Assembly: GCA_947625775.1 (NCBI GenBank)
Contig: CANQPM010000006.1
Span: 124,001 to 188,000 of the forward strand
Length of the DNA: 64,000 nt
Direction: 5' to 3'
DNA from: an uncultured Lachnospiraceae bacterium
Lineage (GTDB): Bacteria > Bacillota > Clostridia > Lachnospirales > Lachnospiraceae
Shown here: positions 1 through 64,000 of the stretch, piece after piece
Layout of the letters: the number at the start of each line of letters is the position of its first letter
Position numbering within the stretch: position 1 is the stretch's first letter
Position numbers and translations under genes: made by a program
Notes under the pieces: model-generated
The model's database searches: none
What the model saw: only the letters and a program-made list of their open reading frames with translations
Told to the model about the DNA's origin: nothing

Positions 1-555
1 ACATTATCTGCAGATTATATTTTTTCATTTTATTGGAAAAAAGTATCCTCAGATTTATTGTTAATTCCACAAATAGGTAGCATTAATTTCCATCCAGGTC
101 CTTTGCCAGAGGCTCGTGGGTCTGGATATCATATTGCAATTCTTGAAAATTGGGGATATTGGGGTGTGACGGCGCATTATATGGATGAGGAATTTGATAC
201 AGGTGCTATTATACAATGCAATCGTTTTTCTATTGATGCAAACATTGTTAACAAGGACTTGGTTACTTTGACTCATGAAAGGTTATTTGCCTTATTTAAA
301 GATATTGTTAACAGGATTCTTGATGGTGAAAGATTTATAGGAGAGGAACAGACGGAAGGAAGATATTTTAGTTTACATGAATTAGAGGATAGTAAATTAA
401 TTAATCCAAATGAGAGCGCAGAACAAATAAATAGAAAAATTCGTGCTTTTTGGAATCCGCCATACCATGGGGCTCAAATTGATATGGCAGGAGAAAAATA
501 TACGTTAATTAATAAAGAAATCCTTGATTGGATTGCAGAGAAGATTAAAACGTAA
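1..555 (+). CDS. Formyltransferase family protein (5' end outside window)
   Basis: The frame is open from base 1, so the N-terminus lies upstream and only about 184 residues are visible. The core of a folate-dependent formyltransferase (methionyl-tRNA or sugar-amine formyltransferase fold) is clear. It has INFHPGPLPEARG, which carries the catalytic Asn and His, and DEEFDTG, which carries the catalytic Asp. A C-terminal subdomain has RAFWNPPYHGA. In glycan loci this family N-formylates amino sugars using N10-formyl-tetrahydrofolate, and the aminotransferase 30 bp downstream would supply the amine. This sugar role is inferred from context. A housekeeping Fmt is less likely because of the neighbours and the short C-terminal part. 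Confidence 0.85.
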   Translation, partial: TLSADYIFSFYWKKVSSDLLLIPQIGSINFHPGPLPEARGSGYHIAILENWGYWGVTAHYMDEEFDTGAIIQCNRFSIDANIVNKDLVTLTHERLFALFKDIVNRILDGERFIGEEQTEGRYFSLHELEDSKLINPNESAEQINRKIRAFWNPPYHGAQIDMAGEKYTLINKEILDWIAEKIKT

Positions 556-584
556 CTATTTTTTAACAATAGAGGAGAAAGTAT

Positions 585-1718
585 ATGGATAGAGTTATTA
601 AACCAACGCAGCCAGTTATGCCACAATATGATAGATACATAAGGGAAATTAAAGACATATGGGATACAAAGGTTTTAACAAATAATGGTAATAAAGTTTG
701 TAAACTACAACATGATATTTGTAATTACATGAATTGCAAAAATTCTGATTTGTTTGTTAATGGACATTCTGCCTTAATAATTGCAATTCGTGCGTTAAAT
801 TTAAAGGGGGAGGTTTTAACATCACCATTTACTTTTGTTTCTACTACTAATGCCATTGTACAGAACGGGTTAACACCAGTTTTTTGTGATATCGATGACA
901 GCTATAATATAGATGTAAGTAAATTGGAAGGCAAAATTACAGATAATACATGTGCCATAATAACGCCCCATATTTTTGGTATTCCTTGTAAAGTAAAGGA
1001 AATAGAAAGATTGGCTTTAAAATACAACTTAAAGGTGATATATGATGGAGCACAGGCGTTTGGCACTAAGATTGACGGAAAACATATAGGTGCATATGGA
1101 GATATAACGATGTTCAGCCTCCATGCAATCAAAGTGTATAATTCAATAGAAGGGGGACTGTTGGTATATTCGAATGATAAATTACATGAGAGTTTTGAGT
1201 TATACAGAAATTTTGGAATTTCATATGACGAAGACAAAAATGATGTTATTGTATGTGGTATAAATGCAAAAATGAATGAATTTCAAGCCGCTATGGGAAT
1301 TTTAGGGCTTGAAATCGTAGAAGATGAAATTGGTGTACGAAAAAAGCTGGCAAGTATATATATTGACAGATTGTCAAAAATAGACGGAATAGATACATAT
1401 CCGTATGAAGACGGGATTGATTATAATTATGCATATTTTCCTATACGTATAAAACAGGAAAAGGTTGGTTTTGATAGAGACACATTATTTCTTCGATTGA
1501 AGGAAAGAGGAATAATAACAAGAAAGTTATATGATACACTTAGCTGCGACTACAGTTATTATAAAGAAGGCAGATATAAAATGGATGTTGAGTATGCAAG
1601 AAAAATTTCTAAAGAAGCGTTAGATTTACCATTGTATGGAGGACTTCAAATATCAGATATCGAACATGTTTGTGATACTATTATGGCTATTTGTAAGGAG
1701 GAAAGTAATGTCAAATAA
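585..1718 (+). CDS. DegT/DnrJ/EryC1/StrS aminotransferase
   Basis: This is a 377-residue PLP-dependent sugar aminotransferase, which transfers an amino group (usually from glutamate) to a keto-sugar nucleotide. Family marks are the SPFTFVSTTNAI segment, Asp154 in YDGAQAFG, which contacts the PLP pyridine nitrogen, and the SLHAIK motif with Lys183 as the Schiff-base lysine, followed by EGG. The length is normal. The ATG follows a good GAGGAG site. It overlaps the next gene by 11 bp, so the two are translationally coupled. The product amine would be a substrate for the upstream formyltransferase. The exact sugar is unknown. Confidence 0.92.
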   Translation: MDRVIKPTQPVMPQYDRYIREIKDIWDTKVLTNNGNKVCKLQHDICNYMNCKNSDLFVNGHSALIIAIRALNLKGEVLTSPFTFVSTTNAIVQNGLTPVFCDIDDSYNIDVSKLEGKITDNTCAIITPHIFGIPCKVKEIERLALKYNLKVIYDGAQAFGTKIDGKHIGAYGDITMFSLHAIKVYNSIEGGLLVYSNDKLHESFELYRNFGISYDEDKNDVIVCGINAKMNEFQAAMGILGLEIVEDEIGVRKKLASIYIDRLSKIDGIDTYPYEDGIDYNYAYFPIRIKQEKVGFDRDTLFLRLKERGIITRKLYDTLSCDYSYYKEGRYKMDVEYARKISKEALDLPLYGGLQISDIEHVCDTIMAICKEESNVK

Positions 1719-2781
1719 TTTGGAAAAAAGTGTGTATAGTAATTTAAAAATATTGTATCATTCTGAGAAGATAGCAGATATTATAAATGGAAAAAGGACA
1801 GCTCCTATATATATTAGAATAAAACCTACAAATACCTGTAATCAAAATTGTTATTATTGCGGTTCTAAAGACGATAATGTACCAGAAGAACGCAAATTCG
1901 ATTGTAAGGCATTTATTCCGCAGCAAAAAATGCGTGAAATTATAGAAGATATATCGGATATAGGAGTCAAGGCTGTTACTTTCAGCGGCGGTGGGGAACC
2001 GCTGGTATATCCATATATTGAAGAAACATTGGAGCTTGTCAAAACTAAACAGATAGATTATTCGATTATTACGAATGGACAGGCTTTAGAAGGTAAAAAA
2101 GCTGAATTATTATCAGATGCAAAATGGGTTAGAGTTTCTCTTGAATCTGCTAATGCTGATACGTATGCGTCTATTCGGGGTGTGAATACATTTAATAAAG
2201 TAATTCATAATATTACAGATTTTATACAAAATAAAAGTCCAGAGTGTACAGTGGGAGTTAATTGTGTGGTCGCAAATGATAATTATCAAGAGATTTATGA
2301 CTTGTGTGGTGTTTTGTCAGAGGCTGGAGTAGATAATATTAAATTGTCACCGCTAAGAAATGCAGGGGGGGGGGAATATCACAAGCCGTTAAAGAATAGT
2401 GTAATGCGCCAAATTGAACAGGCTAAAAAAGATTTTGAAAGCAATAAATTTAAAATTATTGATAAATATTCTAATGATTCTGGACTTGAGGATAATTATC
2501 AAAAGCCTTATCATAGATGCGTAATCCAGGAAATTTTTACTGTAATTGGAGCAGATTGTAAAGTATATTTATGCCATCAGCGTGCATATACAAAAAATGG
2601 GGATATTGGTTCGTTGGAGAATCAAAGTTTTAAACAATTATGGTATGCGGAGGACACTATAAAAAAAGTGCGTGAATTTGATGCGTGTAAAGAATGCAAT
2701 TTTAGGTGTGTGTTTGACGAACGAAATATTTTGTTAAATGATTTATTGTCTCTTGATAAAAATCATATTAATTTTATATAG
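1708..2781 (+). CDS. Radical SAM/SPASM-type enzyme carrying an in-frame G10 tract
   Basis: This is a 357-residue radical SAM protein with a CX3CX2C cluster at Cys44, Cys48 and Cys51, and a GGGEP motif for SAM binding. A C-terminal Cys-rich part (CKECNFRC and other cysteines) resembles a SPASM auxiliary-cluster domain. I chose the ATG at 1708, inside the end of the aminotransferase gene, because AAGGAGG lies just upstream; the frame is also open further upstream. The G10 tract at 2365-2374 encodes Gly220-222 and leaves the frame intact, so the gene reads ON here. Its chemistry in this operon, for example a sugar epimerisation, deoxygenation or dehydrogenation, cannot be read from sequence. Confidence 0.85.
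   Translation: MSNNLEKSVYSNLKILYHSEKIADIINGKRTAPIYIRIKPTNTCNQNCYYCGSKDDNVPEERKFDCKAFIPQQKMREIIEDISDIGVKAVTFSGGGEPLVYPYIEETLELVKTKQIDYSIITNGQALEGKKAELLSDAKWVRVSLESANADTYASIRGVNTFNKVIHNITDFIQNKSPECTVGVNCVVANDNYQEIYDLCGVLSEAGVDNIKLSPLRNAGGGEYHKPLKNSVMRQIEQAKKDFESNKFKIIDKYSNDSGLEDNYQKPYHRCVIQEIFTVIGADCKVYLCHQRAYTKNGDIGSLENQSFKQLWYAEDTIKKVREFDACKECNFRCVFDERNILLNDLLSLDKNHINFI
2365..2374 (+). repeat. G10 homopolymer in radical SAM gene (in frame)
   Basis: Ten consecutive G residues lie inside an otherwise AT-rich coding region and encode three GGG glycine codons plus the first base of a Glu codon. Gain or loss of one G would frameshift the last third of the enzyme. It is one of six G tracts of 8 bases or more between 2.3 and 10.4 kb. 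Confidence 0.9.
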
Positions 2782-2812
2782 ATATAAATAAATCTATAGG
2801 AAGAAGAATGTT

Positions 2813-3661
2813 ATGAGCAATAGTATGAATGATGATATATCAATAGAAACTGAGGAATTAAGGAAAAGAATTATAAAGACCGCTTGGAATGGGAAAGCAG
2901 GGCATATTACATCAGCACTTTCTATGGTAGATATTTTAGCGGTGTTGTATTTTGGAGGAGTTCTTCGTCATGATTCTCAAAAAGCAGATTGGAGCGAACG
3001 TGATAGATTTATATTGAGTAAAGCTCATGGCGGGCTTTGCTTATATGTGGTTTTAGCAATGTGTGGATATATTCCAATGAAGGCACTTGAATCTTACTGC
3101 CATGCAGGGCAGAATTTAGGCGATCATTCCAATATGAGCGTAAATGGAGTGGAAAACTCAGGTGGATCACTTGGACACGGTTTAGCTATTGCAGCGGGAA
3201 AAGCATTGTCAGCAAAAATGAAACATCAGGATTACGTTACATATGTATTAACAGGGGATGGAGAATGTCAAGAAGGAAGCATATGGGAAAGTGCATTATT
3301 TATTGGAAAGAAAAAATTGAATAACTTAGTGTGGATTATTGATTATAATCATTTGCAGGCTAATAGTAGAATAGAAGGATTTAATACTTTAGAACCATTA
3401 GCAGATAAACTAAATGACTTTGGATTTAATGTCAAAAATGTAAATGGACATGATCATGAAGAATTATATAAGGCATTAAAAATAGATCGAAACTGCTTAC
3501 CAGAATCACCGACAGCTATTATAGCTAATACAAGGAAAGGGTATGGTATTCCTTTGCTTGAAGATAAAGAAAATTGGCATGGGAGATTGCCGAGTGCAGA
3601 TGAATATGAGGAAATTGTGCGCGAACTTGGAATGTCAATGGAGGAATTTTTAAATTTATGA
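2813..3661 (+). CDS. Transketolase, N-terminal (TPP-binding) subunit
   Basis: This 282-residue protein matches the N-terminal half of a split transketolase. It has the thiamine-diphosphate motif GDGECQEG near residues 148-155, ending in the DYNHLQ segment, plus SKAHGGLCLY and GGSLGHGL. It should form a heteromer with the product of the next gene, which it overlaps by four bases (ATGA). The pair transfers a two-carbon ketol unit. Inside a glycan operon, rather than beside pentose-phosphate genes, a role in making a ketose or branched sugar precursor is plausible. That role is inference. Confidence 0.93.
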   Translation: MSNSMNDDISIETEELRKRIIKTAWNGKAGHITSALSMVDILAVLYFGGVLRHDSQKADWSERDRFILSKAHGGLCLYVVLAMCGYIPMKALESYCHAGQNLGDHSNMSVNGVENSGGSLGHGLAIAAGKALSAKMKHQDYVTYVLTGDGECQEGSIWESALFIGKKKLNNLVWIIDYNHLQANSRIEGFNTLEPLADKLNDFGFNVKNVNGHDHEELYKALKIDRNCLPESPTAIIANTRKGYGIPLLEDKENWHGRLPSADEYEEIVRELGMSMEEFLNL

Positions 3662-4593
3662 GGATAGAATATGAACAGGCTATTTATGATTTGATGAAAA
3701 AAAATCAAAAAATTGTTGCTTTGGTGGCAGATAGTGGGACTGGTAAATATAAGAATATTCAGGAAGAAATGTCAGATAGATATATAGATTTTGGAATCGC
3801 AGAAAATACAATGATTGCTGCAGCTTCTGGATTAGCAAGTGAAGGCTGGATTCCAGTTGTTTATGGTATTAATAATTTTTTGGCGTATCGTTCTTATGAA
3901 TTTATACGTAATGATTTATGCATGGATAAACGAAATGTCAAAGTTGTGGGTATTGGCGCGGGTGTTATTCAAAATATGCAGGGACCAACACACCATACAT
4001 TAGAAGATATATCATGTTTAAGGGCATTGCCTAATCTAACTATTTTATCTCCAGGAAGTCCCAAAGAAGTTTATGGAGCGTTGGAGGCAGCAGTGAATAT
4101 GGCTGGACCAGTGTATTTAAGATTAGCGAAACTGTTTGAAACAGAGGTATATGAGAATGCTCCTCCTAAATTTAAAATTGGTGAAGTAAATGTTGTGCAT
4201 TATGGAGAGGACATGACATTATTTGCCACAGGTTCAATTATGGGAGATGCATATGAAGCTGCTAAAATTTTGGAAAAAGAAGGTATATACGTACAGGTCG
4301 TTAATGTTCGCTCTTTGAAACCCGTAGATAAGGCTGAAATCCTGAAACAGGCGAGAATGACGAGAAAAGTTGTAACACTTGAAGAACATAATATATATGG
4401 AGGATTGGGAAGTATTATTGCAGAAATACTAGCTGAGTCGGGTGAAGCTTTTTTATTCAGAAGAATGGGATTTAATGATGAATTTTGTACAGAGTATGGA
4501 TGGCATCAGGAATTAAAACGTTTATATGGACTATCACCAAAACATATTGCAGGCATGTGTAAAGATATTGTTTTGAAAGATAGATTATTATAA
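3658..4593 (+). CDS. Transketolase, C-terminal subunit
   Basis: This 311-residue protein supplies the pyrimidine-binding and C-terminal domains of a split transketolase. It contains FGIAENTM, with the catalytic Glu that activates TPP, then GPTHHTLEDI and the LEEHNIYGGLGS segment of the C-terminal domain. The start overlaps the stop of the N-terminal subunit by four bases, which suits equal production of the two subunits. No G tract is seen in either transketolase gene, unlike most genes around them. Confidence 0.93.
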   Translation: MRIEYEQAIYDLMKKNQKIVALVADSGTGKYKNIQEEMSDRYIDFGIAENTMIAAASGLASEGWIPVVYGINNFLAYRSYEFIRNDLCMDKRNVKVVGIGAGVIQNMQGPTHHTLEDISCLRALPNLTILSPGSPKEVYGALEAAVNMAGPVYLRLAKLFETEVYENAPPKFKIGEVNVVHYGEDMTLFATGSIMGDAYEAAKILEKEGIYVQVVNVRSLKPVDKAEILKQARMTRKVVTLEEHNIYGGLGSIIAEILAESGEAFLFRRMGFNDEFCTEYGWHQELKRLYGLSPKHIAGMCKDIVLKDRLL

Positions 4594-4639
4594 TACAAAA
4601 TAAAATGAGTATTAATGTTATTATGAGGGCATATTATTA

Positions 4640-5530
4640 ATGAAAACGAAAGTATTGGTTACAGGCGCAGGCGGATTTATTGGACAAAATGTAGCTTCTT
4701 TCTTAATAGCGCAAGGTTTTGATGTTATTGGAATATATCGAAATAGGAGACCTGCTGGTGTACACAAATGCATTCATATGGATTTGGCTGATAAAACGCA
4801 ATATGAATTGCTTAAAAATGAAAAGATTGATGTAATTATACATTTTGCAGGGCAGATGCGTGGCGATAAAATAAAAGATTATTTGGATAACACAATAGGG
4901 AGTGCAAGATATCTGATAGAATATGCTGAGCAGATGCATATAAAAACATTTGTATATATTTCTAGTATTTCCGTTTATGGATACACTTTTTCAGAAGTAG
5001 ATGAAACTAGCGATTTGATTAATTTAGATGATTATGGAATGACTAAATATCTATGCGAAAGAATGCTGGAAGATGCAGACATTGAAAAAAAAATTGTTAT
5101 TAGGTTACCACGAGTGTTGGGAAAAGGAGCTGATTTGTCATATCCATGGCTGCCGAAGGTTACGGCAGCTTTAATGGCAAATGAGGATGTGAATTATAGA
5201 AATCCAAATTTGATGTATAATAATGTGTTGTATGTAGATGATTTTTCGGCGTTTATAGTTCATTTATTGAAACAAGAGATGTACGGATATGAGCTTTTTG
5301 TTCTTGGAGCGCAGGACAAAATGAGAATTATTGATATTTTGAAGACTTTAAAGACATTATTGATGAGTGATTCAAAATTGATTGAGCAACCAGCATCGGG
5401 GTGTAATACATGTTATGCGATTAATATATCTCATGCACAAGAATATGGGTTCAAGTCAAGGCAGATAAGAGAAATTTTAGGGAAGTTTGTTGAGGATATA
5501 ACTATTAGTATGGGAGAGAAGACACTATGA
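4640..5530 (+). CDS. NAD-dependent epimerase/dehydratase (extended SDR)
   Basis: A 296-residue extended short-chain dehydrogenase/reductase acting on a nucleotide-activated sugar. The N-terminus has the Rossmann motif TGAGGFIGQN. The SSISVYG segment supplies the catalytic Ser and YGMTK the Tyr-xxx-Lys pair. It is clearly paralogous to the next gene, which it overlaps by four bases (ATGA); the two share VTG.GG..GQ, FVYISS and YGMTK. The reaction (epimerase, dehydratase or reductase) cannot be decided from these motifs. Confidence 0.9.
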   Translation: MKTKVLVTGAGGFIGQNVASFLIAQGFDVIGIYRNRRPAGVHKCIHMDLADKTQYELLKNEKIDVIIHFAGQMRGDKIKDYLDNTIGSARYLIEYAEQMHIKTFVYISSISVYGYTFSEVDETSDLINLDDYGMTKYLCERMLEDADIEKKIVIRLPRVLGKGADLSYPWLPKVTAALMANEDVNYRNPNLMYNNVLYVDDFSAFIVHLLKQEMYGYELFVLGAQDKMRIIDILKTLKTLLMSDSKLIEQPASGCNTCYAINISHAQEYGFKSRQIREILGKFVEDITISMGEKTL

Positions 5531-6387
5531 AAAAAATTTTGGTAACTGGTGTAGGTGGTAATGTAGGTCAGTCAATTGCTTCTGATTTGGTGAATGCGGG
5601 GTATGCGGTTAGCGGTATTTATCGTAATAAAATGCCTCAATCTGTTGGATATGAATTGATTAAGGCAGATTTGACAACAAATAGGGGGGGGGGGGTATAT
5701 GATGCAGTAGTTCATTGTGCTGCTCGCATTAAGGGATCTTCTAGGGCGTTGATATGCGATAACATTGAAGCTACCAAAAATCTTGTAAGTTGGGCGGAGC
5801 AAACAGATATAAAGACATTTGTTTATATATCATCAGTAGCCGTTTATGGACGAGTCGATGGTGAATTGTCGGAAACGAGTGGTGTTCGTAATTTGAATGC
5901 ATATGGAATGACGAAGCACATATGTGAAACGGTAGTAAGAGAATCTGAAATCCCGGAAAAAATAATAATTCAGTTGCCCAAAATGATAGGACCATATGTA
6001 CATATGGAAGATACGAGTGGTTCTGGATTTTTAACAATGACTAAGCAAATTCTAAATGGAGATAGGGTGGTATGCTTTATACCTGATATGAGATATAATA
6101 ATTATCTGCATGTATCAGAATTGAGCAGATTTTTGGTACACTTATTGTCTCAGAATAGTCTGCCAGAAAATCAAACAATGCTGGTTGGCGCAAAAGAAAA
6201 ATTGCCAATGAAAGAGATATTGCAGATTATGCGAGACGAGGCAGGAAGCAGTTCCGAAATAATTGCTCAGTGTAATGGTACAGTGCCAGAGGTCTCTGTA
6301 ATTAATATTGAGAAGGCGCAAATGTTTGGATTTTCACCAGTCAGCGCAGAAAATATGTTGCGGCGTTTTATTAGAGAAATCAGGTGA
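5527..6387 (+). CDS. NAD-dependent epimerase/dehydratase (extended SDR) carrying an in-frame G12 tract
   Basis: A 286-residue SDR paralogous to the preceding gene, with TGVGGNVGQS at the N-terminus, YISSVAVYG and the catalytic YGMTK. The G12 tract at 5684-5695 encodes part of Arg53, Gly54-56 and the first base of Val57. In the paralogue this spot is a normal loop between the ADL strand and the DVIIHFAG strand, so the tract sits in a loop that tolerates length change. The gene is in the ON frame here. It starts inside the end of the upstream gene and is probably coupled to it. Confidence 0.88.
   Translation: MKKILVTGVGGNVGQSIASDLVNAGYAVSGIYRNKMPQSVGYELIKADLTTNRGGGVYDAVVHCAARIKGSSRALICDNIEATKNLVSWAEQTDIKTFVYISSVAVYGRVDGELSETSGVRNLNAYGMTKHICETVVRESEIPEKIIIQLPKMIGPYVHMEDTSGSGFLTMTKQILNGDRVVCFIPDMRYNNYLHVSELSRFLVHLLSQNSLPENQTMLVGAKEKLPMKEILQIMRDEAGSSSEIIAQCNGTVPEVSVINIEKAQMFGFSPVSAENMLRRFIREIR
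5684..5695 (+). repeat. G12 homopolymer in SDR gene (in frame)
   Basis: Twelve consecutive G residues, the longest tract in the window, lie about 160 bases into the gene. Slippage by one base would truncate the enzyme near its N-terminus. The neighbouring paralogue at 4640 has no tract at this place. Confidence 0.92.
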
Positions 6388-6447
6388 AAAATTAAGAGCT
6401 TGATATCAGAATATAGTGATTATGTGAAGTTTTCGGGGAGGATTAAA

Positions 6448-8337
6448 ATGGATATTAACAAATGTGCAAGGGGTATTCTTGCAAGAAATATAAAGCAAAT
6501 AAAAAAGGTACAGAAGATTTCAAAAAAGAAAATTAAAGAAATAATTGCCAAACATATTTGTAAGGGTCAGGAAGTGATTCTATTATTAGGATATAAAAAA
6601 GATGTGGACAATCTTTTGAAATGCTTTCCTAAGAAGGTTACAGCAAATGTCGTATGTGAGTATATAAATGCAGACGATTGGATCAATTTGCCAGGTAAAG
6701 AATTTAACAATGAAAAGTTGGTCGAAAAAATTGCCAATTTTAAAATAGATAAGTTGATTATTGCTTCAGAAGATATGCGTTATTTGTTGCAAATGTATCT
6801 ATTGAGTATGGGTGTATCTTATGAAATAGTAGATATATATGAAACGATAAAAAAAGAATGCGAAATAGAGCTTACTGAAAGTATTGGCGTTAGTTTGTAT
6901 GCTATAGCGAAGCAGTATATTAAACGTGTTGGCAAATTGATTATATACGGGGGGGGGGGTAAGCAGGAGCAGTGCGATAATTATGACGCAATATTGGTAA
7001 AAAGATTGCGTTATAAATATGCTAAAAGCGATAAAGATAAGAAGTATTATTTATCGGAGTTGATTATCAGTTATCTTAAAATTAAAGATTATAGGAGTGC
7101 CTTTTTTTATATTGATGAATATGTAACGCTATTTGGAGAAACCAATGGTTTTGCAAAAATAAAACAGGAGTTTTCACAGCTATTATTGGATATAAAAAAG
7201 GAGATGCATAATAGAAAGCAAAAAGATATTATAGTTTTCTGGTGTGATGCCTTATCTTATAGAGATTTTGTGAAATGGGATTTTTTGAAAGAGATTCAAA
7301 AAGACAGTTTATTCTTTGAGAATGCTTATACACATGTGCCTTATACCCATACTACCATTCAGGCGATTTTTACGGGACAACCTTTTTTCGATGGAAAGTT
7401 TTATCATATTTCGAATGTTGAGAAGGGAAAAACGATTGATTTATTAGAAAATTATGGTTATAGGATATACGAACCTGGTTATTTATATATAGATACGAAA
7501 TATACAACTAAATTAGACTGCATTGCAAGAAATGCTTATCAGCCGGCATCTATAATGTTATGGGAAACTTTGGCTCAAATATTAAAAGATGACGAAAAAA
7601 AATTTATTATATGCCATATGGATTGTGAGTTACATAATCCATATTGGAATGGACAGTCTGAAAAGATGCGAGTGGATCCAGGGAATTTTCTTACCGATAT
7701 TTCGGATTTTCTATTTCAAAGAAGAGAATCCGCAGATTATGTAGAGAAACAGATTTTGTACTATTCTGATTTTATAGGTGAAAATGCATGTAAGGTTTAT
7801 ATGAGTGATCATGGTAGCGGAGGAGTTCCGCCATATGATGAATCCAGGCTGCATGCGTTTTGCTTTGTTAAAGACAGCAATATTGTCAAGGGAAGATATA
7901 AAAAATATTTTTCGTATCTAAATTTTTATAATTTGATTCAATACATTTTGAACCCAACAAAGATAGACTTTCAAAATGTGTTTTCGGATTATGTGCTGAT
8001 ACAGAATGATCATCCATTTAGTGAAAAATATTGTGATCGTATTTTGCTTGGAATCGAAAAGGGAGAAGATGTATGTTGGAAAAAATGGATGGGATTTCGT
8101 GGGATTATAAAGGGAGGTTATAAGCTTATACGTTATCCGGGATGTCATGAGAGTTGGTTTGGACCGAATGATATTGAGATACGCCCAGACAGTATACAAA
8201 ATTCGGGCTTAGTAGAAGATATGAGAAAAATGGTTGGTAATATTTTTCCAGATATTTATGAGGATGACCATTATGTGCATACAAGAAAATTATATGAAAA
8301 ATTAGGAGTGGAATATCAGGATAAGAATAATGGTTAA
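6448..8337 (+). CDS. Alkaline-phosphatase-superfamily (sulfatase/phosphotransferase-like) enzyme with an in-frame G11 tract
   Basis: A 629-residue protein. The C-terminal half has features of the alkaline phosphatase/sulfatase superfamily: a metal-binding Asp267 in IIVFWCDALS, a Thr-rich nucleophile region at 300-303 (YTHTTIQAIFTG), HMDCELHNPY, and the Asp-His metal ligands in YMSDHGSGG near residue 453. I see no transmembrane segments, so a cytoplasmic or peripheral enzyme is likelier than an LTA-synthase-like membrane enzyme. The N-terminal 250 residues are of unknown type. I chose ATG 6448 because GGGGAGG precedes it; a TTG at 6400 is possible but has no clear site. The G11 tract encodes Gly168-171 and keeps the frame. 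Confidence 0.75.
   Translation: MDINKCARGILARNIKQIKKVQKISKKKIKEIIAKHICKGQEVILLLGYKKDVDNLLKCFPKKVTANVVCEYINADDWINLPGKEFNNEKLVEKIANFKIDKLIIASEDMRYLLQMYLLSMGVSYEIVDIYETIKKECEIELTESIGVSLYAIAKQYIKRVGKLIIYGGGGKQEQCDNYDAILVKRLRYKYAKSDKDKKYYLSELIISYLKIKDYRSAFFYIDEYVTLFGETNGFAKIKQEFSQLLLDIKKEMHNRKQKDIIVFWCDALSYRDFVKWDFLKEIQKDSLFFENAYTHVPYTHTTIQAIFTGQPFFDGKFYHISNVEKGKTIDLLENYGYRIYEPGYLYIDTKYTTKLDCIARNAYQPASIMLWETLAQILKDDEKKFIICHMDCELHNPYWNGQSEKMRVDPGNFLTDISDFLFQRRESADYVEKQILYYSDFIGENACKVYMSDHGSGGVPPYDESRLHAFCFVKDSNIVKGRYKKYFSYLNFYNLIQYILNPTKIDFQNVFSDYVLIQNDHPFSEKYCDRILLGIEKGEDVCWKKWMGFRGIIKGGYKLIRYPGCHESWFGPNDIEIRPDSIQNSGLVEDMRKMVGNIFPDIYEDDHYVHTRKLYEKLGVEYQDKNNG
6949..6959 (+). repeat. G11 homopolymer in the phosphatase-superfamily gene (in frame)
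   Basis: Eleven G residues plus the following T encode part of a Gly-Gly-Gly-Gly stretch in the poorly conserved N-terminal half. One inserted or lost G would remove the catalytic domain. Confidence 0.92.
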
Positions 8338-8359
8338 ATGAAGTCTTGGGAGGATTAAA

Positions 8360-9044
8360 ATGGACATTAAGAAAAACAATTACGAAGTAATGAAGGAACA
8401 ATTTGAAACTGAAAATTTTTCATTAGGAAAATGGTCTTCTTGGAGTATGATGCATGATGCCAGACATTTGGCGTTTGTCCTTTCGAGGTATAAATTTGTA
8501 GCCAAGATGCTTGAGGGACGGAAAAATGTGATGGAGATTGGATGTGGCGACGCATTTGGGACACCTATTGTTGCACAAAATCTATGCGGGGGGGGGGGTA
8601 TTGTATGCTGTTGACTGGGAAGATGAGTTCTTGAAAGAGAATAGAGAAAGATTGTCGGTTATTAGGAATATTAAATTTATCCAACATGATATGAATAACG
8701 CACCGCTTGATGATGTGAAAGTCAGTGGCATTTATTTGGTCGATGTAATTGAGCATGTAGATTCGGCTAATGAAGAAAAGTTCCTGAAAAATATTTGTGC
8801 ATCATATAGTGATAAAGAGGAAGCAGTCATGATTATTGGAACGCCTAATTTGGCAGCGGCACAACATGCATCAAAGCAAAGCGCGGCTGTTCATATCAAT
8901 CTCAAAAGTCAAGATAGTTTAAAAAGGTTATTAGAGAAATATTTTTATAATGCTTTCATGTTTGGCATGAATGATGAGGTGGTGCATACAGGGTATGCGC
9001 CTATGTGCCATTATATATGGGGGATTGGATGTGGGCTTAGGTGA
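8360..9044 (+). CDS. Class I SAM-dependent methyltransferase, interrupted at a G11 tract (phase OFF)
   Basis: The first frame runs from ATG 8360 (site GGGAGG) to a stop at 8614 and contains the SAM-binding motif VMEIGCGDAFG. The rest continues in another frame as YAVDWEDEF, then LVDVIEHVD and MIIGTPN, up to a stop at 9044. The switch point is the G11 tract at 8588-8598. Removing one G (G10), or adding two, joins the frames into a 227-residue enzyme with motifs in normal order. The gene is therefore OFF in this sequence. The shared context and the next gene's start at 9052 suggest a functional phase-variable gene rather than random decay. A homopolymer sequencing error is the alternative. Confidence 0.85.
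8588..8598 (+). repeat. G11 homopolymer that breaks the methyltransferase frame
   Basis: Eleven G residues directly after a TGC codon. The downstream methyltransferase frame requires 3k+1 G residues, that is 10 or 13. The present 11 give a truncated 84-residue product. Confidence 0.92.
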
Positions 9045-9051
9045 GGAAAAA

Positions 9052-10864
9052 ATGAGAAGTAGGTTTAAATTATTATGTGTTTCAACAGTTGCCTTTTGCG
9101 GGGCATCATTTTTGTTATATAGTTTCTATGACTTAAATGCTGCTAATGAAGCATGGCTTTATTGTTTGATGTTTTTGGGTACATATTATATTATCAAAAA
9201 TACACTATATGAAAAAAATACTCTGGCGGGAAATAAAGCGCTATGGGGTATGAGTTTGCTTTTTTCTGCAACTATTACAACAGGAATTTATTTTGATAAT
9301 GATTTTCCGTTTGAAAAAATGGCTGTATTAGACTGTTTGTTTTTTGTTTTATGCACTATATCAATGTGTCCATTGTTTAGGGGTATGTTTTTGACTGCTT
9401 ATCAACTTATGGAAAGATGGGCAATGCATGAAAATGGAATGATATTATCGCAGTGCTCGTCAAAAAAGGTATTTGGAGTTTCCTTCGCGATTATTTTTGG
9501 TTGTTGGGTTCCCGTTTGGCTTGCTTATTATCCGGGGCTATGGAATTATGACATAAACAGGCAGATTTATGAATTTAGGAATATAGATGGCTGGAGTCTA
9601 TCAACATTTCATCCTTTGATTCATACGTTGTTTGTCAACATCTGCTATTCTATTGGTGATGGGAAAGTAGATCACAACAGCGGAATAGCAGTATATACGG
9701 TTTTGCAGATGCTTATTATGGCACTTATTTTTGCTTACACTTATAGATATATATATGTACATACGGCAAGCAAGATATACATGGGGGGGGGTATTGGCGT
9801 TCTTCGCAATTTTCCCAGTGAATTCTATTATGTCATTGTGTTCGACTAAAGACGTGATATTTTCGGGTCTTGTTTTGCTTTGTTTGGTTTTAGCACTTGA
9901 GGTTATAGAAAGCGTTTCCCCCAAACAGAAAGTTAAGAAGCTTGTCATATTGGGGGTGGCATCTGTGCTTATGCTTTTGTTTAGAAATAATGCTATATTT
10001 GCGTTCTTGCTGTTGACGGGAATTTATATTTTTTCTATGATTTTTAAGAAGAAACAAACAAAAGTGTGTGTATATATGATGCTTGTAGTTGGAATGTATA
10101 TGGTTAGTAATTTTCTATTATCTTATACTCTGAAAGCAGAAGTAGGATCAGTACAGGAAATGTTCAGTATTCCGGCGCAAATTTATGGAAGAATTTGGCA
10201 AAATGTTGAGGTGGAAAAGACGCTTAGTGAAAACGCAATCATTGAGGAGATGATGGAAAAATATTATCCTGAGCCGCCATATGAATATGACCCACGAATA
10301 GCGGATCCGATGAAGGGGGGGGCACTGAAACTTAAAGGTGAGTCTCCGGCACAATATTTAATATCGGCGGTAAAATATTTAATAGATTCTATGAAGCTGT
10401 TTGCAAAATATCCTGTTGTAGGTATGGATGCTGTATTATATTTGACAAAAGGTGATTGGTATATTTGCGACGTAAGTTTTGCCAATGTATCAAATTATGG
10501 TATGGAAACGAGGTCTGGATATTTATATACCAATTACAGCGAGGTTTTGGATGTGGTTCATCGTAGCAAGTTTCCACAGTTGGAGTTTTTGCTGGAACAT
10601 GCTTTTTCGGCTAATGAATATCAAAAAATGCCAATATTGTCGGTTTTTTTCTCACCGGCTTTATATATATGGATTTTGTTGTTTTGCACTACAATTTTTT
10701 GTAAAAAGGGAAGATATGATTATATGTTGCCTGTTGCTTTTTTGTGGTGTTTGTTTTTGACTATATTGGCGGGACCAGTATCAATTGTGCGTTATATGTA
10801 TCCTTTTTTCGTTTGTAGTCCGATTTTGATTTGCATGGCATGTAATGCTGTGCAGACAAAGTAA
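9052..10864 (+). CDS. DUF6020-like multi-pass membrane protein, interrupted at a G9 tract (phase OFF)
   Basis: The first frame starts at ATG 9052 (GTGAGGAAAAA site) and ends at 9849. A second frame continues through TKDVIFSG, many hydrophobic segments and a C-terminal membrane domain to 10864. The switch is the G9 tract at 9783-9791; G8 or G11 would join both parts into a 603-residue protein. The joined product resembles the intact 630-residue membrane protein at 19182: both have a YPG or YPCS motif with WD or WNYD, a FHPL or HHPP motif, and a TVIKD or STKDV motif. That family (DUF6020, as I recognise it) looks GT-C-like and probably uses lipid-linked sugars. A second tract, G8 at 10315, lies further along. 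Confidence 0.8.
9783..9791 (+). repeat. G9 homopolymer that breaks the membrane-protein frame
   Basis: Nine G residues starting with the last base of an ATG codon (residue 244). The downstream frame needs G8 or G11; G9 leads to a stop at 9847-9849. Confidence 0.9.
10315..10322 (+). repeat. G8 homopolymer, second tract in the membrane-protein gene
   Basis: Eight G residues within MKGGALK, in frame with the downstream part. With two tracts in one gene, a slip at one can be compensated by a slip at the other only if the segment between them stays open. Confidence 0.8.
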
Positions 10865-11107
10865 AGGATTGGCTCATTCCTGAAAAATTATAAATAATGT
10901 TGAAAGCAAGAAATAGAATTGTTTAATTGTGTGTTCTAAGTGTAAAAGCGATAGCGTATCTGATTACTTTGATTGTTTTTGATTGTTTATAGATATTTTG
11001 GGGAAAAATTAAGCCAACAGAAATATCACTTGAAAGAAAGTCTGCAAATAAAAAGTCAAGAAGAAATTTGTGAACTTTGAAAATTTTATACAGGTTGAAC
11101 GAAAGCA

Positions 11108-11137
11108 CAAAAACCAGACCACCGCGGAACGCTGGTC
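11108..11137 (-). terminator. Hairpin downstream of the IS110 transposase gene
   Basis: On the minus strand a GACCA...TGGTC stem with inner CG pairs is followed by TGGTTTTTG, about 24 bp after the transposase stop. It could terminate transposase transcription or be part of the element's end. The 10.87-11.10 kb stretch between it and the island contains no gene that I can see. Confidence 0.5.
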
Positions 11138-11160
11138 CGATAAAAGGGTTAGAATTGTTT

Positions 11161-12381
11161 TTAGTTTTCTTCCGTTTCGGGCAGGGAAGCAAGGTATTCC
11201 CTTACCCGCCCGTAATAAATGCGGAGGAACTTGTTCGCACCGGCAGTCATGTAGACGTAATAAGGCTTGCCCTCCGACCGTTTCCTGTCCATAAAAGCAT
11301 AAACAGGATTATCAGCAGGCGAACGCTTGATAAGGTCGTCCATGATCTGGAAAAGTGTCTTACGCAGGCTTGGAGAGCCTTTCTTGGTTGTAGGCGCGCT
11401 TTTCTGGATATGCTGTCCGGAATCTCTGGTTTTTCTGGGATCAACGCCAGCAAAGGCAGTCAGCGCTTCGCGGTGCGTAAAACGCGTCACATCCCCGCTC
11501 TCAGCCATGAGCTGTGGGCCAAGGGTGGGGCCGATGCCGTTCATCGCCATGACAACCGGGTATTCCGGCAGCGTGGAGGCAGCTTCATCCATTTTCCAGC
11601 GCAGGGTTTCCACGGTTTCAGATGCGGTATTCAGCATGGTCACGGCCTGTCGGATCAGCAGTTTTGTGCTGTCATCCTTAGGGAATACGGCGATCAGGTC
11701 AGAGGAGGCCTTATAGATCCTTTCCGCTTTGTCAGCGCTGAAGTTATAGCCCCTGCGTCTGCACCAGTTCTGATAGTGCTCCGTAAAGGCAGCCAGTGAC
11801 TTGGAACGGACACAGTCCACATGCCAGTAGGTATGTACAAAATCCACCCACTTCTGGCTGCCGTCGCTCCTGGCAGGGCTGTCGAAGAAATCATTCGCGC
11901 CCGGATAGGTCTGGTCAAGCAGGGCAATGATGTTGTTCTTCATGGAAGTTTTCTGTGCCATGTAAAAGCCAAACTGGCGGTTCAGGGTTTTGAGTTGGTT
12001 GCGTGTTTTATCCATGTTTCCATATTGCTTCAGTTTTGCCCAGCGGTCAAGAGTGTACCGTGCGATTTTCTTGGAATCCGCCTTGTCGGTCTTGGGAGCG
12101 CGGAGGGAATTATCGCCGAACTCTTTGATGAGGATGGGGTTTACGGCACTGACAAAGATACCAGCATCCGAAAGCCATGTGGTGACCAGTTCATAGTACC
12201 TTCCGGTGTGCTCCATGCAGACTTTTGTTTCCCCGTCAAGCCCCCTGATTTGCCGGATCAGGTCATTGATGGCGGACTGTGTGTGGGGGATGTCGCAGGG
12301 AGGCAGGATGACCACATCGCCTGGCCTGCGGATGGTGACGGTGCTTTTGCCTTTTGAAACATCAATACCAACAGCGTTAAT
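11161..12381 (-). CDS. IS110-family transposase
   Basis: This DEDD recombinase of the IS110 family is about 406 residues long. The N-terminal RuvC-like domain begins NAVGIDVSKGK (first catalytic Asp), followed by CMEHTGRYYE (Glu) and APKTDKADSKKIA (the Asp pair). The C-terminal domain has MNGIGPTLGPQLMAESGD, FAGVDPR and SPSLRK, the serine-containing part of the second domain. An ATG exists at 12411, but the codon at 12381 is ATT, sits 8 bp after AAAGGAG, and places the start exactly at the conserved N-terminus. An ATT start is therefore likely. It is the only minus-strand gene and its composition differs from that of the neighbouring AT-rich operon. It appears intact. Confidence 0.93.
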   Translation of the reverse strand: MNAVGIDVSKGKSTVTIRRPGDVVILPPCDIPHTQSAINDLIRQIRGLDGETKVCMEHTGRYYELVTTWLSDAGIFVSAVNPILIKEFGDNSLRAPKTDKADSKKIARYTLDRWAKLKQYGNMDKTRNQLKTLNRQFGFYMAQKTSMKNNIIALLDQTYPGANDFFDSPARSDGSQKWVDFVHTYWHVDCVRSKSLAAFTEHYQNWCRRRGYNFSADKAERIYKASSDLIAVFPKDDSTKLLIRQAVTMLNTASETVETLRWKMDEAASTLPEYPVVMAMNGIGPTLGPQLMAESGDVTRFTHREALTAFAGVDPRKTRDSGQHIQKSAPTTKKGSPSLRKTLFQIMDDLIKRSPADNPVYAFMDRKRSEGKPYYVYMTAGANKFLRIYYGRVREYLASLPETEEN

Positions 12382-12600
12382 AAAAGATACTCCTTTACAA
12401 TGGATTAGCAATGGTCAATACCAGGTTTACTCATTGCCTGTTCAATCTACTGGGTGTCACGCGAACGGGAGGTTCAACCTGCGTAAAACGAATGCTGCGA
12501 ATGAGTGCTGGCTGGCTGACTTTTACACGGACGTGGTGTCCTGGGAGGTGACGGCCAGACCTATTGCCACACTCATTCTAACAGCTTAAGCAACAAGATG
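12382..12600 (-). ncRNA. Candidate IS110 bridge-RNA region
   Basis: This is non-coding sequence upstream of the transposase. IS110-group elements encode a structured bridge RNA in this place, which pairs with target and donor DNA. Short self-complementary pieces are visible, for example AGGTT-C-AACCT near 12471. I could not fold the whole stretch, so position and function rest on family knowledge. Confidence 0.4.
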
Positions 12601-12645
12601 GGTAATTCCTTACTGGCTGTAAGGGGTATTAACCATAAATATATT

Positions 12646-13605
12646 GTAGTAGAAGATTATAATCTGGATATAATGCGTGACAAACAGAATCTTACAACAA
12701 TCACAACAGGTATTTTGGAAGGAACGGAGCCGATATAAAAAAAAGAGCAGCCAGAAATAGTGCTTGTTCATGGCGATACAACGACTTCCTTTGCGGCCGC
12801 GCTGGCAGCATTTTACCAGCAGATACCCGTAGGGCATGTGGAAGCAGGGCTTAGGACAGGCAATAAGTATTCGCCGTACCCCGAGGAAATGAACCGTTCC
12901 CTGACAGGCAGGATTGCCTCATACCATTTTGCCCCAACGCAATTAAACAGGCGTAATCTGGAATCAGAAAATATAAAAGAAAATGTATATGTTACTGGCA
13001 ATACAGTCATAGATGCCTTTCAGACGACTGTCAGAAGTGATTATCAGTTTCATAATGAACAAGTCGGAAATATTGATTTTGAATCTAACAAAGTTATTCT
13101 GGTGACTGCCCACAGGAGGGAAAATCTTGGCGAACCGTAAAAGAACATTTGTCAGGCTTTAAAGAGAATTGTGCGTGATAATGAAAATGTAATGGCAATA
13201 TACCCTGTACATCTTAACCCTGCCGTGCGTGAGCCTGTATTCGAAATACTTGGAAATATTAGCAATGTTATTCTGACCGAACCGCTGGATGTGTTGGATA
13301 TGCACAACCTGATGAAACGGTCATACCTTGTAATGACGGACTCTGGTGGATTGCAGGAGGAAGCGCCTGCCTGCGGCAAGCCAGTGCTTGTAATGCGCAC
13401 TGAGACAGAAAGACCAGAGGCGGTAGATGCGGGTACTGTTAAGGTAGTTGGCGTAGAAGAAAATAATATTTATAATGAGGCAGTAAAACTCTTGAATGAT
13501 GAAACAGAGTATCATAAGATGGCAAAAGCGGTCAATCCGTATGGCGATGACCATGCGAGTGAACGGATTGCGAAGATACTACTTGCAGATGATAAAAAGC
13601 GATGA
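12646..13605 (+). pseudogene. wecB: wecB-like UDP-GlcNAc 2-epimerase, degraded
   Basis: One continuous frame encodes most of a non-hydrolysing UDP-N-acetylglucosamine 2-epimerase. It includes [68 protein letters not shown] and TDSGGLQEEAP. It has lost about 70 N-terminal residues, including the start. There are in-frame TAA codons at 12736-12738 and at 13138-13140, where an amino acid is expected after GEP. No frameshift is needed. The loss of the 5' end beside IS110 suggests IS-linked rearrangement. The last codons (ADDKK) fuse to nuclease-gene sequence. Confidence 0.88.
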
Positions 13606-13697
13606 ACTGATATATGAATCAGGTAGTATTTAACATATTCAGCAGCTTTGATGTTGGCAGTAGACCATCCGAATATACGGAGCAGGAACGTTTTATG
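13579..13697 (+). pseudogene. Fragment of AAA/PD-(D/E)XK gene, C-terminal module
   Basis: The segment reads as LLADDKK, then FNIFSSFDVGSRPSEYTE and ERF. It is nearly the same as 15146-15270 in the frameshifted nuclease gene and similar to 52556-52670 in the intact one. Only about 120 bp remain, joined on the left to wecB and on the right to another wecB piece. It is a relic of recombination between copies. Confidence 0.75.
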
Positions 13698-13755
13698 CCA
13701 TTTTGCTCCAACACTAATGAACAGGCGTCATCTGGAATCAGAAAATATAAGAGGC
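13697..13755 (+). repeat. Second wecB fragment
   Basis: This stretch repeats, with several differences, the wecB segment at 12923-12980 ([17 protein letters not shown] versus HFAPTLMNRRHLESENI). It ends abruptly and is followed by sequence encoding VIVKIPN. Confidence 0.75.
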
Positions 13756-13766
13756 GTGATAGAAGT

Positions 13767-13806
13767 CATTGTAAAAATTCCCAACATGCCATATAATGAA
13801 ATCATT
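13767..13806 (+). repeat. Left copy of a short repeat flanking the nuclease gene
   Basis: This reads IVKIPNMPYNEII and matches 15672-15709 (IVKIPNIQYNKSI) on the far side of the nuclease gene. The origin of the repeat is unknown. Confidence 0.6.
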
Positions 13807-13829
13807 AAGAGTGGCGGGGAGGATTGGCT

Positions 13830-15575
13830 ATGGCAGGTACAGCGGCACTGGGTTACCAGAATTATGAGGAGATTATCACTGAAGATATACTCTATATAGA
13901 CAAGACAAACTTCATCAGTGAGTGGTGGGAGCACAAGGATAAAGTTACTCTTATTACCAGACCGCGCAGATTTGGAAAGACGCTCAATATGAGTACGGTC
14001 GAATGCTTTTTCTCAAACAGGTATGCAGGCAGAGGAGACTTGTTTGAGGGAAAGAGTGTATGGGAAGCAAAGGACGCGGACGGAGAATACAAATACAGGA
14101 AGCTGCAGGGGACATTTCCAGTGATATTTCTGAGCTTTGCTTCAGTTAAGACAGGAAATATAGAAGGGATAAAGACTGCTGTAAAGCAGTCGGTTGCCGA
14201 ATTGTATCGTAGACATGAATTGATGATGTCAAGGGGGGTATTTAACGATAATGACAGGGAATATTATCACAGCATAAAAGATGCGATGTCTGATGAAATG
14301 GCGATAAGGGCGCTTAACCGTCTAAGCGAGTACATGGAGAAATGTTACGGAAAAAAGCAATCATTCTGCTTGACGAATATGATACGCCTATGCAGGAATC
14401 ACTGTCTTTTATAGGGCAAAAGCCAGGGCTAGATGGAACATGGAGCGAAGCTGTCAGCTTTTTCAAAAGCTTTTTTGAAACTACATTCAAAACAAACGAG
14501 CATGTCCACAGGAGCATCATAACAGGAATCACAAGGATTTCAAAGGAGAGTATTTTTTTCAGGATTAAACAATTTAAGAGTGGTGACTACGACCTCAGAC
14601 GCATATGCCGAGTGTTTTGGTTTTTCGGAGAGCGAAGTGTTTTCTGTATTAGATGAAGCAGGACTTGGAGTCGAAAAACAGAAAGTAAAGAAGTGGTATG
14701 ACGGATTTACCTTCGGCAGCCACAGTGACATTTATAATCCGTGGTCGATCATATCATTTATCGGAAACAATGCAAAATATGAGGCGTACTGGATAAACAC
14801 GAGCGGAAATGACCTCGTCAATTCTCTGATACAAAAAGGCGATGCCGATATTAAGCAGACAATGGAGGAGCTTATGGCGGGCAGGAGCTTTGAGGCAAAA
14901 ATAGACGAGCAGATAGTGTTTAGCCAGTTAGAGGGCAACACAAATGCAGTATGGAGCTTGTTGCTTGCTACAGGATATCTGAAAGTGCTGAAAACCGAAA
15001 CCGTTTCTGGCGATGATGATGAAGCAGGGGATGTAAGGTATACTCTTACTCTGACAAATTTTGAAGTGAAAAAAATGTTCCGAAAAATGATAGCAGGGTG
15101 GTTTGGCGGAAATACGGAAAAATACTACAATGCTTTCATCAAGGCATTGCTTGCGGATGATAAAAAAGCGATGAACCGGTACATGAACCATGTAGCGCTT
15201 AACACATTCAGCAGCTTTGATGTTGGTAGCAGACCATCTGAATATACGGAGCCAGAGCGCTTTTACCATGGTTTTGTCTTAGGGCTTATGGTAGAGCTTT
15301 CGGGGCGATATTCTATTACATCCAACCGCGAAAGCGGGTTTGGATGCTACGATGTGATGCTTGAACCGCTAAAGGAAGGGGATAATGCTGTAATCATAGA
15401 ATTTAAGGTACATGACCCTGATGACGAAAAGACGCTTGGCGACACGGTGCAGAGCGCGCTTGCCCAGATTGATGAAAGACGCTATAGCGCGGCACTTGAG
15501 GCAAAAGGAATTGGACCTGGGCGGATACGCAAGTATGGGTTTGCGTTTGAGGGCAAAAAGTGCCTGATAGGGTAA
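13830..15575 (+). pseudogene. AAA-ATPase-like / PD-(D/E)XK nuclease protein, two frameshifts
   Basis: A paralogue of the intact gene at 51250. It has the P-loop-like [13 protein letters not shown], the Walker B segment [13 protein letters not shown] in a second frame, and a C-terminal PD-(D/E)XK nuclease module (NRESGFGCYDVMLEP, then VIIEFKV). Alignment with the intact copy shows one missing A in an A-run at 14351-14356 and one extra T in a T7 run near 14553. Both are homopolymers, so sequencing error cannot be excluded, but the surrounding decay favours a real pseudogene. ATG 13830 follows GGGAGGATT. The family is abundant in gut Bacillota and Bacteroidota and its cellular role is not settled. 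Confidence 0.85.
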
Positions 15576-15829
15576 GTGCTTGATTTGAAAGGGGTAATAA
15601 GATGCTTGATTAGGCAAATTCGCTTCATACCATTCAGTCTCTAAAAAATGGGAAAGCCAAAACACAATGTTATTGTAAAAATACCCAATATCCAATACAA
15701 TAAAAGCATATTGGACATGGTCACTCCTGTCACCAGACATTGCACGTTCGGCAGTCCCCTCAAAATGAACGCATTTTACCGAAGCATAAAATATCACACA
15801 ACAAAGGAGCACATAAGTTGCAATAGAAA
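15576..15829 (+). other. Gene-free remnant stretch
   Basis: This holds no gene. At about 15613-15640 a short stretch reads GKFASYH, like GRIASYHF of wecB, and may be a third relic. At 15672-15709 lies the right copy of the IVKIPN repeat. An AAAGGAG site at about 15802 stands too far from the next ATG to be an obvious ribosome binding site. Confidence 0.5.
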
Positions 15830-17578
15830 ATGATTAAAAGAAAAGACAACATTATATATATTTCCTATATCATAATAATCCTAATATCCTCAATCCCCAT
15901 ATTCTGCCCATTTTTAATAAGGGGACATGACATATATTTCCACCTTATGCGCATAGAAGGACTTGCGGAGGGCTTGAAAAGCGGGCAGTTTCCAGTTAAA
16001 ATACAGCCTGTCTGGTATGGCGGATTTGGTTATGCAGTTTCGGTGTTTTATGGCGACCTGTTTATTTATCCTGTTGCCATATTACGCCTTTTTGGAGTTT
16101 CTCTGCAGAACTCTTACAAATGCTATTTAGTGCTTTGTAACATAATGACAATTTTAATATCAGGCTATAGTTTCAAAGGAATTTTCCGTAACAGTTATAT
16201 AGGAGTTTTTGGAAGCGCGCTTTATAGTTTATCTGTATATCGCCTTGTGAACTTATATACCAGGGGCGCTCTTGGCGAATATACAGGCATGGCTTTTCTG
16301 CCGCTCATTGTGTATGCCTGTGTATTGCTGCTTGATAAGGAAGGAAAAAAAGAGACCTTGAAAAAGGGGAGCACTCTCCTTGGCGCAGGCATGGCGTTTA
16401 TTTTGCAGAGCCATATTTTAACGGCGGAGCTTACATGCCTGATGCTGTGCGGCGTTGCGTTGCTGTATATTCGGCGCCTGCTGCGGCTTGAAGTTATAAT
16501 AAACGTTTTGCGGGCTGTTGCCATAGCTTTAAGCTTAAGCCTGTGGTTTATAGTGCCGCTTGCTGATTATATGCTTAGCGGCCGCTGTAATATAAGTATT
16601 ACAAGAGATGATGAGCTGATGATACAAGGGCTTGGAATTTTTATATCACAGATTTTTCCGCTGTTTGATAATGCTGTCGGTGAAAGCTTTGATATGAGCT
16701 TTGGACCGCAGGGGGATTTTGCACAGGGTGTGGGAATGGGATTGTTTCTGGCTCTTCCCGTGTTTTTTGCTTTAATGATAGGGTATAAAAGAAGATTTAA
16801 AGCTTTTGAAAACAAAATTGCCGTGACGGCGGCACTGTTTTCAATATTGGCAATAACTCTAAGCACGCTGTATTTCCCCTGGAATTTCCTGAGCAGGCTT
16901 AATGGCATTTTCAGGTATATCATTGTTAAAATACAGTTTCCCTGGAGATTTACAGGAATAGCTGCGGTCTGTTTGACGCTTTTATGGTGTGCGGTTATAA
17001 TGTTTATATGTAGAATATTGGGAAATAATAAAGGCATAATACTGTCTGCGGCAGTAATGTGCATTGTGTTGGTTTCCGCGTGGCATTATTATGTTGATTT
17101 GCTTGAGCGCGGACAGCGTATTGTGGTAAAAAGCAGTGCGGATATGGACAGTTATGTGAAATCAGGGGAGGAATATGTCCCGATAGGCACGGATGTTAAC
17201 GCTTTAAGGGCGGATGCCCTGGCTTTAAATAAAGACGTGGAAATAACAGATTACAGCAGGCAGGGAACAGAAATAGAATTTCACTACAGAAATATTTCAG
17301 ACGAAGACGAGTTAATAGAGCTGCCGTTATTATACTATACAGGCTATTGCGCTGCATACAGAGAAGAGGGTAAGCCTGAATACATTCTAAAGGCGGAGCC
17401 TGGGCGCAATAATGTTGTGAGTATTGTGGTAAAGGCAGATACGGCAGGGGATGTAATGTTATATTTTCGGGAACCGATATTGTGGAGAGCAGCTGAAATA
17501 ATATCATTATTGTCTTTTGTGGCAATGCTGGCTAAATATATCAAGCATCAAAAAAAGCAAAGGGGCGCTGGACAATGA
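15830..17578 (+). CDS. GT-C-like membrane protein, PTPS-related family
   Basis: A 582-residue multi-pass membrane protein. The N-terminus has a hydrophobic helix and then RGHDIYFHLMRIEGLAEGL. The acidic-His loop after TM1 is typical of GT-C membrane glycosyltransferases, and this version is characteristic of the family annotated as 6-pyruvoyl-tetrahydropterin-synthase-related membrane proteins. About 10 more hydrophobic segments follow, then a soluble C-terminal part of about 120 residues and a final TM. It overlaps the next gene by four bases. It probably transfers a sugar from a polyprenyl phosphate donor outside the membrane; this is inferred from fold and neighbours. Confidence 0.75.
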   Translation: MIKRKDNIIYISYIIIILISSIPIFCPFLIRGHDIYFHLMRIEGLAEGLKSGQFPVKIQPVWYGGFGYAVSVFYGDLFIYPVAILRLFGVSLQNSYKCYLVLCNIMTILISGYSFKGIFRNSYIGVFGSALYSLSVYRLVNLYTRGALGEYTGMAFLPLIVYACVLLLDKEGKKETLKKGSTLLGAGMAFILQSHILTAELTCLMLCGVALLYIRRLLRLEVIINVLRAVAIALSLSLWFIVPLADYMLSGRCNISITRDDELMIQGLGIFISQIFPLFDNAVGESFDMSFGPQGDFAQGVGMGLFLALPVFFALMIGYKRRFKAFENKIAVTAALFSILAITLSTLYFPWNFLSRLNGIFRYIIVKIQFPWRFTGIAAVCLTLLWCAVIMFICRILGNNKGIILSAAVMCIVLVSAWHYYVDLLERGQRIVVKSSADMDSYVKSGEEYVPIGTDVNALRADALALNKDVEITDYSRQGTEIEFHYRNISDEDELIELPLLYYTGYCAAYREEGKPEYILKAEPGRNNVVSIVVKADTAGDVMLYFREPILWRAAEIISLLSFVAMLAKYIKHQKKQRGAGQ

Positions 17579-19146
17579 GTTTTGATCTGCTTGGACAAGC
17601 TTACAGGAAAATACCTGCACAGATAAAAATATGCTTTATTTCAGGAATAATCACAGGGTGGCTCACGCATTTCTATATGCTTTCCCATAAGCTTTTAAAC
17701 TGGGATGATGTCAATAATATTTCCGCATATGGCAGCGGAGATTATCTCGGAAGGTGGTTCTTGAAATACATACACCCATTAGGAAGCATATACAGCATCC
17801 CTGCGGTGCATGGCTTTCTTTTTATAGTATGTCTTTCACTGTCCGCCTGCATAATAGCTGACATAATGCAAATCAAAAGCAAAACGGCGGCTGTTCTTAT
17901 TCCCGCGGTTCTTTTGACGTTTCCAAGCGCTGTCAGCACTATGACATTTATGTTTATGGCGCATACATCGGGAATTGCGGTATTAATGACGTGCGCTGCC
18001 GTGTGGTTCCTGCGCCGTTTTAAATACGGTTTCCTGCCCTGCTGCGCGCTGCTTGTGTGCGTGCTTGGCACATACCAGAGCTATATAAGCTTTGCGATAA
18101 CCCTTATGCTTATGGGCATGATCTGCGATATATTTCATGGGAAAAAATTCAAGGAGGAATTAAAAACAGGCATTTTGTGCGCGGCTGTTTTAATTGCCTG
18201 CGTACTCATATATATGTGGCTGTCGCATATTATCTACCCCAATATTGACAATGAGACATATGGCGGAATAGGTAACATGGGGCATATAGCAGTATCGGAA
18301 ATGCCAAGGCTTATAGGAAGATGCTATAAGCGTTTCCTTGAATATTTTTTGTGGAAGCCGTTCGCATTTGTGACAAAGACAGCCCAGCGCGCAAATATAT
18401 TGACATGTGCGCTTGCATTAATTTTATTTGCAGTATTATCGGTTCAAAAGAAGATATATAAAGACCTATATACCTTTGCGGTTCTTGTAATCGCATGTGC
18501 TTTTATGCCATTAGCCGCCGCCTTTGTTTATTTTATGGCGCCGGAGGCAGACTATTCAATGCTGATGCTGTATGCTTATGCCCTCATATATGTTCTGGTT
18601 ATGTCAATGCTTGATTACTGTATATGCGATTGGGAAAACAATAATCAAAATTTACAATGGAAAAATGCGGCTCGTCATGGTATAGTATTTATTACAGTGG
18701 CAGTTATTTTTGTGGACTGTTATGCAGACTACCTGCTGGCAAACAGGGCTTATCTGCGCACGCACATTGCGACAGAGCGCGTACAGGCATATTTTAACAG
18801 GATAATTTCCATGGCGGAATCGACAGACGGATTTATGCCGGGGGATAAACTGACAATCCTTGGGGAATTTTACTACAGGGATAATCCAAGCAGCGTGGAA
18901 ATAGACTGGCTTGACTCCGAGGATTTGCGGGAGCTTTCGGGCGTGGCGCTTGAAAACGGTCTTATCACGTCAGGCGTAAGGGATAATTTTATAAAGATAT
19001 TTAACGGCTATGAGACGGCTGATCTTGGCTGGGACGAAAAGCAGGATATAATGAATACGGCGCAGTACAAGGCTATGCCCGTATATCCGCAGGAAGGCTG
19101 TACACAGAAAATAAACGGCATATGGGTTGTAAAATTGTGTGAGTAG
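17575..19146 (+). CDS. GtrII-like membrane glucosyltransferase
   Basis: A 523-residue protein with about 10 hydrophobic helices. After TM1 it has LLNWDDVNNISAYGSGDYLGRW, an acidic external loop typical of the glucosyltransferase GtrII family. In that system GtrB makes undecaprenyl-phosphate-glucose, GtrA flips it, and the Gtr enzyme transfers glucose onto surface polysaccharide. A GtrB-like gene is at 21077 and GtrA at 54979. The donor sugar and acceptor in this organism are unknown. Confidence 0.8.
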   Translation: MSFDLLGQAYRKIPAQIKICFISGIITGWLTHFYMLSHKLLNWDDVNNISAYGSGDYLGRWFLKYIHPLGSIYSIPAVHGFLFIVCLSLSACIIADIMQIKSKTAAVLIPAVLLTFPSAVSTMTFMFMAHTSGIAVLMTCAAVWFLRRFKYGFLPCCALLVCVLGTYQSYISFAITLMLMGMICDIFHGKKFKEELKTGILCAAVLIACVLIYMWLSHIIYPNIDNETYGGIGNMGHIAVSEMPRLIGRCYKRFLEYFLWKPFAFVTKTAQRANILTCALALILFAVLSVQKKIYKDLYTFAVLVIACAFMPLAAAFVYFMAPEADYSMLMLYAYALIYVLVMSMLDYCICDWENNNQNLQWKNAARHGIVFITVAVIFVDCYADYLLANRAYLRTHIATERVQAYFNRIISMAESTDGFMPGDKLTILGEFYYRDNPSSVEIDWLDSEDLRELSGVALENGLITSGVRDNFIKIFNGYETADLGWDEKQDIMNTAQYKAMPVYPQEGCTQKINGIWVVKLCE

Positions 19147-19181
19147 CCAAAGGAAAGGCAGATTCCGTTTAAGGCAGGCAG

Positions 19182-21074
19182 ATGAAAATTAGCATGAGAT
19201 TTAATGTTATGCAGGGCAGAATTATGGAGGTTGGAGTGAGAAATATATTAGAGGAGCTGGCGGCTGTATTTTTTGCAGTCTGTTCTGTTGTCGCGCTGTT
19301 TGCCGACGTAGAATCGACAGGCAATTTATCTATGGCGTTAAATGGGGACGGCATAGCGCAGCTTATAGCTCTTGTGTTTTTGGAGATATTATATAGAAGA
19401 ATCATAGTAAAGAAGGAGTGCCTTAACGGGCTAAAAAAGCGGGATTCCATAGGCTATGCCATGCTGGCGTTTCTGTTTGCCGTGTTTATGCTTATAGGGC
19501 GGGAGCAGTCGGCGGATGAGGAGTTGAAATATGGGTACATTGCAGTTGTGATGCTTATCGGATATGTGCCGCTTTTCTTTACTATGCTTTCATTTATTGG
19601 AATGGCGCTTGACCGTGTAAGACAGCGTGAAAATGAAAGACCATGCTCAAGGCTTACAAAATGGCTGTTTGAGGAGCATGTCATACTAGGTGTTATGATA
19701 GCGGTCTTTTTGTGCAGGCTGCCATACCTTATTGCCTTTTACCCATGCTCGATGACATGGGACGGAGGGGCGCAGATTAGCAGCTTTTACGGCATTGAGC
19801 CATTTACGGATCATCATCCGCCGCTGCTTAGTTTTGTCTACGGAGCCATAGCGCTGTACTCGCAGAAATGGGGAATTCCCAATATAGGAATGTTTGTTAT
19901 ACCGATTGCAAACACCCTGCTTTCAGCATTTGCGGCGGCAAAGGTCTGTGAATTTTTTAAATATATAAAAGCGCCATACTGGGTTAGGTGGGCAAGCCTT
20001 ATTTATTATGCGGCATTTACCGTGTGGTGTATTTTTGACGTCACGGTAATTAAGGACACCTTGTATTATCCGCTTGTCACTCTGTTTGCGCTGCAGATAG
20101 TGTATGCGGTTATGCCAATCAGCGAAAGGATGCCTGCGTCCGAGCTTGTAAAGCTTGTCATATATGGCATACTTGTCACGCAGATAAGGAATAATGGCAT
20201 TTTTGTGTTGATATTCACATTGCCCGCCGCGTTTATCATAATCAATAGGAAGAAAAAGGCTGCGTTTGCGTTTGCCTCCGCTATAATGCTTATTGCTGTA
20301 TTTGCTGTCAACAATCTGCTGTATCCTGCATTGGGGGTAACTAAAATTAAGGTCAAGGAGGACACGTACTGCATAATGTTCCAGCAGACGGCAAAATATG
20401 GCAGGGACTATCCCGAAGACGTCACGGATGAGGAAAGGCAGTTTTTAAACACTATGTTTGACTATGATGAGCTGGTGGAGGTGTATAACCCGCGGCTTGC
20501 CGATTGGGTAAAAAACTGCCTGAAAATATGCGAGGCGACATCCGCGGATCATACGAACAGTGAATTTGCGGCAATCAGGGACGAGTATTTCAGAATATGG
20601 TTTGCGCAGTTTTTAAGGCATCCGATGTCATATGTTGATACATTTTTGGAATGTTCATACGGGTATTACTACCCGGAGGTCAAGCCATATAAGGAGGGCA
20701 ACGGGTTTTATGAGGAGGAAAGATACACATTTACTGAATCTATGCACAGCTCAAAACAGATAGAGCAGCTTGCTCCCGCAAGGTTTATCCTTGAGCAGGC
20801 AGGAAAAATGGAATATATGCCGGGCATCGGGCTGCTTTACAGATGCGGCTTTTATACATGGTGCGTGGCATACGCCGTCGCATACCTGCTTATAAAGAAA
20901 CGCGGCAAGGAGCTGATTGCAGCTGTGCCGGCTCTGGTAAATATTCTGGTGTGCCTGATATCTCCGGTGAATACATGCATCAGGTACGCTATGCCGACTA
21001 TGTGCTTTGTGCCTGTTCTGCTTGCCGTTTTATGCAGCCAGGGCATATTCAAATCAACGGAAGAAGGGATATAG
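19182..21074 (+). CDS. DUF6020-like multi-pass membrane protein
   Basis: A 630-residue integral membrane protein. Notable segments are FYPCSMTWDGGAQ and TDHHPPLLSFVYGA after an N-terminal membrane block, then VTVIKDTLYYP and a C-terminal soluble part ending in further TMs. These conserved polar loops between helices look GT-C-like. It is the intact relative of the G-tract-interrupted gene at 9052. The start is uncertain: ATG 19182 or a nearby in-frame ATG. It is followed after 2 bp by the GtrB-like gene, so the two are co-transcribed. Confidence 0.7.
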   Translation: MKISMRFNVMQGRIMEVGVRNILEELAAVFFAVCSVVALFADVESTGNLSMALNGDGIAQLIALVFLEILYRRIIVKKECLNGLKKRDSIGYAMLAFLFAVFMLIGREQSADEELKYGYIAVVMLIGYVPLFFTMLSFIGMALDRVRQRENERPCSRLTKWLFEEHVILGVMIAVFLCRLPYLIAFYPCSMTWDGGAQISSFYGIEPFTDHHPPLLSFVYGAIALYSQKWGIPNIGMFVIPIANTLLSAFAAAKVCEFFKYIKAPYWVRWASLIYYAAFTVWCIFDVTVIKDTLYYPLVTLFALQIVYAVMPISERMPASELVKLVIYGILVTQIRNNGIFVLIFTLPAAFIIINRKKKAAFAFASAIMLIAVFAVNNLLYPALGVTKIKVKEDTYCIMFQQTAKYGRDYPEDVTDEERQFLNTMFDYDELVEVYNPRLADWVKNCLKICEATSADHTNSEFAAIRDEYFRIWFAQFLRHPMSYVDTFLECSYGYYYPEVKPYKEGNGFYEEERYTFTESMHSSKQIEQLAPARFILEQAGKMEYMPGIGLLYRCGFYTWCVAYAVAYLLIKKRGKELIAAVPALVNILVCLISPVNTCIRYAMPTMCFVPVLLAVLCSQGIFKSTEEGI

Positions 21075-21076
21075 AA

Positions 21077-22063
21077 ATGGAAAACCATAGGCAGCAGGGC
21101 ATTCTTTATATAGTAGTCCCCTGTTATAATGAGGAAGAAGCTATAGAAAAGTCAGCCGAAAGGCTCATTGCCAAGCTCAGGCAGCTTGAGACAGACAATA
21201 TGATATCGCCACAAAGCCGCATAGTACTTGTTGACGACGGCTCGAAGGACAGGACTTGGGAGCTTATAGAGGCGTTATATGAAAAAAATGACAGCATTAT
21301 CGGGCTTAGGTTTGCGCACAACAGAGGCCATCAGAACGCTATCCTTGCGGGAATGATGTACGCAAAGGATTACTGCGATTTCGCCATCACGATAGATGCC
21401 GATCTGCAGCAGGATATCAATGCCATGGAGCTGTTTATCAGTGAATACGTATCAGGAAGCGAGATAGTGTTCGGAGTCCGCAACTCAAGAAACACGGACA
21501 GCTTTTTCAAAAAAATCTCAGCGACGGCTTTTTACAAAATGATGCGCTTTTTGGGCTGCAGTATATATGAAAATTCGGCAGACTACCGCCTTATGAGCGC
21601 TAAGGCTCTTGACGCGCTGTCAGAATACAGCGAGGTAAATCTGTTCCTGCGCGGCATCATACCGGACATAGGACTAAAAACCTCAGTGGTGCATTTTGAC
21701 GTATTTCCACGCGAACAGGGCAAGTCAAAGTATTCGCTGTCCAAAATGGCCACTCTTGCGGCGGACGGCATTACTTCTTTCAGCATCAGACCTATACGGC
21801 TTGTTTTTATGATGGGGGCGCTCTCGATACTTGTAGGCTTTTTTATGATTATTCATATTTTGTATGAGCATTATTTTGGATATACCGTGAATGGCTGGTC
21901 GTCAATCCTTATGTCTGTCTGGCTTTTGGGAGGGGCGATTCTGCTTTCGCTTGGCATAATAGGCGAGTACGTCGGGCGCAATTACATGGAAACAAAGCGC
22001 CGTCCGCGGTATTATTTCTGGGACGTGCTGTCACATGACGCTCATGAGGACACGCAGGTATAG
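21077..22063 (+). CDS. GtrB-like polyprenyl-phosphate glycosyltransferase (GT2)
   Basis: A 328-residue GT2 protein of the DPM1/GtrB type. It has VVPCYNEEEAIE, VDDGSKDRTW, GHQNAILAGM, the catalytic TIDADLQQD and the REQGKSKYS segment, followed by two C-terminal TM helices and GEYVGRNYMETKRRPRYY. It should transfer a hexose from a nucleotide sugar to undecaprenyl phosphate on the inner membrane face. ATG 21077 was chosen because it lies 2 bp after the upstream stop and begins just before the conserved strand; the frame is open much further upstream, inside the previous gene. Confidence 0.92.
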   Translation: MENHRQQGILYIVVPCYNEEEAIEKSAERLIAKLRQLETDNMISPQSRIVLVDDGSKDRTWELIEALYEKNDSIIGLRFAHNRGHQNAILAGMMYAKDYCDFAITIDADLQQDINAMELFISEYVSGSEIVFGVRNSRNTDSFFKKISATAFYKMMRFLGCSIYENSADYRLMSAKALDALSEYSEVNLFLRGIIPDIGLKTSVVHFDVFPREQGKSKYSLSKMATLAADGITSFSIRPIRLVFMMGALSILVGFFMIIHILYEHYFGYTVNGWSSILMSVWLLGGAILLSLGIIGEYVGRNYMETKRRPRYYFWDVLSHDAHEDTQV

Positions 22064-22103
22064 TATAAAGATTTAATAAAGTTTTGGCTGGAAACGGAAG
22101 TTA

Positions 22104-22125
22104 GCGTGAAAAACAAATTTTTCGC
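22104..22125 (+). promoter_or_regulatory. Hairpin in leader of SDR gene
   Basis: An inverted repeat GCG(T)GAAAAA-CAAA-TTTTTCGC lies 27 bp before the next start. It closely resembles the hairpin in front of rmlA at 35185. It could be a terminator/attenuator or a leader structure. Confidence 0.4.
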
Positions 22126-22151
22126 AGTCGTATCAGGAATGGAGGGTTAAT

Positions 22152-23108
22152 ATGATTATTTTAGTCGGATATACGGGCTTTGTGGGCAGCAACATATATG
22201 CGAGGGCGCGCAACAGGATTGATGGCGTCTTCAATTCGCACAACATAGAGAAAGCGTATGGGCTTGAGCCCGAGCTTTTGGTTTATGCGGGTCTAAGGGC
22301 TGAAAAGTTTCTTGCAAACAGCGCTCCTGAACGCGATTTGGAGCTTATTCTGCAGGCGGAGGAGAATATCAGGCAGATAAACCCGAGGAAACTTATACTT
22401 ATTTCAAATGTTGACGTATATACCAATCCGGTGGGCGTCACCGAGGAAAGCCCTGTGCTGGGCGAAGGAGGGACTGGAATCCAGCCGTATGGCTTAAACC
22501 GCTACTATCTGGAGGCATGGGTGAGAAAGAATTATCCCGACGCGTTGATAATAAGGCTTCCATCGCTTTATGGCGTAAATATAAAGAAAAATTTCATATA
22601 TGATTTTATAAATGTCATTCCTTCGATGCTGAAAAAGTCAAAATATGAAGAACTGTGCGCGAAAGAGCCTAAACTTAGCAACTATTATGAGCCGCAGGAC
22701 AACGGCTATTATAAATGCAGGGTTTTGGCGAAGGAGGATAAGAGCCCGCTCAGACAGATGTTCAAAAAGCTTGGATTTACGGCGATTAACTTTACGGACA
22801 GCAGGAACGTGTACCAGTTTTACCCGCTCAGGCGTCTGTGGGGAGACATACAGATTGCGCTCGACGCAAACCTTACTCTGCTGAACGTGGCGACAGAGCC
22901 GATTTCAGCGGCGGAGCTTTTTAAATATATAACGGGCGATGTCTTTAAAAATGAGTTTGCCGCGGCGCCTGCCAAATATGACGTGAAAACTCTGCATGCG
23001 GATAAATTCGGTGGGAAAGACGGATATATATACACAAAGGAGGACATTCTTGAGGATATCAAGAGCTTTGTCGATATGAACGGCGTCAGAGAGGAGTTTT
23101 TGAAATAA
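22152..23108 (+). CDS. SDR-family nucleotide-sugar enzyme with altered catalytic motif
   Basis: A 318-residue protein beginning VGYTGFVGSN, a Rossmann glycine motif. It has ISNVDVYTNP in place of the usual S-S-x-x-V-Y-G and YGLNRYYLE where extended SDRs have YxxxK. The expected Lys is Arg, so catalysis may be changed or lost. A 40-residue insertion rich in charge (around residues 165-205) is unusual. It lies between the GtrB-like gene and the first glycosylphosphotransferase. A good GGAGG site precedes the ATG. Substrate unknown. Confidence 0.75.
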   Translation: MIILVGYTGFVGSNIYARARNRIDGVFNSHNIEKAYGLEPELLVYAGLRAEKFLANSAPERDLELILQAEENIRQINPRKLILISNVDVYTNPVGVTEESPVLGEGGTGIQPYGLNRYYLEAWVRKNYPDALIIRLPSLYGVNIKKNFIYDFINVIPSMLKKSKYEELCAKEPKLSNYYEPQDNGYYKCRVLAKEDKSPLRQMFKKLGFTAINFTDSRNVYQFYPLRRLWGDIQIALDANLTLLNVATEPISAAELFKYITGDVFKNEFAAAPAKYDVKTLHADKFGGKDGYIYTKEDILEDIKSFVDMNGVREEFLK

Positions 23109-23163
23109 GTGCATATAATCCAAAATAATGGTAAAAATGTATTCAAATATTGTCAGTATTGTC

Positions 23164-23175
23164 ATGGCATGCCAT
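23164..23175 (+). promoter_or_regulatory. 12-bp perfect palindrome upstream of the glycosylphosphotransferase
   Basis: ATGGCATGCCAT is a perfect palindrome about 70 bp before the ATG. It is followed by an AT-rich TATACTATAAAAT region that could hold a -10 element; no -35 at good spacing was found. It is a candidate operator. Confidence 0.35.
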
Positions 23176-23245
23176 TTGAAAGTCTGATATACTATAAAAT
23201 GAATTGTCCTGTTTAATGGGACTAAATTTAGAATGGAAAGAAAAG

Positions 23246-24670
23246 ATGGAAAATGTCAGAAGAAAAAATAATATGATAGAAACCTACTGCGTTTCAGGGA
23301 TAGACATTGCCTGCGCTGTTCTTTCCTATGCGCTGTCGCTGTTTATAAGGTTCCGTATCATTCATTATGAGCTTTATCCAAGGCAGTTCCATATGACGGT
23401 GGGAGCGTATATTGTTGTGCTGTGTCTTGTGTACGCGCTTTTCCTTGATGCAAACCGCAATTTTTTTACAAGGGGATACTACCAGGAGTTTTACTACACG
23501 GCAAGATATACGCTTATTATTATAGTAGGGCTTGTAATGGTGCTTTATATAACGCAGCAGTCATACGGCTTTTCAAGGCTGATTTATTTTATATTTGCCA
23601 TACTTAACACGTTGATTACATATTGTGCTCATCTTGCATTCAAGAAGCTTATGTGGGGATATTACAAAAAGAGCGTAAGCAGCGCGAAAATGCTTGTGCT
23701 GGCAAGAGAGGACAATGCTGGTGAGGTGGTCGCAAACCTTATTAAGGACAGCGGCTGGTATTATCAGGTTACTTCGGCGGCTGTTTATGATGCAGACAAA
23801 AAGGGACAGATGATAAGCGGCATACCTGTAGTGGCGTCAAGGGATGACTTATACGAGGTTGTCGTGCAGATGACAGTGGATGAGGTATTTATATCGCTTC
23901 CCGATGTCGCGGTGTCAGAGATACGCGGCATAGTGGAGCGTTTTGAGGAAATGGGGCTTGTATGCCATTACAATGTTGACTTGTTCAGCAGGCCTAATCC
24001 CAATACCTACGCGCAGAGAATGGCGGGCTATAGCGTCATTTCATTTGCGGTAAATACTATGGATTCAAGGCGCGTACTTATCAAGCGCATTATTGATGTC
24101 ATAGGCGCGATTGTGGGGCTTGCAGTTACCGCGGTCTTCACGCCGTTTGTGGCGATTGCAATCAAGCTTGATTCCCCCGGGCCTGTATTTTTCTCTCAGA
24201 CAAGGATTGGCAGGAACGGCAGGCGCTTTAAGCTGTGGAAGTTCCGTTCTATGTATATTGACGCGGAGGAGCGCAAAAAAGAGCTTGCGGGTAAAAATGA
24301 GATGAGCGGGCTTATGTTCAAGATGGAGGACGATCCGCGCATTACAAGGGTTGGCAGATTTTTGCGCAGGACAAGCATTGATGAAACGCCCCAGTTTTTT
24401 AATATATTAAAGGGGGATATGAGCCTTGTGGGCACAAGACCGCCTACTGAAGATGAATTTGAAAAATACAGCGGTTACTACCGCCGCAGGTTGAGCATTA
24501 CTCCCGGGCTTACAGGCATGTGGCAGGTAAGCGGCAGGAGCGACATACAGGACTTTGATGAGATTGTGCGGCTTGACCTTGAATATATAGACAACTGGTC
24601 GTTAGGGCTTGATGTGAAGATTTTGTTTATGACTATATTTGCGGTGCTGGGCGCTAAGGGTTCAAAATAA
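23246..24670 (+). CDS. Polyprenyl glycosylphosphotransferase (initiating sugar transferase)
   Basis: A 474-residue initiating enzyme of the WbaP/WcaJ type, which moves a sugar-1-phosphate onto undecaprenyl phosphate. The N-terminal part has four or five TM helices and a CoA-binding-like domain. The C-terminal bacterial sugar transferase domain (about residues 275-474) has [41 protein letters not shown] and GLTGMWQVSGRSD. The Asp-Glu of SIDET is the catalytic pair of this family. ATG 23246 is preceded by GGAAAGAAAAG; a TTG at 23204 is less likely. A second enzyme of this type lies at 58019. Confidence 0.92.
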   Translation: MENVRRKNNMIETYCVSGIDIACAVLSYALSLFIRFRIIHYELYPRQFHMTVGAYIVVLCLVYALFLDANRNFFTRGYYQEFYYTARYTLIIIVGLVMVLYITQQSYGFSRLIYFIFAILNTLITYCAHLAFKKLMWGYYKKSVSSAKMLVLAREDNAGEVVANLIKDSGWYYQVTSAAVYDADKKGQMISGIPVVASRDDLYEVVVQMTVDEVFISLPDVAVSEIRGIVERFEEMGLVCHYNVDLFSRPNPNTYAQRMAGYSVISFAVNTMDSRRVLIKRIIDVIGAIVGLAVTAVFTPFVAIAIKLDSPGPVFFSQTRIGRNGRRFKLWKFRSMYIDAEERKKELAGKNEMSGLMFKMEDDPRITRVGRFLRRTSIDETPQFFNILKGDMSLVGTRPPTEDEFEKYSGYYRRRLSITPGLTGMWQVSGRSDIQDFDEIVRLDLEYIDNWSLGLDVKILFMTIFAVLGAKGSK

Positions 24671-25434
24671 TGAGTGGGTTACAGTATTGTGAGATATTAA
24701 AAACACGGATAAACGTCACAAATATGGATGACACAGTCCGCTATATAAGGGCGGAGCTTGACAGGCTGCGCGGCAGTTATATATGCGTGTCAAATGTCCA
24801 TACGACGGTTATGTCTTATGAAAATGAGCAGTACAGGAATATACAGAACAATGCCGCAATGGCGCTGCCTGACGGCGCTCCGCTTTCCATATGCAGCAGA
24901 AAGCGTGGATTTTCACAGGCGCAGCGCGTGACAGGACCTGACCTTATGCTGGAGCTGCTTAAGGCAGGGTCTGGGGCGGATATGCCGTTACGCCATTTTT
25001 TTTACGGCTCTGCACAGCAGACGCTTGACGCTATGCGCCAAAGAATAGAAAATGATTACCCGGACGCAGTGATTGCGGGAATGTATTCCCCGCCTTTCAG
25101 GGAGCTGTCAGAGGACGAGGATGAGAAGATAACTGAGCTGATTAACAGGGCGGAACCGGACATTTTATGGGTTGGCTTGGGGGCACCCAGGCAGGAGGAG
25201 TTCATGTACCGTCACAAGGGCAGGATAAACGCAGTTATGATAGGCGTAGGAGCAGGTTTTGATTATCTTGCAGGCAACATAAAGCGCGCGCCAAAGCTTA
25301 TGCAGCGGCTGTCGCTGGAGTGGCTTTACCGCTTTATTCAGGATCCCGTGCGGCTGTGGCAAAGGTATGTAACTACAAACATTAAATTTATCATATATAT
25401 TAATCAGGAGAAGAAGTTAAACCGTGGGAAATGA
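24670..25434 (+). CDS. WecG/TagA/CpsF-family glycosyltransferase (GT26)
   Basis: A 254-residue membrane-associated glycosyltransferase that adds the second sugar (often ManNAc, ManNAcA or glucose) to a polyprenyl-linked sugar. Family motifs are CVSNVHTTVM, ALPDGAPL, VTGPDLM, ILWVGLGAPRQEEFM, GVGAGFDYLAG and SLEWLYRFIQDP. The ATG overlaps the TAA of the initiating transferase by one base, so the two steps are coupled. The next gene overlaps it by 11 bp. Confidence 0.93.
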   Translation: MSGLQYCEILKTRINVTNMDDTVRYIRAELDRLRGSYICVSNVHTTVMSYENEQYRNIQNNAAMALPDGAPLSICSRKRGFSQAQRVTGPDLMLELLKAGSGADMPLRHFFYGSAQQTLDAMRQRIENDYPDAVIAGMYSPPFRELSEDEDEKITELINRAEPDILWVGLGAPRQEEFMYRHKGRINAVMIGVGAGFDYLAGNIKRAPKLMQRLSLEWLYRFIQDPVRLWQRYVTTNIKFIIYINQEKKLNRGK

Positions 25435-26350
25435 CAATGAGGGCTGTAAAATATGGTTTCATGCAGATGACTATGGAGTGACATCAAAGCAGTCGCAGAA
25501 AATACTCGAATGTTATAAAGAAGGGGCGCTTAACAGCATAAGCGTCATACCAAATTCAAAGGAAATTTCCGAGAGCCTGAAAATCCTTGACGGGCTGGAT
25601 CCTGAAGCAAAAATAAGGCGTGTGCTGCACATTAATTTTGTTGAAGGCAGGCCATGTGCCAGTGCTGACAAGGTGCCGCTCCTTGTTGACAGGGAGGGGT
25701 ATTTTTCAAAATCATTCATTGATTTTTTCAAATGGAACATGGCAACGTCGGGGAAAAAAAGGCAGAAAATTAAAGACCAGATAAAGGCTGAACTTAGGGA
25801 GCAGCTGCGGACGGTAACGCAGGAGCACAACTATAGGATAACGGCAATAGACTCACACCAGCATTACCATATGATACCGATAGTATTTGACTCCCTGATG
25901 GAGATACTTTCGGAGGAGGAATTTAAGGAGCTTGGAATACAATATATCAGGATACCTGTGGATCCGCTTTATCCTCCGCTCTGTACCCGTGACAGGGCAA
26001 GAGGATTGAAACCTGTAAATCTGGTAAAGTGGTGCATACTGGATTTATATGCGCAAAGGAACAGGCGGCAGTTAAAGCTCCGGGGAATAAAATCTCCCGT
26101 GTTTTTTGGAATACTGTACACATGTGAGATGAAGTGGGAGACGGTAAATGTTCTCCTGCCGCGCTATAAAGCATGGGCGGAAAAAAAGGGCGAGGATTTG
26201 GAGCTGATGTTTCACCCTGGGGGGCTTTCGGCTGAATATGAGCTTTTAGACGCAAGGAATAAAGAACTTGTGGATTTTTATATGTCCGACAACCGTTTTT
26301 ATGAGGCGGACTGTCTGCGGCTTTTAAGGCATGATATGAGCAGTGTCTAG
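25424..26350 (+). CDS. YdjC/ChbG-family carbohydrate deacetylase
   Basis: A 308-residue protein with metal-binding HADDYGVT at the N-terminus and DSHQHYH in the middle, the two signatures of the YdjC (ChbG) family of metal-dependent N-deacetylases. The C-terminal MFHPGG motif (LMFHPGGL) also fits. It would remove an acetyl group from an N-acetyl sugar, here presumably from a glycan intermediate, given its overlap with the GT26 gene. No signal peptide is present, so it acts in the cytoplasm. Confidence 0.85.
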   Translation: MGNDNEGCKIWFHADDYGVTSKQSQKILECYKEGALNSISVIPNSKEISESLKILDGLDPEAKIRRVLHINFVEGRPCASADKVPLLVDREGYFSKSFIDFFKWNMATSGKKRQKIKDQIKAELREQLRTVTQEHNYRITAIDSHQHYHMIPIVFDSLMEILSEEEFKELGIQYIRIPVDPLYPPLCTRDRARGLKPVNLVKWCILDLYAQRNRRQLKLRGIKSPVFFGILYTCEMKWETVNVLLPRYKAWAEKKGEDLELMFHPGGLSAEYELLDARNKELVDFYMSDNRFYEADCLRLLRHDMSSV

Positions 26351-26404
26351 GCGCGCGCGGTAAAACGGGTGCGGGCGAGGGTTTTGAAAATGAGGAGTAA
26401 CGTT

Positions 26405-27577
26405 ATGAAAAAGAAAAAGGCATTATCTGTAATTGCCGCTGTAGCTGCGGCTGTTTCCCTTACGGCATGCCAGGAAACTGTAAAGGGCGGCATCCAGGCA
26501 AGGACTGGCTGCGCGGAGGGGTGTACCTGCACGGACTGTATCTGCTGTGAAAACAACAGTAGCAGCGATGCGGCTTATGAAGCGCCAAGCGAGGAGACGC
26601 AGACGGAAACGATACAGACGGAAACCGAGCAGGTGGAAATTACGCAGGAGGAGAGCCTTACGTCTGAGGAATCAGAAATTGAAGATGAGACAGACGAAGT
26701 CACAGAAGCGCAGAGTGAGAGCTATGAGGAACAGACGGACGAGATATGGAAGCTGACAGAAGGCGAGAAGGCGGCGAGAAGGCAGCAGCAGATTAATTTT
26801 AATGAAGCCAGGGAATTGCTGTACACACTTGAAAATTCTAAGGATAAGACAGAGAGAATAGTCCAGATGGATAAGCAGATACTTGCGAATAACTCGTATG
26901 ATTTTTCGGGCAAAAATGTAGTGTTCATCGGGGACAGCATTACTGAGGGCATTACGAGCGCCATTGATCAGAACGGCAATTTTGTGAGCTATGTAACATA
27001 TGCCAATTCATATTTGCACTTTCAAAATGTTTTGAACCATGGCAAGGGCGGGCGTATGTTTTCTACATATGGCGGCGATGAGCTTTCGTTAGCTGAGAAT
27101 TTTGGCAATGTGACAAATATTGACTCGGATATTATTGTGGTTTTTGCGGGCATAAACGATTATCTTACGGTAGTTCCGGATAAGCGCTTTGGCGATATTT
27201 ATAATAAAGAGAGCACGGCGGGCTTCTGCGGTGCGGTCCGGTATTTTATGAAAGAGCTCAAGACGTATTACGCGGACAATGATATATTTTTTGTGACCAT
27301 GTATAACGTGTCAAAGACTGCAGAATGTCAGTTTTCCGATTATGACGGGCAGCCTGATCTGGGCGACTATATGGACGCGGAGCGAAAGCTTGCAGAGGAG
27401 TATGGATTCCATGTCATTGAGCTGTATGACACGGGATTTATGGACTGCAGCAGCGAGGAGGCTTCTGATTATTATCTGCGGGATGGCCTTCACCCAAAGG
27501 ATAATGGGAATATTGCGCTTGGGGCGCATATAGCGGCGGAGCTTTCGATGTATTTTAGCCAAAATGAATATGAATGA
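26405..27577 (+). CDS. SGNH/GDSL-hydrolase lipoprotein
   Basis: A 390-residue secreted lipoprotein. MKKKK plus a hydrophobic stretch ends in the lipobox LTAC. A short Cys-rich segment (CAEGCTCTDCICC) and an acidic Glu/Thr/Gln-rich linker of about 70 residues follow. The catalytic domain has FIGDSITEG (Ser nucleophile near residue 178), HGKGG, FAGINDY and the DGLHP block carrying Asp and His. These are SGNH-hydrolase blocks, so it probably removes O-acetyl or other acyl groups from surface glycan. ATG 26405 was chosen because of GAGGAGT upstream and the signal peptide. Confidence 0.85.
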   Translation: MKKKKALSVIAAVAAAVSLTACQETVKGGIQARTGCAEGCTCTDCICCENNSSSDAAYEAPSEETQTETIQTETEQVEITQEESLTSEESEIEDETDEVTEAQSESYEEQTDEIWKLTEGEKAARRQQQINFNEARELLYTLENSKDKTERIVQMDKQILANNSYDFSGKNVVFIGDSITEGITSAIDQNGNFVSYVTYANSYLHFQNVLNHGKGGRMFSTYGGDELSLAENFGNVTNIDSDIIVVFAGINDYLTVVPDKRFGDIYNKESTAGFCGAVRYFMKELKTYYADNDIFFVTMYNVSKTAECQFSDYDGQPDLGDYMDAERKLAEEYGFHVIELYDTGFMDCSSEEASDYYLRDGLHPKDNGNIALGAHIAAELSMYFSQNEYE

Positions 27578-27625
27578 CAGCAGGGCGCGTCACTAAAAAT
27601 TGTAAAGAAACGGGAGAAAAATCTG

Positions 27626-28672
27626 GTGGAAATTTTGAAATGGGGCATGCTGGCGTTCCTCGTGCTGCCCGTCCCTTTTGTGCTTGGAATGATACCGGTA
27701 AAATACATGGACAGGGCTCAGAAAACGCCGGCAATGACGTATTTGTGCGGGTGTTTCCTGAGTTTTGCCGTATTTGAAACGGTAGCTGTTCCTTTTATTT
27801 TGCTGGAAAAAAGCTTTACGGCGCTTGCCGTCGCATATACGGTTATTATAGGCGTGCTGTTTATATATGCATTGTCCGGCATAAGGCAGGCGCTGGCTTC
27901 ATATAGGGGCTGGTTCAGGGATTTCTGTTCAGAGCCCGTTTATGTCAAGGCAAGGTGGGCTGCGGCGTTTGCCCTTATAGGCGCGCAGATGCTTTATGCT
28001 GTGTGTTTTGAATACTACGACGGAGATGATTCGTATTATATTGCCATGTCAGTTTTGACTGACACTTTTGATACCATGTACCTGCGCGACGCATACTCGG
28101 GATATATATCCCAGCTTGACACGCGCCATGCGTTTTCGCCAGCCCCGATTTACCAGACATGGCTTTCAAGGCTTAGCGGTATTGCCCCTGCGGCAGTGGC
28201 GCACACGATGCTTGCGGCAGTCTGGCTTCTGCTCATGTACTGTGTATTTTCACAGATTGGCGCAAGGCTTCTGGACAAGGAAAAAAGGAATTATCGACCT
28301 GTATTTATGATACTTATTGCCGTGTGGTTTGCTTTCGGAAACATATCGCTTTACACGACGGAAACCTTTGCGATGACAAGGACATGGCAGGGCAAGGGGC
28401 TTATGGCAGGCATTGTGCTGCCCGCGCTGCTGCTGTGTTTTTTGAATCTGGCAGCCGACGGGATTAACAAAGGGATCATGGCGCTGCTTGTCTGTGTTAT
28501 ATTGTCCGCAGTGTTTGCGACAAGCGTGTCGTTTATGCTTATACCTACTGTTTCGGGGCTTGCGGCAGTGCTTATAGGGCTTAAAAATAAGGATATTAAA
28601 ATATCTGTGATGATATTGGCGGCGTGTATTCCATGTATTCTGCTCGGCGGTCTTTATCTTGTCATGAGCTGA
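27626..28672 (+). CDS. DUF6077-like membrane protein, N-terminal half
   Basis: A 348-residue, multi-pass membrane protein starting with GTG. After several helices it has CFEYYDGDDSYYIAMS, an acidic loop like those of GT-C enzymes, and then RHAFSPAPIYQTWLSRLSGI. I recognise this as DUF6077-like. It ends in the middle of what looks like a membrane domain, and the next gene continues with membrane helices and a soluble tail. The pair may be a single gene split by mutation, although no single base change rejoins them. Confidence 0.6.
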   Translation: MEILKWGMLAFLVLPVPFVLGMIPVKYMDRAQKTPAMTYLCGCFLSFAVFETVAVPFILLEKSFTALAVAYTVIIGVLFIYALSGIRQALASYRGWFRDFCSEPVYVKARWAAAFALIGAQMLYAVCFEYYDGDDSYYIAMSVLTDTFDTMYLRDAYSGYISQLDTRHAFSPAPIYQTWLSRLSGIAPAAVAHTMLAAVWLLLMYCVFSQIGARLLDKEKRNYRPVFMILIAVWFAFGNISLYTTETFAMTRTWQGKGLMAGIVLPALLLCFLNLAADGINKGIMALLVCVILSAVFATSVSFMLIPTVSGLAAVLIGLKNKDIKISVMILAACIPCILLGGLYLVMS

Positions 28673-28712
28673 CAAAAGTGTGCTGCGGTTTACCAGGGAA
28701 TGAGGTGTTGGC

Positions 28713-29552
28713 GTGATACAGACGATTGGTGCGGTTTTTGAGGATATTGTTTTATATAATGGCAAAAGCATATTATTCCTGCTCTTTCTGGCAGCGCTTG
28801 TTTTTTTGTGGAGTGTTGAAAAAAATAAGGGTGTCAGGACAGTGCTTTTATACTTGCCCGCGGCTGAGGCGGCAATATTTGTCTGCCCGCTGTATGCCTG
28901 GGTGGGAATGAAGATAGACAAGGCGATATATTACAGGGTATTCTGGGCGCTGCCGGCCGGAGTGCTTGTATGCTATGCCCTTGTCACGCTTATGGCAAGA
29001 ATGGATACATTTAAGGGCAGGATAGCCGTGTTTGTGATGGCATTGGCAGTTATCTGCCTAAACGGAAGGCTTGTTTATACAAATTCACTTCATTTCAGGG
29101 CATCAAACGCATATCATATTCCGTCTCAGGTAATTGATGTCGCGGAGGCGCTAAAGCTTGACAATTATAAACCGATTGCGGTGCTGCCTGCGGAGCTGCT
29201 GCCGTTTTTCAGGCAGTATTCGGGCGACGTATTTACCCCATATGGCAGGAACGTGATCGAGCCGCAGTGGCATTTTGAAAATGAGCTGTATGATGCAATG
29301 GAGGGTAATCCGAATGAGTATGATGCCGCTGAGGTGGCAAGATGCGCAAGAGATGAGCATTGTGTTTACGTGGTGCTTTCAAGCGCAAAGCAGATTAACG
29401 GCAGCATGGAGGAGCAGAATTATTTTCTGCTGAATTTCGTGCAGGGGTATTGTATCTATATGGACTATAATTATTATGAGGTGCTGAAGGATCAGAATCT
29501 TCTTGACGCGGACGTTATAGAGCGTGGGAATGCGGCGGCGGAAATGAAGTAG
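28713..29552 (+). CDS. Membrane protein, probable C-terminal half of a DUF6077-like protein
   Basis: A 279-residue protein with four to five TM helices and a C-terminal soluble part of about 130 residues. GTG 28713 follows GAGGTGTTGGC. It has no known catalytic motif. Segments such as YYRVFWALPAGVLV resemble the last membrane section of large GT-C-like proteins of this locus. In-frame stops fill the 40 bp between it and the previous gene. Confidence 0.55.
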   Translation: MIQTIGAVFEDIVLYNGKSILFLLFLAALVFLWSVEKNKGVRTVLLYLPAAEAAIFVCPLYAWVGMKIDKAIYYRVFWALPAGVLVCYALVTLMARMDTFKGRIAVFVMALAVICLNGRLVYTNSLHFRASNAYHIPSQVIDVAEALKLDNYKPIAVLPAELLPFFRQYSGDVFTPYGRNVIEPQWHFENELYDAMEGNPNEYDAAEVARCARDEHCVYVVLSSAKQINGSMEEQNYFLLNFVQGYCIYMDYNYYEVLKDQNLLDADVIERGNAAAEMK

Positions 29553-29575
29553 TGTGGCAGGTGGGATAAGGGCTT

Positions 29576-29941
29576 ATGGCAAAGAACATTAGGAACATTA
29601 TAATGCTTCAAGGGGTTGTCATCATATATACAATATCGGGCATTATGTCAAAAAACGCCTCGGCGCACAGCGGTGAGCCTGCAAAATTCCTCTTTTTTGT
29701 AGGAATGGATTTCTTTTTTTTGGGAGTGTATGCCATTTTATGGCAGCAGATGATAAAGCGCTTTGAGCTTTCCACCGCTTATGCGAACCGCTCAATGGCG
29801 ATACTGTGGTCAATGATATGGGCGGCGTTGTTTTTCCATGATGACATAACGGTTAAAAATATATTTGGGGCGCTTCTGATAGTGGCTGGCACGCTTATCA
29901 TAAACACTGACTTATCGGACAATACACAAAATAAAGATTAA
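29576..29941 (+). CDS. Small four-TM DMT/EamA-like protein (ArnE/F type)
   Basis: A 121-residue, four-helix protein of the drug/metabolite transporter superfamily. It keeps ALFFHDDITVKNIFGALLIVAGTLII, the last-helix pattern of EamA/SMR proteins. A second such protein follows at 29996. Paired small DMT proteins act as flippases for undecaprenyl-phosphate-linked sugars in ArnE/ArnF systems, so the pair may flip the lipid-linked sugar made by the GtrB-like enzyme. That role is inferred. Confidence 0.7.
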   Translation: MAKNIRNIIMLQGVVIIYTISGIMSKNASAHSGEPAKFLFFVGMDFFFLGVYAILWQQMIKRFELSTAYANRSMAILWSMIWAALFFHDDITVKNIFGALLIVAGTLIINTDLSDNTQNKD

Positions 29942-29995
29942 TGCGGGATATTTTCAAAGCGCCGGAGGCTGTTGAAGCGGCATAGGGGGATTGGA

Positions 29996-30334
29996 ATGGT
30001 TAATCATTATATAATATGCATGGTTGTGTCAGTGACTATTGCCTCACTGTCGCAGATACTTTTGAAGAAAAGCACATTTTGCAAATATAATTCTGTCATA
30101 AGGGAATACCTTAACCCGTATGTAATCTGCGGCTATGGGCTGCTGTGCGTGTCCATGCTTATGACGGTGTATGCGTATGGCGGGGTGGACTATAAAAATG
30201 GACCTATCATTGAATCGCTTGGGAATATATGGGTATTGATTTTAAGCTATTTATTTTTTAAGGAACGGATCAGCAGGAAAAAAATGCTTGGAATGGCTTG
30301 TATTATGGCGGGAGTTGTAATATTTTATTCATAG
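29996..30334 (+). CDS. Small four-TM DMT/EamA-like protein, partner of the preceding gene
   Basis: A 112-residue, four-helix protein with FFKERISRKKMLGMACIMAGVVIF at the C-terminus, typical of EamA/SMR helices. ATG 29996 has AGGGGGA at a good distance; an upstream TTG at 29972 is less likely. With its partner it probably forms a heterodimeric lipid-sugar flippase. Confidence 0.7.
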   Translation: MVNHYIICMVVSVTIASLSQILLKKSTFCKYNSVIREYLNPYVICGYGLLCVSMLMTVYAYGGVDYKNGPIIESLGNIWVLILSYLFFKERISRKKMLGMACIMAGVVIFYS

Positions 30335-30386
30335 CCTGCAAAGCGCTTTTCCATATATTGTACTAATGATGTAAGCGCAGACGGTG

Positions 30387-30415
30387 TTGAGATAACGAGA
30401 AGTTTTTGGTATAAT
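30387..30415 (+). promoter_or_regulatory. Sigma-A-type promoter for the GH25/Big_2 gene
   Basis: TTGAGA at 30387-30392 and TATAAT at 30410-30415 are separated by 17 bp. They lie about 110 bp before the ATG at 30529, at the end of the membrane-protein operon. Confidence 0.7.
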
Positions 30416-30528
30416 GATAGGGCGGCTGAAAACTGCGCATAATTGTATTATGCAGGCGCTGCCGCAATCTGCATTTGCTGCGGAATATATAATTCAAGGC
30501 GGAAAAACCGAAGGGACAGAGATATAAT

Positions 30529-33500
30529 ATGAAAAAAAGGAAAAATTTCGGGCTGTATGGCACAAATAAAAGAAGAAGGCCAAAAAGAAACGAGAGGTTT
30601 GACATAGACTATGAAAATTATGATGAAGAAGACGGCGGCTATGCTGACGCTGCGGATGAAGACGACGAATATATAGTTGACTATCAGACGGATTATAATG
30701 CTTCCGAGTATAGAAACGATGCAAATGAGCATTATACAGCTGGCGGTGATGGATATTACGAGGGAGAAGGATATGGCGGCGAGACTGATGGCGTGGAAGG
30801 TGATTATGAAGGAGAATACTATGCAGACGAAGCATATGTAGATGATGATAGCGCAGATTATACGGACAAGGCGTATATGGTGGAAGATGAGAGCGCAGGT
30901 TATGCAGATGAGTTGTATGCAGAAGAAGATGAGAGTACAGGTTATTCAGATGAGTTATATGCAGAAGATGAAAGCATAGCATATGCAGAAGATGACAGCG
31001 TGGATTATGCAAATGAGGATTATTCAGAAGATGACAGCCTGTATTTTGAGACAGATGAATATGGTGAGGAAAATGAGTATTATGACAGCGAGCCATATGA
31101 TGAGGAGGAATATGAGCCGAATGAATACGGCAGTGAAGATGAAAATGGCTTCTTTGCAGTATTGGCGGATAAAATAAAGGCTTGGGCGGCTAATCTGACG
31201 GCATTTGACTTGATAGTGGCGGCGACAGGGATTATAGTTGTTGCCGCAGGAATAATTACGTTCAGCATTTTCCATCAGGGAAAAAAGATAGAGGAGCGCA
31301 TTGAGGCGATAGCGCCTGTAGGAGACGAGCTTATAAATATAGGTGTAGCCGGAGATGACGGGCTTATTGCTATGACGGGCGCGGCGCTTTCGGGGCAGTT
31401 TGTAGTAGGCGAGGCTGTCACGGAGGAAGCGTCTGACGCGGAGAATGAAAATGAAGCGTCCCAGCCAAGCAAGGTGAGCGTCAGCTTTGTTTCAGTCGAA
31501 AAGGACTTGAAAATACGTTTTACGGATTCGGAAACAGGGGAGCTTATTACAGGCACAGCGTTTGAGGTAGTGCTTACAAGCTCGAAGGGCAAGCAGCTTG
31601 TGCTTACTGACGACGACATGGACGGCATTATTTATGCGACGAATATTACTCCGGGCGTATTTGAGGCGGTAGTTACGTCTACAGATAAATATAAATTTCC
31701 CTCCGCTGCGCAGCAGGTCACGGTTAAGGACAAGGTTGAGTATGTGGTAATAAATATTCAGGACGAGGTAAAAAAGGAGTCGCAGGTTAATGTGGCGGCA
31801 GAGGACACGCAGAAGCAGGACGCGGCAAAGGAGGAGGTAAAGCTTACTGACACCGTTGAATGGGTGGAGTCCACAAGCACGCCGATAGGCGGCACGGAGA
31901 GCTATATTCTTGTGGACAAGGACACTATAGCAGATCCGTCACAGGCGGCAATGCTTGGGAAAAAGATGTTTTTTGACGGGCTTAATGTGACGCTTGAGCC
32001 GTCAAAGCTTTCGCTTTTTGTAAACGGCACGGCGCAGCTTAAAGTCAGTCAGGATTTTAAAGACTCGGAAAGCGACGCTGAAAAGGTGGAGTATTCTTAT
32101 AAGTGGGAATCGTCAAATGGTGATATTGTATCGGTGGACGGCAGCGGCCCCAGCGCAAATATCACGGCAAAAGCAAGCGGACCAGCGAATATTACCTGCA
32201 CTGTCACCAAGACTACTACGCCGATTACGTATGAAGGCGGCGAACCGACGCAAAGCAGAGAGAAGATTGACGAGGACGAATATAATGAGCTTTTAGAAAA
32301 ATGCAAAGAGGAAGGCAAAGATGAGAGCAAGGAGATTGTCAAAGAGGGCGACGGCGATGATGTTAAATATTATAAAATTGTAGAGAAGTTAACGGAAAAG
32401 ACAAAGAAATATGGTGAGCCAGTTACGGAAACAGGAAAGGAGGCTGACTGTGAGGTAACAGTCAAGGAGAATGGCATCAAGTCAGGCACGCTTGAGCTGA
32501 AAAAGAGCGCCGACAGCTGCGCTGTAGGAGCGACGCTCACTGTAAGCCCGTCAAAGCTTGAGTACACGTATGATGACGACAGCAGGCAGACGCTCACGGA
32601 GGGATTTCCTGCTATCACATGGTCAAGCGCTGACAAAGAAGTGGCAACAATAAATGACAAGGGCGTGGTTACAGGTGTTAAGACAGGCTCTACTACGATT
32701 AAGGGCGTAGCCACCGTAAAGAATTCCGCAGGCAATGACATAAGCATAGAAGCGACTGTAACAGTGTCAATTACCGATGCGCCAGTATTTTCACTTGTGC
32801 TTGACAGGACAGACGATGTTTATCTTGCTGTAGGCGGCGAGACCACGCTTGTCGCTACGGTTGCAAATGCAAAGTCTGATTCAGGCGTCACATGGACTAC
32901 ATCGGACAAGAAAATTGCCACGGTAGATGAAAACGGTAAGGTAACGGGAGTGGCGGCAGGCAGCGCCACCATTACGGCGACAACGAAGGAAAAAAATGCG
33001 GACGGCAAGCAGCTGACGGCTTCGTGCAAGGTTACGGTAAATTCGGACGCAGTCAACGATACGACGACAAAGCTGAAGGACAAAAACGGCAACCAGATAT
33101 ACATAAAGGACAGCGACGGCAATTATAAGGAAGCAGTATATGCCGACTACTACACTGCAAAGGAATTTTACCTGAGGACAGAGGGGCAGTTTGCATATAC
33201 AGGTTGGCAGACTATAAACGGCAAAACCTACTATTATGATAAAAACGGCAATGCAGTAACAGGCACGCAGATAATACAGGGAGTTACATATAATTTCGGC
33301 TCGGACGGTGCGATTGCGACTACGGTAAACGGCTCTACCTTCGGCATAGACATATCGCGCCACAACGGGAACATTGACTGGAACGCGGTCAAGGCGTCAG
33401 GCGTAGACTATGTAATCCTGCGCTGCGGGTACAGGGGCTCCGCGACAGGCGTGCTGATTGAGGACGAGAGCTTTAAAAAGAATATCAAGGGCGCTACGGC

Positions 33501-33927
33501 AGCAGGCTTAAAGGTTGGCGTTTATGTGTTCTCTCAGGCGGTAGACGAGGTTGAGGCGGTAAAGGAGGCGTCGCTTGCCGTAAGCCTTGTGAAAGGCTAC
33601 AAGCTTACATATCCCATATTTATTGACACTGAATCGAGCGGCGGCAGGGCTGACAAGATAGACAAGGCGACAAGGACAGCGGTTGTCAACGCCTTCTGCC
33701 AGACAGTGGCAAGCGCAGGTTATCAGGCGGGCATTTATGCGTCAAAGACATGGTTTGAGGATAAGCTAAACATGGGCGCTGTCGGCAGCTACAGGATATG
33801 GCTTGCGCAGTATGCCGCACAGCCTACATACAAGAGCAGGTACGATATGTGGCAGTATTCAAGCAAGGGCACGATAAGCGGCATAAAGGGCGACGTTGAT
33901 TTAAACTGGAGTTATATGGGTTACTAA
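30529..33927 (+). CDS. Large membrane-anchored GH25 lysozyme-like protein with Big_2 domains
   Basis: A 1132-residue surface protein. Residues 1-20 are basic and 25-205 extremely acidic and Tyr-rich, with imperfect repeats such as DELYAEDES. A TM helix spans about 226-248. Outside are a prealbumin-like domain (KIRFTDSETGELITG), Big_2-like domains (TWSSADKEVATINDKGVVTG and TWTTSDKKIATVDENGKVTG), a cell-wall-binding repeat (GWQTINGKTYYYDKNGNAVTG) and a C-terminal GH25 domain from about 938 (GIDISRHNGNIDW; YPIFIDTES with catalytic Asp and Glu). The N-terminal acidic part lies before the TM and is likely cytoplasmic. It probably hydrolyses peptidoglycan during glycan or wall assembly. Confidence 0.88.
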   Translation: MKKRKNFGLYGTNKRRRPKRNERFDIDYENYDEEDGGYADAADEDDEYIVDYQTDYNASEYRNDANEHYTAGGDGYYEGEGYGGETDGVEGDYEGEYYADEAYVDDDSADYTDKAYMVEDESAGYADELYAEEDESTGYSDELYAEDESIAYAEDDSVDYANEDYSEDDSLYFETDEYGEENEYYDSEPYDEEEYEPNEYGSEDENGFFAVLADKIKAWAANLTAFDLIVAATGIIVVAAGIITFSIFHQGKKIEERIEAIAPVGDELINIGVAGDDGLIAMTGAALSGQFVVGEAVTEEASDAENENEASQPSKVSVSFVSVEKDLKIRFTDSETGELITGTAFEVVLTSSKGKQLVLTDDDMDGIIYATNITPGVFEAVVTSTDKYKFPSAAQQVTVKDKVEYVVINIQDEVKKESQVNVAAEDTQKQDAAKEEVKLTDTVEWVESTSTPIGGTESYILVDKDTIADPSQAAMLGKKMFFDGLNVTLEPSKLSLFVNGTAQLKVSQDFKDSESDAEKVEYSYKWESSNGDIVSVDGSGPSANITAKASGPANITCTVTKTTTPITYEGGEPTQSREKIDEDEYNELLEKCKEEGKDESKEIVKEGDGDDVKYYKIVEKLTEKTKKYGEPVTETGKEADCEVTVKENGIKSGTLELKKSADSCAVGATLTVSPSKLEYTYDDDSRQTLTEGFPAITWSSADKEVATINDKGVVTGVKTGSTTIKGVATVKNSAGNDISIEATVTVSITDAPVFSLVLDRTDDVYLAVGGETTLVATVANAKSDSGVTWTTSDKKIATVDENGKVTGVAAGSATITATTKEKNADGKQLTASCKVTVNSDAVNDTTTKLKDKNGNQIYIKDSDGNYKEAVYADYYTAKEFYLRTEGQFAYTGWQTINGKTYYYDKNGNAVTGTQIIQGVTYNFGSDGAIATTVNGSTFGIDISRHNGNIDWNAVKASGVDYVILRCGYRGSATGVLIEDESFKKNIKGATAAGLKVGVYVFSQAVDEVEAVKEASLAVSLVKGYKLTYPIFIDTESSGGRADKIDKATRTAVVNAFCQTVASAGYQAGIYASKTWFEDKLNMGAVGSYRIWLAQYAAQPTYKSRYDMWQYSSKGTISGIKGDVDLNWSYMGY

Positions 33928-33932
33928 GGCGG

Positions 33933-33970
33933 AAAAGCTCTAAGGCGGTCATATACGCCTTGGGGCTTTT
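33933..33970 (+). terminator. Intrinsic terminator after the GH25/Big_2 gene
   Basis: Stem AAAGCTC-(T)-AAGGCG pairs with CGCCTT-(G)-GGGCTTTT, with a loop of eight bases, just after the stop codon. Confidence 0.8.
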
Positions 33971-33996
33971 ATATTTATTATATTCTTTATAATTAC

Positions 33997-34025
33997 TTGA
34001 AAAAATTAACATTTAACGCTATACT
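33997..34025 (+). promoter_or_regulatory. Sigma-A-type promoter for rmlB
   Basis: TTGAAA at 33997-34002 and TATACT at 34020-34025 are separated by 17 bp. It lies 36 bp before the ATG of rmlB and right after the terminator. Confidence 0.75.
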
Positions 34026-34061
34026 TGTAATAACAATATTATTATGGAGGAAATATTTTCT

Positions 34062-35138
34062 ATGAGGACATATTTAGTCACAGGAGGAGCGGGCTTCATA
34101 GGCTCTAACTACATTCATTATATGTTTAAAAAATATGGAGACGAAATCAGGATAATCAACGTTGACGCGCTCACCTACGCGGGCAATCTCGAAAATTTAA
34201 AGGATATAGAAAACAGGCAAAATTACACCTTTATAAAGGCGGACATCACGGACAAGGCTGCAATCGCTAAAATATTTGATGAAAACGACATCGACAGGGT
34301 AGTCCATTTCGCGGCGGAGAGCCATGTGGACAGGAGCATAAAAAACCCCGAGATTTTTGTGCAGACAAACGTGCTTGGCACGGCAGTCATGCTGAACTGC
34401 GCAAAGGCGGCATGGGAGCTTCCAGACGGCACATTTAAGGATGGCAAAAAGTTCCTCCATGTTTCCACGGACGAGGTATACGGCTCGCTTGAAAATGAGG
34501 GCGAATACTTCTATGAGACAACGCCATACGCGCCGCACAGTCCCTATTCGGCGAGCAAGGCATCATCCGATATGCTCGTGAAGGCATATATGGACACGTA
34601 TAAATTTCCTGCAAACATTACAAACTGTTCAAATAATTACGGTCCGTACCAATTCCCTGAAAAGCTGATACCTCTTATTATAAATAATGCGCTTCAGGGT
34701 AAAAAGCTTCCCGTATATGGGGACGGCAAAAATGTGCGCGACTGGCTTTATGTTGAGGATCATGCGAAGGCGATAGATATGGTGCAGGAAAAAGGCAGGC
34801 TTTTTGAGACCTACAATATCGGCGGCCACAATGAAAAGCAGAACATAGAGATTATAGAGATAATTATAGAAACCCTTCAGGAGCAGCTTTCTGATGATGA
34901 TCCAAGAAAAAAGCTTGTCTCAAAGGATTTGATTACTTATGTCGAGGACCGCAAAGGGCATGACAGGAGATACGCCATTGCGCCCGACAAAATCAAGGCG
35001 GAAATCGGCTGGGAGCCTGAAACCATGTTTAAAGACGGCATAAAAGAAACTATAAAGTGGTATTTTTCGCATGAGGACTGGCTTAAAAACGTGACAAGCG
35101 GCGATTACCAGAAATATTATGCGGAGATGTATAAATAA
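34062..35138 (+). CDS. rmlB: dTDP-glucose 4,6-dehydratase
   Basis: A 358-residue protein, the second enzyme of dTDP-L-rhamnose synthesis. It has the NAD motif TGGAGFIGSN, the HFAAESHVDRS segment, STDEVYG with the catalytic Asp-Glu, and YSASKASSD with the Tyr and Lys. ATG 34062 starts at the conserved MRTYLVTGG; another ATG 18 bases upstream is part of the ribosome binding site region ATGGAGGAAA. The downstream rmlA and rmlC are present, but no rmlD was seen in the window. Confidence 0.97.
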   Translation: MRTYLVTGGAGFIGSNYIHYMFKKYGDEIRIINVDALTYAGNLENLKDIENRQNYTFIKADITDKAAIAKIFDENDIDRVVHFAAESHVDRSIKNPEIFVQTNVLGTAVMLNCAKAAWELPDGTFKDGKKFLHVSTDEVYGSLENEGEYFYETTPYAPHSPYSASKASSDMLVKAYMDTYKFPANITNCSNNYGPYQFPEKLIPLIINNALQGKKLPVYGDGKNVRDWLYVEDHAKAIDMVQEKGRLFETYNIGGHNEKQNIEIIEIIIETLQEQLSDDDPRKKLVSKDLITYVEDRKGHDRRYAIAPDKIKAEIGWEPETMFKDGIKETIKWYFSHEDWLKNVTSGDYQKYYAEMYK

Positions 35139-35184
35139 AACGGCCGCTAAATTCACAGATGTATTAAGAATGAATGGAAGGATA

Positions 35185-35208
35185 GTGTGAAAAATAAATT
35201 TTTCACAC
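35185..35208 (+). promoter_or_regulatory. Perfect hairpin in the rmlB-rmlA gap
   Basis: GTGTGAAAAA-TAAA-TTTTTCACAC, a 10-bp perfect stem, lies 55 bp before rmlA. No T-run follows the stem, so its use as a terminator is uncertain. A closely similar hairpin stands at 22104. Confidence 0.5.
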
Positions 35209-35262
35209 GTAAATTTGCGCTTGGGTACAAATTCTTAGATATATCAAAAATGGAGGATTAAG

Positions 35263-36132
35263 ATGAAGGGTATTATTTTGGCGGGAGGATCAGGGACCAG
35301 GCTTTATCCGCTTACAAAGGCTATTTCAAAGCAGATTATGCCTGTGTATGACAAGCCTATGATTTACTATCCGCTTTCGACGCTGATGCTTGCGGGCATA
35401 AGGGATATTTTGATTATTTCGACGCCGAGGGATTTGCCGATATTTGAGGAGCTTTTTGGCACGGGAGAGCAGCTGGGGCTTCGCATGGAGTATGCGGTGC
35501 AGGAGCAGCCGCGCGGGCTTGCGGACGCGTTTATCATCGGCGCTGATTTTATCGGCAGCGATTCCGTGGCGCTTGTGCTGGGCGACAATATTTTTTACGG
35601 GCAGAGCTTTTCAAAGCTGCTGCAGAGAGTGGCGGCGAAGGAGAGCGGCGCGACGATTTTCGGATATTATGTGCGTGATCCGAGAGAATACGGCGTAGTG
35701 GAGTTTGACAAGGACGGCAAGGCTATTTCCATAGAGGAAAAGCCCGCAAAGCCAAAGAGCAATTATGCAGTCCCAGGACTTTATTTTTATGACAATGATG
35801 TAGTAGAGATTGCAAGAAACGTAAAACCTTCCGCGCGCGGCGAGATAGAGATTACAAGCATAAACAATGAGTATTTGAGGCGCGGCACGCTTACGGTGGA
35901 AACGATGGGGCGCGGCTTTGCATGGCTTGACACGGGCAACCATGATTCGCTTCTTGACGCGGCGGATTTTGTGTGCGCTTTCCAGAAAAGGCAGGGCCTG
36001 TATATTTCATGCATAGAGGAGATTGCGTACAAGAGGGGCTTTATCACAAGGGAGCAGCTTTTGGCGCTTGCTGAGCCTCTGATGAAGACGGATTACGGAA
36101 AATATTTAGTTGAGGTTGCGAATGGACTCTAA
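35263..36132 (+). CDS. rmlA: Glucose-1-phosphate thymidylyltransferase
   Basis: A 289-residue nucleotidyltransferase, the first step of dTDP-L-rhamnose synthesis. It has [11 protein letters not shown] at the N-terminus, [20 protein letters not shown], the metal-binding LGDNIFYG, and [20 protein letters not shown]. Length is normal. ATG has a GGAGGATTAAG site. The next gene begins 11 bp before this one ends. Confidence 0.97.
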
Positions 36133-37420
36133 GGCAAAAAGGGCGGGCATATTGATTGCGCTGTGTTCCATAGCTGTTGTAATGGCTGTGGTGGCTGGTG
36201 TAAATTATAAACGTCTTGTGGATGGCGGCTCACCTCAAAAAGAGGAGGAGCAGACAGCAGCCGATACAGGCGGCGGCATAGCGGAGGACGGGCGCGTGAT
36301 AGGCGCTGATTTATCTGCGTTTTTAAGGGACGAAGATTTTTTTGACAAGGAAACGTCCAACGGCTCAAATTTAAGCCATATATCTACTGGGGAAACCGAA
36401 CCTCTCACGCTGCTTGCAAGCTCGGTTCAGCGTGACATCAGAGTAAAGATAGTCGATGACAAAGGCGATGTGGTGCAGGGACATGACTATATGGTTGAAG
36501 TTGAGGGTGAGGGCACATATTTTGATGACGATAGAGACGGCATTATCCATATAATGAATGTAAAGCCGGGCGATTATGAGGTTTCGCTTGGAAGCGTCGA
36601 GGGATTTGATGTGCCAAGCGAGCCTGCTAAAGTGCGCGTAAAATCAATAGTGTCATACACGCCGATTGATGATATAAGCTTTTTTGTACATTCAGAAGAC
36701 GAAATTGATGTGCTGAACGATGACTTGGAGTATAAAAACGAGGCTGTAGACGCAGAGGACGAAGACGATTCGCAATATACGGCTTTGCTCAGCGAAGACG
36801 AGCGGGACAACGCCGTGGCGCTTGGCATAGATGTTTCCAAATGGAACAAGGATATAGACTGGGAAATAGTAAAGGCGGAGGGCGTGGATTTTGCGATAAT
36901 CCGATGCGGCTACCGCGGCTCCTCGTCAGGGCTGCTGGTTGAGGATCCGTACTTTTTCAAAAATATAGAGGGCGCAAAAAAGGCTGGCATAAAGGTGGGC
37001 GTATATTTCTTCTCGCAGGCTGTTGATTTGGTGGAGGCAGTCGAGGAGGCGAGCATGGCTGTTGCGCTGCTGAATGGCATGGAGCTTGACTTCCCGATAT
37101 TTATAGACAGCGAGGGCGCTGGCGGTAACGGCAGGGCTGACGGACTTGACGCGGCGACGCGCACTGCTGTAGTAAATGCTTTTTGCCAGACTGTACAAAA
37201 CGCCCAGATGGACGCGGGAGTATATGCAAGCCGCAACTGGTATTACAATAATCTCAATACGGCGGATTTCAATGACATAAAAATATGGCTTGCAGAGTAC
37301 AGGCAGACGCCGCTCTATGATGGTGAGTATGACATGTGGCAGTACACGTCAAGCGGCGCGGTAGGCGGCATTGAAGGCAGGGTTGACTTGAATGTGAGTT
37401 ATTTGGGCATAAAACATTAA
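36122..37420 (+). CDS. Membrane-anchored GH25 lysozyme-like protein
   Basis: A 432-residue protein. One N-terminal TM helix (about 8-28) is followed by an acidic linker, a prealbumin-like domain ([19 protein letters not shown]) also seen in the larger GH25 protein, and a C-terminal GH25 domain from about residue 236 ([32 protein letters not shown] with catalytic Asp and Glu). ATG 36122 follows GAGG and overlaps the end of rmlA. Two hairpins lie after the stop. Placement inside the rml operon suggests wall remodelling linked to rhamnan insertion. Confidence 0.88.
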
Positions 37421-37433
37421 GAAAAAAACATTA

Positions 37434-37474
37434 AGAAACTCTAAGGCGATAAAGTACATCGCCTAAGACTTTCT
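37434..37474 (+). terminator. Hairpin after the smaller GH25 gene
   Basis: AGAAA-(C)-TCTAAGGCGAT pairs with ATCGCCTAAGA-(C)-TTTCT, with a loop of about seven bases. It is the first of two successive hairpins. Confidence 0.6.
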
Positions 37475-37482
37475 AAATGTTT

Positions 37483-37509
37483 AGAAAAACGCAAGGGCGG
37501 CGTTTTTCT
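37483..37509 (+). terminator. Terminator hairpin, copy 1
   Basis: The stem AGAAAAACGC / GCGTTTTTCT is symmetric and can terminate in both directions. The same 27-bp sequence occurs at 62262-62288. Confidence 0.7.
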
Positions 37510-37611
37510 TGGATGATTTACGTATTTATTGCTGAATTCTTACGAAGAATTTGATTGGATTGGGCAGTTTTTGATTGATTTGAGATATTAAGGTGATATG
37601 GGAGGATTGAA

Positions 37612-38178
37612 ATGGGAAAAATTACGGTAGAGGAATGTATTGCGGACGGGATTGTGATAGAGGGGCTGAAGGTTATAACTCCGCAGGTGTTTGGAGATAA
37701 CAGGGGTTATTTTATGGAGACTTACAATTACAATGATTTTAAGGCGGCGGGTATTGATCAGGTCTTTGTGCAGGATAACCAGTCCGCGTCAAAAAGGGGC
37801 GTGCTGCGCGGCCTGCATTTCCAGAAAAATTATCCGCAGGACAAGCTTGTGCGCGTTATAAAGGGCGAAGTGTATGATGTAGTGGTGGATTTGCGCAAGG
37901 ATTCAAAGACCTTTGGCAAGTGGTACGGCGTGCATCTTTCAGAGGAAAACAAAAAGCAGTTCTTTGTGCCGAAAAACTTTGCGCACGGCTTTCTGGTGCT
38001 TTCAGATTATGCTGAGTTCTGCTATAAATGCACTGATTTTTACCACCCTGATGACGAGGGCGGCCTGCTCTGGAGCGATCCTGATATCGGCGTTGAGTGG
38101 AACATCCCAGAGGGAATGGAGCTTATAATGTCCGAGAAGGATAAGAAGTGGGGCGGCATAAAGGAATTTAAAAGATGA
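37612..38178 (+). CDS. rmlC: dTDP-4-dehydrorhamnose 3,5-epimerase
   Basis: A 188-residue RmlC protein. It has GYFMETYNYNDF, FVQDNQSASKRGVLRGLHFQ, with the catalytic His in RGLHF, and KGEVYDVVVDLRKDS. VPKNFAHGFLVLSD and the YKCTDFYHP segment also fit. It makes dTDP-4-keto-L-rhamnose for RmlD. The next gene overlaps by four bases (ATGA), tying rhamnose supply to export. GGGAGG precedes the ATG. Confidence 0.97.
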   Translation: MGKITVEECIADGIVIEGLKVITPQVFGDNRGYFMETYNYNDFKAAGIDQVFVQDNQSASKRGVLRGLHFQKNYPQDKLVRVIKGEVYDVVVDLRKDSKTFGKWYGVHLSEENKKQFFVPKNFAHGFLVLSDYAEFCYKCTDFYHPDDEGGLLWSDPDIGVEWNIPEGMELIMSEKDKKWGGIKEFKR

Positions 38179-39176
38179 AGAAAGGCATATCCAAACGAAC
38201 GATAAAATTATTTGCGACGCTTATGGCGGTGATTCTGGCGGCAGTGATTATAATACATCACAATCCGCTGGCGGATCAGCATGAGGAAAATGTCAAAAAG
38301 CTGGTTGCATGCCTTATGATAGTCGGCGCTATGCTGATTTTTTACCGTTTTTACGACAGGCTTGTCTCACTTCCTGCGGAGCTTTGGCAGTCGCGCGAGC
38401 TTATCTGGAAGCTTTCCAAAAACGATTTCAAAAACAGGTATGCAGGCTCATACATGGGGCGTGTCTGGGCGTTTACGCAGCCTGTAGTGACTGTGCTTTT
38501 GTACTGGTTTGTGTTCGGTCATGTGATGGCGCGGGACAAGCTGGAGGTGCTTACGGTAGGTATTGAGGCGCCGTATGTGCTGTGGCTTACGGCGGGGCTT
38601 GTGCCGTGGTTTTATTTCAGCGAGGCGATAAACAACGGTACTACCTCGCTGCTCGAATACAATTATCTCGTAAAAAAAGTAGTGTTCAAAATAAGCATTA
38701 TTCCGATAGTAAAGCTTATAGCGGCATCATTTACGCATATATTTTTCGTGTGCTTTATGCTGGCGGTGTATTTTGTCTATGGCTATAAGCCTGATATTTA
38801 TCTGCTGCAGCTTATCTATTACAGCTTATGCATGTTTGTTTTCGTGCTTGCCATCAGCTATTCGACCTGCGCGATAGTTATATTTTTCAGGGATTTGACG
38901 CAGATTATAAATATAATATTACAGGTAGGAATGTGGGCGACGCCGATTTTGTGGAATATCACGCGGCTTGACGATAACCCAGTGCTGCAGAAAATACTTA
39001 AAATCAATCCCGTGTTTTATGTTGTAAACGGCTACAGGGATGCGATGTTTACCAAAACATGGTTCTGGCAGGATTTTTATTCGACATCTTACTTCTGGAT
39101 TGTGACAGTGGTGCTTTTTGGAATAGGGGCGCTTATTTTCCGCAGGCTAAAAGTGCATTTTGCGGACGTGCTTTAG
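38175..39176 (+). CDS. ABC-2-type polysaccharide exporter permease (Wzm-like)
   Basis: A 333-residue protein. The last 260 residues are a typical six-TM ABC-2 permease of the polysaccharide/teichoic acid export type (KNDFKNRYAGSYMGRVWAFTQP, GLVPWFYFSEAI, INPVFYVVNGYRD). The first 65 residues add two extra TM helices not usual for Wzm or TagG. With the ATP-binding subunit at 39312 it should move completed lipid-linked polysaccharide across the membrane. Confidence 0.92.
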   Translation: MKKGISKRTIKLFATLMAVILAAVIIIHHNPLADQHEENVKKLVACLMIVGAMLIFYRFYDRLVSLPAELWQSRELIWKLSKNDFKNRYAGSYMGRVWAFTQPVVTVLLYWFVFGHVMARDKLEVLTVGIEAPYVLWLTAGLVPWFYFSEAINNGTTSLLEYNYLVKKVVFKISIIPIVKLIAASFTHIFFVCFMLAVYFVYGYKPDIYLLQLIYYSLCMFVFVLAISYSTCAIVIFFRDLTQIINIILQVGMWATPILWNITRLDDNPVLQKILKINPVFYVVNGYRDAMFTKTWFWQDFYSTSYFWIVTVVLFGIGALIFRRLKVHFADVL

Positions 39177-39311
39177 ATTTGTCTGTAAAGCACCTTATGC
39201 GTGAGATGAAGTCTGCAGTGCTTTTTGGAAAAATGTGAGCGGTAAAAGCCCGAGGGCGGATTTTCAGGCTTTTGGCTGGAATACTTGCTGGAGCGGACAA
39301 GGGGTAAAAAT

Positions 39312-40619
39312 ATGAGTAATGAAACCGCGATTGCGGTAAAAAACGTATGCAAAATATATAAGCTCTATGATAAGCCGATGGATCGTATGAAAGAGGCGCT
39401 GGGGCTTACTAAGACAAAAAAATACAAGGAGCACCGCGCGCTTGACAATGTGAGCTTTGACGTAAAGCAGGGCGAGTGCGTGGGCATCATAGGCACAAAC
39501 GGTTCAGGGAAGTCAACGATACTCAAAATAATAACAGGCGTTCTTAATCCGACGAGCGGCAGCGTAGAGGTGGACGGGAGGATATCGGCGCTGCTGGAGC
39601 TTGGCGCGGGCTTTAACCAAGAGTATTCGGGAATGGAGAATATTTACCTAAACGGCACTATGAACGGCTTTTCAAAGTCTGAGATAGACGCGCGTATGGC
39701 GGACATACTTGATTTTGCCGATATTGGGGATTACGTGTACCAGCCCGTGAAGACATATTCGAGCGGCATGTTTGTGCGGCTTGCGTTTTCCGTGGCGATA
39801 AATATTGAGCCTGAGATACTTATAGTGGACGAGGCGCTTTCCGTGGGAGATGTTTTTTTTCAGGCAAAGTGCTATCACAAGTTTGAAGAATTTAAACAGA
39901 TGGGAAAGACTATCATTATCGTAAGCCACGATTTGAGCAGCATTGCAAAATACTGTGACAGGGTTATCCTTTTAAATCAGGGCGTTAAGCTTGGCGAGGG
40001 TTTGCCCAAGGAAATGATAGACGACTTTAAGCGCGTGCTTGTGGGACAGTATGAGGCTCCTGAAAGCAAAGCGGAGCAGAGCCTGATAAATGATGCCGAG
40101 GTAAGGGAAGCTGTTGTGGCAAAGGCGGCGGAGCAGAAGAAAGCCCGCGAAAGTGGCGGGGGCGCGTCAAAGCTGCTTGAATACGGCACAAAGCAGGCTG
40201 TTATTGAGGAGTTTTACGTCGTTGATGATAAGGGCACGCGCACAAACGCGGTTATAAAGGGAAGTGAATTTACTATATATATGAGGGTTCGCTTTGAAAG
40301 CGATCTGCCTGCGCCGATATTTGCGTTTTCATTTAAGACGGCGAAAGGAACGGAGATTACAGGCACGAACACAATGTTTGAGAAAGCGTTTTTAGAGCCT
40401 GTAAGCGCGGGGGCGGTGAAAGAAGTGACCTTTACGCAGAAAATGTCGCTGCAGGGGGGAGAGTACCTTATTTCCTTTGGAGTGACGGGCTATGAGGGCA
40501 ATGATTTCAAGGTATATCATAGAATGTATGACGCGTTTGACATAACGGTAATTTCGGACAAAAATACGGTGGGATATTACGATATGGATTCTAAGGTCAG
40601 CGTGAGAGACGCTGGCTGA
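39312..40619 (+). CDS. ABC polysaccharide exporter ATPase with C-terminal substrate domain (Wzt-like)
   Basis: A 435-residue protein. The N-terminal ATPase has Walker A GTNGSGKST, signature YSSGMFVRLAFS and Walker B ILIVDEALSVGD. After residue 260 a linker leads to a C-terminal beta-rich domain of about 150 residues (YVRVRFESD-type pattern; FTIYMRVRFESDLPAPIFAF). This matches Wzt proteins whose C-terminal domain binds the capped end of the polysaccharide in E. coli O8/O9a. ATG 39312 follows AAGGGGTAAAAAT. The next gene encodes a probable capping enzyme. Confidence 0.93.
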   Translation: MSNETAIAVKNVCKIYKLYDKPMDRMKEALGLTKTKKYKEHRALDNVSFDVKQGECVGIIGTNGSGKSTILKIITGVLNPTSGSVEVDGRISALLELGAGFNQEYSGMENIYLNGTMNGFSKSEIDARMADILDFADIGDYVYQPVKTYSSGMFVRLAFSVAINIEPEILIVDEALSVGDVFFQAKCYHKFEEFKQMGKTIIIVSHDLSSIAKYCDRVILLNQGVKLGEGLPKEMIDDFKRVLVGQYEAPESKAEQSLINDAEVREAVVAKAAEQKKARESGGGASKLLEYGTKQAVIEEFYVVDDKGTRTNAVIKGSEFTIYMRVRFESDLPAPIFAFSFKTAKGTEITGTNTMFEKAFLEPVSAGAVKEVTFTQKMSLQGGEYLISFGVTGYEGNDFKVYHRMYDAFDITVISDKNTVGYYDMDSKVSVRDAG

Positions 40620-40652
40620 TGCCAGAGGCGGATTATTTGGAGGAGCGGCATA

Positions 40653-42770
40653 ATGGCTGGAGAGTTTGGGCAGGCAGAACAACTTGAAAAGTTTGAAAAG
40701 ATAGGGAATGTGGTTTTGGATTTGAGCCTTTATTCAGGCAAGGATTTATATACAGACGGCGATATTGAGAATGAGATGCTTGAGATTGCGGTAAACCATT
40801 CCGTGGAGGAGTTTCCCGATATAATAGAGCAGAAGAAAAGCTGGCCGATTTTTTATCATTTTTCGCCGTTTCGCTCGAATATAATCGACTGGCTCCCGAT
40901 TAAAAAGACTGACAAAATACTCGAAATCGGCTCGGGGTGCGGCGCTGTCACGGGAGCGCTTGCAAGGCGCGCTGGGAGCGTTACCTGTGTTGAGCTGTCA
41001 AAAAAGCGCAGTCTGATAAATGCCTATAGAAACATGGAATATGACAACATAACCATTAAGGTGGGTAATTTTAAGGACATTGAGCCGCAGCTTGCAAAGG
41101 ATTTTGACTATGTGCTGCTTATCGGCGTGTTTGAATATGGACAGGCATATATCGGAGGCAAAACTCCGTATGAGGATTTTATGCGCATCTGCAATTGCCA
41201 CAGGAAGCTCGACGGACGGCTTATTATCGCCATTGAAAATAAATTTGGGCTAAAATATTGGGCAGGGTGCAGGGAGGATCATTTAGGCACGCACTTTTCA
41301 GGGCTTGAGGGCTATCATGAGGGAGGGGCGGCAAGAACCTTCACGCGGCGCGGGCTTGAAAATATAATGGAGAGCGTCGGCATACATGAGTATTTCTTTT
41401 ACTATCCTTATCCCGACTATAAATTTATGACGGCGGTGTACTCGGACAAATATCTGCCGAAGAAGGGCGAGCTGTCAAACAATCTGCGCAATTTTGACAG
41501 GGACAGGGTGCTTTTGTTTGACGAGACGCAGGTGTTTGACCAGATTATTGACGAGAGGGAGTTTCCGCTTTTTTCAAATTCATATCTTGTTGTGGCGGGC
41601 GGCGAGCCAAACGCGCTGTACGCGAAATTTTCAAACGACAGGGACAGCCAGTGGGCTATACGCACGCTTATGGTAAAGGACGCGCCAGGTAAGCTTCACG
41701 TGGAAAAGCAGCCTGACACTCCTTCGGCATACGGGCATATTTCAGATATGCAGCGCGCATATGAGCTGCTGTCAAAGCGCTATGAAGGGACAAAGATTGA
41801 CATAAACAAATGCGAGCCGATTGGCGGGGACATCAAAAACGGGCTTAAATTTGAATTTTGCGCAGGCGTAACGCTGGAGGCAATGCTTGACGAGTGCCTT
41901 TCCAGAGCAGACGTGGAGGGATTCAAGCGTCTTGTCGGCGAGTATATGGAGTGGCTTGGCTACAATGAGGAAAGCGTGTGCGTGAGCAATATTGACTTTA
42001 TTTTCCCTAATATACTTGTTGACGGCGGCAAGTGGCATGTGATTGACTATGAGTGGACATTTGAGCGGAGGATTTCGGCAAAGAGCATAGCGTTCCGCGC
42101 GTTTTACAATTATATGCTTGGCGGTGAGACAAGAAAAGCCTGCGGGGAGTTTTTGATGCATGACGTGCTTGGATTTTCGCAGGAGGAGATAGACGAAGCG
42201 GTAAAGCAAGAGAGCGGTCTGCAGAGCTATATAAACGGCAGCCGCGCGTCAGTCAGCAAAATGCGGGAGCTTATCGGCAACAAGGCGTATGAATTGCAGG
42301 GCATGCTTGATTACTGCATGCATGTGGACAAAAAGTATTTTTCAAAAATATATGTGGATTACGGCGGGGGCTTTAGCGAGGAAAATTCGTTCATAGTCAA
42401 GGACTGTTATATAGAGGAGAAGTATCTCCGCCTGCAGCTTGCCATACCTGACGGCGCGGTGCGTCTTAGAATAGATCCATGTGACAATCCGTGTGCGGTG
42501 ATGATAAATGAGATAAAAATTGACGGCAGGCTTTATCCCGCTGAAAATGTTGAGGTAAGCGGCGTGCGCCATGAGAGCGGCTATATAATATTTGACGGAA
42601 ATGATCCCAATATGGCGGTTGATGTAAATGGGGGCAGACAGCTTACCACTGATATAGTGATAATGGAAATGCCCGATGAAATAGCAAAGGAGTTTACTGA
42701 GCGGGCTGCAAAGGAGCAGGATGCGGGTTTCTTTGCGCGTGTAAAAGGGCATATTAAAAGGCGTTTATAG
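40653..42770 (+). CDS. Methyltransferase-kinase fusion resembling WbdD chain terminator
   Basis: A 705-residue protein. A class I methyltransferase domain begins at ILEIGSGCGAVTG (residue about 89) and ends by about 250. A kinase-like domain follows, with a lobe from about 375 (CEPIGGDIKNGLKFEF). Its catalytic loop is NIDFIFPN, with Asp448 and Asn453 in DxxxxN spacing. Then IDYEW follows with the metal Asp465. The order methyltransferase-kinase matches WbdD, which phosphorylates and methylates the end of O8/O9a polymannan and stops growth. The C-terminal 150 residues are not recognised. It sits directly after Wzt, as in that system. Confidence 0.75.
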   Translation: MAGEFGQAEQLEKFEKIGNVVLDLSLYSGKDLYTDGDIENEMLEIAVNHSVEEFPDIIEQKKSWPIFYHFSPFRSNIIDWLPIKKTDKILEIGSGCGAVTGALARRAGSVTCVELSKKRSLINAYRNMEYDNITIKVGNFKDIEPQLAKDFDYVLLIGVFEYGQAYIGGKTPYEDFMRICNCHRKLDGRLIIAIENKFGLKYWAGCREDHLGTHFSGLEGYHEGGAARTFTRRGLENIMESVGIHEYFFYYPYPDYKFMTAVYSDKYLPKKGELSNNLRNFDRDRVLLFDETQVFDQIIDEREFPLFSNSYLVVAGGEPNALYAKFSNDRDSQWAIRTLMVKDAPGKLHVEKQPDTPSAYGHISDMQRAYELLSKRYEGTKIDINKCEPIGGDIKNGLKFEFCAGVTLEAMLDECLSRADVEGFKRLVGEYMEWLGYNEESVCVSNIDFIFPNILVDGGKWHVIDYEWTFERRISAKSIAFRAFYNYMLGGETRKACGEFLMHDVLGFSQEEIDEAVKQESGLQSYINGSRASVSKMRELIGNKAYELQGMLDYCMHVDKKYFSKIYVDYGGGFSEENSFIVKDCYIEEKYLRLQLAIPDGAVRLRIDPCDNPCAVMINEIKIDGRLYPAENVEVSGVRHESGYIIFDGNDPNMAVDVNGGRQLTTDIVIMEMPDEIAKEFTERAAKEQDAGFFARVKGHIKRRL

Positions 42771-42854
42771 TATAATTTATGGCAGCCGATGACAGCATAT
42801 TGCCGTGGAGCGTTTAAAAAGGCATATTAGGTTGAAAGAGTGAAGTAATTTATA

Positions 42855-44918
42855 ATGATAAACAGGATAAAAAAGGCGATTCAGGACAGATTATATGAAA
42901 ACTGCATAGATGAATACCGAAAGGAGCTGCGCTGCCAGACAGATCCGTATCTTTTGTGGGTAAAACAGACAGAAATTTATGGCGCGGAAAGCATTGACGA
43001 GGAGGAGTACCCTTCGCTCGGCGTGGTTTATATGGAGCAGTGCACGGGCGGATTTACGCTTGACGACATTAAAAACGAGTATATAATATTTGCCTCCAAA
43101 AACGGCAGGATTTCCGTGAGGGCGTTTGGAGAGATTATGCGCTATTTTGACACGCATAAGGACACAAATATTGTATATCCTGACGAAGATGTCTGGGCGC
43201 TTTGCGAGGAGGAAGGCGACAGGCCAAAAGCAGACGGCGATGACGAGCTGCGCTGCCGCACTTTCCCATGGACAAAGCCTATGTGGTCGCCCGACACGCT
43301 TTTTTCATTTTTCTATTTCGGGAATATTTTTGCGATAAGAAAGAGCGCGTTTGTGGACATAGAGTGGCTTGGCGATAAGGATTACAGGAAAAACATATAT
43401 GATTTTGCGCTGAAGGCAACAGAGCTTGGAAAACGCGCAGGCCATATCGAAAAGGTGCTTTTCCACGCATACAGAAGGGGAAAAAACATAGCTGAAATAG
43501 AAGAAGCGCTTATGCACAGCACGGATTTTATAGGCGTCGGCGCTGAATATGACGATATCCGCATTGCCGCAATGGAGCGCAGGGGGATTAAGGGCAAAAT
43601 GGCGGCGGACAGCGCGACAGGGATAACATATCCGATATATGAGGCAGAGGGAAATCCGCTTGTAAGCATTATCATTCCGTCAAAGGACAATCCCGAGACG
43701 CTTAAGCAGTGCATACGCTCCGTTTATAACCATACGGCGTACAAAAATTATGAGATTATAGTGGTGGATAATGGCAGCTCAGCGCGAAACCGCATTGTGC
43801 TTGATTCTTTTAAAAATGAGTGTGAATTTTCATATATATATCAGCCGATGGAGTTTAACTTTTCAAAGATGTGCAATATCGGCGCCAGCGCGTCAAAGGG
43901 CAGCTATATACTGTTTTTAAATGACGATATGGAGGCGACGGAGGACTTATGGCTTGACAGAATGCTTGGGCAGGCGGCGTTGAAGCATGTGGGCGCAGTG
44001 GGTGCAAAGCTTTTGTACCCCAATTCCACGCTTATCCAGCATGCAGGCATAAGCAACACGATATACGGTCCTGGGCATAAGCTGAAAAAAATGGACGACA
44101 GCGTTTCATATTATTATGGAAGGAACCGTTTTGTGTATGACATGATAGGAGTGACGGCCGCATGCCTGCTTATTCGCAGGGATTATCTAAAGGCGATAGG
44201 CGGGCTTTACGAGGGGCTTGCGGTGGCTTATAATGACGTAGATTTGTGTTTCAGGCTTTGCACAAAGGGGCTGTACAATGTGCAGAGAAATGATGCGGTG
44301 CTTTATCATCACGAGTCGCTTAGCCGCGGCGACGATATGCAGGACGGGGAAAAGCTGAAACGCCTGCTCAGTGAACAGGAGCTTCTTTACAGCAGGCATA
44401 AAAAGTTTTACCACAGGGATCCATTTATAGGCACGCTTATGAACGACGGCGATCCCGAGTACAAATGCCGCTGGCTCGAGGCGTATGAGCTTGCCGATAC
44501 CACAGACTACGTGGAGCAGATAAGCCAAGGGAAAAAGCTTCCAAATGAGCGCAGAATGAACAACGCCATTATGGTAGTTACAGAGGACTGCAAAAAGGAG
44601 CGCTATGTAAAGAAGCCCTATTATCTGATAAAGGGCTGGGCGTATGTGCCCGATATGGATAATGCCCGCTACAGCTTTAAGCTGCTGTTTGTAAACGGCA
44701 GCGGTCAGGTGTGGGAGCTGCCCGTACAGAAGCGTTACCGAAAGGACGTGGCGGCGATACTTGAAAATCAGGTAAATGTTGACATGACAGGCTTCTGCTG
44801 CTGGATATATGAGGGAGCTCTGCCGAATGACACATATGATTTGTGGATTACAGCCAAGGACAACTGTTCAAGGCAACGTCTTTACCGCAATATGGAAAAG
44901 CAGCTTGAAGTAAAATAA
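42855..44918 (+). CDS. Large GT2 glycosyltransferase (rhamnosyltransferase-like)
   Basis: A 687-residue protein. An N-terminal region of about 260 residues is followed by a GT2 domain with PLVSIIIPSKDN, IIVVDNGSS, ILFLNDDME (acidic metal motif) and YNDVDLCFRL, with HHESLSRG after it. The C-terminal 150 residues are beta-rich and unknown. It is paralogous to the next gene, 15 bp downstream. Such GT2 proteins build rhamnan-like polymers. Confidence 0.88.
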   Translation: MINRIKKAIQDRLYENCIDEYRKELRCQTDPYLLWVKQTEIYGAESIDEEEYPSLGVVYMEQCTGGFTLDDIKNEYIIFASKNGRISVRAFGEIMRYFDTHKDTNIVYPDEDVWALCEEEGDRPKADGDDELRCRTFPWTKPMWSPDTLFSFFYFGNIFAIRKSAFVDIEWLGDKDYRKNIYDFALKATELGKRAGHIEKVLFHAYRRGKNIAEIEEALMHSTDFIGVGAEYDDIRIAAMERRGIKGKMAADSATGITYPIYEAEGNPLVSIIIPSKDNPETLKQCIRSVYNHTAYKNYEIIVVDNGSSARNRIVLDSFKNECEFSYIYQPMEFNFSKMCNIGASASKGSYILFLNDDMEATEDLWLDRMLGQAALKHVGAVGAKLLYPNSTLIQHAGISNTIYGPGHKLKKMDDSVSYYYGRNRFVYDMIGVTAACLLIRRDYLKAIGGLYEGLAVAYNDVDLCFRLCTKGLYNVQRNDAVLYHHESLSRGDDMQDGEKLKRLLSEQELLYSRHKKFYHRDPFIGTLMNDGDPEYKCRWLEAYELADTTDYVEQISQGKKLPNERRMNNAIMVVTEDCKKERYVKKPYYLIKGWAYVPDMDNARYSFKLLFVNGSGQVWELPVQKRYRKDVAAILENQVNVDMTGFCCWIYEGALPNDTYDLWITAKDNCSRQRLYRNMEKQLEVK

Positions 44919-44932
44919 AACGAGGTATAGCA

Positions 44933-46942
44933 ATGGGGTATTACGAGGAGGAGCTGTTTGCCCAGAGGACGCCATATCTTCAATGGCTCAAGGAACAGTC
45001 TGGAGCTTGGCTCAATGGACAGGAAATTTCTGAAAGACATACAGGGAAACCGCTGTGCAGGCTTCCCTTTTGTTCGTGTGAGGATAAGGCGGCGGACATC
45101 GTGAAAACCTCGGTACATAGGGGAATAAACGGGCTTGACGACAGGGCGGTTTATCTTTTTGAGCGCAAGGGCGGCGAGCTGTCGGGGAATGCCGAAGATG
45201 AAATATCGGCGGCGTTTGGACAGAATAAGGGCGTACAGCTTGCCTACGCGGATGAGGATTATCTTGGAAGCCTTACAGAGCTGTACGGGCTTGAAGACGA
45301 CGGTAAGCTTTACCGCGGCGAGCCGTGGTTTAAGCCTGATTATTCGCCTGATACATTAAACTCATTTTTTTATATCGGCAGCGTTTTTGCCGTGCGTGGC
45401 GCAGCGCTTAGATTAGCCGTGGAAAAAGGGCTTAACCTGTATGAGCTTGTCTGCCTTGCCGCGGATATGGGTGGCGGAAGGGCTGCGCATATACCAAAAG
45501 TGCTATATACAAACAATAATCTGTCCGACGCATATGAGCTTGAAGGGCAGGGACTAATGGAAAAAAAGTGCGCGGCGCAGGCTGCGCTTGTGTCAATAAT
45601 AATACCAAGCCGCGACAACAGTAAGGCGCTTGGCAAATGCCTGACTACGCTTACGCAGCTCACGTCATACAAGAATTATGAGCTTATCATAGTGGACAAC
45701 GGGAGCCGCAGCGAGGAGAAGGCTGCCGTATATGCTCTGGCAAATGAGCTCAGGCAAAAAAATAACGGGCTGAATATTGAATATATATGGAAGGAAATGG
45801 CATTTAATTTTTCTGCTATGTGCAATATCGGCTCGCGAATGGCAAACGGAAAATATCTGCTGTTTTTAAATGATGACATAGAAATTATAGAAGCCGAATG
45901 GCTGGAAAATATGCTTGCGTCTGCCGCGCTGCCGCACGCGGGCGCAGTAGGGGCAAAGCTGTATTATCCGAAAGAAAATAATAGCAATAGTTATTTAATC
46001 CAGCATATCGGGATAACCAATATGGGAATAGGTCCTGCGCATAAGCTTAGCGGCTTGGAGGATAAGGGAAACCTTTACCACGGGCATAATCTTGTCACCT
46101 ACAATATGCTTGCCGTGACAGGCGCGTGCCTGATGATAGAAAAGGCGAAGTTTGACGCTGCGGGCGGCTTTGACGAGGAGCTTGCCGTCGCGTACAATGA
46201 TGTGGAATTATGCTTTAGGCTTTACAAGGCGGGATATTACAATATTGTGAGAAATGACGCAAGGCTTGTCCACCACGAGTCACTTAGCAGGGGCAGTGAC
46301 ATCGGCGGGGAGGGGCAGAAACGTCTGGAAAAAGAAAAACGTATGTTATATAACGAGCATCCCGATATGGAGGGAAAAGACGCGTTTTACAGCCCTAATC
46401 TTGTCCAGTGGAAACGTGATGTGAAGTATAACGTAGGTTATTTATCCCTCTGCGATAATGAGGTGCTTCCTGTACGGCTTGACGACGCAATGCTTAAAAC
46501 GCTGCCCAAGGCGCATAAGAACAGATATATCAGGCGCATAACGGGCGAGAGCCTTTCAATGCTTGTGATTGATGAAATAAAAACAGGTGATATTGATGCG
46601 CCGCATTACTGTGGCGAGCGGCTTGCAAGCATAACAGGCTGGCATTTAATCCGCAGAAAAGATAACGCGGTAGTTGAAAAGGCGATGCTGTTAAGGAAAA
46701 AAGACAATGCTAATCATATATATATACTGCCCGTCTATCCGCAGCTTAGGGAAGATGTGCCTGAAATGATTGAAAACGGGGACAATTCTGGTAGGACAAG
46801 AAATACAATGCTGTGTGGATTACGTGTGATATTTAATTGCATGGCGCTTGTCGAGGGCTGCTATGAGATAGGGATAGTCGCCACGGTAGGAAATGAGAGG
46901 CGCGGATATATTGAGTGGAGCGGGCGTACAATAGATATTTAA
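44933..46942 (+). CDS. Large GT2 glycosyltransferase, paralogue of preceding gene
   Basis: A 669-residue protein with the same layout: N-terminal domain, then GT2 motifs LVSIIIPSRDNSKAL, IIVDNGSRS, LLFLNDDIEI, VAYNDVELCFRL and HHESLSRGSD, and a C-terminal beta-rich part. The CGAGGT site lies just before the ATG. It probably acts in the same polymerising complex. Confidence 0.88.
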   Translation: MGYYEEELFAQRTPYLQWLKEQSGAWLNGQEISERHTGKPLCRLPFCSCEDKAADIVKTSVHRGINGLDDRAVYLFERKGGELSGNAEDEISAAFGQNKGVQLAYADEDYLGSLTELYGLEDDGKLYRGEPWFKPDYSPDTLNSFFYIGSVFAVRGAALRLAVEKGLNLYELVCLAADMGGGRAAHIPKVLYTNNNLSDAYELEGQGLMEKKCAAQAALVSIIIPSRDNSKALGKCLTTLTQLTSYKNYELIIVDNGSRSEEKAAVYALANELRQKNNGLNIEYIWKEMAFNFSAMCNIGSRMANGKYLLFLNDDIEIIEAEWLENMLASAALPHAGAVGAKLYYPKENNSNSYLIQHIGITNMGIGPAHKLSGLEDKGNLYHGHNLVTYNMLAVTGACLMIEKAKFDAAGGFDEELAVAYNDVELCFRLYKAGYYNIVRNDARLVHHESLSRGSDIGGEGQKRLEKEKRMLYNEHPDMEGKDAFYSPNLVQWKRDVKYNVGYLSLCDNEVLPVRLDDAMLKTLPKAHKNRYIRRITGESLSMLVIDEIKTGDIDAPHYCGERLASITGWHLIRRKDNAVVEKAMLLRKKDNANHIYILPVYPQLREDVPEMIENGDNSGRTRNTMLCGLRVIFNCMALVEGCYEIGIVATVGNERRGYIEWSGRTIDI

Positions 46943-47162
46943 TATCGCAAGTTATTTAAAGCTGTTTAAAATTATTAAAAACTGCTTTAGCATTGCAAAG
47001 GAAATTTGCTGAATACACCGAAAACACCGAATGACTGATACTGATAATGTTATAAAAAATGATAATGTTACAGAAAAATTTTGGAATTTTGGAATTTTGA
47101 TAGAAATTTCACGATAGAAAATAAAAACATATGTTATACAATATGCCGAGGTAATAATAAAA
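46943..47162 (+). other. AT-rich spacer with short direct repeats
   Basis: No gene is seen. ATTTTGGA occurs twice and ATTTTGA once in tandem at 47078-47100, and GATAATGTTA is repeated in the 40 bp before that. A TATACA at 47135 could be a -10, but no matching -35 was found. Confidence 0.5.
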
Positions 47163-49142
47163 ATGAATGATGACGAGCAAATATACGATTTAGAATTTTA
47201 TAAAAACGCCTACGAGCAGGAAAAGGCACGCTCCGCGTCTCTTGCGGGGCGTCTTGCCGATGCCAAAAACGAGGCGGACAATCTGCAGTTCCAGCTTGAC
47301 CGCATAAAGAACAATCCAGCATGGAAAGCAAGCAAGCCGCTCAGAATGGCTATGCACTGGGGCATCAGAAACTACAGGCGCCTTAGAAATCTTGGCGGTC
47401 CGAGGGGAATAGCGCGTAAGCTCAGGCAGAAAAAGATAGAGACGCAGGCAAAAAAGCTCCACGGCACGGCGAGCTTTCCAAGCGCGGAGGAGGCTGCGCG
47501 TCAGCGCGGGGAAAAATTTGAACATATGGTGAAGTTCAGCATACTTGTACCGCTCTGGAACACTCCGATTAATTTTCTCGATCAGATGATTGAGTCCGTA
47601 AAGGCGCAGACATATGAAAACTGGGAGCTTTGCCTTGCCGACGGCTCAGACGGCGAGCACAGCGAGGTGGGCAGAAGATGCCTTGAATACGCGGCGTCTG
47701 ACAAGCGCATAGTGTATAAAAAGCTTGAAAGAAACGAGGGAATAGCGGGAAACACAAACGAGTGCCTAAAGCTGGCGACAGGAGAGTATATCGGGCTTTT
47801 TGACCATGACGACATTATACATCCGTCTGTGCTTTATGAGTATGCAAAGGTGATTAATGAGCAGTGCGCGGACTATATTTACTGTGACGAGACGACATTT
47901 AAGGGCGACAGCATTGACAATATGATTACGCTCCATTTTAAGCCCGACTTTGCGATTGACAATCTGAGGGCAAACAATTACATCTGTCATTTCAGCGTGT
48001 TTTCGCGTAAGCTCCTTGAGGGGACAGAGCTTTTCAGAAGCGGCTTTGACGGCAGCCAGGATCATGACATGATACTCAGGCTTACGTCAAACGCCAAAAA
48101 GGTTGTCCATGTGCCTAAGCTTATGTATTATTGGCGTTCGCACAAAAACAGCACGGCAAGCGACATAAGCGCAAAGCCTTATGCGATAGCGGCAGCCAAG
48201 GGAGCAGTCGCAGACCACCTTGAAAAGAGCGGGTTTAAGAATTTTGAGATTAGGAGCACGCGGGCGTTTGATACGATTTTTGAGATTAAATATGAGATTT
48301 TGAGCGAGGACAAGATATCGATACTTATTCCCAATAAAGACCATGTTGATGATCTGCGCAGATGCGTTGAGTCGATAAAGGCGCGGTCTACCTATGACAA
48401 TTATGAGATTATCATTATAGAGAATAATAGCGGGGAGAAGGCGACATTTGACTATTATAAAACGCTTGAGGGACAGAGAAAAATAACGGTTGTTACTTAT
48501 AGAGGGGAGTTTAACTACTCCAAAATCAACAATTTCGGCGCAGGCTATGCCACGGGGAAATACCTGCTGCTGCTTAATAATGACACGCAGGTTATCACTA
48601 TGAACTGGCTTGAAAATATGCTGATGTACGCGCAGCGCGATGACGTGGGCGCGGTAGGCGCAAAGCTTTACTATGGAGACAGGACTATCCAGCACGCAGG
48701 CGTCGTAGTAGGTCTTGGAGCGCACAGGACAGCGGGGCATACGCACTACAAGATTAATTATGACAATCTCGGCTATATGGGAAAGCTCTGCTACGCGCAG
48801 AACGTGTCCGCAGTCACGGGCGCGTGCCTTATGGTGAAAAAGTCGCTCTATGATAAGCTTGGCGGGCTTGATGAGGAGTTCAAGGTGGCGCTCAATGACG
48901 TGGATTTCTGTCTGAGGCTTTTGGAGAATGGATATCTGAACGTATTTACGCCGTTTGCGGAGCTTTATCACTTTGAGTCGGCATCAAGGGGAATTGATGC
49001 CGCAGATGAGGCAAAGGCAGAGCGCTATGAGGAGGAGTCACAGCATTTCCGCGAGAAATGGAAAGCGTTTCTGGAGAAGGGTGATCCTTATTATAATCCT
49101 AATTTTTCGTTGGATTATAGTGATTATTCTTTGCGGGTATAG
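47163..49142 (+). CDS. Tandem two-domain GT2 glycosyltransferase
   Basis: A 659-residue protein. An N-terminal coiled-coil-like stretch and NPAWKASKPLRMAM lead into a first GT2 domain (FSILVPLWNTP, LFDHDDIIHP, GSQDHDMILRL, YYWRSHKNSTA). A second follows (ISILIPNKDHVDDLRRC, IIIIENNSG, LLLLNNDTQV, LNDVDFCLRL, YHFESASRG). Both have acidic metal motifs, so it probably makes two different linkages, as in dual-domain rhamnan or galactan synthases. Confidence 0.9.
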   Translation: MNDDEQIYDLEFYKNAYEQEKARSASLAGRLADAKNEADNLQFQLDRIKNNPAWKASKPLRMAMHWGIRNYRRLRNLGGPRGIARKLRQKKIETQAKKLHGTASFPSAEEAARQRGEKFEHMVKFSILVPLWNTPINFLDQMIESVKAQTYENWELCLADGSDGEHSEVGRRCLEYAASDKRIVYKKLERNEGIAGNTNECLKLATGEYIGLFDHDDIIHPSVLYEYAKVINEQCADYIYCDETTFKGDSIDNMITLHFKPDFAIDNLRANNYICHFSVFSRKLLEGTELFRSGFDGSQDHDMILRLTSNAKKVVHVPKLMYYWRSHKNSTASDISAKPYAIAAAKGAVADHLEKSGFKNFEIRSTRAFDTIFEIKYEILSEDKISILIPNKDHVDDLRRCVESIKARSTYDNYEIIIIENNSGEKATFDYYKTLEGQRKITVVTYRGEFNYSKINNFGAGYATGKYLLLLNNDTQVITMNWLENMLMYAQRDDVGAVGAKLYYGDRTIQHAGVVVGLGAHRTAGHTHYKINYDNLGYMGKLCYAQNVSAVTGACLMVKKSLYDKLGGLDEEFKVALNDVDFCLRLLENGYLNVFTPFAELYHFESASRGIDAADEAKAERYEEESQHFREKWKAFLEKGDPYYNPNFSLDYSDYSLRV

Positions 49143-49292
49143 TGTGAAAAATATTTCTAGGGCATCAAAGGACACCGCTTAGGAGGTATTAAGCTTCTTA
49201 CCGAAGAACATAGGGCAGCGTTTTCATATCTGCTTGAGTCGACGAAACGGCATAGAAGGATTAATTATAGAAGATACGAGGGGAAGGTTCGT

Positions 49293-50105
49293 ATGATTAT
49301 TGCGATAAATTACGCAGACAAAGGCTTTGCCAAGGCGCAGCAGTTAAATTTAAAGACGGCAAAGCAGTATGGGGCAGACAGACTGATTGCATATACTCCT
49401 GATGACATAGACCGTGGGTTCTATGAAAAAAATAAGGACATACTCAGCATAAAAAAAGGAAACGGCCTATACCTGTGGAAACCTTATTTTTTGAACAAGG
49501 CGTATAAGCTGCTAAGAGACGGAGATTACCTTATATATACGGACGCAGGTTCAGTATATGTTGACAAAATTCAATATTTAATAGAATGCATGGATAAAGA
49601 GAATACCGACATAATGGTTTTCTCCCTGCAGAACGAAATGCTTGAACGCAAATACACCAAGCGGGATGCCTTTATATTAATGGGGTGCGATACGCCTGAA
49701 TTTACGGACACGCCTCAGTCAATCGGCGGCTATGTGATAATAAGAAAATCCGATTTTGCGGAAAGCTTTATTGCCGAGGATTTGGAGTATGCGCAGGATA
49801 AACGAATCATAACAGAGCAAGCAAACACGCAGGGACTTCCCGACTATCCAGACTTTGTGGCACACAGGCATGACCAGTCAGTCTGGTCGCTTATGACAAA
49901 AAAATACGGACTAAAGCGTTTCAGAGATCCGTCACAGTTTGGAGTGATAAACCATTATGAAGCAGATGTTGAAAAAAGAAGTACATTTCCGCAGATAATC
50001 GACTCGCATAGAATGAATGTGGACTCTCTGAATGAGCTGAAATGGAAAAGAAGCCGTGTGGGAAGGACGATAGAAAGGGCTAAGAATAAATTGCGCCATA
50101 AATAA
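49293..50105 (+). CDS. Putative glycosyltransferase of a glycan-locus family
   Basis: A 270-residue protein starting MIIAINYADKGF, with GLYLWKPYFLNKAY and YLIYTDAGSVYVD. The Asp-Ala-Gly in the second segment is placed like the metal-binding DXD of GT-A glycosyltransferases. I know similar proteins from capsule loci but no named enzyme. ATG 49293 follows GAGGGGAAGG. The frame is open for about 40 codons further upstream, so a longer start cannot be fully excluded. Confidence 0.6.
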   Translation: MIIAINYADKGFAKAQQLNLKTAKQYGADRLIAYTPDDIDRGFYEKNKDILSIKKGNGLYLWKPYFLNKAYKLLRDGDYLIYTDAGSVYVDKIQYLIECMDKENTDIMVFSLQNEMLERKYTKRDAFILMGCDTPEFTDTPQSIGGYVIIRKSDFAESFIAEDLEYAQDKRIITEQANTQGLPDYPDFVAHRHDQSVWSLMTKKYGLKRFRDPSQFGVINHYEADVEKRSTFPQIIDSHRMNVDSLNELKWKRSRVGRTIERAKNKLRHK

Positions 50106-50201
50106 CTATGTGCGATTGCGAGGGAGTGTCTGATTATGCGTTACAGAATTGGAGTTTGCAATTATCTGAATAGTGTGATAAATATGCAGGGGGATTAGGC
50201 A

Positions 50202-51209
50202 ATGCAGAATGATTTGGCGAAGAAATGGCAGTTTTATGAGAGAAGATGGCGTTTTCGAGATATTTACTTTAATAAAATATTGCGTCGCCACGGGATAGTA
50301 AAATATTTTCATAGAGAGCCAGTGATGCCGCATTACGCCCATCAATGGGTTATGTCAAAAAAGAAAACCAATGATTATATTTATGAAAAGATTTTATCAA
50401 ATGAGCCATTTTTTGCATGCAGGTTTGGCAATACAGAGCTTCAGGTTGTGGTTGGAGAACTGAAAAGAAGGATAGTCGGATATTCAGATGATAACGAGGC
50501 GTATACTCAGTATTGGTTTGGACGCTTATGTGAGGGCGCGGGTTTTTTCCCAAATGATAAAGAAAAAATTACGCTTTTTACAGATTGCATATTAGAAACA
50601 TGCAGAGAGATTGATTTGCTGGCTATGTGGCATCTGAATATGGAGGATTTCGTTATTGAAGAATATTTGCCTCAGGCTGATTTGACATATTTGTTCAGGC
50701 TGGAGCCATGGCTGTATAACGGCAGACCGTGGACGGAAGCGCTGCGGGGCAAGAAGGTTTTGATAATACATCCATTTGAGGAAACAATAAAATCACAGTA
50801 TAAAAGAAGAAAGCTGATTTTTCCTAATACCAATATTCTGCCTGAGTTTGAACTGAAAACATTGAAGGCGGTTCAGACTATTGCGGGTGAACGTGATGAA
50901 CGTTTTGCAACATGGTTTGAGGCGTTAAATTATATGTATACAGAAGCAATGAAGATTGATTTTGATATTGCCATTATAGGCTGTGGGGCATATGGAATGC
51001 CATTGGGAGGCAGGCTGAAGAAAGCAGGAAAACAGGCAATTCACCTTGGCGGAGCTACGCAGCTGTTGTTTGGCATAAAAGGACGCCGATGGGAGGAAAA
51101 TTATCCGTCAAAAATAGCAACGTGGTTTAATGACGCATGGGTGTATCCCAGTGAAAGTGAAACGCCAAAAAATTCAAAGGTGGTGGAGAATAGCTGTTAT
51201 TGGAAATAA
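50202..51209 (+). CDS. Uncharacterised glycan-locus protein, possibly GT-D-like
   Basis: A 335-residue protein with [12 protein letters not shown] near the N-terminus and [15 protein letters not shown]...[19 protein letters not shown] at the C-terminus. The RFGxxE-like signature recalls GT-D-fold proteins (DUF1792), but similarity is too low to be sure. The gene is more AT-rich than its neighbours, which suggests separate acquisition. No TM or signal peptide. Confidence 0.55.
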
Positions 51210-51249
51210 TGACAGCCACATTTTGCTCTGCAAACAAGGAGGACTGGAT

Positions 51250-52980
51250 ATGTCAGGTATAGCGGCGCTAGGCTATCAGAATTATGAGGAGATAATTAAT
51301 GAAGGTATTTTATATATTGACAAGACAAACTTCATAAGTGAATGGTGGGAGTGCAAGGACAAGGTCACGCTCATAACCAGACCGCGCAGGTTCGGTAAGA
51401 CGCTCAACATGAGCACGGTTGAGTGTTTCTTTTCCAATAAATATGCGGGCAGGGGAGACTTGTTTGAAGGTAAGAGCGTGTGGGAAGCAAAGAATTCCGA
51501 TGGTAAATATAAATATCGCTGCCTGCAGGGAACATTTCCTGTAATATTTATGAGCTTTGCAGGCATAAAAGCCCATACATTTGAAAAAATGGGATATAAA
51601 ATAACGGAGGTAATTGCTAAACTGTATGAGCAGCATAGGTATCTTTTGGAGGGAACGCTGCTAAGCCTAAACGAAAAAGAGTATTACAATACAGTCCGAA
51701 TCGGAATGGGTGATGAAGTGGCGGCAGGAGCCGTAAATTTCTTGTCGGGCTTTCTGAGCCGATATTATGGAAAAGATGTAATTATACTTTTGGACGAATA
51801 TGATACTCCCATGCAGGAGGCGTGGCTGTCAGGATATTGGGACGAAGCTGTATCTTTTTTCAGAAGTTTTTTTGAGGCCACCTTCAAAACAAATGAACAT
51901 GTTTACAGGAGTATTATAACAGGGATTACAAGGATATCAAAGGAGAGTATTTTTTCAGGTTTAAACAATTTGATGGTAGTGACTACGACTTCTGATAAGT
52001 ATGCCGAATGCTTTGGATTTTTAGAGAGCGAGGTGTTTGGCGCGTTAGATGAGGCTGGATTTGGCGGTGAGAAGCAAAAAGTAAAGAAGTGGTATGATGG
52101 TTTTAGGTTTGGCAGTCATAACGATATCTACAATCCATGGTCAATCATATCATTTATTGGAAATTCTGCGAAGTATGAAACTTACTGGACAAATACTAGC
52201 GGGAATGCCCTTGTAAATTCGCTGATACAGAAGGGTGATGCTGATATCAAGCAGATAATGGAGGAGCTTCTGGCTGGCAGAAGCTTTGAAACAAAAATAG
52301 ACGAGCAGATTGTGTTCAGCCAGCTGGACGGAAATGTCAGTGCAGTATGGAGTCTGCTGCTGGCGACGGGATATTTGAAAGTTTTGAAAACTAGGACTAT
52401 ATCTGCTGATGATGCAGAGGCTTCGGATGAGGACGGCGATATCTGGTATACGCTTGCGCTTACGAATTTTGAAGTAAAAAAAATGTTCCGTAAAATGATA
52501 GCAGGCTGGTTTGGCGGCAATGCCGAGAAATATTACAATGCTTTTATCAAGGCTTTGCTTGCAAACGATATAAAAGCGATGAACCGTTATATGAATCAGG
52601 TTGCGCTCAATACTTTTAGCAGTTTTGACGGCGGGAATAAACCATCAGAATCAGAACCTGAGCGTTTCTATCATGGCTTTGTCCTTGGACTGATAGTGGA
52701 GCTTGCTGGTCGCTATACCGTGACTTCAAACCGCGAAAGCGGATTCGGAAGGTATGATGTAATGCTTGAGCCGTTGAATGAAAAGGATGATGCGATTATC
52801 ATGGAGTTTAAGGTGCGCGATTCTGATGACGAAAAAACGCTTGATGACACAGTGCAGAGCGCACTTGCCCAGATTGAGGAAAAACATTATAGCGCAGTGC
52901 TGGAGGCAAGAGGAATCGACTCTGAAAGGATACGAAAATATGGGTTTGCGTTTGAAGGAAAGAAATGCCTGATAGGATAA
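51250..52980 (+). CDS. AAA-ATPase-like / PD-(D/E)XK nuclease protein (intact copy)
   Basis: A 576-residue protein. The N-terminal ATPase-like domain has LYIDKTNFI, the P-loop-like [13 protein letters not shown] and Walker [13 protein letters not shown]. The C-terminal PD-(D/E)XK module has [21 protein letters not shown] and IIMEFKV, with the Asp and Glu-x-Lys of the nuclease core. ATG 51250 follows AAGGAGGA. The paralogue at 13830 is frameshifted. The family occurs in many scattered copies in gut bacterial genomes; defence, mobile or stress roles have been suggested but none is established. Confidence 0.9.
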
Positions 52981-53017
52981 AAACGGCGTTTTTTCTGAAT
53001 GGGTTATGTTCAGTAAA

Positions 53018-53050
53018 AAATTCCCACATAACCTTGCAAAATTCCCACAT
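53018..53050 (+). repeat. Direct repeat AAATTCCCACAT, two copies 21 bp apart
   Basis: Copies at 53018-53029 and 53039-53050 are spaced by two helical turns and overlap the -35/spacer of the pgm promoter. This is a likely pair of regulator sites. Confidence 0.5.
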
Positions 53051-53062
53051 TTTTGGTTTAAT
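53034..53062 (+). promoter_or_regulatory. Promoter for the phosphohexomutase gene
   Basis: TTGCAA at 53034-53039 and TTTAAT at 53057-53062 are separated by 17 bp. A GGGG-CATTA-CCCC inverted repeat lies in the leader at 53071-53083. Confidence 0.55.
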
Positions 53063-53107
53063 AAATATTAGGGGCATTACCCCAAAATATATTGTGGAGG
53101 TACAGCA

Positions 53108-54838
53108 ATGAGTTACATGGACGAATTTAATTTCTGGCTGAATGATGATTATTTCGACCAGGCGACAAAGGACGAGCTTCTTAAAATCAAGGACAACGAA
53201 AGCGAGATAGAAGACCGCTTTTACAAAGAGCTTGAGTTCGGCACGGGCGGACTTAGGGGCATTATCGGCGCAGGCACGAACCGCATGAACATTTATACTG
53301 TAAGAAAGACCTCTCAGGGACTTGCAAACTACATAATCAAGGCAGGCGGACAAAAGAAGGGCATAGCGATAGCCTACGACTCGCGCTTTATGTCGCCCGA
53401 GTTTGCTGACGAGGCGGCGCTGTGCATGGCTGCAAACGGCATCAAGGCGTATGTGTTTGAATCTCTGCGCCCCACGCCAGAGCTTTCATTCGCGCTCAGG
53501 ACATTAGGCTGCATTTCGGGCATTGTCATCACGGCAAGCCACAATCCCCCCGAGTATAACGGCTACAAGGTATATTGGGAGGACGGCGCGCAGATTACAG
53601 CGCCCAAGGATAAAGAGGTTATAAATGAAGTCAAGGCAGTGACCGATTACCACACCGTAAAGACCATGGATAAGCAGGAGGCGGTAAACGCAGGCTTATA
53701 TGAGGTTATCGGCAAGGAAATCGACGACAAGTACATGGCAGAGCTCAAAAAGCAGATTATCCACCCTGACGTTATCAAGGAAGTCGCAGACGACATCAAG
53801 ATTGTGTACACGCCGCTGTGCGGTACAGGCAACAAGCCCGTCAGAAGGATTTTGTCAGAGCTTGGCTTCAAGAACGTTTATGTAGTTCCCGAGCAGGAAA
53901 ATCCCGATCCCAAATTCACCACGCTTGACTATCCTAATCCTGAAGATCCCAAGGCGTTTACATACGCGCTCAGGCTTGCAAAGGAAAAGAACGCGGATAT
54001 CGTGCTTGCCACAGATCCCGACGCAGACAGGCTCGGCATTTACGCCCTTGACACAAAGAGCGGCGAGTACAAGTCCTTCACGGGAAATATGTCAGGCATG
54101 CTCATTGCTGAATACATATTAAGAGAGAGAAAGGCGACAGGCACGATGCCTCCCAATCCCGCGCTTGTCACCACAATCGTTACCACGAACATGACGGCTC
54201 CCATCACGAGGGAATACGGCGTAAAGCTTATCGAAGTGCTCACGGGCTTTAAGTTTATCGGCGAGCAGATCAAGCTTTTCGAGCAGACAGGCTCAAACAA
54301 CTACGTATTCGGCTTGGAGGAGAGCTACGGCTGCCTTGCGGGCACGCATGCGCGCGACAAGGACGCTGTAGTTGCGGTTATGTGCCTGTGCGAGGTTGCG
54401 GCATGGTGCAAGAAGCACGGCAAGACACTCTACGATATGATGCTTGAAATTTATGAGAAATACGGTTATTATAAAGAGACGCAGTATGCAATCACATTAA
54501 AGGGCATCGACGGCTCTAAGCAGATAGCCGCCATCATGGATAAGCTAAGGAGCAATCCTCCCAAGAAATTCGGCGAGCTTGATGTTATAAGACTCAGGGA
54601 TTATGACAATGATAAGATAGTAGAGCTTGACACGGGCAAGGAATATCCTACAGGGCTGCCCAAGTCAAACGTGCTTTACTTTGACCTTACAAACGACTCT
54701 TGGTGCTGCGCAAGGCCGTCTGGCACAGAGCCAAAGATTAAGTTCTATATGGGCGTAAAAGGCACAAGCCTTGAAGACGCGCAGAATAAAGTGGAAGCCT
54801 TGACAAACGAGGTTAAGGCAGTGCTTGGAGAAAATTAA
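53108..54838 (+). CDS. Phosphoglucomutase/phosphomannomutase
   Basis: A 576-residue alpha-D-phosphohexomutase. It has FGTGGLRGIIG, the phosphoserine loop TASHNPPEYNGYK, the metal-binding DPDADRLG, the sugar-binding GLEESYG and the phosphate-binding ARPSGTEPKIK. It interconverts glucose-6-P and glucose-1-P (and possibly mannose phosphates), which supplies RmlA. The length matches PgcA-type enzymes. GTGGAGG precedes the ATG. Confidence 0.95.
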   Translation: MSYMDEFNFWLNDDYFDQATKDELLKIKDNESEIEDRFYKELEFGTGGLRGIIGAGTNRMNIYTVRKTSQGLANYIIKAGGQKKGIAIAYDSRFMSPEFADEAALCMAANGIKAYVFESLRPTPELSFALRTLGCISGIVITASHNPPEYNGYKVYWEDGAQITAPKDKEVINEVKAVTDYHTVKTMDKQEAVNAGLYEVIGKEIDDKYMAELKKQIIHPDVIKEVADDIKIVYTPLCGTGNKPVRRILSELGFKNVYVVPEQENPDPKFTTLDYPNPEDPKAFTYALRLAKEKNADIVLATDPDADRLGIYALDTKSGEYKSFTGNMSGMLIAEYILRERKATGTMPPNPALVTTIVTTNMTAPITREYGVKLIEVLTGFKFIGEQIKLFEQTGSNNYVFGLEESYGCLAGTHARDKDAVVAVMCLCEVAAWCKKHGKTLYDMMLEIYEKYGYYKETQYAITLKGIDGSKQIAAIMDKLRSNPPKKFGELDVIRLRDYDNDKIVELDTGKEYPTGLPKSNVLYFDLTNDSWCCARPSGTEPKIKFYMGVKGTSLEDAQNKVEALTNEVKAVLGEN

Positions 54839-54854
54839 TATCTGTTCAAAAAAT

Positions 54855-54904
54855 GTGCAGGCTGGGACAGCGGCGCAAGCTGCCGTTTCCCAGCGGCACT
54901 TTTT
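54855..54904 (+). terminator. Intrinsic terminator after the phosphohexomutase gene
   Basis: A long hairpin, with GTGC and GCTGGGA on the left pairing with TCCCAGC and GCAC on the right, is followed by TTTTT. Confidence 0.85.
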
Positions 54905-54978
54905 GTATAATCAGGGACAGTGTTTTGGCGCAGCCATCACGGATATTTATAATCAGGAAAAATTTGGAGGACCACGTT

Positions 54979-55425
54979 TTGAAAAAGCTGCTTGCACAGA
55001 TAATTAAATTCGGCTTTGTCGGCGTAATCTGCTTTCTCATAGATTTTGCGATTTCCACAGGGCTAGTCGCTCTTTTAAGGGGCGCCATAGGTGAAAATGC
55101 CGCCGCGCTGGCAGGCGGATTTTTTGGGTTTACGATTTCCGTTGTCGTAAATTATATCCTCAGCATGAAGTATGTATTCACGCGCAACGAGGAGCTTGGC
55201 AGAAAAAAGGAATTTGTTATTTTTATAATATTGAGCATAATCGGACTTGGAATCAACGAGCTTGTGATTTGGATCTGCACAAAAATTTACAATGCAAATC
55301 CGAATCTGGCGGTTATAATAGATTTTGTAGCATGGTTTGCGGCCGCTAAAATTATTGCTACAGCGGTAGTTATGGTATATAATTTTATAAGCAGGAAAAT
55401 ATTCCTGGAAAAACATGAAAATTAA
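54979..55425 (+). CDS. GtrA-family membrane protein
   Basis: A 148-residue protein with four TM helices of the GtrA type (IKFGFVGVICFLIDF, NYILSMKYVF). It is thought to help flip undecaprenyl-phosphate-linked sugars. I chose TTG 54979 because GGAGG lies 8 bp upstream and it starts right at the conserved FGFVG helix. A longer start at 54853 would begin inside the terminator. Confidence 0.88.
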   Translation: MKKLLAQIIKFGFVGVICFLIDFAISTGLVALLRGAIGENAAALAGGFFGFTISVVVNYILSMKYVFTRNEELGRKKEFVIFIILSIIGLGINELVIWICTKIYNANPNLAVIIDFVAWFAAAKIIATAVVMVYNFISRKIFLEKHEN

Positions 55426-55460
55426 ACGCGGAAACAACGGGCAGCATATAGAGGTTCAAT

Positions 55461-56843
55461 ATGTCAATAGTACAAAATGTCAAAAAAACCATAAATTACA
55501 GTAAGAAGAACGGCTGCAGGGAGGCCGCCTTTGCGGCGTTTGAGCGGGTGACGCAGAAATACCACGCTGATTACGCGTATGCTCCGCCCACGGCAGAGAC
55601 GCTTCTGGCGCAGAAAAATGACAGTACGCTTCCAGACATTACATTTTCAATTTTAGTGCCTGCATATGAGACTCAGAGGGAATATATGGAGGCGCTTATT
55701 GAGTGCTGCCTTTCCCAGTCATACGAAAAGTGGGAGCTTATAATAGCTGACGGAAGCGCGTCTGACATAGTTTCAAAGACGCTTGCGGAATATGATGACA
55801 GCCGCATAAAGTACATTCATCTGGATAACAACGGCGGCATTGCAGATAATACAAACAGGGCGATAGAGTACGCCTCAGGCGATTACTGCGGGCTGCTCGA
55901 CCACGATGATATGCTCACGCCTGACGCGCTCTATGAGATGGCGCGCGCGATAAAAAAGAGCGGTTCGCCCATTTTGGTTTATTCAGACGAGGATAAATGC
56001 GATTCGTCGGGCAGAAGCTTTTATGATCCGCATTTTAAGCTTGATTTTAATTTGGATTTGCTGCTTACCAACAATTATATATGCCATTTTCTGGCAGTGG
56101 ACACGCACACGCTAAAAAAGCTGCAGATACGCAAAGAGTATGACGGCTCACAGGATTTTGACCTTATACTTCGCATAGTCAGCACGCTGATGCTGAGGGA
56201 GAGGGAAGGGCAGCTTGGGGATGAAAAGCCCATGGAGGAGCGCATTGTCCATGTGCCGAAGGTGCTCTACCACTGGCGCTGCCATCAAAATTCGACGGCG
56301 GACAACCCTCAGAGCAAGATGTACGCGTATGAGGCAGGCAAAAAGGCGATAATTGATTTTGCAAGCCGCATGGGCTGGAAAGCCGAAGTGCGCCACAACA
56401 AGCACTTAGGCTTTTACCGCATAGTATATAGAAACGATATACTGACGCACAGGCCTGACCTTGCGGCGGTATGCGGCTATGTGGCGCACCACGGCAAAAT
56501 AACAAGCGGTATTTATAAAGGGCAGCCGCTATTTTATGCGGGATATATGAACAGAATGGACTTATACCAGGATATAATAACGGTTGATATTAGAAACCTT
56601 GCGGTAAATAAAAACCTGTATGAAATATATGAAAGCGTCACGGGGCACAAGTATGAAAGCACCCTGACGGAGGCGGGCGCGGAAAGCCACAACACGGCGC
56701 AGGAGCTGCCGCAGTGGATAAGGGAGCTTGAGCGCACGGCGGATGGCAGGAAAAAATTAGAGCAGCTTAACAGCGAGCTTAGCAGCAGGCTCATTTCCCA
56801 CGGCAGGCTTTTGCTCGATCCCGAATGTGTCCGCAGAATGTAG
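55461..56843 (+). CDS. GT2 glycosyltransferase
   Basis: A 460-residue protein with ITFSILVPAYETQREY, LIIADGSASD, GLLDHDDMLTP (acidic metal motif), YSDEDKC, YDGSQDFDLILR and YHWRCHQNSTA. It is similar to the first GT2 domain of the gene at 47163 and probably transfers a rhamnose or galactose. The C-terminal 150 residues are variable. Confidence 0.88.
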   Translation: MSIVQNVKKTINYSKKNGCREAAFAAFERVTQKYHADYAYAPPTAETLLAQKNDSTLPDITFSILVPAYETQREYMEALIECCLSQSYEKWELIIADGSASDIVSKTLAEYDDSRIKYIHLDNNGGIADNTNRAIEYASGDYCGLLDHDDMLTPDALYEMARAIKKSGSPILVYSDEDKCDSSGRSFYDPHFKLDFNLDLLLTNNYICHFLAVDTHTLKKLQIRKEYDGSQDFDLILRIVSTLMLREREGQLGDEKPMEERIVHVPKVLYHWRCHQNSTADNPQSKMYAYEAGKKAIIDFASRMGWKAEVRHNKHLGFYRIVYRNDILTHRPDLAAVCGYVAHHGKITSGIYKGQPLFYAGYMNRMDLYQDIITVDIRNLAVNKNLYEIYESVTGHKYESTLTEAGAESHNTAQELPQWIRELERTADGRKKLEQLNSELSSRLISHGRLLLDPECVRRM

Positions 56844-56857
56844 CCGCATAGTGTGCC

Positions 56858-56889
56858 GCGCAATCGCGCAATCACGCAATTGCGCAATG
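56858..56889 (+). repeat. Four tandem 8-bp repeats
   Basis: GCGCAATC, GCGCAATC, ACGCAATT and GCGCAATG in tandem lie between two GT2 genes. They are too far from either start to be a ribosome binding site. Confidence 0.6.
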
Positions 56890-56929
56890 CATCTTTCCGC
56901 AATATGAATCCGAAAGGACTAAAAACGCA

Positions 56930-57925
56930 ATGGCAGTTTGCAAATCCACGATAGTCATACCAAACTATAACGGAATAAAATATATAGCCGCCTGCCTTGA
57001 AAGCATTTATTCAGGTACGGAAAAAAATATAGAGATAATAGTGGTCGACAATGCCTCCTCAGACGGCAGCTTAGAACTCATAAAGGAAAAATTCCCTAAA
57101 GTGCGTTTGATAGAGAACAGCGAAAACACAGGCTTTAGCAGGGCGGTCAACCAAGGAATACTGGCGAGTAAGACACCATATGTTATTTTATTAAACAACG
57201 ACACAAGGGCGGGACTTTCCTTTGCGCATGAGCTTGAAAAGGCAATGGACAGCGACGGCCGCCTGTTTTCAGCATCAGCGCGGATGATGTCGCTGTATGA
57301 CAAGGATATAATTGACGATGCGGGGGATTTTTACTGCGCGCTCGGCTGGGCGTTTGCGCGAGGCAAGGGAAAGCGCATAGGTTCCCAAAACGGCAAATAC
57401 AATAACGACTGTAATATTTTCGCATCCTGCGCGGGAGCCGCAATTTACAGGCGTGAGCTTTTGGATAGTGATAAGGTAGGGCTTTTTGACGAGAATCATT
57501 TTGCGTATTTTGAGGATATTGACATCGGCTACCGCGCGCGGCTTTGCGGCTATGAAAACCGCTACGCGGCGGCGGCTGTAGTTTACCATGCAGGCAGCGC
57601 CACAAGCGGTTCGCGCTACAATGCATTTAAAACAAAGCTTGCGTCAAGAAACAGCGTTTATCTGGCGTACAAAAATATGCCGCTTTTCCAGCTTTTGCTT
57701 AATTCCCCATTTTTGCTGGCGGGTTTTTTGGTAAAAACAGCATTTTTTATAAAGAAAGGCTTGGGGAGGGAATATATCACGGGGCTTGCCGACGGAGTAA
57801 AGCTCTGCATGGGTGAAAACGGCAGAAAGCATAAGCAGCGTTTTGCGTTAAAAAGATTTCCGCAATATATAAAAATCCAGCTGATGCTCTGGAAAAATAT
57901 GCTGCTAATAGTTAAGATTTTTTGA
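56930..57925 (+). CDS. GT2 glycosyltransferase (rhamnosyltransferase WbbL-like)
   Basis: A 331-residue protein with STIVIPNYNGIKYI, IIVVDNASSDGS, NTGFSRAVNQG, ILLNNDTRAG and YFEDIDIGYRARL. This order is typical of WbbL-like rhamnosyltransferases. One hydrophobic segment near residue 255-275 may anchor it to the membrane. Confidence 0.9.
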   Translation: MAVCKSTIVIPNYNGIKYIAACLESIYSGTEKNIEIIVVDNASSDGSLELIKEKFPKVRLIENSENTGFSRAVNQGILASKTPYVILLNNDTRAGLSFAHELEKAMDSDGRLFSASARMMSLYDKDIIDDAGDFYCALGWAFARGKGKRIGSQNGKYNNDCNIFASCAGAAIYRRELLDSDKVGLFDENHFAYFEDIDIGYRARLCGYENRYAAAAVVYHAGSATSGSRYNAFKTKLASRNSVYLAYKNMPLFQLLLNSPFLLAGFLVKTAFFIKKGLGREYITGLADGVKLCMGENGRKHKQRFALKRFPQYIKIQLMLWKNMLLIVKIF

Positions 57926-57952
57926 AGATTAAGGTCGAATTAAAAAAATAAG

Positions 57953-57981
57953 TTGTACTTTTTGCTCAAATATTGTAGAAT
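57953..57981 (+). promoter_or_regulatory. Sigma-A-type promoter for the second glycosylphosphotransferase
   Basis: TTGTAC at 57953-57958 and TAGAAT at 57976-57981 are separated by 17 bp, about 38 bp before the start. Confidence 0.6.
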
Positions 57982-58018
57982 GGTAAGAGCTTGATTGATA
58001 GACGAACACTGAAACAGG

Positions 58019-59437
58019 GTGGGGCGATTGATAAGAGATAACCAGAAGTATTTTAACAGGCTGCTAGTTCTACTTGATGCGCTTGTTATAGCGGCATCAT
58101 ACAGCCTTGCTTGGTTTTTGTGGCTGAGCGGTTATGTTAAGGAGATAGAGAAGGGTACGGGCGTTCTGCCTACACAGACCTACTTCACGGCGCTTATTGC
58201 CATTATCCCATGCTATCTGATTTTATACAACACGTTTGATATGTATTCGTCAAAGCGCACGTCGCGGACGACATATGAGATTTTAAATATAATCAAGGCG
58301 AATACGATAGGTCTTCTTGCCATAATGGTTGTGCTCTACGCGATAAACATACCCGACTTTTCGCGAGGTATGGTTGGCGTATTTTACGGCATTAATATTT
58401 TCCTCAGCTCAGCTATGCGCAAGTCCGTCAGGGTGACGCTGCGCTATTTCAGGAAAAAAGGCTATAATATTAAACACATTTTACTTGTCGGCTACTCGCG
58501 CGCGGCAGAGGAATATATAAACAGAATAAAGGCAAACCCCGAATGGGGCTATGTCGTGTGCGGAATACTTGACAATAAGGTGCCGCGCGGCGCAGTATAT
58601 AAGGGAGTAAAGGTTATCGGGGACATTGAAAACCTTGAGATAATCCTTCCCGAAAATAAGCTTGACGAGATAGGCATCACGCTTGCGCTTGAAGATTATG
58701 ACCATCTCGAGGAGATAGTCAATATATGCGAAAAATCGGGAGTTCATACCAAGTTTATCCCTGATTACAACAGTGTCATTCCAAGCCGCCCGTATCTTGA
58801 GGATTTGGGAGGGCTTGCGGTAGTCAATATACGGCGAGTGCCGCTTACCAATACGGCTAATATGTTGATGAAGCGCCTTGTTGATATTTTAGGCTCGTTG
58901 TTTGCCATTGTACTGTTTTCGCCCGTTATGCTCATAGCGGCGATAGGCGTAAAGGCTACGAGCAGGGGACCGCTTATTTTTAAGCAGGAGAGAGTCGGAC
59001 TTCACAATAAACCTTTTAAGATGTATAAATTCAGAAGTATGGAAGTGCAGCGCGACGAAGACGAAAAGAAGGGCTGGACTAAAAAAAACGATCCGCGCGT
59101 CACAAAAATAGGAAAAATACTGCGCAAGACAAGCATAGACGAGCTTCCGCAGCTTTTTAACGTGTTAAAAGGCGATATGAGCCTTGTAGGCCCGCGGCCT
59201 GAAAGACCTCTTTTTGTGGAAAAATTTAAAGAAGAAATACCAAGGTATATGATAAAGCACCAGGTCCGCCCTGGAATTACAGGGTGGGCGCAGGTAAACG
59301 GCTACCGCGGAGATACATCAATCAGAAAGCGTATCGAATATGACCTGTATTATATTGAGAACTGGTCTATGGCATTTGACATAAAGATTTTATTCTTAAC
59401 CTTTTTTAAGGGCTTTGTCAACAAAAATGCCTATTAA
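58019..59437 (+). CDS. Polyprenyl glycosylphosphotransferase (second initiating sugar transferase)
   Basis: A 472-residue protein of the same class as 23246. Five TM helices and a CoA-binding-like domain are followed by the catalytic domain: [48 protein letters not shown] and [16 protein letters not shown]. The start may be GTG 58019 or TTG 58028; the GGTGGGG sequence between them would serve the latter. It starts the operon with the LCP gene. A second initiating enzyme implies a second glycan. Confidence 0.92.
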
Positions 59438-59449
59438 GGAGAGTAACGA

Positions 59450-61165
59450 ATGCAGGATAACAATTATCAGGAGAACCAAAATATAAGGAGAAAGGCAGAG
59501 CCGCAGCGCAGGGCAGCGCAGAGAAACGTTTCAGGAGCGACACAAAGACGCGCGGCAGCGCAGGGGCAGCCACGGTCAATGCAAGGCCAAAAGCAGCCGC
59601 GCCCGATGCCAATGCAGAACCAAGGCCAGCCACAAGGCCAAAGGCAGCCAAGACCGACGCAGGGCCAACTGCAAAGCCAAAGACAGCCGCGCCCGATGCC
59701 AATACAGAACCAAGGCCAGCCACAAGGCCAAAGGCAGCCAAGACCGACGCAGGGCCAGCCGCAAGGCCAAAGACAGCCGCGCCCGATGCCAGTGCAGAAC
59801 CAAGGTCAGCCGCAGGGACAAAGGCAGCCAAGACCGACGCAGGGTCAGCCACAGGACCAAAGGCAGCCAAGGGCAGCGCAGGAACAACAATATTACTCAG
59901 ATATGCCATATGATTATGAGACACAAAGGGCTTCCGCTAAAAGCACGTCTAAGCAGAACAAAAACGCGGCGGTTTCAGGCAAAAAGAAGAAGGCAAACAA
60001 AAAAAGCAGCGCAAAGAGAAGGGCGCAGGCAGAGCTTACTCCACAGCAGAAGGCGCGCAAAAAGAGAAAAAAGATAATTATGTTTGTCAGCGAGATATTC
60101 CTGCTGCTTATTTTGCTCGTAGTAGCAGTAGGAGTATATTGGGGCGGCAAACAGGTCAACAAGATAAAATATGTTGAAATACCCGAGGACGAGATAAAAA
60201 TTGATGAGCAGGTGCAGCAGTCTACGGAGACAGGCGTTATGAAGGGATACCGAAATGTCGCGCTGTTTGGCGTTGACTCGCGCGAGGGACAGCTTGACAA
60301 GGCGACGCGCACGGACACGATTATCATAGCCTCAATAAATCTTGACACTAAGGAAGTAAAAATGGTGTCAGTTTACCGGGATACATGGCTTAATCTGAGC
60401 ACGGACAGCTACAATAAGGCAAACTCCGCATATGCAAAAGGAGGCCCCAAGCAGGCAATAGCGATGCTCAATATGAACCTTGATATGAATATCACCGACT
60501 TTGTCACCATAGGTTTTGATGGGCTCATAGATGTAATTGAGGCGGTAGGCGGAGTAGAAATAGACGTTAAGGAGGCTGAGGTAGTCCACCTTAACAGTTT
60601 TCAGACAAGTATGGCGGGTAAACCTGACGGCACATTAAATGCCGCGGGAGAGCCAAATTATGTTCCTGATCCGAGTAATCCGCTCTATAAATATTATAAG
60701 CCGGTAGAGCATGCGGGGCTTCAGACGCTAAACGGTCTTCAGGCAACGGCTTACTGCCGTATAAGATACGTAGGTAATGATTTTGAGCGCACGCAGAGGC
60801 AGAGGACAGTCATAAAGCAGATAGCAAAAAAAGCAATAACGCTTAATCCAAATACGCTCAATGCGATAGCAGAGGCGGTATTTCCAAAGATAGCCACTTC
60901 GCTTGACCTGCCAGAGATTTTATCGCTGCTTTCGGGCATAGCGAGCTATGAGATAGGTGACAACACGGGATTTCCGTTTGACGGCCACTATGAGGGTTGC
61001 CGCGTCAAAGGGGCAAGCGTGATTGCTCCGGCGGATTTGGAACAGAATGTAGTACTTCTGCATCAATTCCTGTTTGGCGACACGGAGGAATACACGCCGT
61101 CAGATACGGTAAAGAAGTGCAGCCAGAAGATTGTTTCAGACACGGGAGTGTCGGCAAGCCAGTAG
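59450..61165 (+). CDS. LytR-CpsA-Psr (LCP) family ligase
   Basis: A 571-residue protein. The N-terminal 150 residues are Gln/Pro/Arg-rich with 30-residue repeats (QNQGQPQGQRQPRP). A Lys-rich stretch and one TM helix (about 206-226) follow, then the extracellular LCP domain: ALFGVDSRE, TRTDTIIIASIN, VSVYRDTWL and IRYVGNDFERTQRQRTVI with the Arg residues that bind the lipid diphosphate. LCP enzymes attach wall polysaccharide from lipid carrier to peptidoglycan. The repeats lie before the TM, so they should be cytoplasmic. Confidence 0.93.
   Translation: MQDNNYQENQNIRRKAEPQRRAAQRNVSGATQRRAAAQGQPRSMQGQKQPRPMPMQNQGQPQGQRQPRPTQGQLQSQRQPRPMPIQNQGQPQGQRQPRPTQGQPQGQRQPRPMPVQNQGQPQGQRQPRPTQGQPQDQRQPRAAQEQQYYSDMPYDYETQRASAKSTSKQNKNAAVSGKKKKANKKSSAKRRAQAELTPQQKARKKRKKIIMFVSEIFLLLILLVVAVGVYWGGKQVNKIKYVEIPEDEIKIDEQVQQSTETGVMKGYRNVALFGVDSREGQLDKATRTDTIIIASINLDTKEVKMVSVYRDTWLNLSTDSYNKANSAYAKGGPKQAIAMLNMNLDMNITDFVTIGFDGLIDVIEAVGGVEIDVKEAEVVHLNSFQTSMAGKPDGTLNAAGEPNYVPDPSNPLYKYYKPVEHAGLQTLNGLQATAYCRIRYVGNDFERTQRQRTVIKQIAKKAITLNPNTLNAIAEAVFPKIATSLDLPEILSLLSGIASYEIGDNTGFPFDGHYEGCRVKGASVIAPADLEQNVVLLHQFLFGDTEEYTPSDTVKKCSQKIVSDTGVSASQ
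59594..59863 (+). repeat. 90-bp tandem repeat, about three copies, within the LCP gene
   Basis: Copies begin at 59594, 59684 and 59774, and a further partial copy follows. The unit encodes 30 residues rich in Gln, Pro and Arg. Copy number changes would keep the frame. Confidence 0.85.
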
Positions 61166-61175
61166 AGAACCAATG

Positions 61176-61201
61176 AAGGGACTGTAAAACAGTCCCTTTT
61201 T
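61176..61201 (+). terminator. Intrinsic terminator after the LCP gene
   Basis: AAGGGACTGT-AAA-ACAGTCCCTT followed by TTT. Confidence 0.85.
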
Positions 61202-61314
61202 GCCTTGTTTACGGATATGTCACAGGCGGCTTTCAGGGAAAGCCTTTTACGGCGTACCATATAGTTATCACGGACAAAAGGGAGGAGAAGCGCAGTGGGG
61301 GCGGCGCGAAAATA

Positions 61315-62262
61315 ATGGAAATTATGCAGCAGAGTATAGACGTAATAATACCAACATACAAGCCTGACGAGGAGTTTATGAGAATGATAGAGCTGTTGGA
61401 AAAGCAGACTGTTCCAATACATAAGCTCATTATTATGAACACGGAGGAAAAGTATTTTTACAAGCTGTTTTATGGCACGGGCTTTTTGGAAAGATACAGG
61501 AATATAGAAATACACCACCTGTCACTTATGGAGTTTGACCATGGCAGGACGCGCAGAAAGGCGGTGGGATATTCCGATGCGGATATATTTGTATGCATGA
61601 CACAGGACGCTATGCCTGCAGACGAACATCTCATAGAGGAGCTTACAGCTGCCCTCAACGCCGACGAAAAAACAGCCGTATCATACGCAAGGCAGCTTCC
61701 GCGCGATGACTGCAGAGAGATTGAGCGCTATACCAGAGGCTTTAACTATCCTGAACAGGCAGCCGTAAAGTCGGCTGAGGATATACCCGTATTAGGGATA
61801 AAGACTTTTTTCTGCTCAAATGTATGCGCGGCATATAAGCGCGATATATACGAGGAGCTCGGCGGATTTGTGAAAAGGGCGATTTTTAATGAGGATATGA
61901 TATATGCGGGGGGCGCGATAAAAAAAGGTTATAAGATAGCCTACGCGGCGAAGGCTCAGGTGTACCACTCTCATAACTATACCTGCAGGCAGCAGTTTAA
62001 GCGCAACTTTGACCTGGGCGTATCGCAGGCGCAGCACCCTGAGATTTTTAAGGGGATATCCTCTGAAAATGAAGGCATAAGGCTTATAAAGCAGACAGCC
62101 AGACATTTGGCGGATACAAAAAATAAGCGGTATATTCCATATCTTTTTGTGTCAAGCGCATGTAAATATCTGGGCTATAAGCTTGGAACGATGTACGAGC
62201 GTCTGCCGTATGGTATGGTAAAGAAGTGCAGCGCAAGCAGTGCTTATTGGAAAAACCATTAA
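61315..62262 (+). CDS. GT2 rhamnosyltransferase-like protein
   Basis: A 315-residue protein with IDVIIPTYKPDEEF, HKLIIMNTEEKYF, FDHGRTRRKAV, FVCMTQDAMP and IFNEDMIYAG. This pattern is that of RfbF-type rhamnosyltransferases. No clear ribosome binding site is seen close to ATG 61315; ATG 61324 is an alternative. It follows a terminator, so it may have its own promoter, which I could not find. Confidence 0.85.
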   Translation: MEIMQQSIDVIIPTYKPDEEFMRMIELLEKQTVPIHKLIIMNTEEKYFYKLFYGTGFLERYRNIEIHHLSLMEFDHGRTRRKAVGYSDADIFVCMTQDAMPADEHLIEELTAALNADEKTAVSYARQLPRDDCREIERYTRGFNYPEQAAVKSAEDIPVLGIKTFFCSNVCAAYKRDIYEELGGFVKRAIFNEDMIYAGGAIKKGYKIAYAAKAQVYHSHNYTCRQQFKRNFDLGVSQAQHPEIFKGISSENEGIRLIKQTARHLADTKNKRYIPYLFVSSACKYLGYKLGTMYERLPYGMVKKCSASSAYWKNH

Positions 62263-62288
62263 GAAAAACGCAAGGGCGGCGTTTTTCT
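62262..62288 (+). terminator. Terminator hairpin, copy 2
   Basis: Stem AGAAAAACGC / GCGTTTTTCT, identical over 27 bp to the hairpin at 37483. It overlaps the last base of the preceding stop codon. Confidence 0.75.
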
Positions 62289-62334
62289 GGGGATTAAATG
62301 AAATTGCCGCGGGGGCGGCGGGAAAGAGGTTGAT

Positions 62335-64000
62335 ATGTGCGGAATAGTTGGTTATATTGGAAATAAGGCGGCGGCGCCGATTATTTTGGAGGGGCTGTCC
62401 AAGCTTGAATACAGGGGATATGATTCTGCGGGAATGGCAGTGTTTGACGGCGAGAGGATACAGATTAAAAAATCAGTAGGGCGTTTAAAGGTGCTTGAGG
62501 AGCTTACTCATGGCGGGGCGACTATGCCGGGCACGGTGGGGATAGGGCACACCAGATGGGCTACGCATGGCGCGCCCAGCGACGTGAACTCACATCCTCA
62601 TTACAATGAAAAGGAGACAATCGCGGTAGTCCACAACGGCATTATAGAAAATTACCTTCCTTTAAAGGAAAAGATGATTTCCAAGGGCTATAAATTTACG
62701 TCAGATACGGATACTGAGGTGCTTGCCCATCTGATTGATTATTACTACAAGGGCAATCCGCTTGAGGCAATCACGAAGGTAATGCACCGCGTACAGGGCT
62801 CATATGCGCTTGGCATAATGTTTGCCGAGCATCCCGACCAGATATTCGCAGTCCGCAAGGACAGCCCGCTTATCGTGGGGCAGAACGAGGACGGCTGCTT
62901 TATCGCCTCTGACGTGCCTGCCATACTTAAATATACGCGTAAGGTTTATTTTATCCAAAATCAGGAGGTCGTGCGCCTGCGCGCTGACCATATGCATTTT
63001 TACACGGTTGACGAGGAGGAAATAACAAAGGAGCCTGTCAGCATTGAGTGGGACGCAGATGCCGCGGAGAAGGGCGGCTATGAGCATTTTATGCTGAAGG
63101 AGATGTATGAGCAGCCAAAGACCGTGACCGACACGCTGATGCCCAGATTAAAGGACGGAGAAATAGTAATAGAAGAACTCGGAATGAGCGATGACGAGAT
63201 AAAGGCGGTAAGAAAAATCCACATTGTGGCGTGCGGTTCAGCCTACCATACGGGCGTTACGGCAAAGTATGTCATAGAGGGCATAGCGCGCATACCCGTT
63301 GAGGTTGACGTGGCAAGCGAATTCAGGTACAGAAACCCGATACTCGAGGAAGGCGCTATGGTAATCGTCATCAGCCAGTCGGGAGAGACGGCTGACACGC
63401 TCGCGGCGCTCAGAGAGTCGCAGCAGCTCGGCTACAAGGTATTGGGCATAGTAAACGTAGTGGGCAGCTCGATAGCAAGAGAGGCGGACAACGTAATGTA
63501 CACCTGGGCAGGTCCTGAGATTGCCGTAGCCACCACAAAGGCATACAGCGCGCAGCTGATTGCGCTATATCTGCTTGCAATGAAATTCGCTAAGGTAAAG
63601 GGTACTGTAAATGATAGCGAGTTTGCGTCTATGATTAAGGATTTAAAGCGCCTGCCCGACCAGATAGAGCTGCTGCTGTCAAACAAGGGGAGAATACAGC
63701 GATTCGCCAACAGATATATAGGCGCCAAGGACGTGTTCTTTATAGGGCGGGGAATTGACTATGCCATATCAATGGAGGGCTCGCTGAAATTAAAGGAGAT
63801 ATCGTATATCCATTCGGAGGCGTATGCCGCGGGCGAACTGAAACACGGCACAATCTCTCTTATTGAAAAGGGCACGCTTGTAGCCGCAGTCGCGACGCAG
63901 GATAATCTTTTCCAGAAGACGCTCAGCAATATGGTAGAGGTAAAGGCGAGGGGGGCGTTTGTGCTCGCGGTGACAAACGAAGGCAACACGGACATTGAAA
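62335..64000 (+). CDS. glmS: Glutamine--fructose-6-phosphate aminotransferase (3' end outside window)
   Basis: The frame is open from ATG 62335 to the window end (555 codons). It starts MCGIVGYIGN, where Cys2 becomes the catalytic nucleophile of the glutaminase domain. HTRWATHGAPSDVNSHPH and HNGIIENY follow. The first SIS domain has VACGSAYHTG, VDVASEFRYR and ISQSGETADTL. It makes glucosamine-6-phosphate for peptidoglycan and UDP-GlcNAc. The short 5' leader (46 bp after a terminator) leaves no room for a glmS ribozyme. Confidence 0.96.
   Translation, partial: MCGIVGYIGNKAAAPIILEGLSKLEYRGYDSAGMAVFDGERIQIKKSVGRLKVLEELTHGGATMPGTVGIGHTRWATHGAPSDVNSHPHYNEKETIAVVHNGIIENYLPLKEKMISKGYKFTSDTDTEVLAHLIDYYYKGNPLEAITKVMHRVQGSYALGIMFAEHPDQIFAVRKDSPLIVGQNEDGCFIASDVPAILKYTRKVYFIQNQEVVRLRADHMHFYTVDEEEITKEPVSIEWDADAAEKGGYEHFMLKEMYEQPKTVTDTLMPRLKDGEIVIEELGMSDDEIKAVRKIHIVACGSAYHTGVTAKYVIEGIARIPVEVDVASEFRYRNPILEEGAMVIVISQSGETADTLAALRESQQLGYKVLGIVNVVGSSIAREADNVMYTWAGPEIAVATTKAYSAQLIALYLLAMKFAKVKGTVNDSEFASMIKDLKRLPDQIELLLSNKGRIQRFANRYIGAKDVFFIGRGIDYAISMEGSLKLKEISYIHSEAYAAGELKHGTISLIEKGTLVAAVATQDNLFQKTLSNMVEVKARGAFVLAVTNEGNTDIE

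Follow-up and report, generated by a model that had tools for sequence, protein, structure and literature searches.

Do the long G runs found within a series of glycan-related genes in this bacterium act as switches, or do they have another origin? We addressed this question in the window, the whole 64-kb stretch of DNA analysed here. Exactly six G runs of seven or more bases were found in it, all on the + strand. Their lengths of G10, G12, G11, G11, G9, and G8 were as listed in the first-pass annotation. Its statement that the remaining window holds no run that long was also borne out: the longest other G run was 6, and there were no C runs of seven or more. The tracts are as follows.

2365..2374, + strand: G10 tract in a radical SAM/SPASM gene, between the radical SAM core and the SPASM domain; assembled in frame
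5684..5695, + strand: G12 tract at codon 52 of an SDR gene; 3' flank TAT; assembled in frame
6949..6959, + strand: G11 tract at codon 183 of the gene for a 645-aa protein; 3' flank TAA; assembled in frame
8588..8598, + strand: G11 tract in a methyltransferase gene; 3' flank TAT; halves in different frames
9783..9791, + strand: G9 tract in a DUF6020 gene; 3' flank TAT; halves in different frames
10315..10322, + strand: G8 tract in the same DUF6020 gene; in frame inside its downstream piece

ORFs and Pfam searches agreed with the earlier assignment of these tracts to five genes, the DUF6020 gene carrying two. The tract genes and their neighbors are listed below.

1..555, + strand: 3' part of a formyltransferase-like gene (ORF C6:123743-124555; Pfam Formyl_trans_N, 1.9e-10)
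585..1718, + strand: DegT/DnrJ/EryC1 sugar aminotransferase, without a G run (Pfam PF01041, 4.6e-81)
1636..2781, + strand: radical SAM/SPASM protein, open (ORF; Pfam PF04055, 3e-21, and PF13186, 7.3e-5)
2813..3661, + strand: transketolase N-terminal half, without a G run (Pfam PF00456, 8.7e-37)
3658..4593, + strand: transketolase C-terminal half, without a G run (Pfam PF02779 and PF02780)
4640..5530, + strand: SDR epimerase/dehydratase paralogue, without a G run (Pfam PF01370, 5.7e-26)
5527..6387, + strand: SDR epimerase/dehydratase with a G run, open (Pfam PF01370, 2.5e-23)
6400..8337, + strand: 645-aa protein, open (ORF)
8360..9044, + strand: SAM methyltransferase, split (piece 8360-8614, then a piece within 8538-9044 in another frame)
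8971..10864, + strand: DUF6020 membrane protein, split at its first run (pieces 8971-9849 and 9731-10864)
11161..12411, - strand: IS110-family transposase (Pfam PF01548, 1.8e-27, and PF02371, 7.2e-16)

The IS110-family transposase terminates the co-oriented gene series; a WecB-like gene in two pieces was observed downstream of the cluster. The tract-bearing SDR is 37% identical to the adjacent tract-free SDR. The 645-aa protein had neither a Pfam match (E 0.001) nor a PDB-sequence match (E 0.01), and is by eye a putative sulfatase/phosphoglycerol-transferase-like protein.

The number of runs was compared with a chance model of 200 order-3 Markov sequences, trained with the runs shortened. Six G runs of eight or more were observed per 64 kb against a Markov mean of 0.325 (maximum 3), and the same six fell in positions 2365-10322, where the mean was 0.02 (maximum 1). 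Runs of about eight or more within ORFs or promoters, in excess of chance, are a hallmark of slipped-strand (SSR) contingency loci and are present here. At the assembled tract lengths, the reading frame continues through the run in the radical-SAM, SDR, and 645-aa genes, and the methyltransferase and DUF6020 genes are split (2 of 5 out of frame). The second methyltransferase piece matched Methyltransf_25 (2.8e-7) and the second DUF6020 piece PF19484 (9.1e-16), while neither first piece had a Pfam match; the DUF6020 pieces aligned in order to an open paralogue (L012), the first weakly (E 5e-4) and the second at E 3e-18. In each split gene, the single frame break seen coincides with a G run. An automatic frame rule had called the runs at 8588 and 9783 in frame; this call was rejected, since short chance frames pass its 15-codon limit and the ORFs and domains show the split. 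The rule was used solely to separate coding from non-coding runs.

The window edge cuts the cluster, and same-strand genes carry on upstream with six further runs (C6:107779, 111808, 113076, 115197, 118234, and 123712). The whole cluster thus holds 12 runs of at least G8 in 11 genes over 26.5 kb. Two of the 12 (C6:107779 and C6:123712) lie near gene 3' ends. The latter, a G11 run, ends a hexapeptide acetyltransferase ORF just upstream of the window; it was scored as split by the frame analysis, yet the ORF may simply terminate there. The run at C6:113076 is ambiguous, being scored as split although a 354-aa ORF passes through it. NeuB (508 bits, cutoff 400) and NeuC (485 bits, cutoff 236) identified nonulosonate genes in the cluster, and GmhA-, GmhB-, and HldE-like genes scored below their cutoffs. 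Acetyl-, formyl-, and methyltransferases, radical SAM, and SDR proteins are also encoded. Judged by gene content, the co-oriented cluster of about 40 kb is a predicted nonulosonate/heptose-type glycan cluster. Co-orientation suggests that the tract genes form one operon; promoter-like matches in positions 1-11200 of the window numbered 49, no more than in shuffled sequence (mean 57.3). A candidate phase-variable glycan cassette in five genes had been proposed from the window. The candidate reading is supported by the glycan gene functions, the mixture of open and split genes, and tract-length differences in congener tract genes (see below), but the cassette extends to roughly double the proposed size.

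Poly-G runs are not confined to this cluster. Of 29 runs of at least G9 in the own genome, 10 are inside the cluster and 19 elsewhere, and runs occur, unevenly, in 32 of 38 genomes of the genus. The genus has 138 coding runs of at least G9 (9 G in 72, 10 G in 44), approximately 87 of them in frame. A second class lies in promoters. At five places in the own genome, the run sits exactly between a -35 and a -10 box, in the arrangement TTGACA-N9-G10 to G12-TATAAT. Four of these five precede LysM-domain genes; besides LysM-domain proteins, the promoter runs target a conserved protein of about 400 aa that has no Pfam match. The pattern was found at 12 places in 6 of the 38 genomes, and at none in a reversed control. 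At least 119 promoter-type stretches were found in the named genome collection, and Pumilibacter muris CLA-AA-M08 also has such runs. Among the matches listed, 150 poly-G runs were seen in 9 of 12 other genomes, with promoter and coding types mixed; the Helicobacter and Streptobacillus runs lie outside this list. In the five own promoters the two boxes are 19-21 bases apart, above the usual optimum of roughly 17, and an ON state is therefore a prediction. Inversion was also considered: inverted repeats of at least 14 nt within 651 bases were absent from four of the five own promoter regions, and the fifth is flanked by one 19-nt pair of 79% identity.

Could such runs be false, produced by two-colour sequencing chemistry or by homopolymer miscalls? 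Some congener runs do look like artefacts, namely G20 and G33 in G047, a run in G018 some 47 bases long, and those located at contig ends. However, the window runs have unique coding sequence on both sides, same-place runs recur in separately assembled genomes, and the promoter geometry is exact at five own runs. We consider an artefact extremely unlikely.

We then compared tract lengths between alleles. In an MBOAT acyltransferase gene, the tract is G9 and the gene split in the own genome and in G017, and it is G11 and the gene open in G020. Over 3001 columns, the own and G020 copies share 97.3% identity and have two indels, the tract being one. The copy in G017 differs from the own copy by 10 further indels; the initial 350 columns, over which similarity fades, hold at least nine. 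In an AMP-binding enzyme gene, the tract is G9 and open in G017, and G10 and split in G052; these alleles are 99.0% identical over 2410 bp, and the tract is the sole indel up to the end of the homologous stretch. Tract length differed in 7 of 11 allele or orthologue groups and was unchanged in 4, including one promoter with G10 in all four genomes having the gene. This count omits 16 same-locus neighbour pairs, two paralogue pairs with 10 and 10 G (L023/L028 and L023/L284), and two pairs that align over a short stretch on one side only (L017/L340 and L336/L362). A/T runs of at least seven in the tract alignments, a control with no clean outcome, were identical in 10 of 18 comparisons, and in 6 of 7 in the MBOAT trio. 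An individual one-base difference at G9-11 may be an assembly error. Length differences between near-identical alleles are found in other tract genes of this genome and genus, and the change between complete and truncated products is seen in the MBOAT frames and proteins and in the frames of the window genes. For the six runs of the window itself, searches with window DNA and with the 645-aa and SDR proteins found no orthologous run in congeners; loci matching window DNA lacked a run at the corresponding place. At E 0.001, none of the remaining 37 genus genomes had a match to the 645-aa protein, and the best match of the tract-bearing SDR beyond its own genome was 29% identical. We infer from the other tract genes that the window's runs behave in the same way.

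These comparisons bear on whether the locus is instead an acquired low-GC island turning into pseudogenes, with the G runs as chance frameshift sites. The GC content of the cluster is 34-39%, against 41-48% across the later seven 8-kb blocks of the window, and the IS110 transposase and the two-piece WecB-like gene downstream would also suit decay. Nevertheless, the pieces of the split MBOAT copy are identical to the open protein at 389 of 392 and 189 of 192 positions (98-99% on either side of the run), indicating that this copy has not decayed. The sole frame break in each split window gene sits at a run, and the runs are far more numerous than expected by chance. Decay is thus very improbable.

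Another proposal gives the runs a main role as junctions at which strains exchange gene cassettes, with phase variation secondary. It draws on a 3006-bp block (NeuD-like, NeuB, and NeuC genes) that is 92.9% identical to G020 and starts at a tract; upstream of this block, different genes share the tail behind the tract. In opposition to this, 15 of 18 listed between-locus pairs align across the tract, some of them with only 17 aligned bases upstream, which takes them to the -35 box; the other three align on one side, in two cases over only 93 and 61 bp. The 18 come from 103 pairs, of which another 69 are of other kinds. Exchange as the main role of the runs seems exceedingly improbable.

The 3' flank of the runs proved to be biased. 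TAT follows 84 of 138 coding runs, against a background of 4%; the genes concerned are unrelated, and each of the three codon phases is represented. By one coding rule, it was present at 78 of 119 genus runs, 2 of 10 runs of Pumilibacter muris, and 3 of 8 runs of another clostridial genome; the two control genomes have few runs, and both are still above the background. Slipped-strand mispairing leaves this bias unexplained. Such a flank could signal slippage of RNA polymerase or the ribosome, by which runs fixed in the DNA would give mixed frames from each template, and the promoter run of G10 in four genomes would also fit such use at the level of expression. That account is nonetheless very improbable: DNA tract lengths differ between alleles that are 97-99% identical, and a frame mechanism is impossible for promoter runs. 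The occurrence of Gn-TAT in all codon phases and unrelated genes would be in keeping with a factor specific to this lineage, acting in replication, repair, or DNA binding, that seeds or keeps the runs or sets their lengths, making them defined elements that also serve as joints for cassette exchange. We regard this as possible but doubtful.

The best explanation is phase variation of surface glycans and LysM proteins by slipped-strand events; we assign it a probability of roughly 85%. The G runs probably act as random on/off switches of the kind known from Campylobacter. During replication, they would gain or lose G's by slipped-strand events, so that tract lengths would change within one population. 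A change inside a gene would shift the frame and leave a glycan-modifying enzyme complete or cut short; a change in a promoter spacer would alter the distance from -35 to -10, and transcription may follow spacer length. In the window, the steps predicted to switch are those of the radical-SAM enzyme, the SDR, the 645-aa protein, the methyltransferase, and the DUF6020 membrane protein. With several steps switched, one clone would display mixed glycan variants, presumably on the cell surface.

The best-documented cases of multi-locus poly-G phase variation come from Campylobacter, Helicobacter, Neisseria, and Treponema. Should the placement in Bacillota be correct, the present case would add a lineage remote from these, where ORF tracts would switch glycan enzymes and promoter tracts LysM-domain proteins. 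Many glycan states per clone would bear on phage resistance, antibody recognition, and strain comparisons by gene presence alone. The TAT flank raises a testable question, namely why runs arise or persist at given sites in this genus. Pumilibacter muris CLA-AA-M08, a named strain, may be convenient for the study of promoter-type runs. A full-text search, with subscription journals mostly outside its scope, gave no paper on phase variation by poly-G slippage in Clostridia among the matches listed.

In the available part of a Campylobacter study, 53% of poly-G tracts have 9 G and 26% have 10 G (PMC6321876), and the lengths of coding runs here (72 and 44 of 138, counting runs of at least G9 only) resemble these values. 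The Campylobacter phasome, in a different phylum, comprises flagellin-glycan, LOS, and capsule genes; unlike it, the present system carries predicted switches in LysM-protein promoters as well. The TAT flank seen here goes unmentioned in the available part of the Campylobacter source, of which flanks were not the subject. A Bifidobacterium breve pilus study describes, in the part available, G-tract replication slippage in a gut commensal outside Gram-negatives (PMC9187656); it concerns two pilus loci, against a 12-run glycan cluster here. For the tprL promoter of Treponema pallidum, 8 G gave a higher reporter signal than 10 G, and a promoter G run also alters the activity of tp0126 in the same species and of porA and opc in Neisseria, according to the accessible portion of PMC7864442. 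Five runs of the own genome likewise lie inside promoters, with LysM-domain and ~400-aa proteins as targets. Helicobacter canadensis, as far as the accessible text describes it, has poly-G runs in promoters, in ORFs, and at 3' ends, many in one region with methyl- and formyltransferases (PMC2823697). Length variation was shown there at the level of reads, and is known here from assemblies. The same three positions of runs occur together in the present genome, with C6:107779 and C6:123712 near 3' ends.

The first-pass annotation had placed six poly-G tracts in a five-gene cassette. The tracts were borne out: the 64-kb window (C6:124001–188000) has six G runs of at least 7 and no more, all of them within 2365–10322 on the + strand, and C runs of that length are absent. 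Their length spectrum was gapped, with no G7 and then lengths of 8 to 12, and 0.02 runs of G8 or longer were expected in 2365–10322 from Markov sequences. The extent of the cassette had to be revised: the cluster of co-oriented genes continues upstream of the window, at least to C6:95026, and holds 12 runs of G8 or longer in 11 genes over 26.5 kb. The Markov mean for the 43-kb stretch searched, where these 12 runs were observed, was 0.26. The source genome (3.75 Mb, 42 contigs) contains 29 runs of G9 or longer, 10 of which are inside the cluster.

Cluster runs upstream of the window
C6:107779, G9
C6:111808, G9
C6:113076, G8
C6:115197, G11
C6:118234, G9
C6:123712, G11

The cluster genes were named using Pfam and NCBIfam.

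Cluster genes in order, omitting ORFs without a match (Pfam/NCBIfam unless stated; "below cutoff", a resemblance scoring below the NCBIfam cutoff)
1, WecB-like epimerase
2, GFO/IDH/MocA oxidoreductase
3, hexapeptide transferase
4, DegT aminotransferase
5, ABC transporter
6, CBS and nucleotidyltransferase protein
7, GDP_Man_Dehyd
8, PglD-like acetyltransferase, run near 3' end
9, NeuD-like acetyltransferase, below cutoff
10, NeuB (TIGR03569, above cutoff)
11, NeuC (TIGR03568, above cutoff)
12, cytidylyltransferase, below cutoff
13, radical SAM, with run
14, 354-aa protein, with run, itself without match
15, DUF6056, with run
16, GmhA-like, below cutoff
17, GmhB-like, below cutoff
18, second GDP_Man_Dehyd
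19, HldE-like, with run, below cutoff
20 and 21, two radical SAM
22, hexapeptide acetyltransferase, run at its end
23, formyltransferase, followed by the window genes

Because NeuB and NeuC both score above cutoff, the gene content indicates a nonulosonic acid as the putative product. The GC content of the cluster was 34–39%, versus 41–48% across the last seven of the window's 8-kb blocks. At the cluster end, next to an IS110 transposase, lie two pieces of a WecB-like epimerase gene (12760–13605). The ORFs at 13824–15575 resemble, by eye, the AAA-ATPase/PD-(D/E)XK (DUF1703-type) family.

In the window, the frames of the radical-SAM, SDR, and 645-aa genes were continuous across their runs. The methyltransferase gene was split as assembled, its N-terminal piece stopping just beyond the run and the remainder lying in a different frame. 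The DUF6020 gene was split at 9783, and its pieces matched, in order, residues 177–268 (weakly, E 5e-4) and 274–624 (E 3e-18) of L012, an open paralogue. L012 has its own G9 run; since this run sits elsewhere than that of the window copy, the two probably arose separately.

Tract length differed in seven of 11 allele or orthologue groups, comprising runs other than the window's six. The MBOAT gene was split at G9 in the source genome and in the congener G017, and open at G11 in the congener G020; the source and G020 copies were 97.3% identical over 3001 columns with two indels, and the split source pieces matched the open protein at 389/392 and 189/192 residues. An AMP-binding gene (99.0% identity over 2410 bp) was open at G9 in G017 and split at G10 in the congener G052. 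Lengths also differed between L026 (source, G11, split) and L331 (G017, G10, open), with other small indels close by; in the L027b group (G9, G9, and G10, all open, other indels upstream); in the PglD tail (G9 and G10, alignment one-sided); and in LysM promoters, both between G003 and G005 (G9 and G10) and between the source (G12) and its G017 orthologue (G11; L019/L317). Length was unchanged in L027a/L309, L334/L359, L028/L284, and the four-genome promoter of a ~400-aa protein.

Of the 38 genomes of the genus that were compared, 32, the source included, had one or more runs of G9 or longer, and six had none. Numbers were very uneven (source 29, G017 50, G020 29, G052 23, G047 23, G007 17). 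The comparison took in the tract regions of the source genome, the majority of those in G017, G020, and G052, and a portion of those in seven other congeners, giving 176 runs of G8 or longer after removal of duplicates; the promoter runs on G020:C45 and G052:C51 lie outside this set. Runs of G20 and G33 (L377, G047) and of about G47 (G018:C418) look like sequencing or assembly artefacts. Among 138 coding runs of G9 or longer, defined by one coding rule, 72 were G9 and 44 were G10. For 11 of 167 runs of G9 or longer, the C strand was the only one on which a reading frame was seen. When 40 ORFs or pieces from tract genes beyond the cluster were searched against Pfam (E 1e-4), the matches were MBOAT and other acyltransferases, methyltransferases, sulfatase-like proteins, YfhO, DUF6020, DUF6044, glycosyltransferase 2, radical SAM, formyltransferase, AMP-binding, and other proteins; 10 had no match at this threshold.

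TAT directly followed 84 of the 138 coding runs; in a set that also took in G8 and was filtered for similar flanks, it followed 83 of 140 runs. The background was 4.0% after 8743 runs of G3–5 (same loci, both strands), and TAT followed 4 of 51 G6–7 runs. By another coding rule the count was 78/119 in the genus versus 2/10 and 3/8 in two control genomes. Because the flank was found in every codon phase (29, 17, and 7 of 53 in-frame cases, one phase being commoner), it does not simply reflect a Gly-Tyr preference.

Runs were also found in promoter spacers. Five source runs match TTGACA-N9-G10 to G12-TATAAT: four precede LysM-domain proteins (PF01476, E 2e-8 to 1e-7) whose N-terminus, judged by eye, resembles a signal peptide, and one precedes the conserved ~400-aa protein, which has no Pfam match. 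A sixth run, C5:209420 (G13), is flanked by TTGACA and TAGTAT and precedes a gene for a radical SAM-like protein (by eye). The TTGACA-run-TATAAT pattern occurred at 12 places in six of the 38 genomes, and its reversed control at none in the same genomes. Two further LysM-type paralogues of the source, L281 (C4:110016) and L282 (C4:101349), have the same promoter with the run broken by one base, T or A, L281 also carrying an in-frame TAG; these may be locked copies. The promoter run of the ~400-aa protein was G10 in each of the four genomes with the gene (L038, L031, L036, and L037), a constancy that may reflect constraint rather than switching. The promoters L336 (G052) and L362 (G020) have ~60 bp in common that reach into the G run, and the sequences after it differ.

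In a named genome collection, at least 119 stretches matched the pattern, part of them by chance. Among the matches listed, spacers were 15–20 in 77 of 80 stretches, the pattern admitting about 12–23. Many titles were uncultured clostridial genomes; others were Saccharibacteria, Selenomonadaceae, Streptobacillus, Chloroflexi, and Helicobacter. In a Candidatus Ancillula genome (L065), most of 44 listed G9 runs were followed by TGC or TGA and, where visible in full, then by TATAAT; this reads as an extended -10 beside a G run, a promoter style unlike TTGACA-run-TATAAT.

In one clear case, homology broke at a run. Over 3006 bp, the NeuD-NeuB-NeuC block of the source was 92.9% identical to that of G020. 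The match (C6:107774 onward, outside the window; L295:8902) begins at the G run; upstream the genes are different, yet the tail behind the run is common.

Among the papers listed, our literature search found neither the density and use of poly-G runs across this genus, nor their double use in promoters and ORFs within it, nor the TAT flank. Among known systems, run lengths and strand bias are described for Campylobacter (PMC6321876), a promoter run for tprL (PMC7864442), 3'-end runs for H. canadensis (PMC2823697), and pilus G-tracts for B. breve (PMC9187656). The references of PMC11868660 name a case of poly-C slippage in group A Streptococcus; slippage as such is therefore not new to Gram-positives. 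From the anatomy of the runs and from tract-gene alleles, we infer that the mechanism here is a known one, slipped-strand phase variation.
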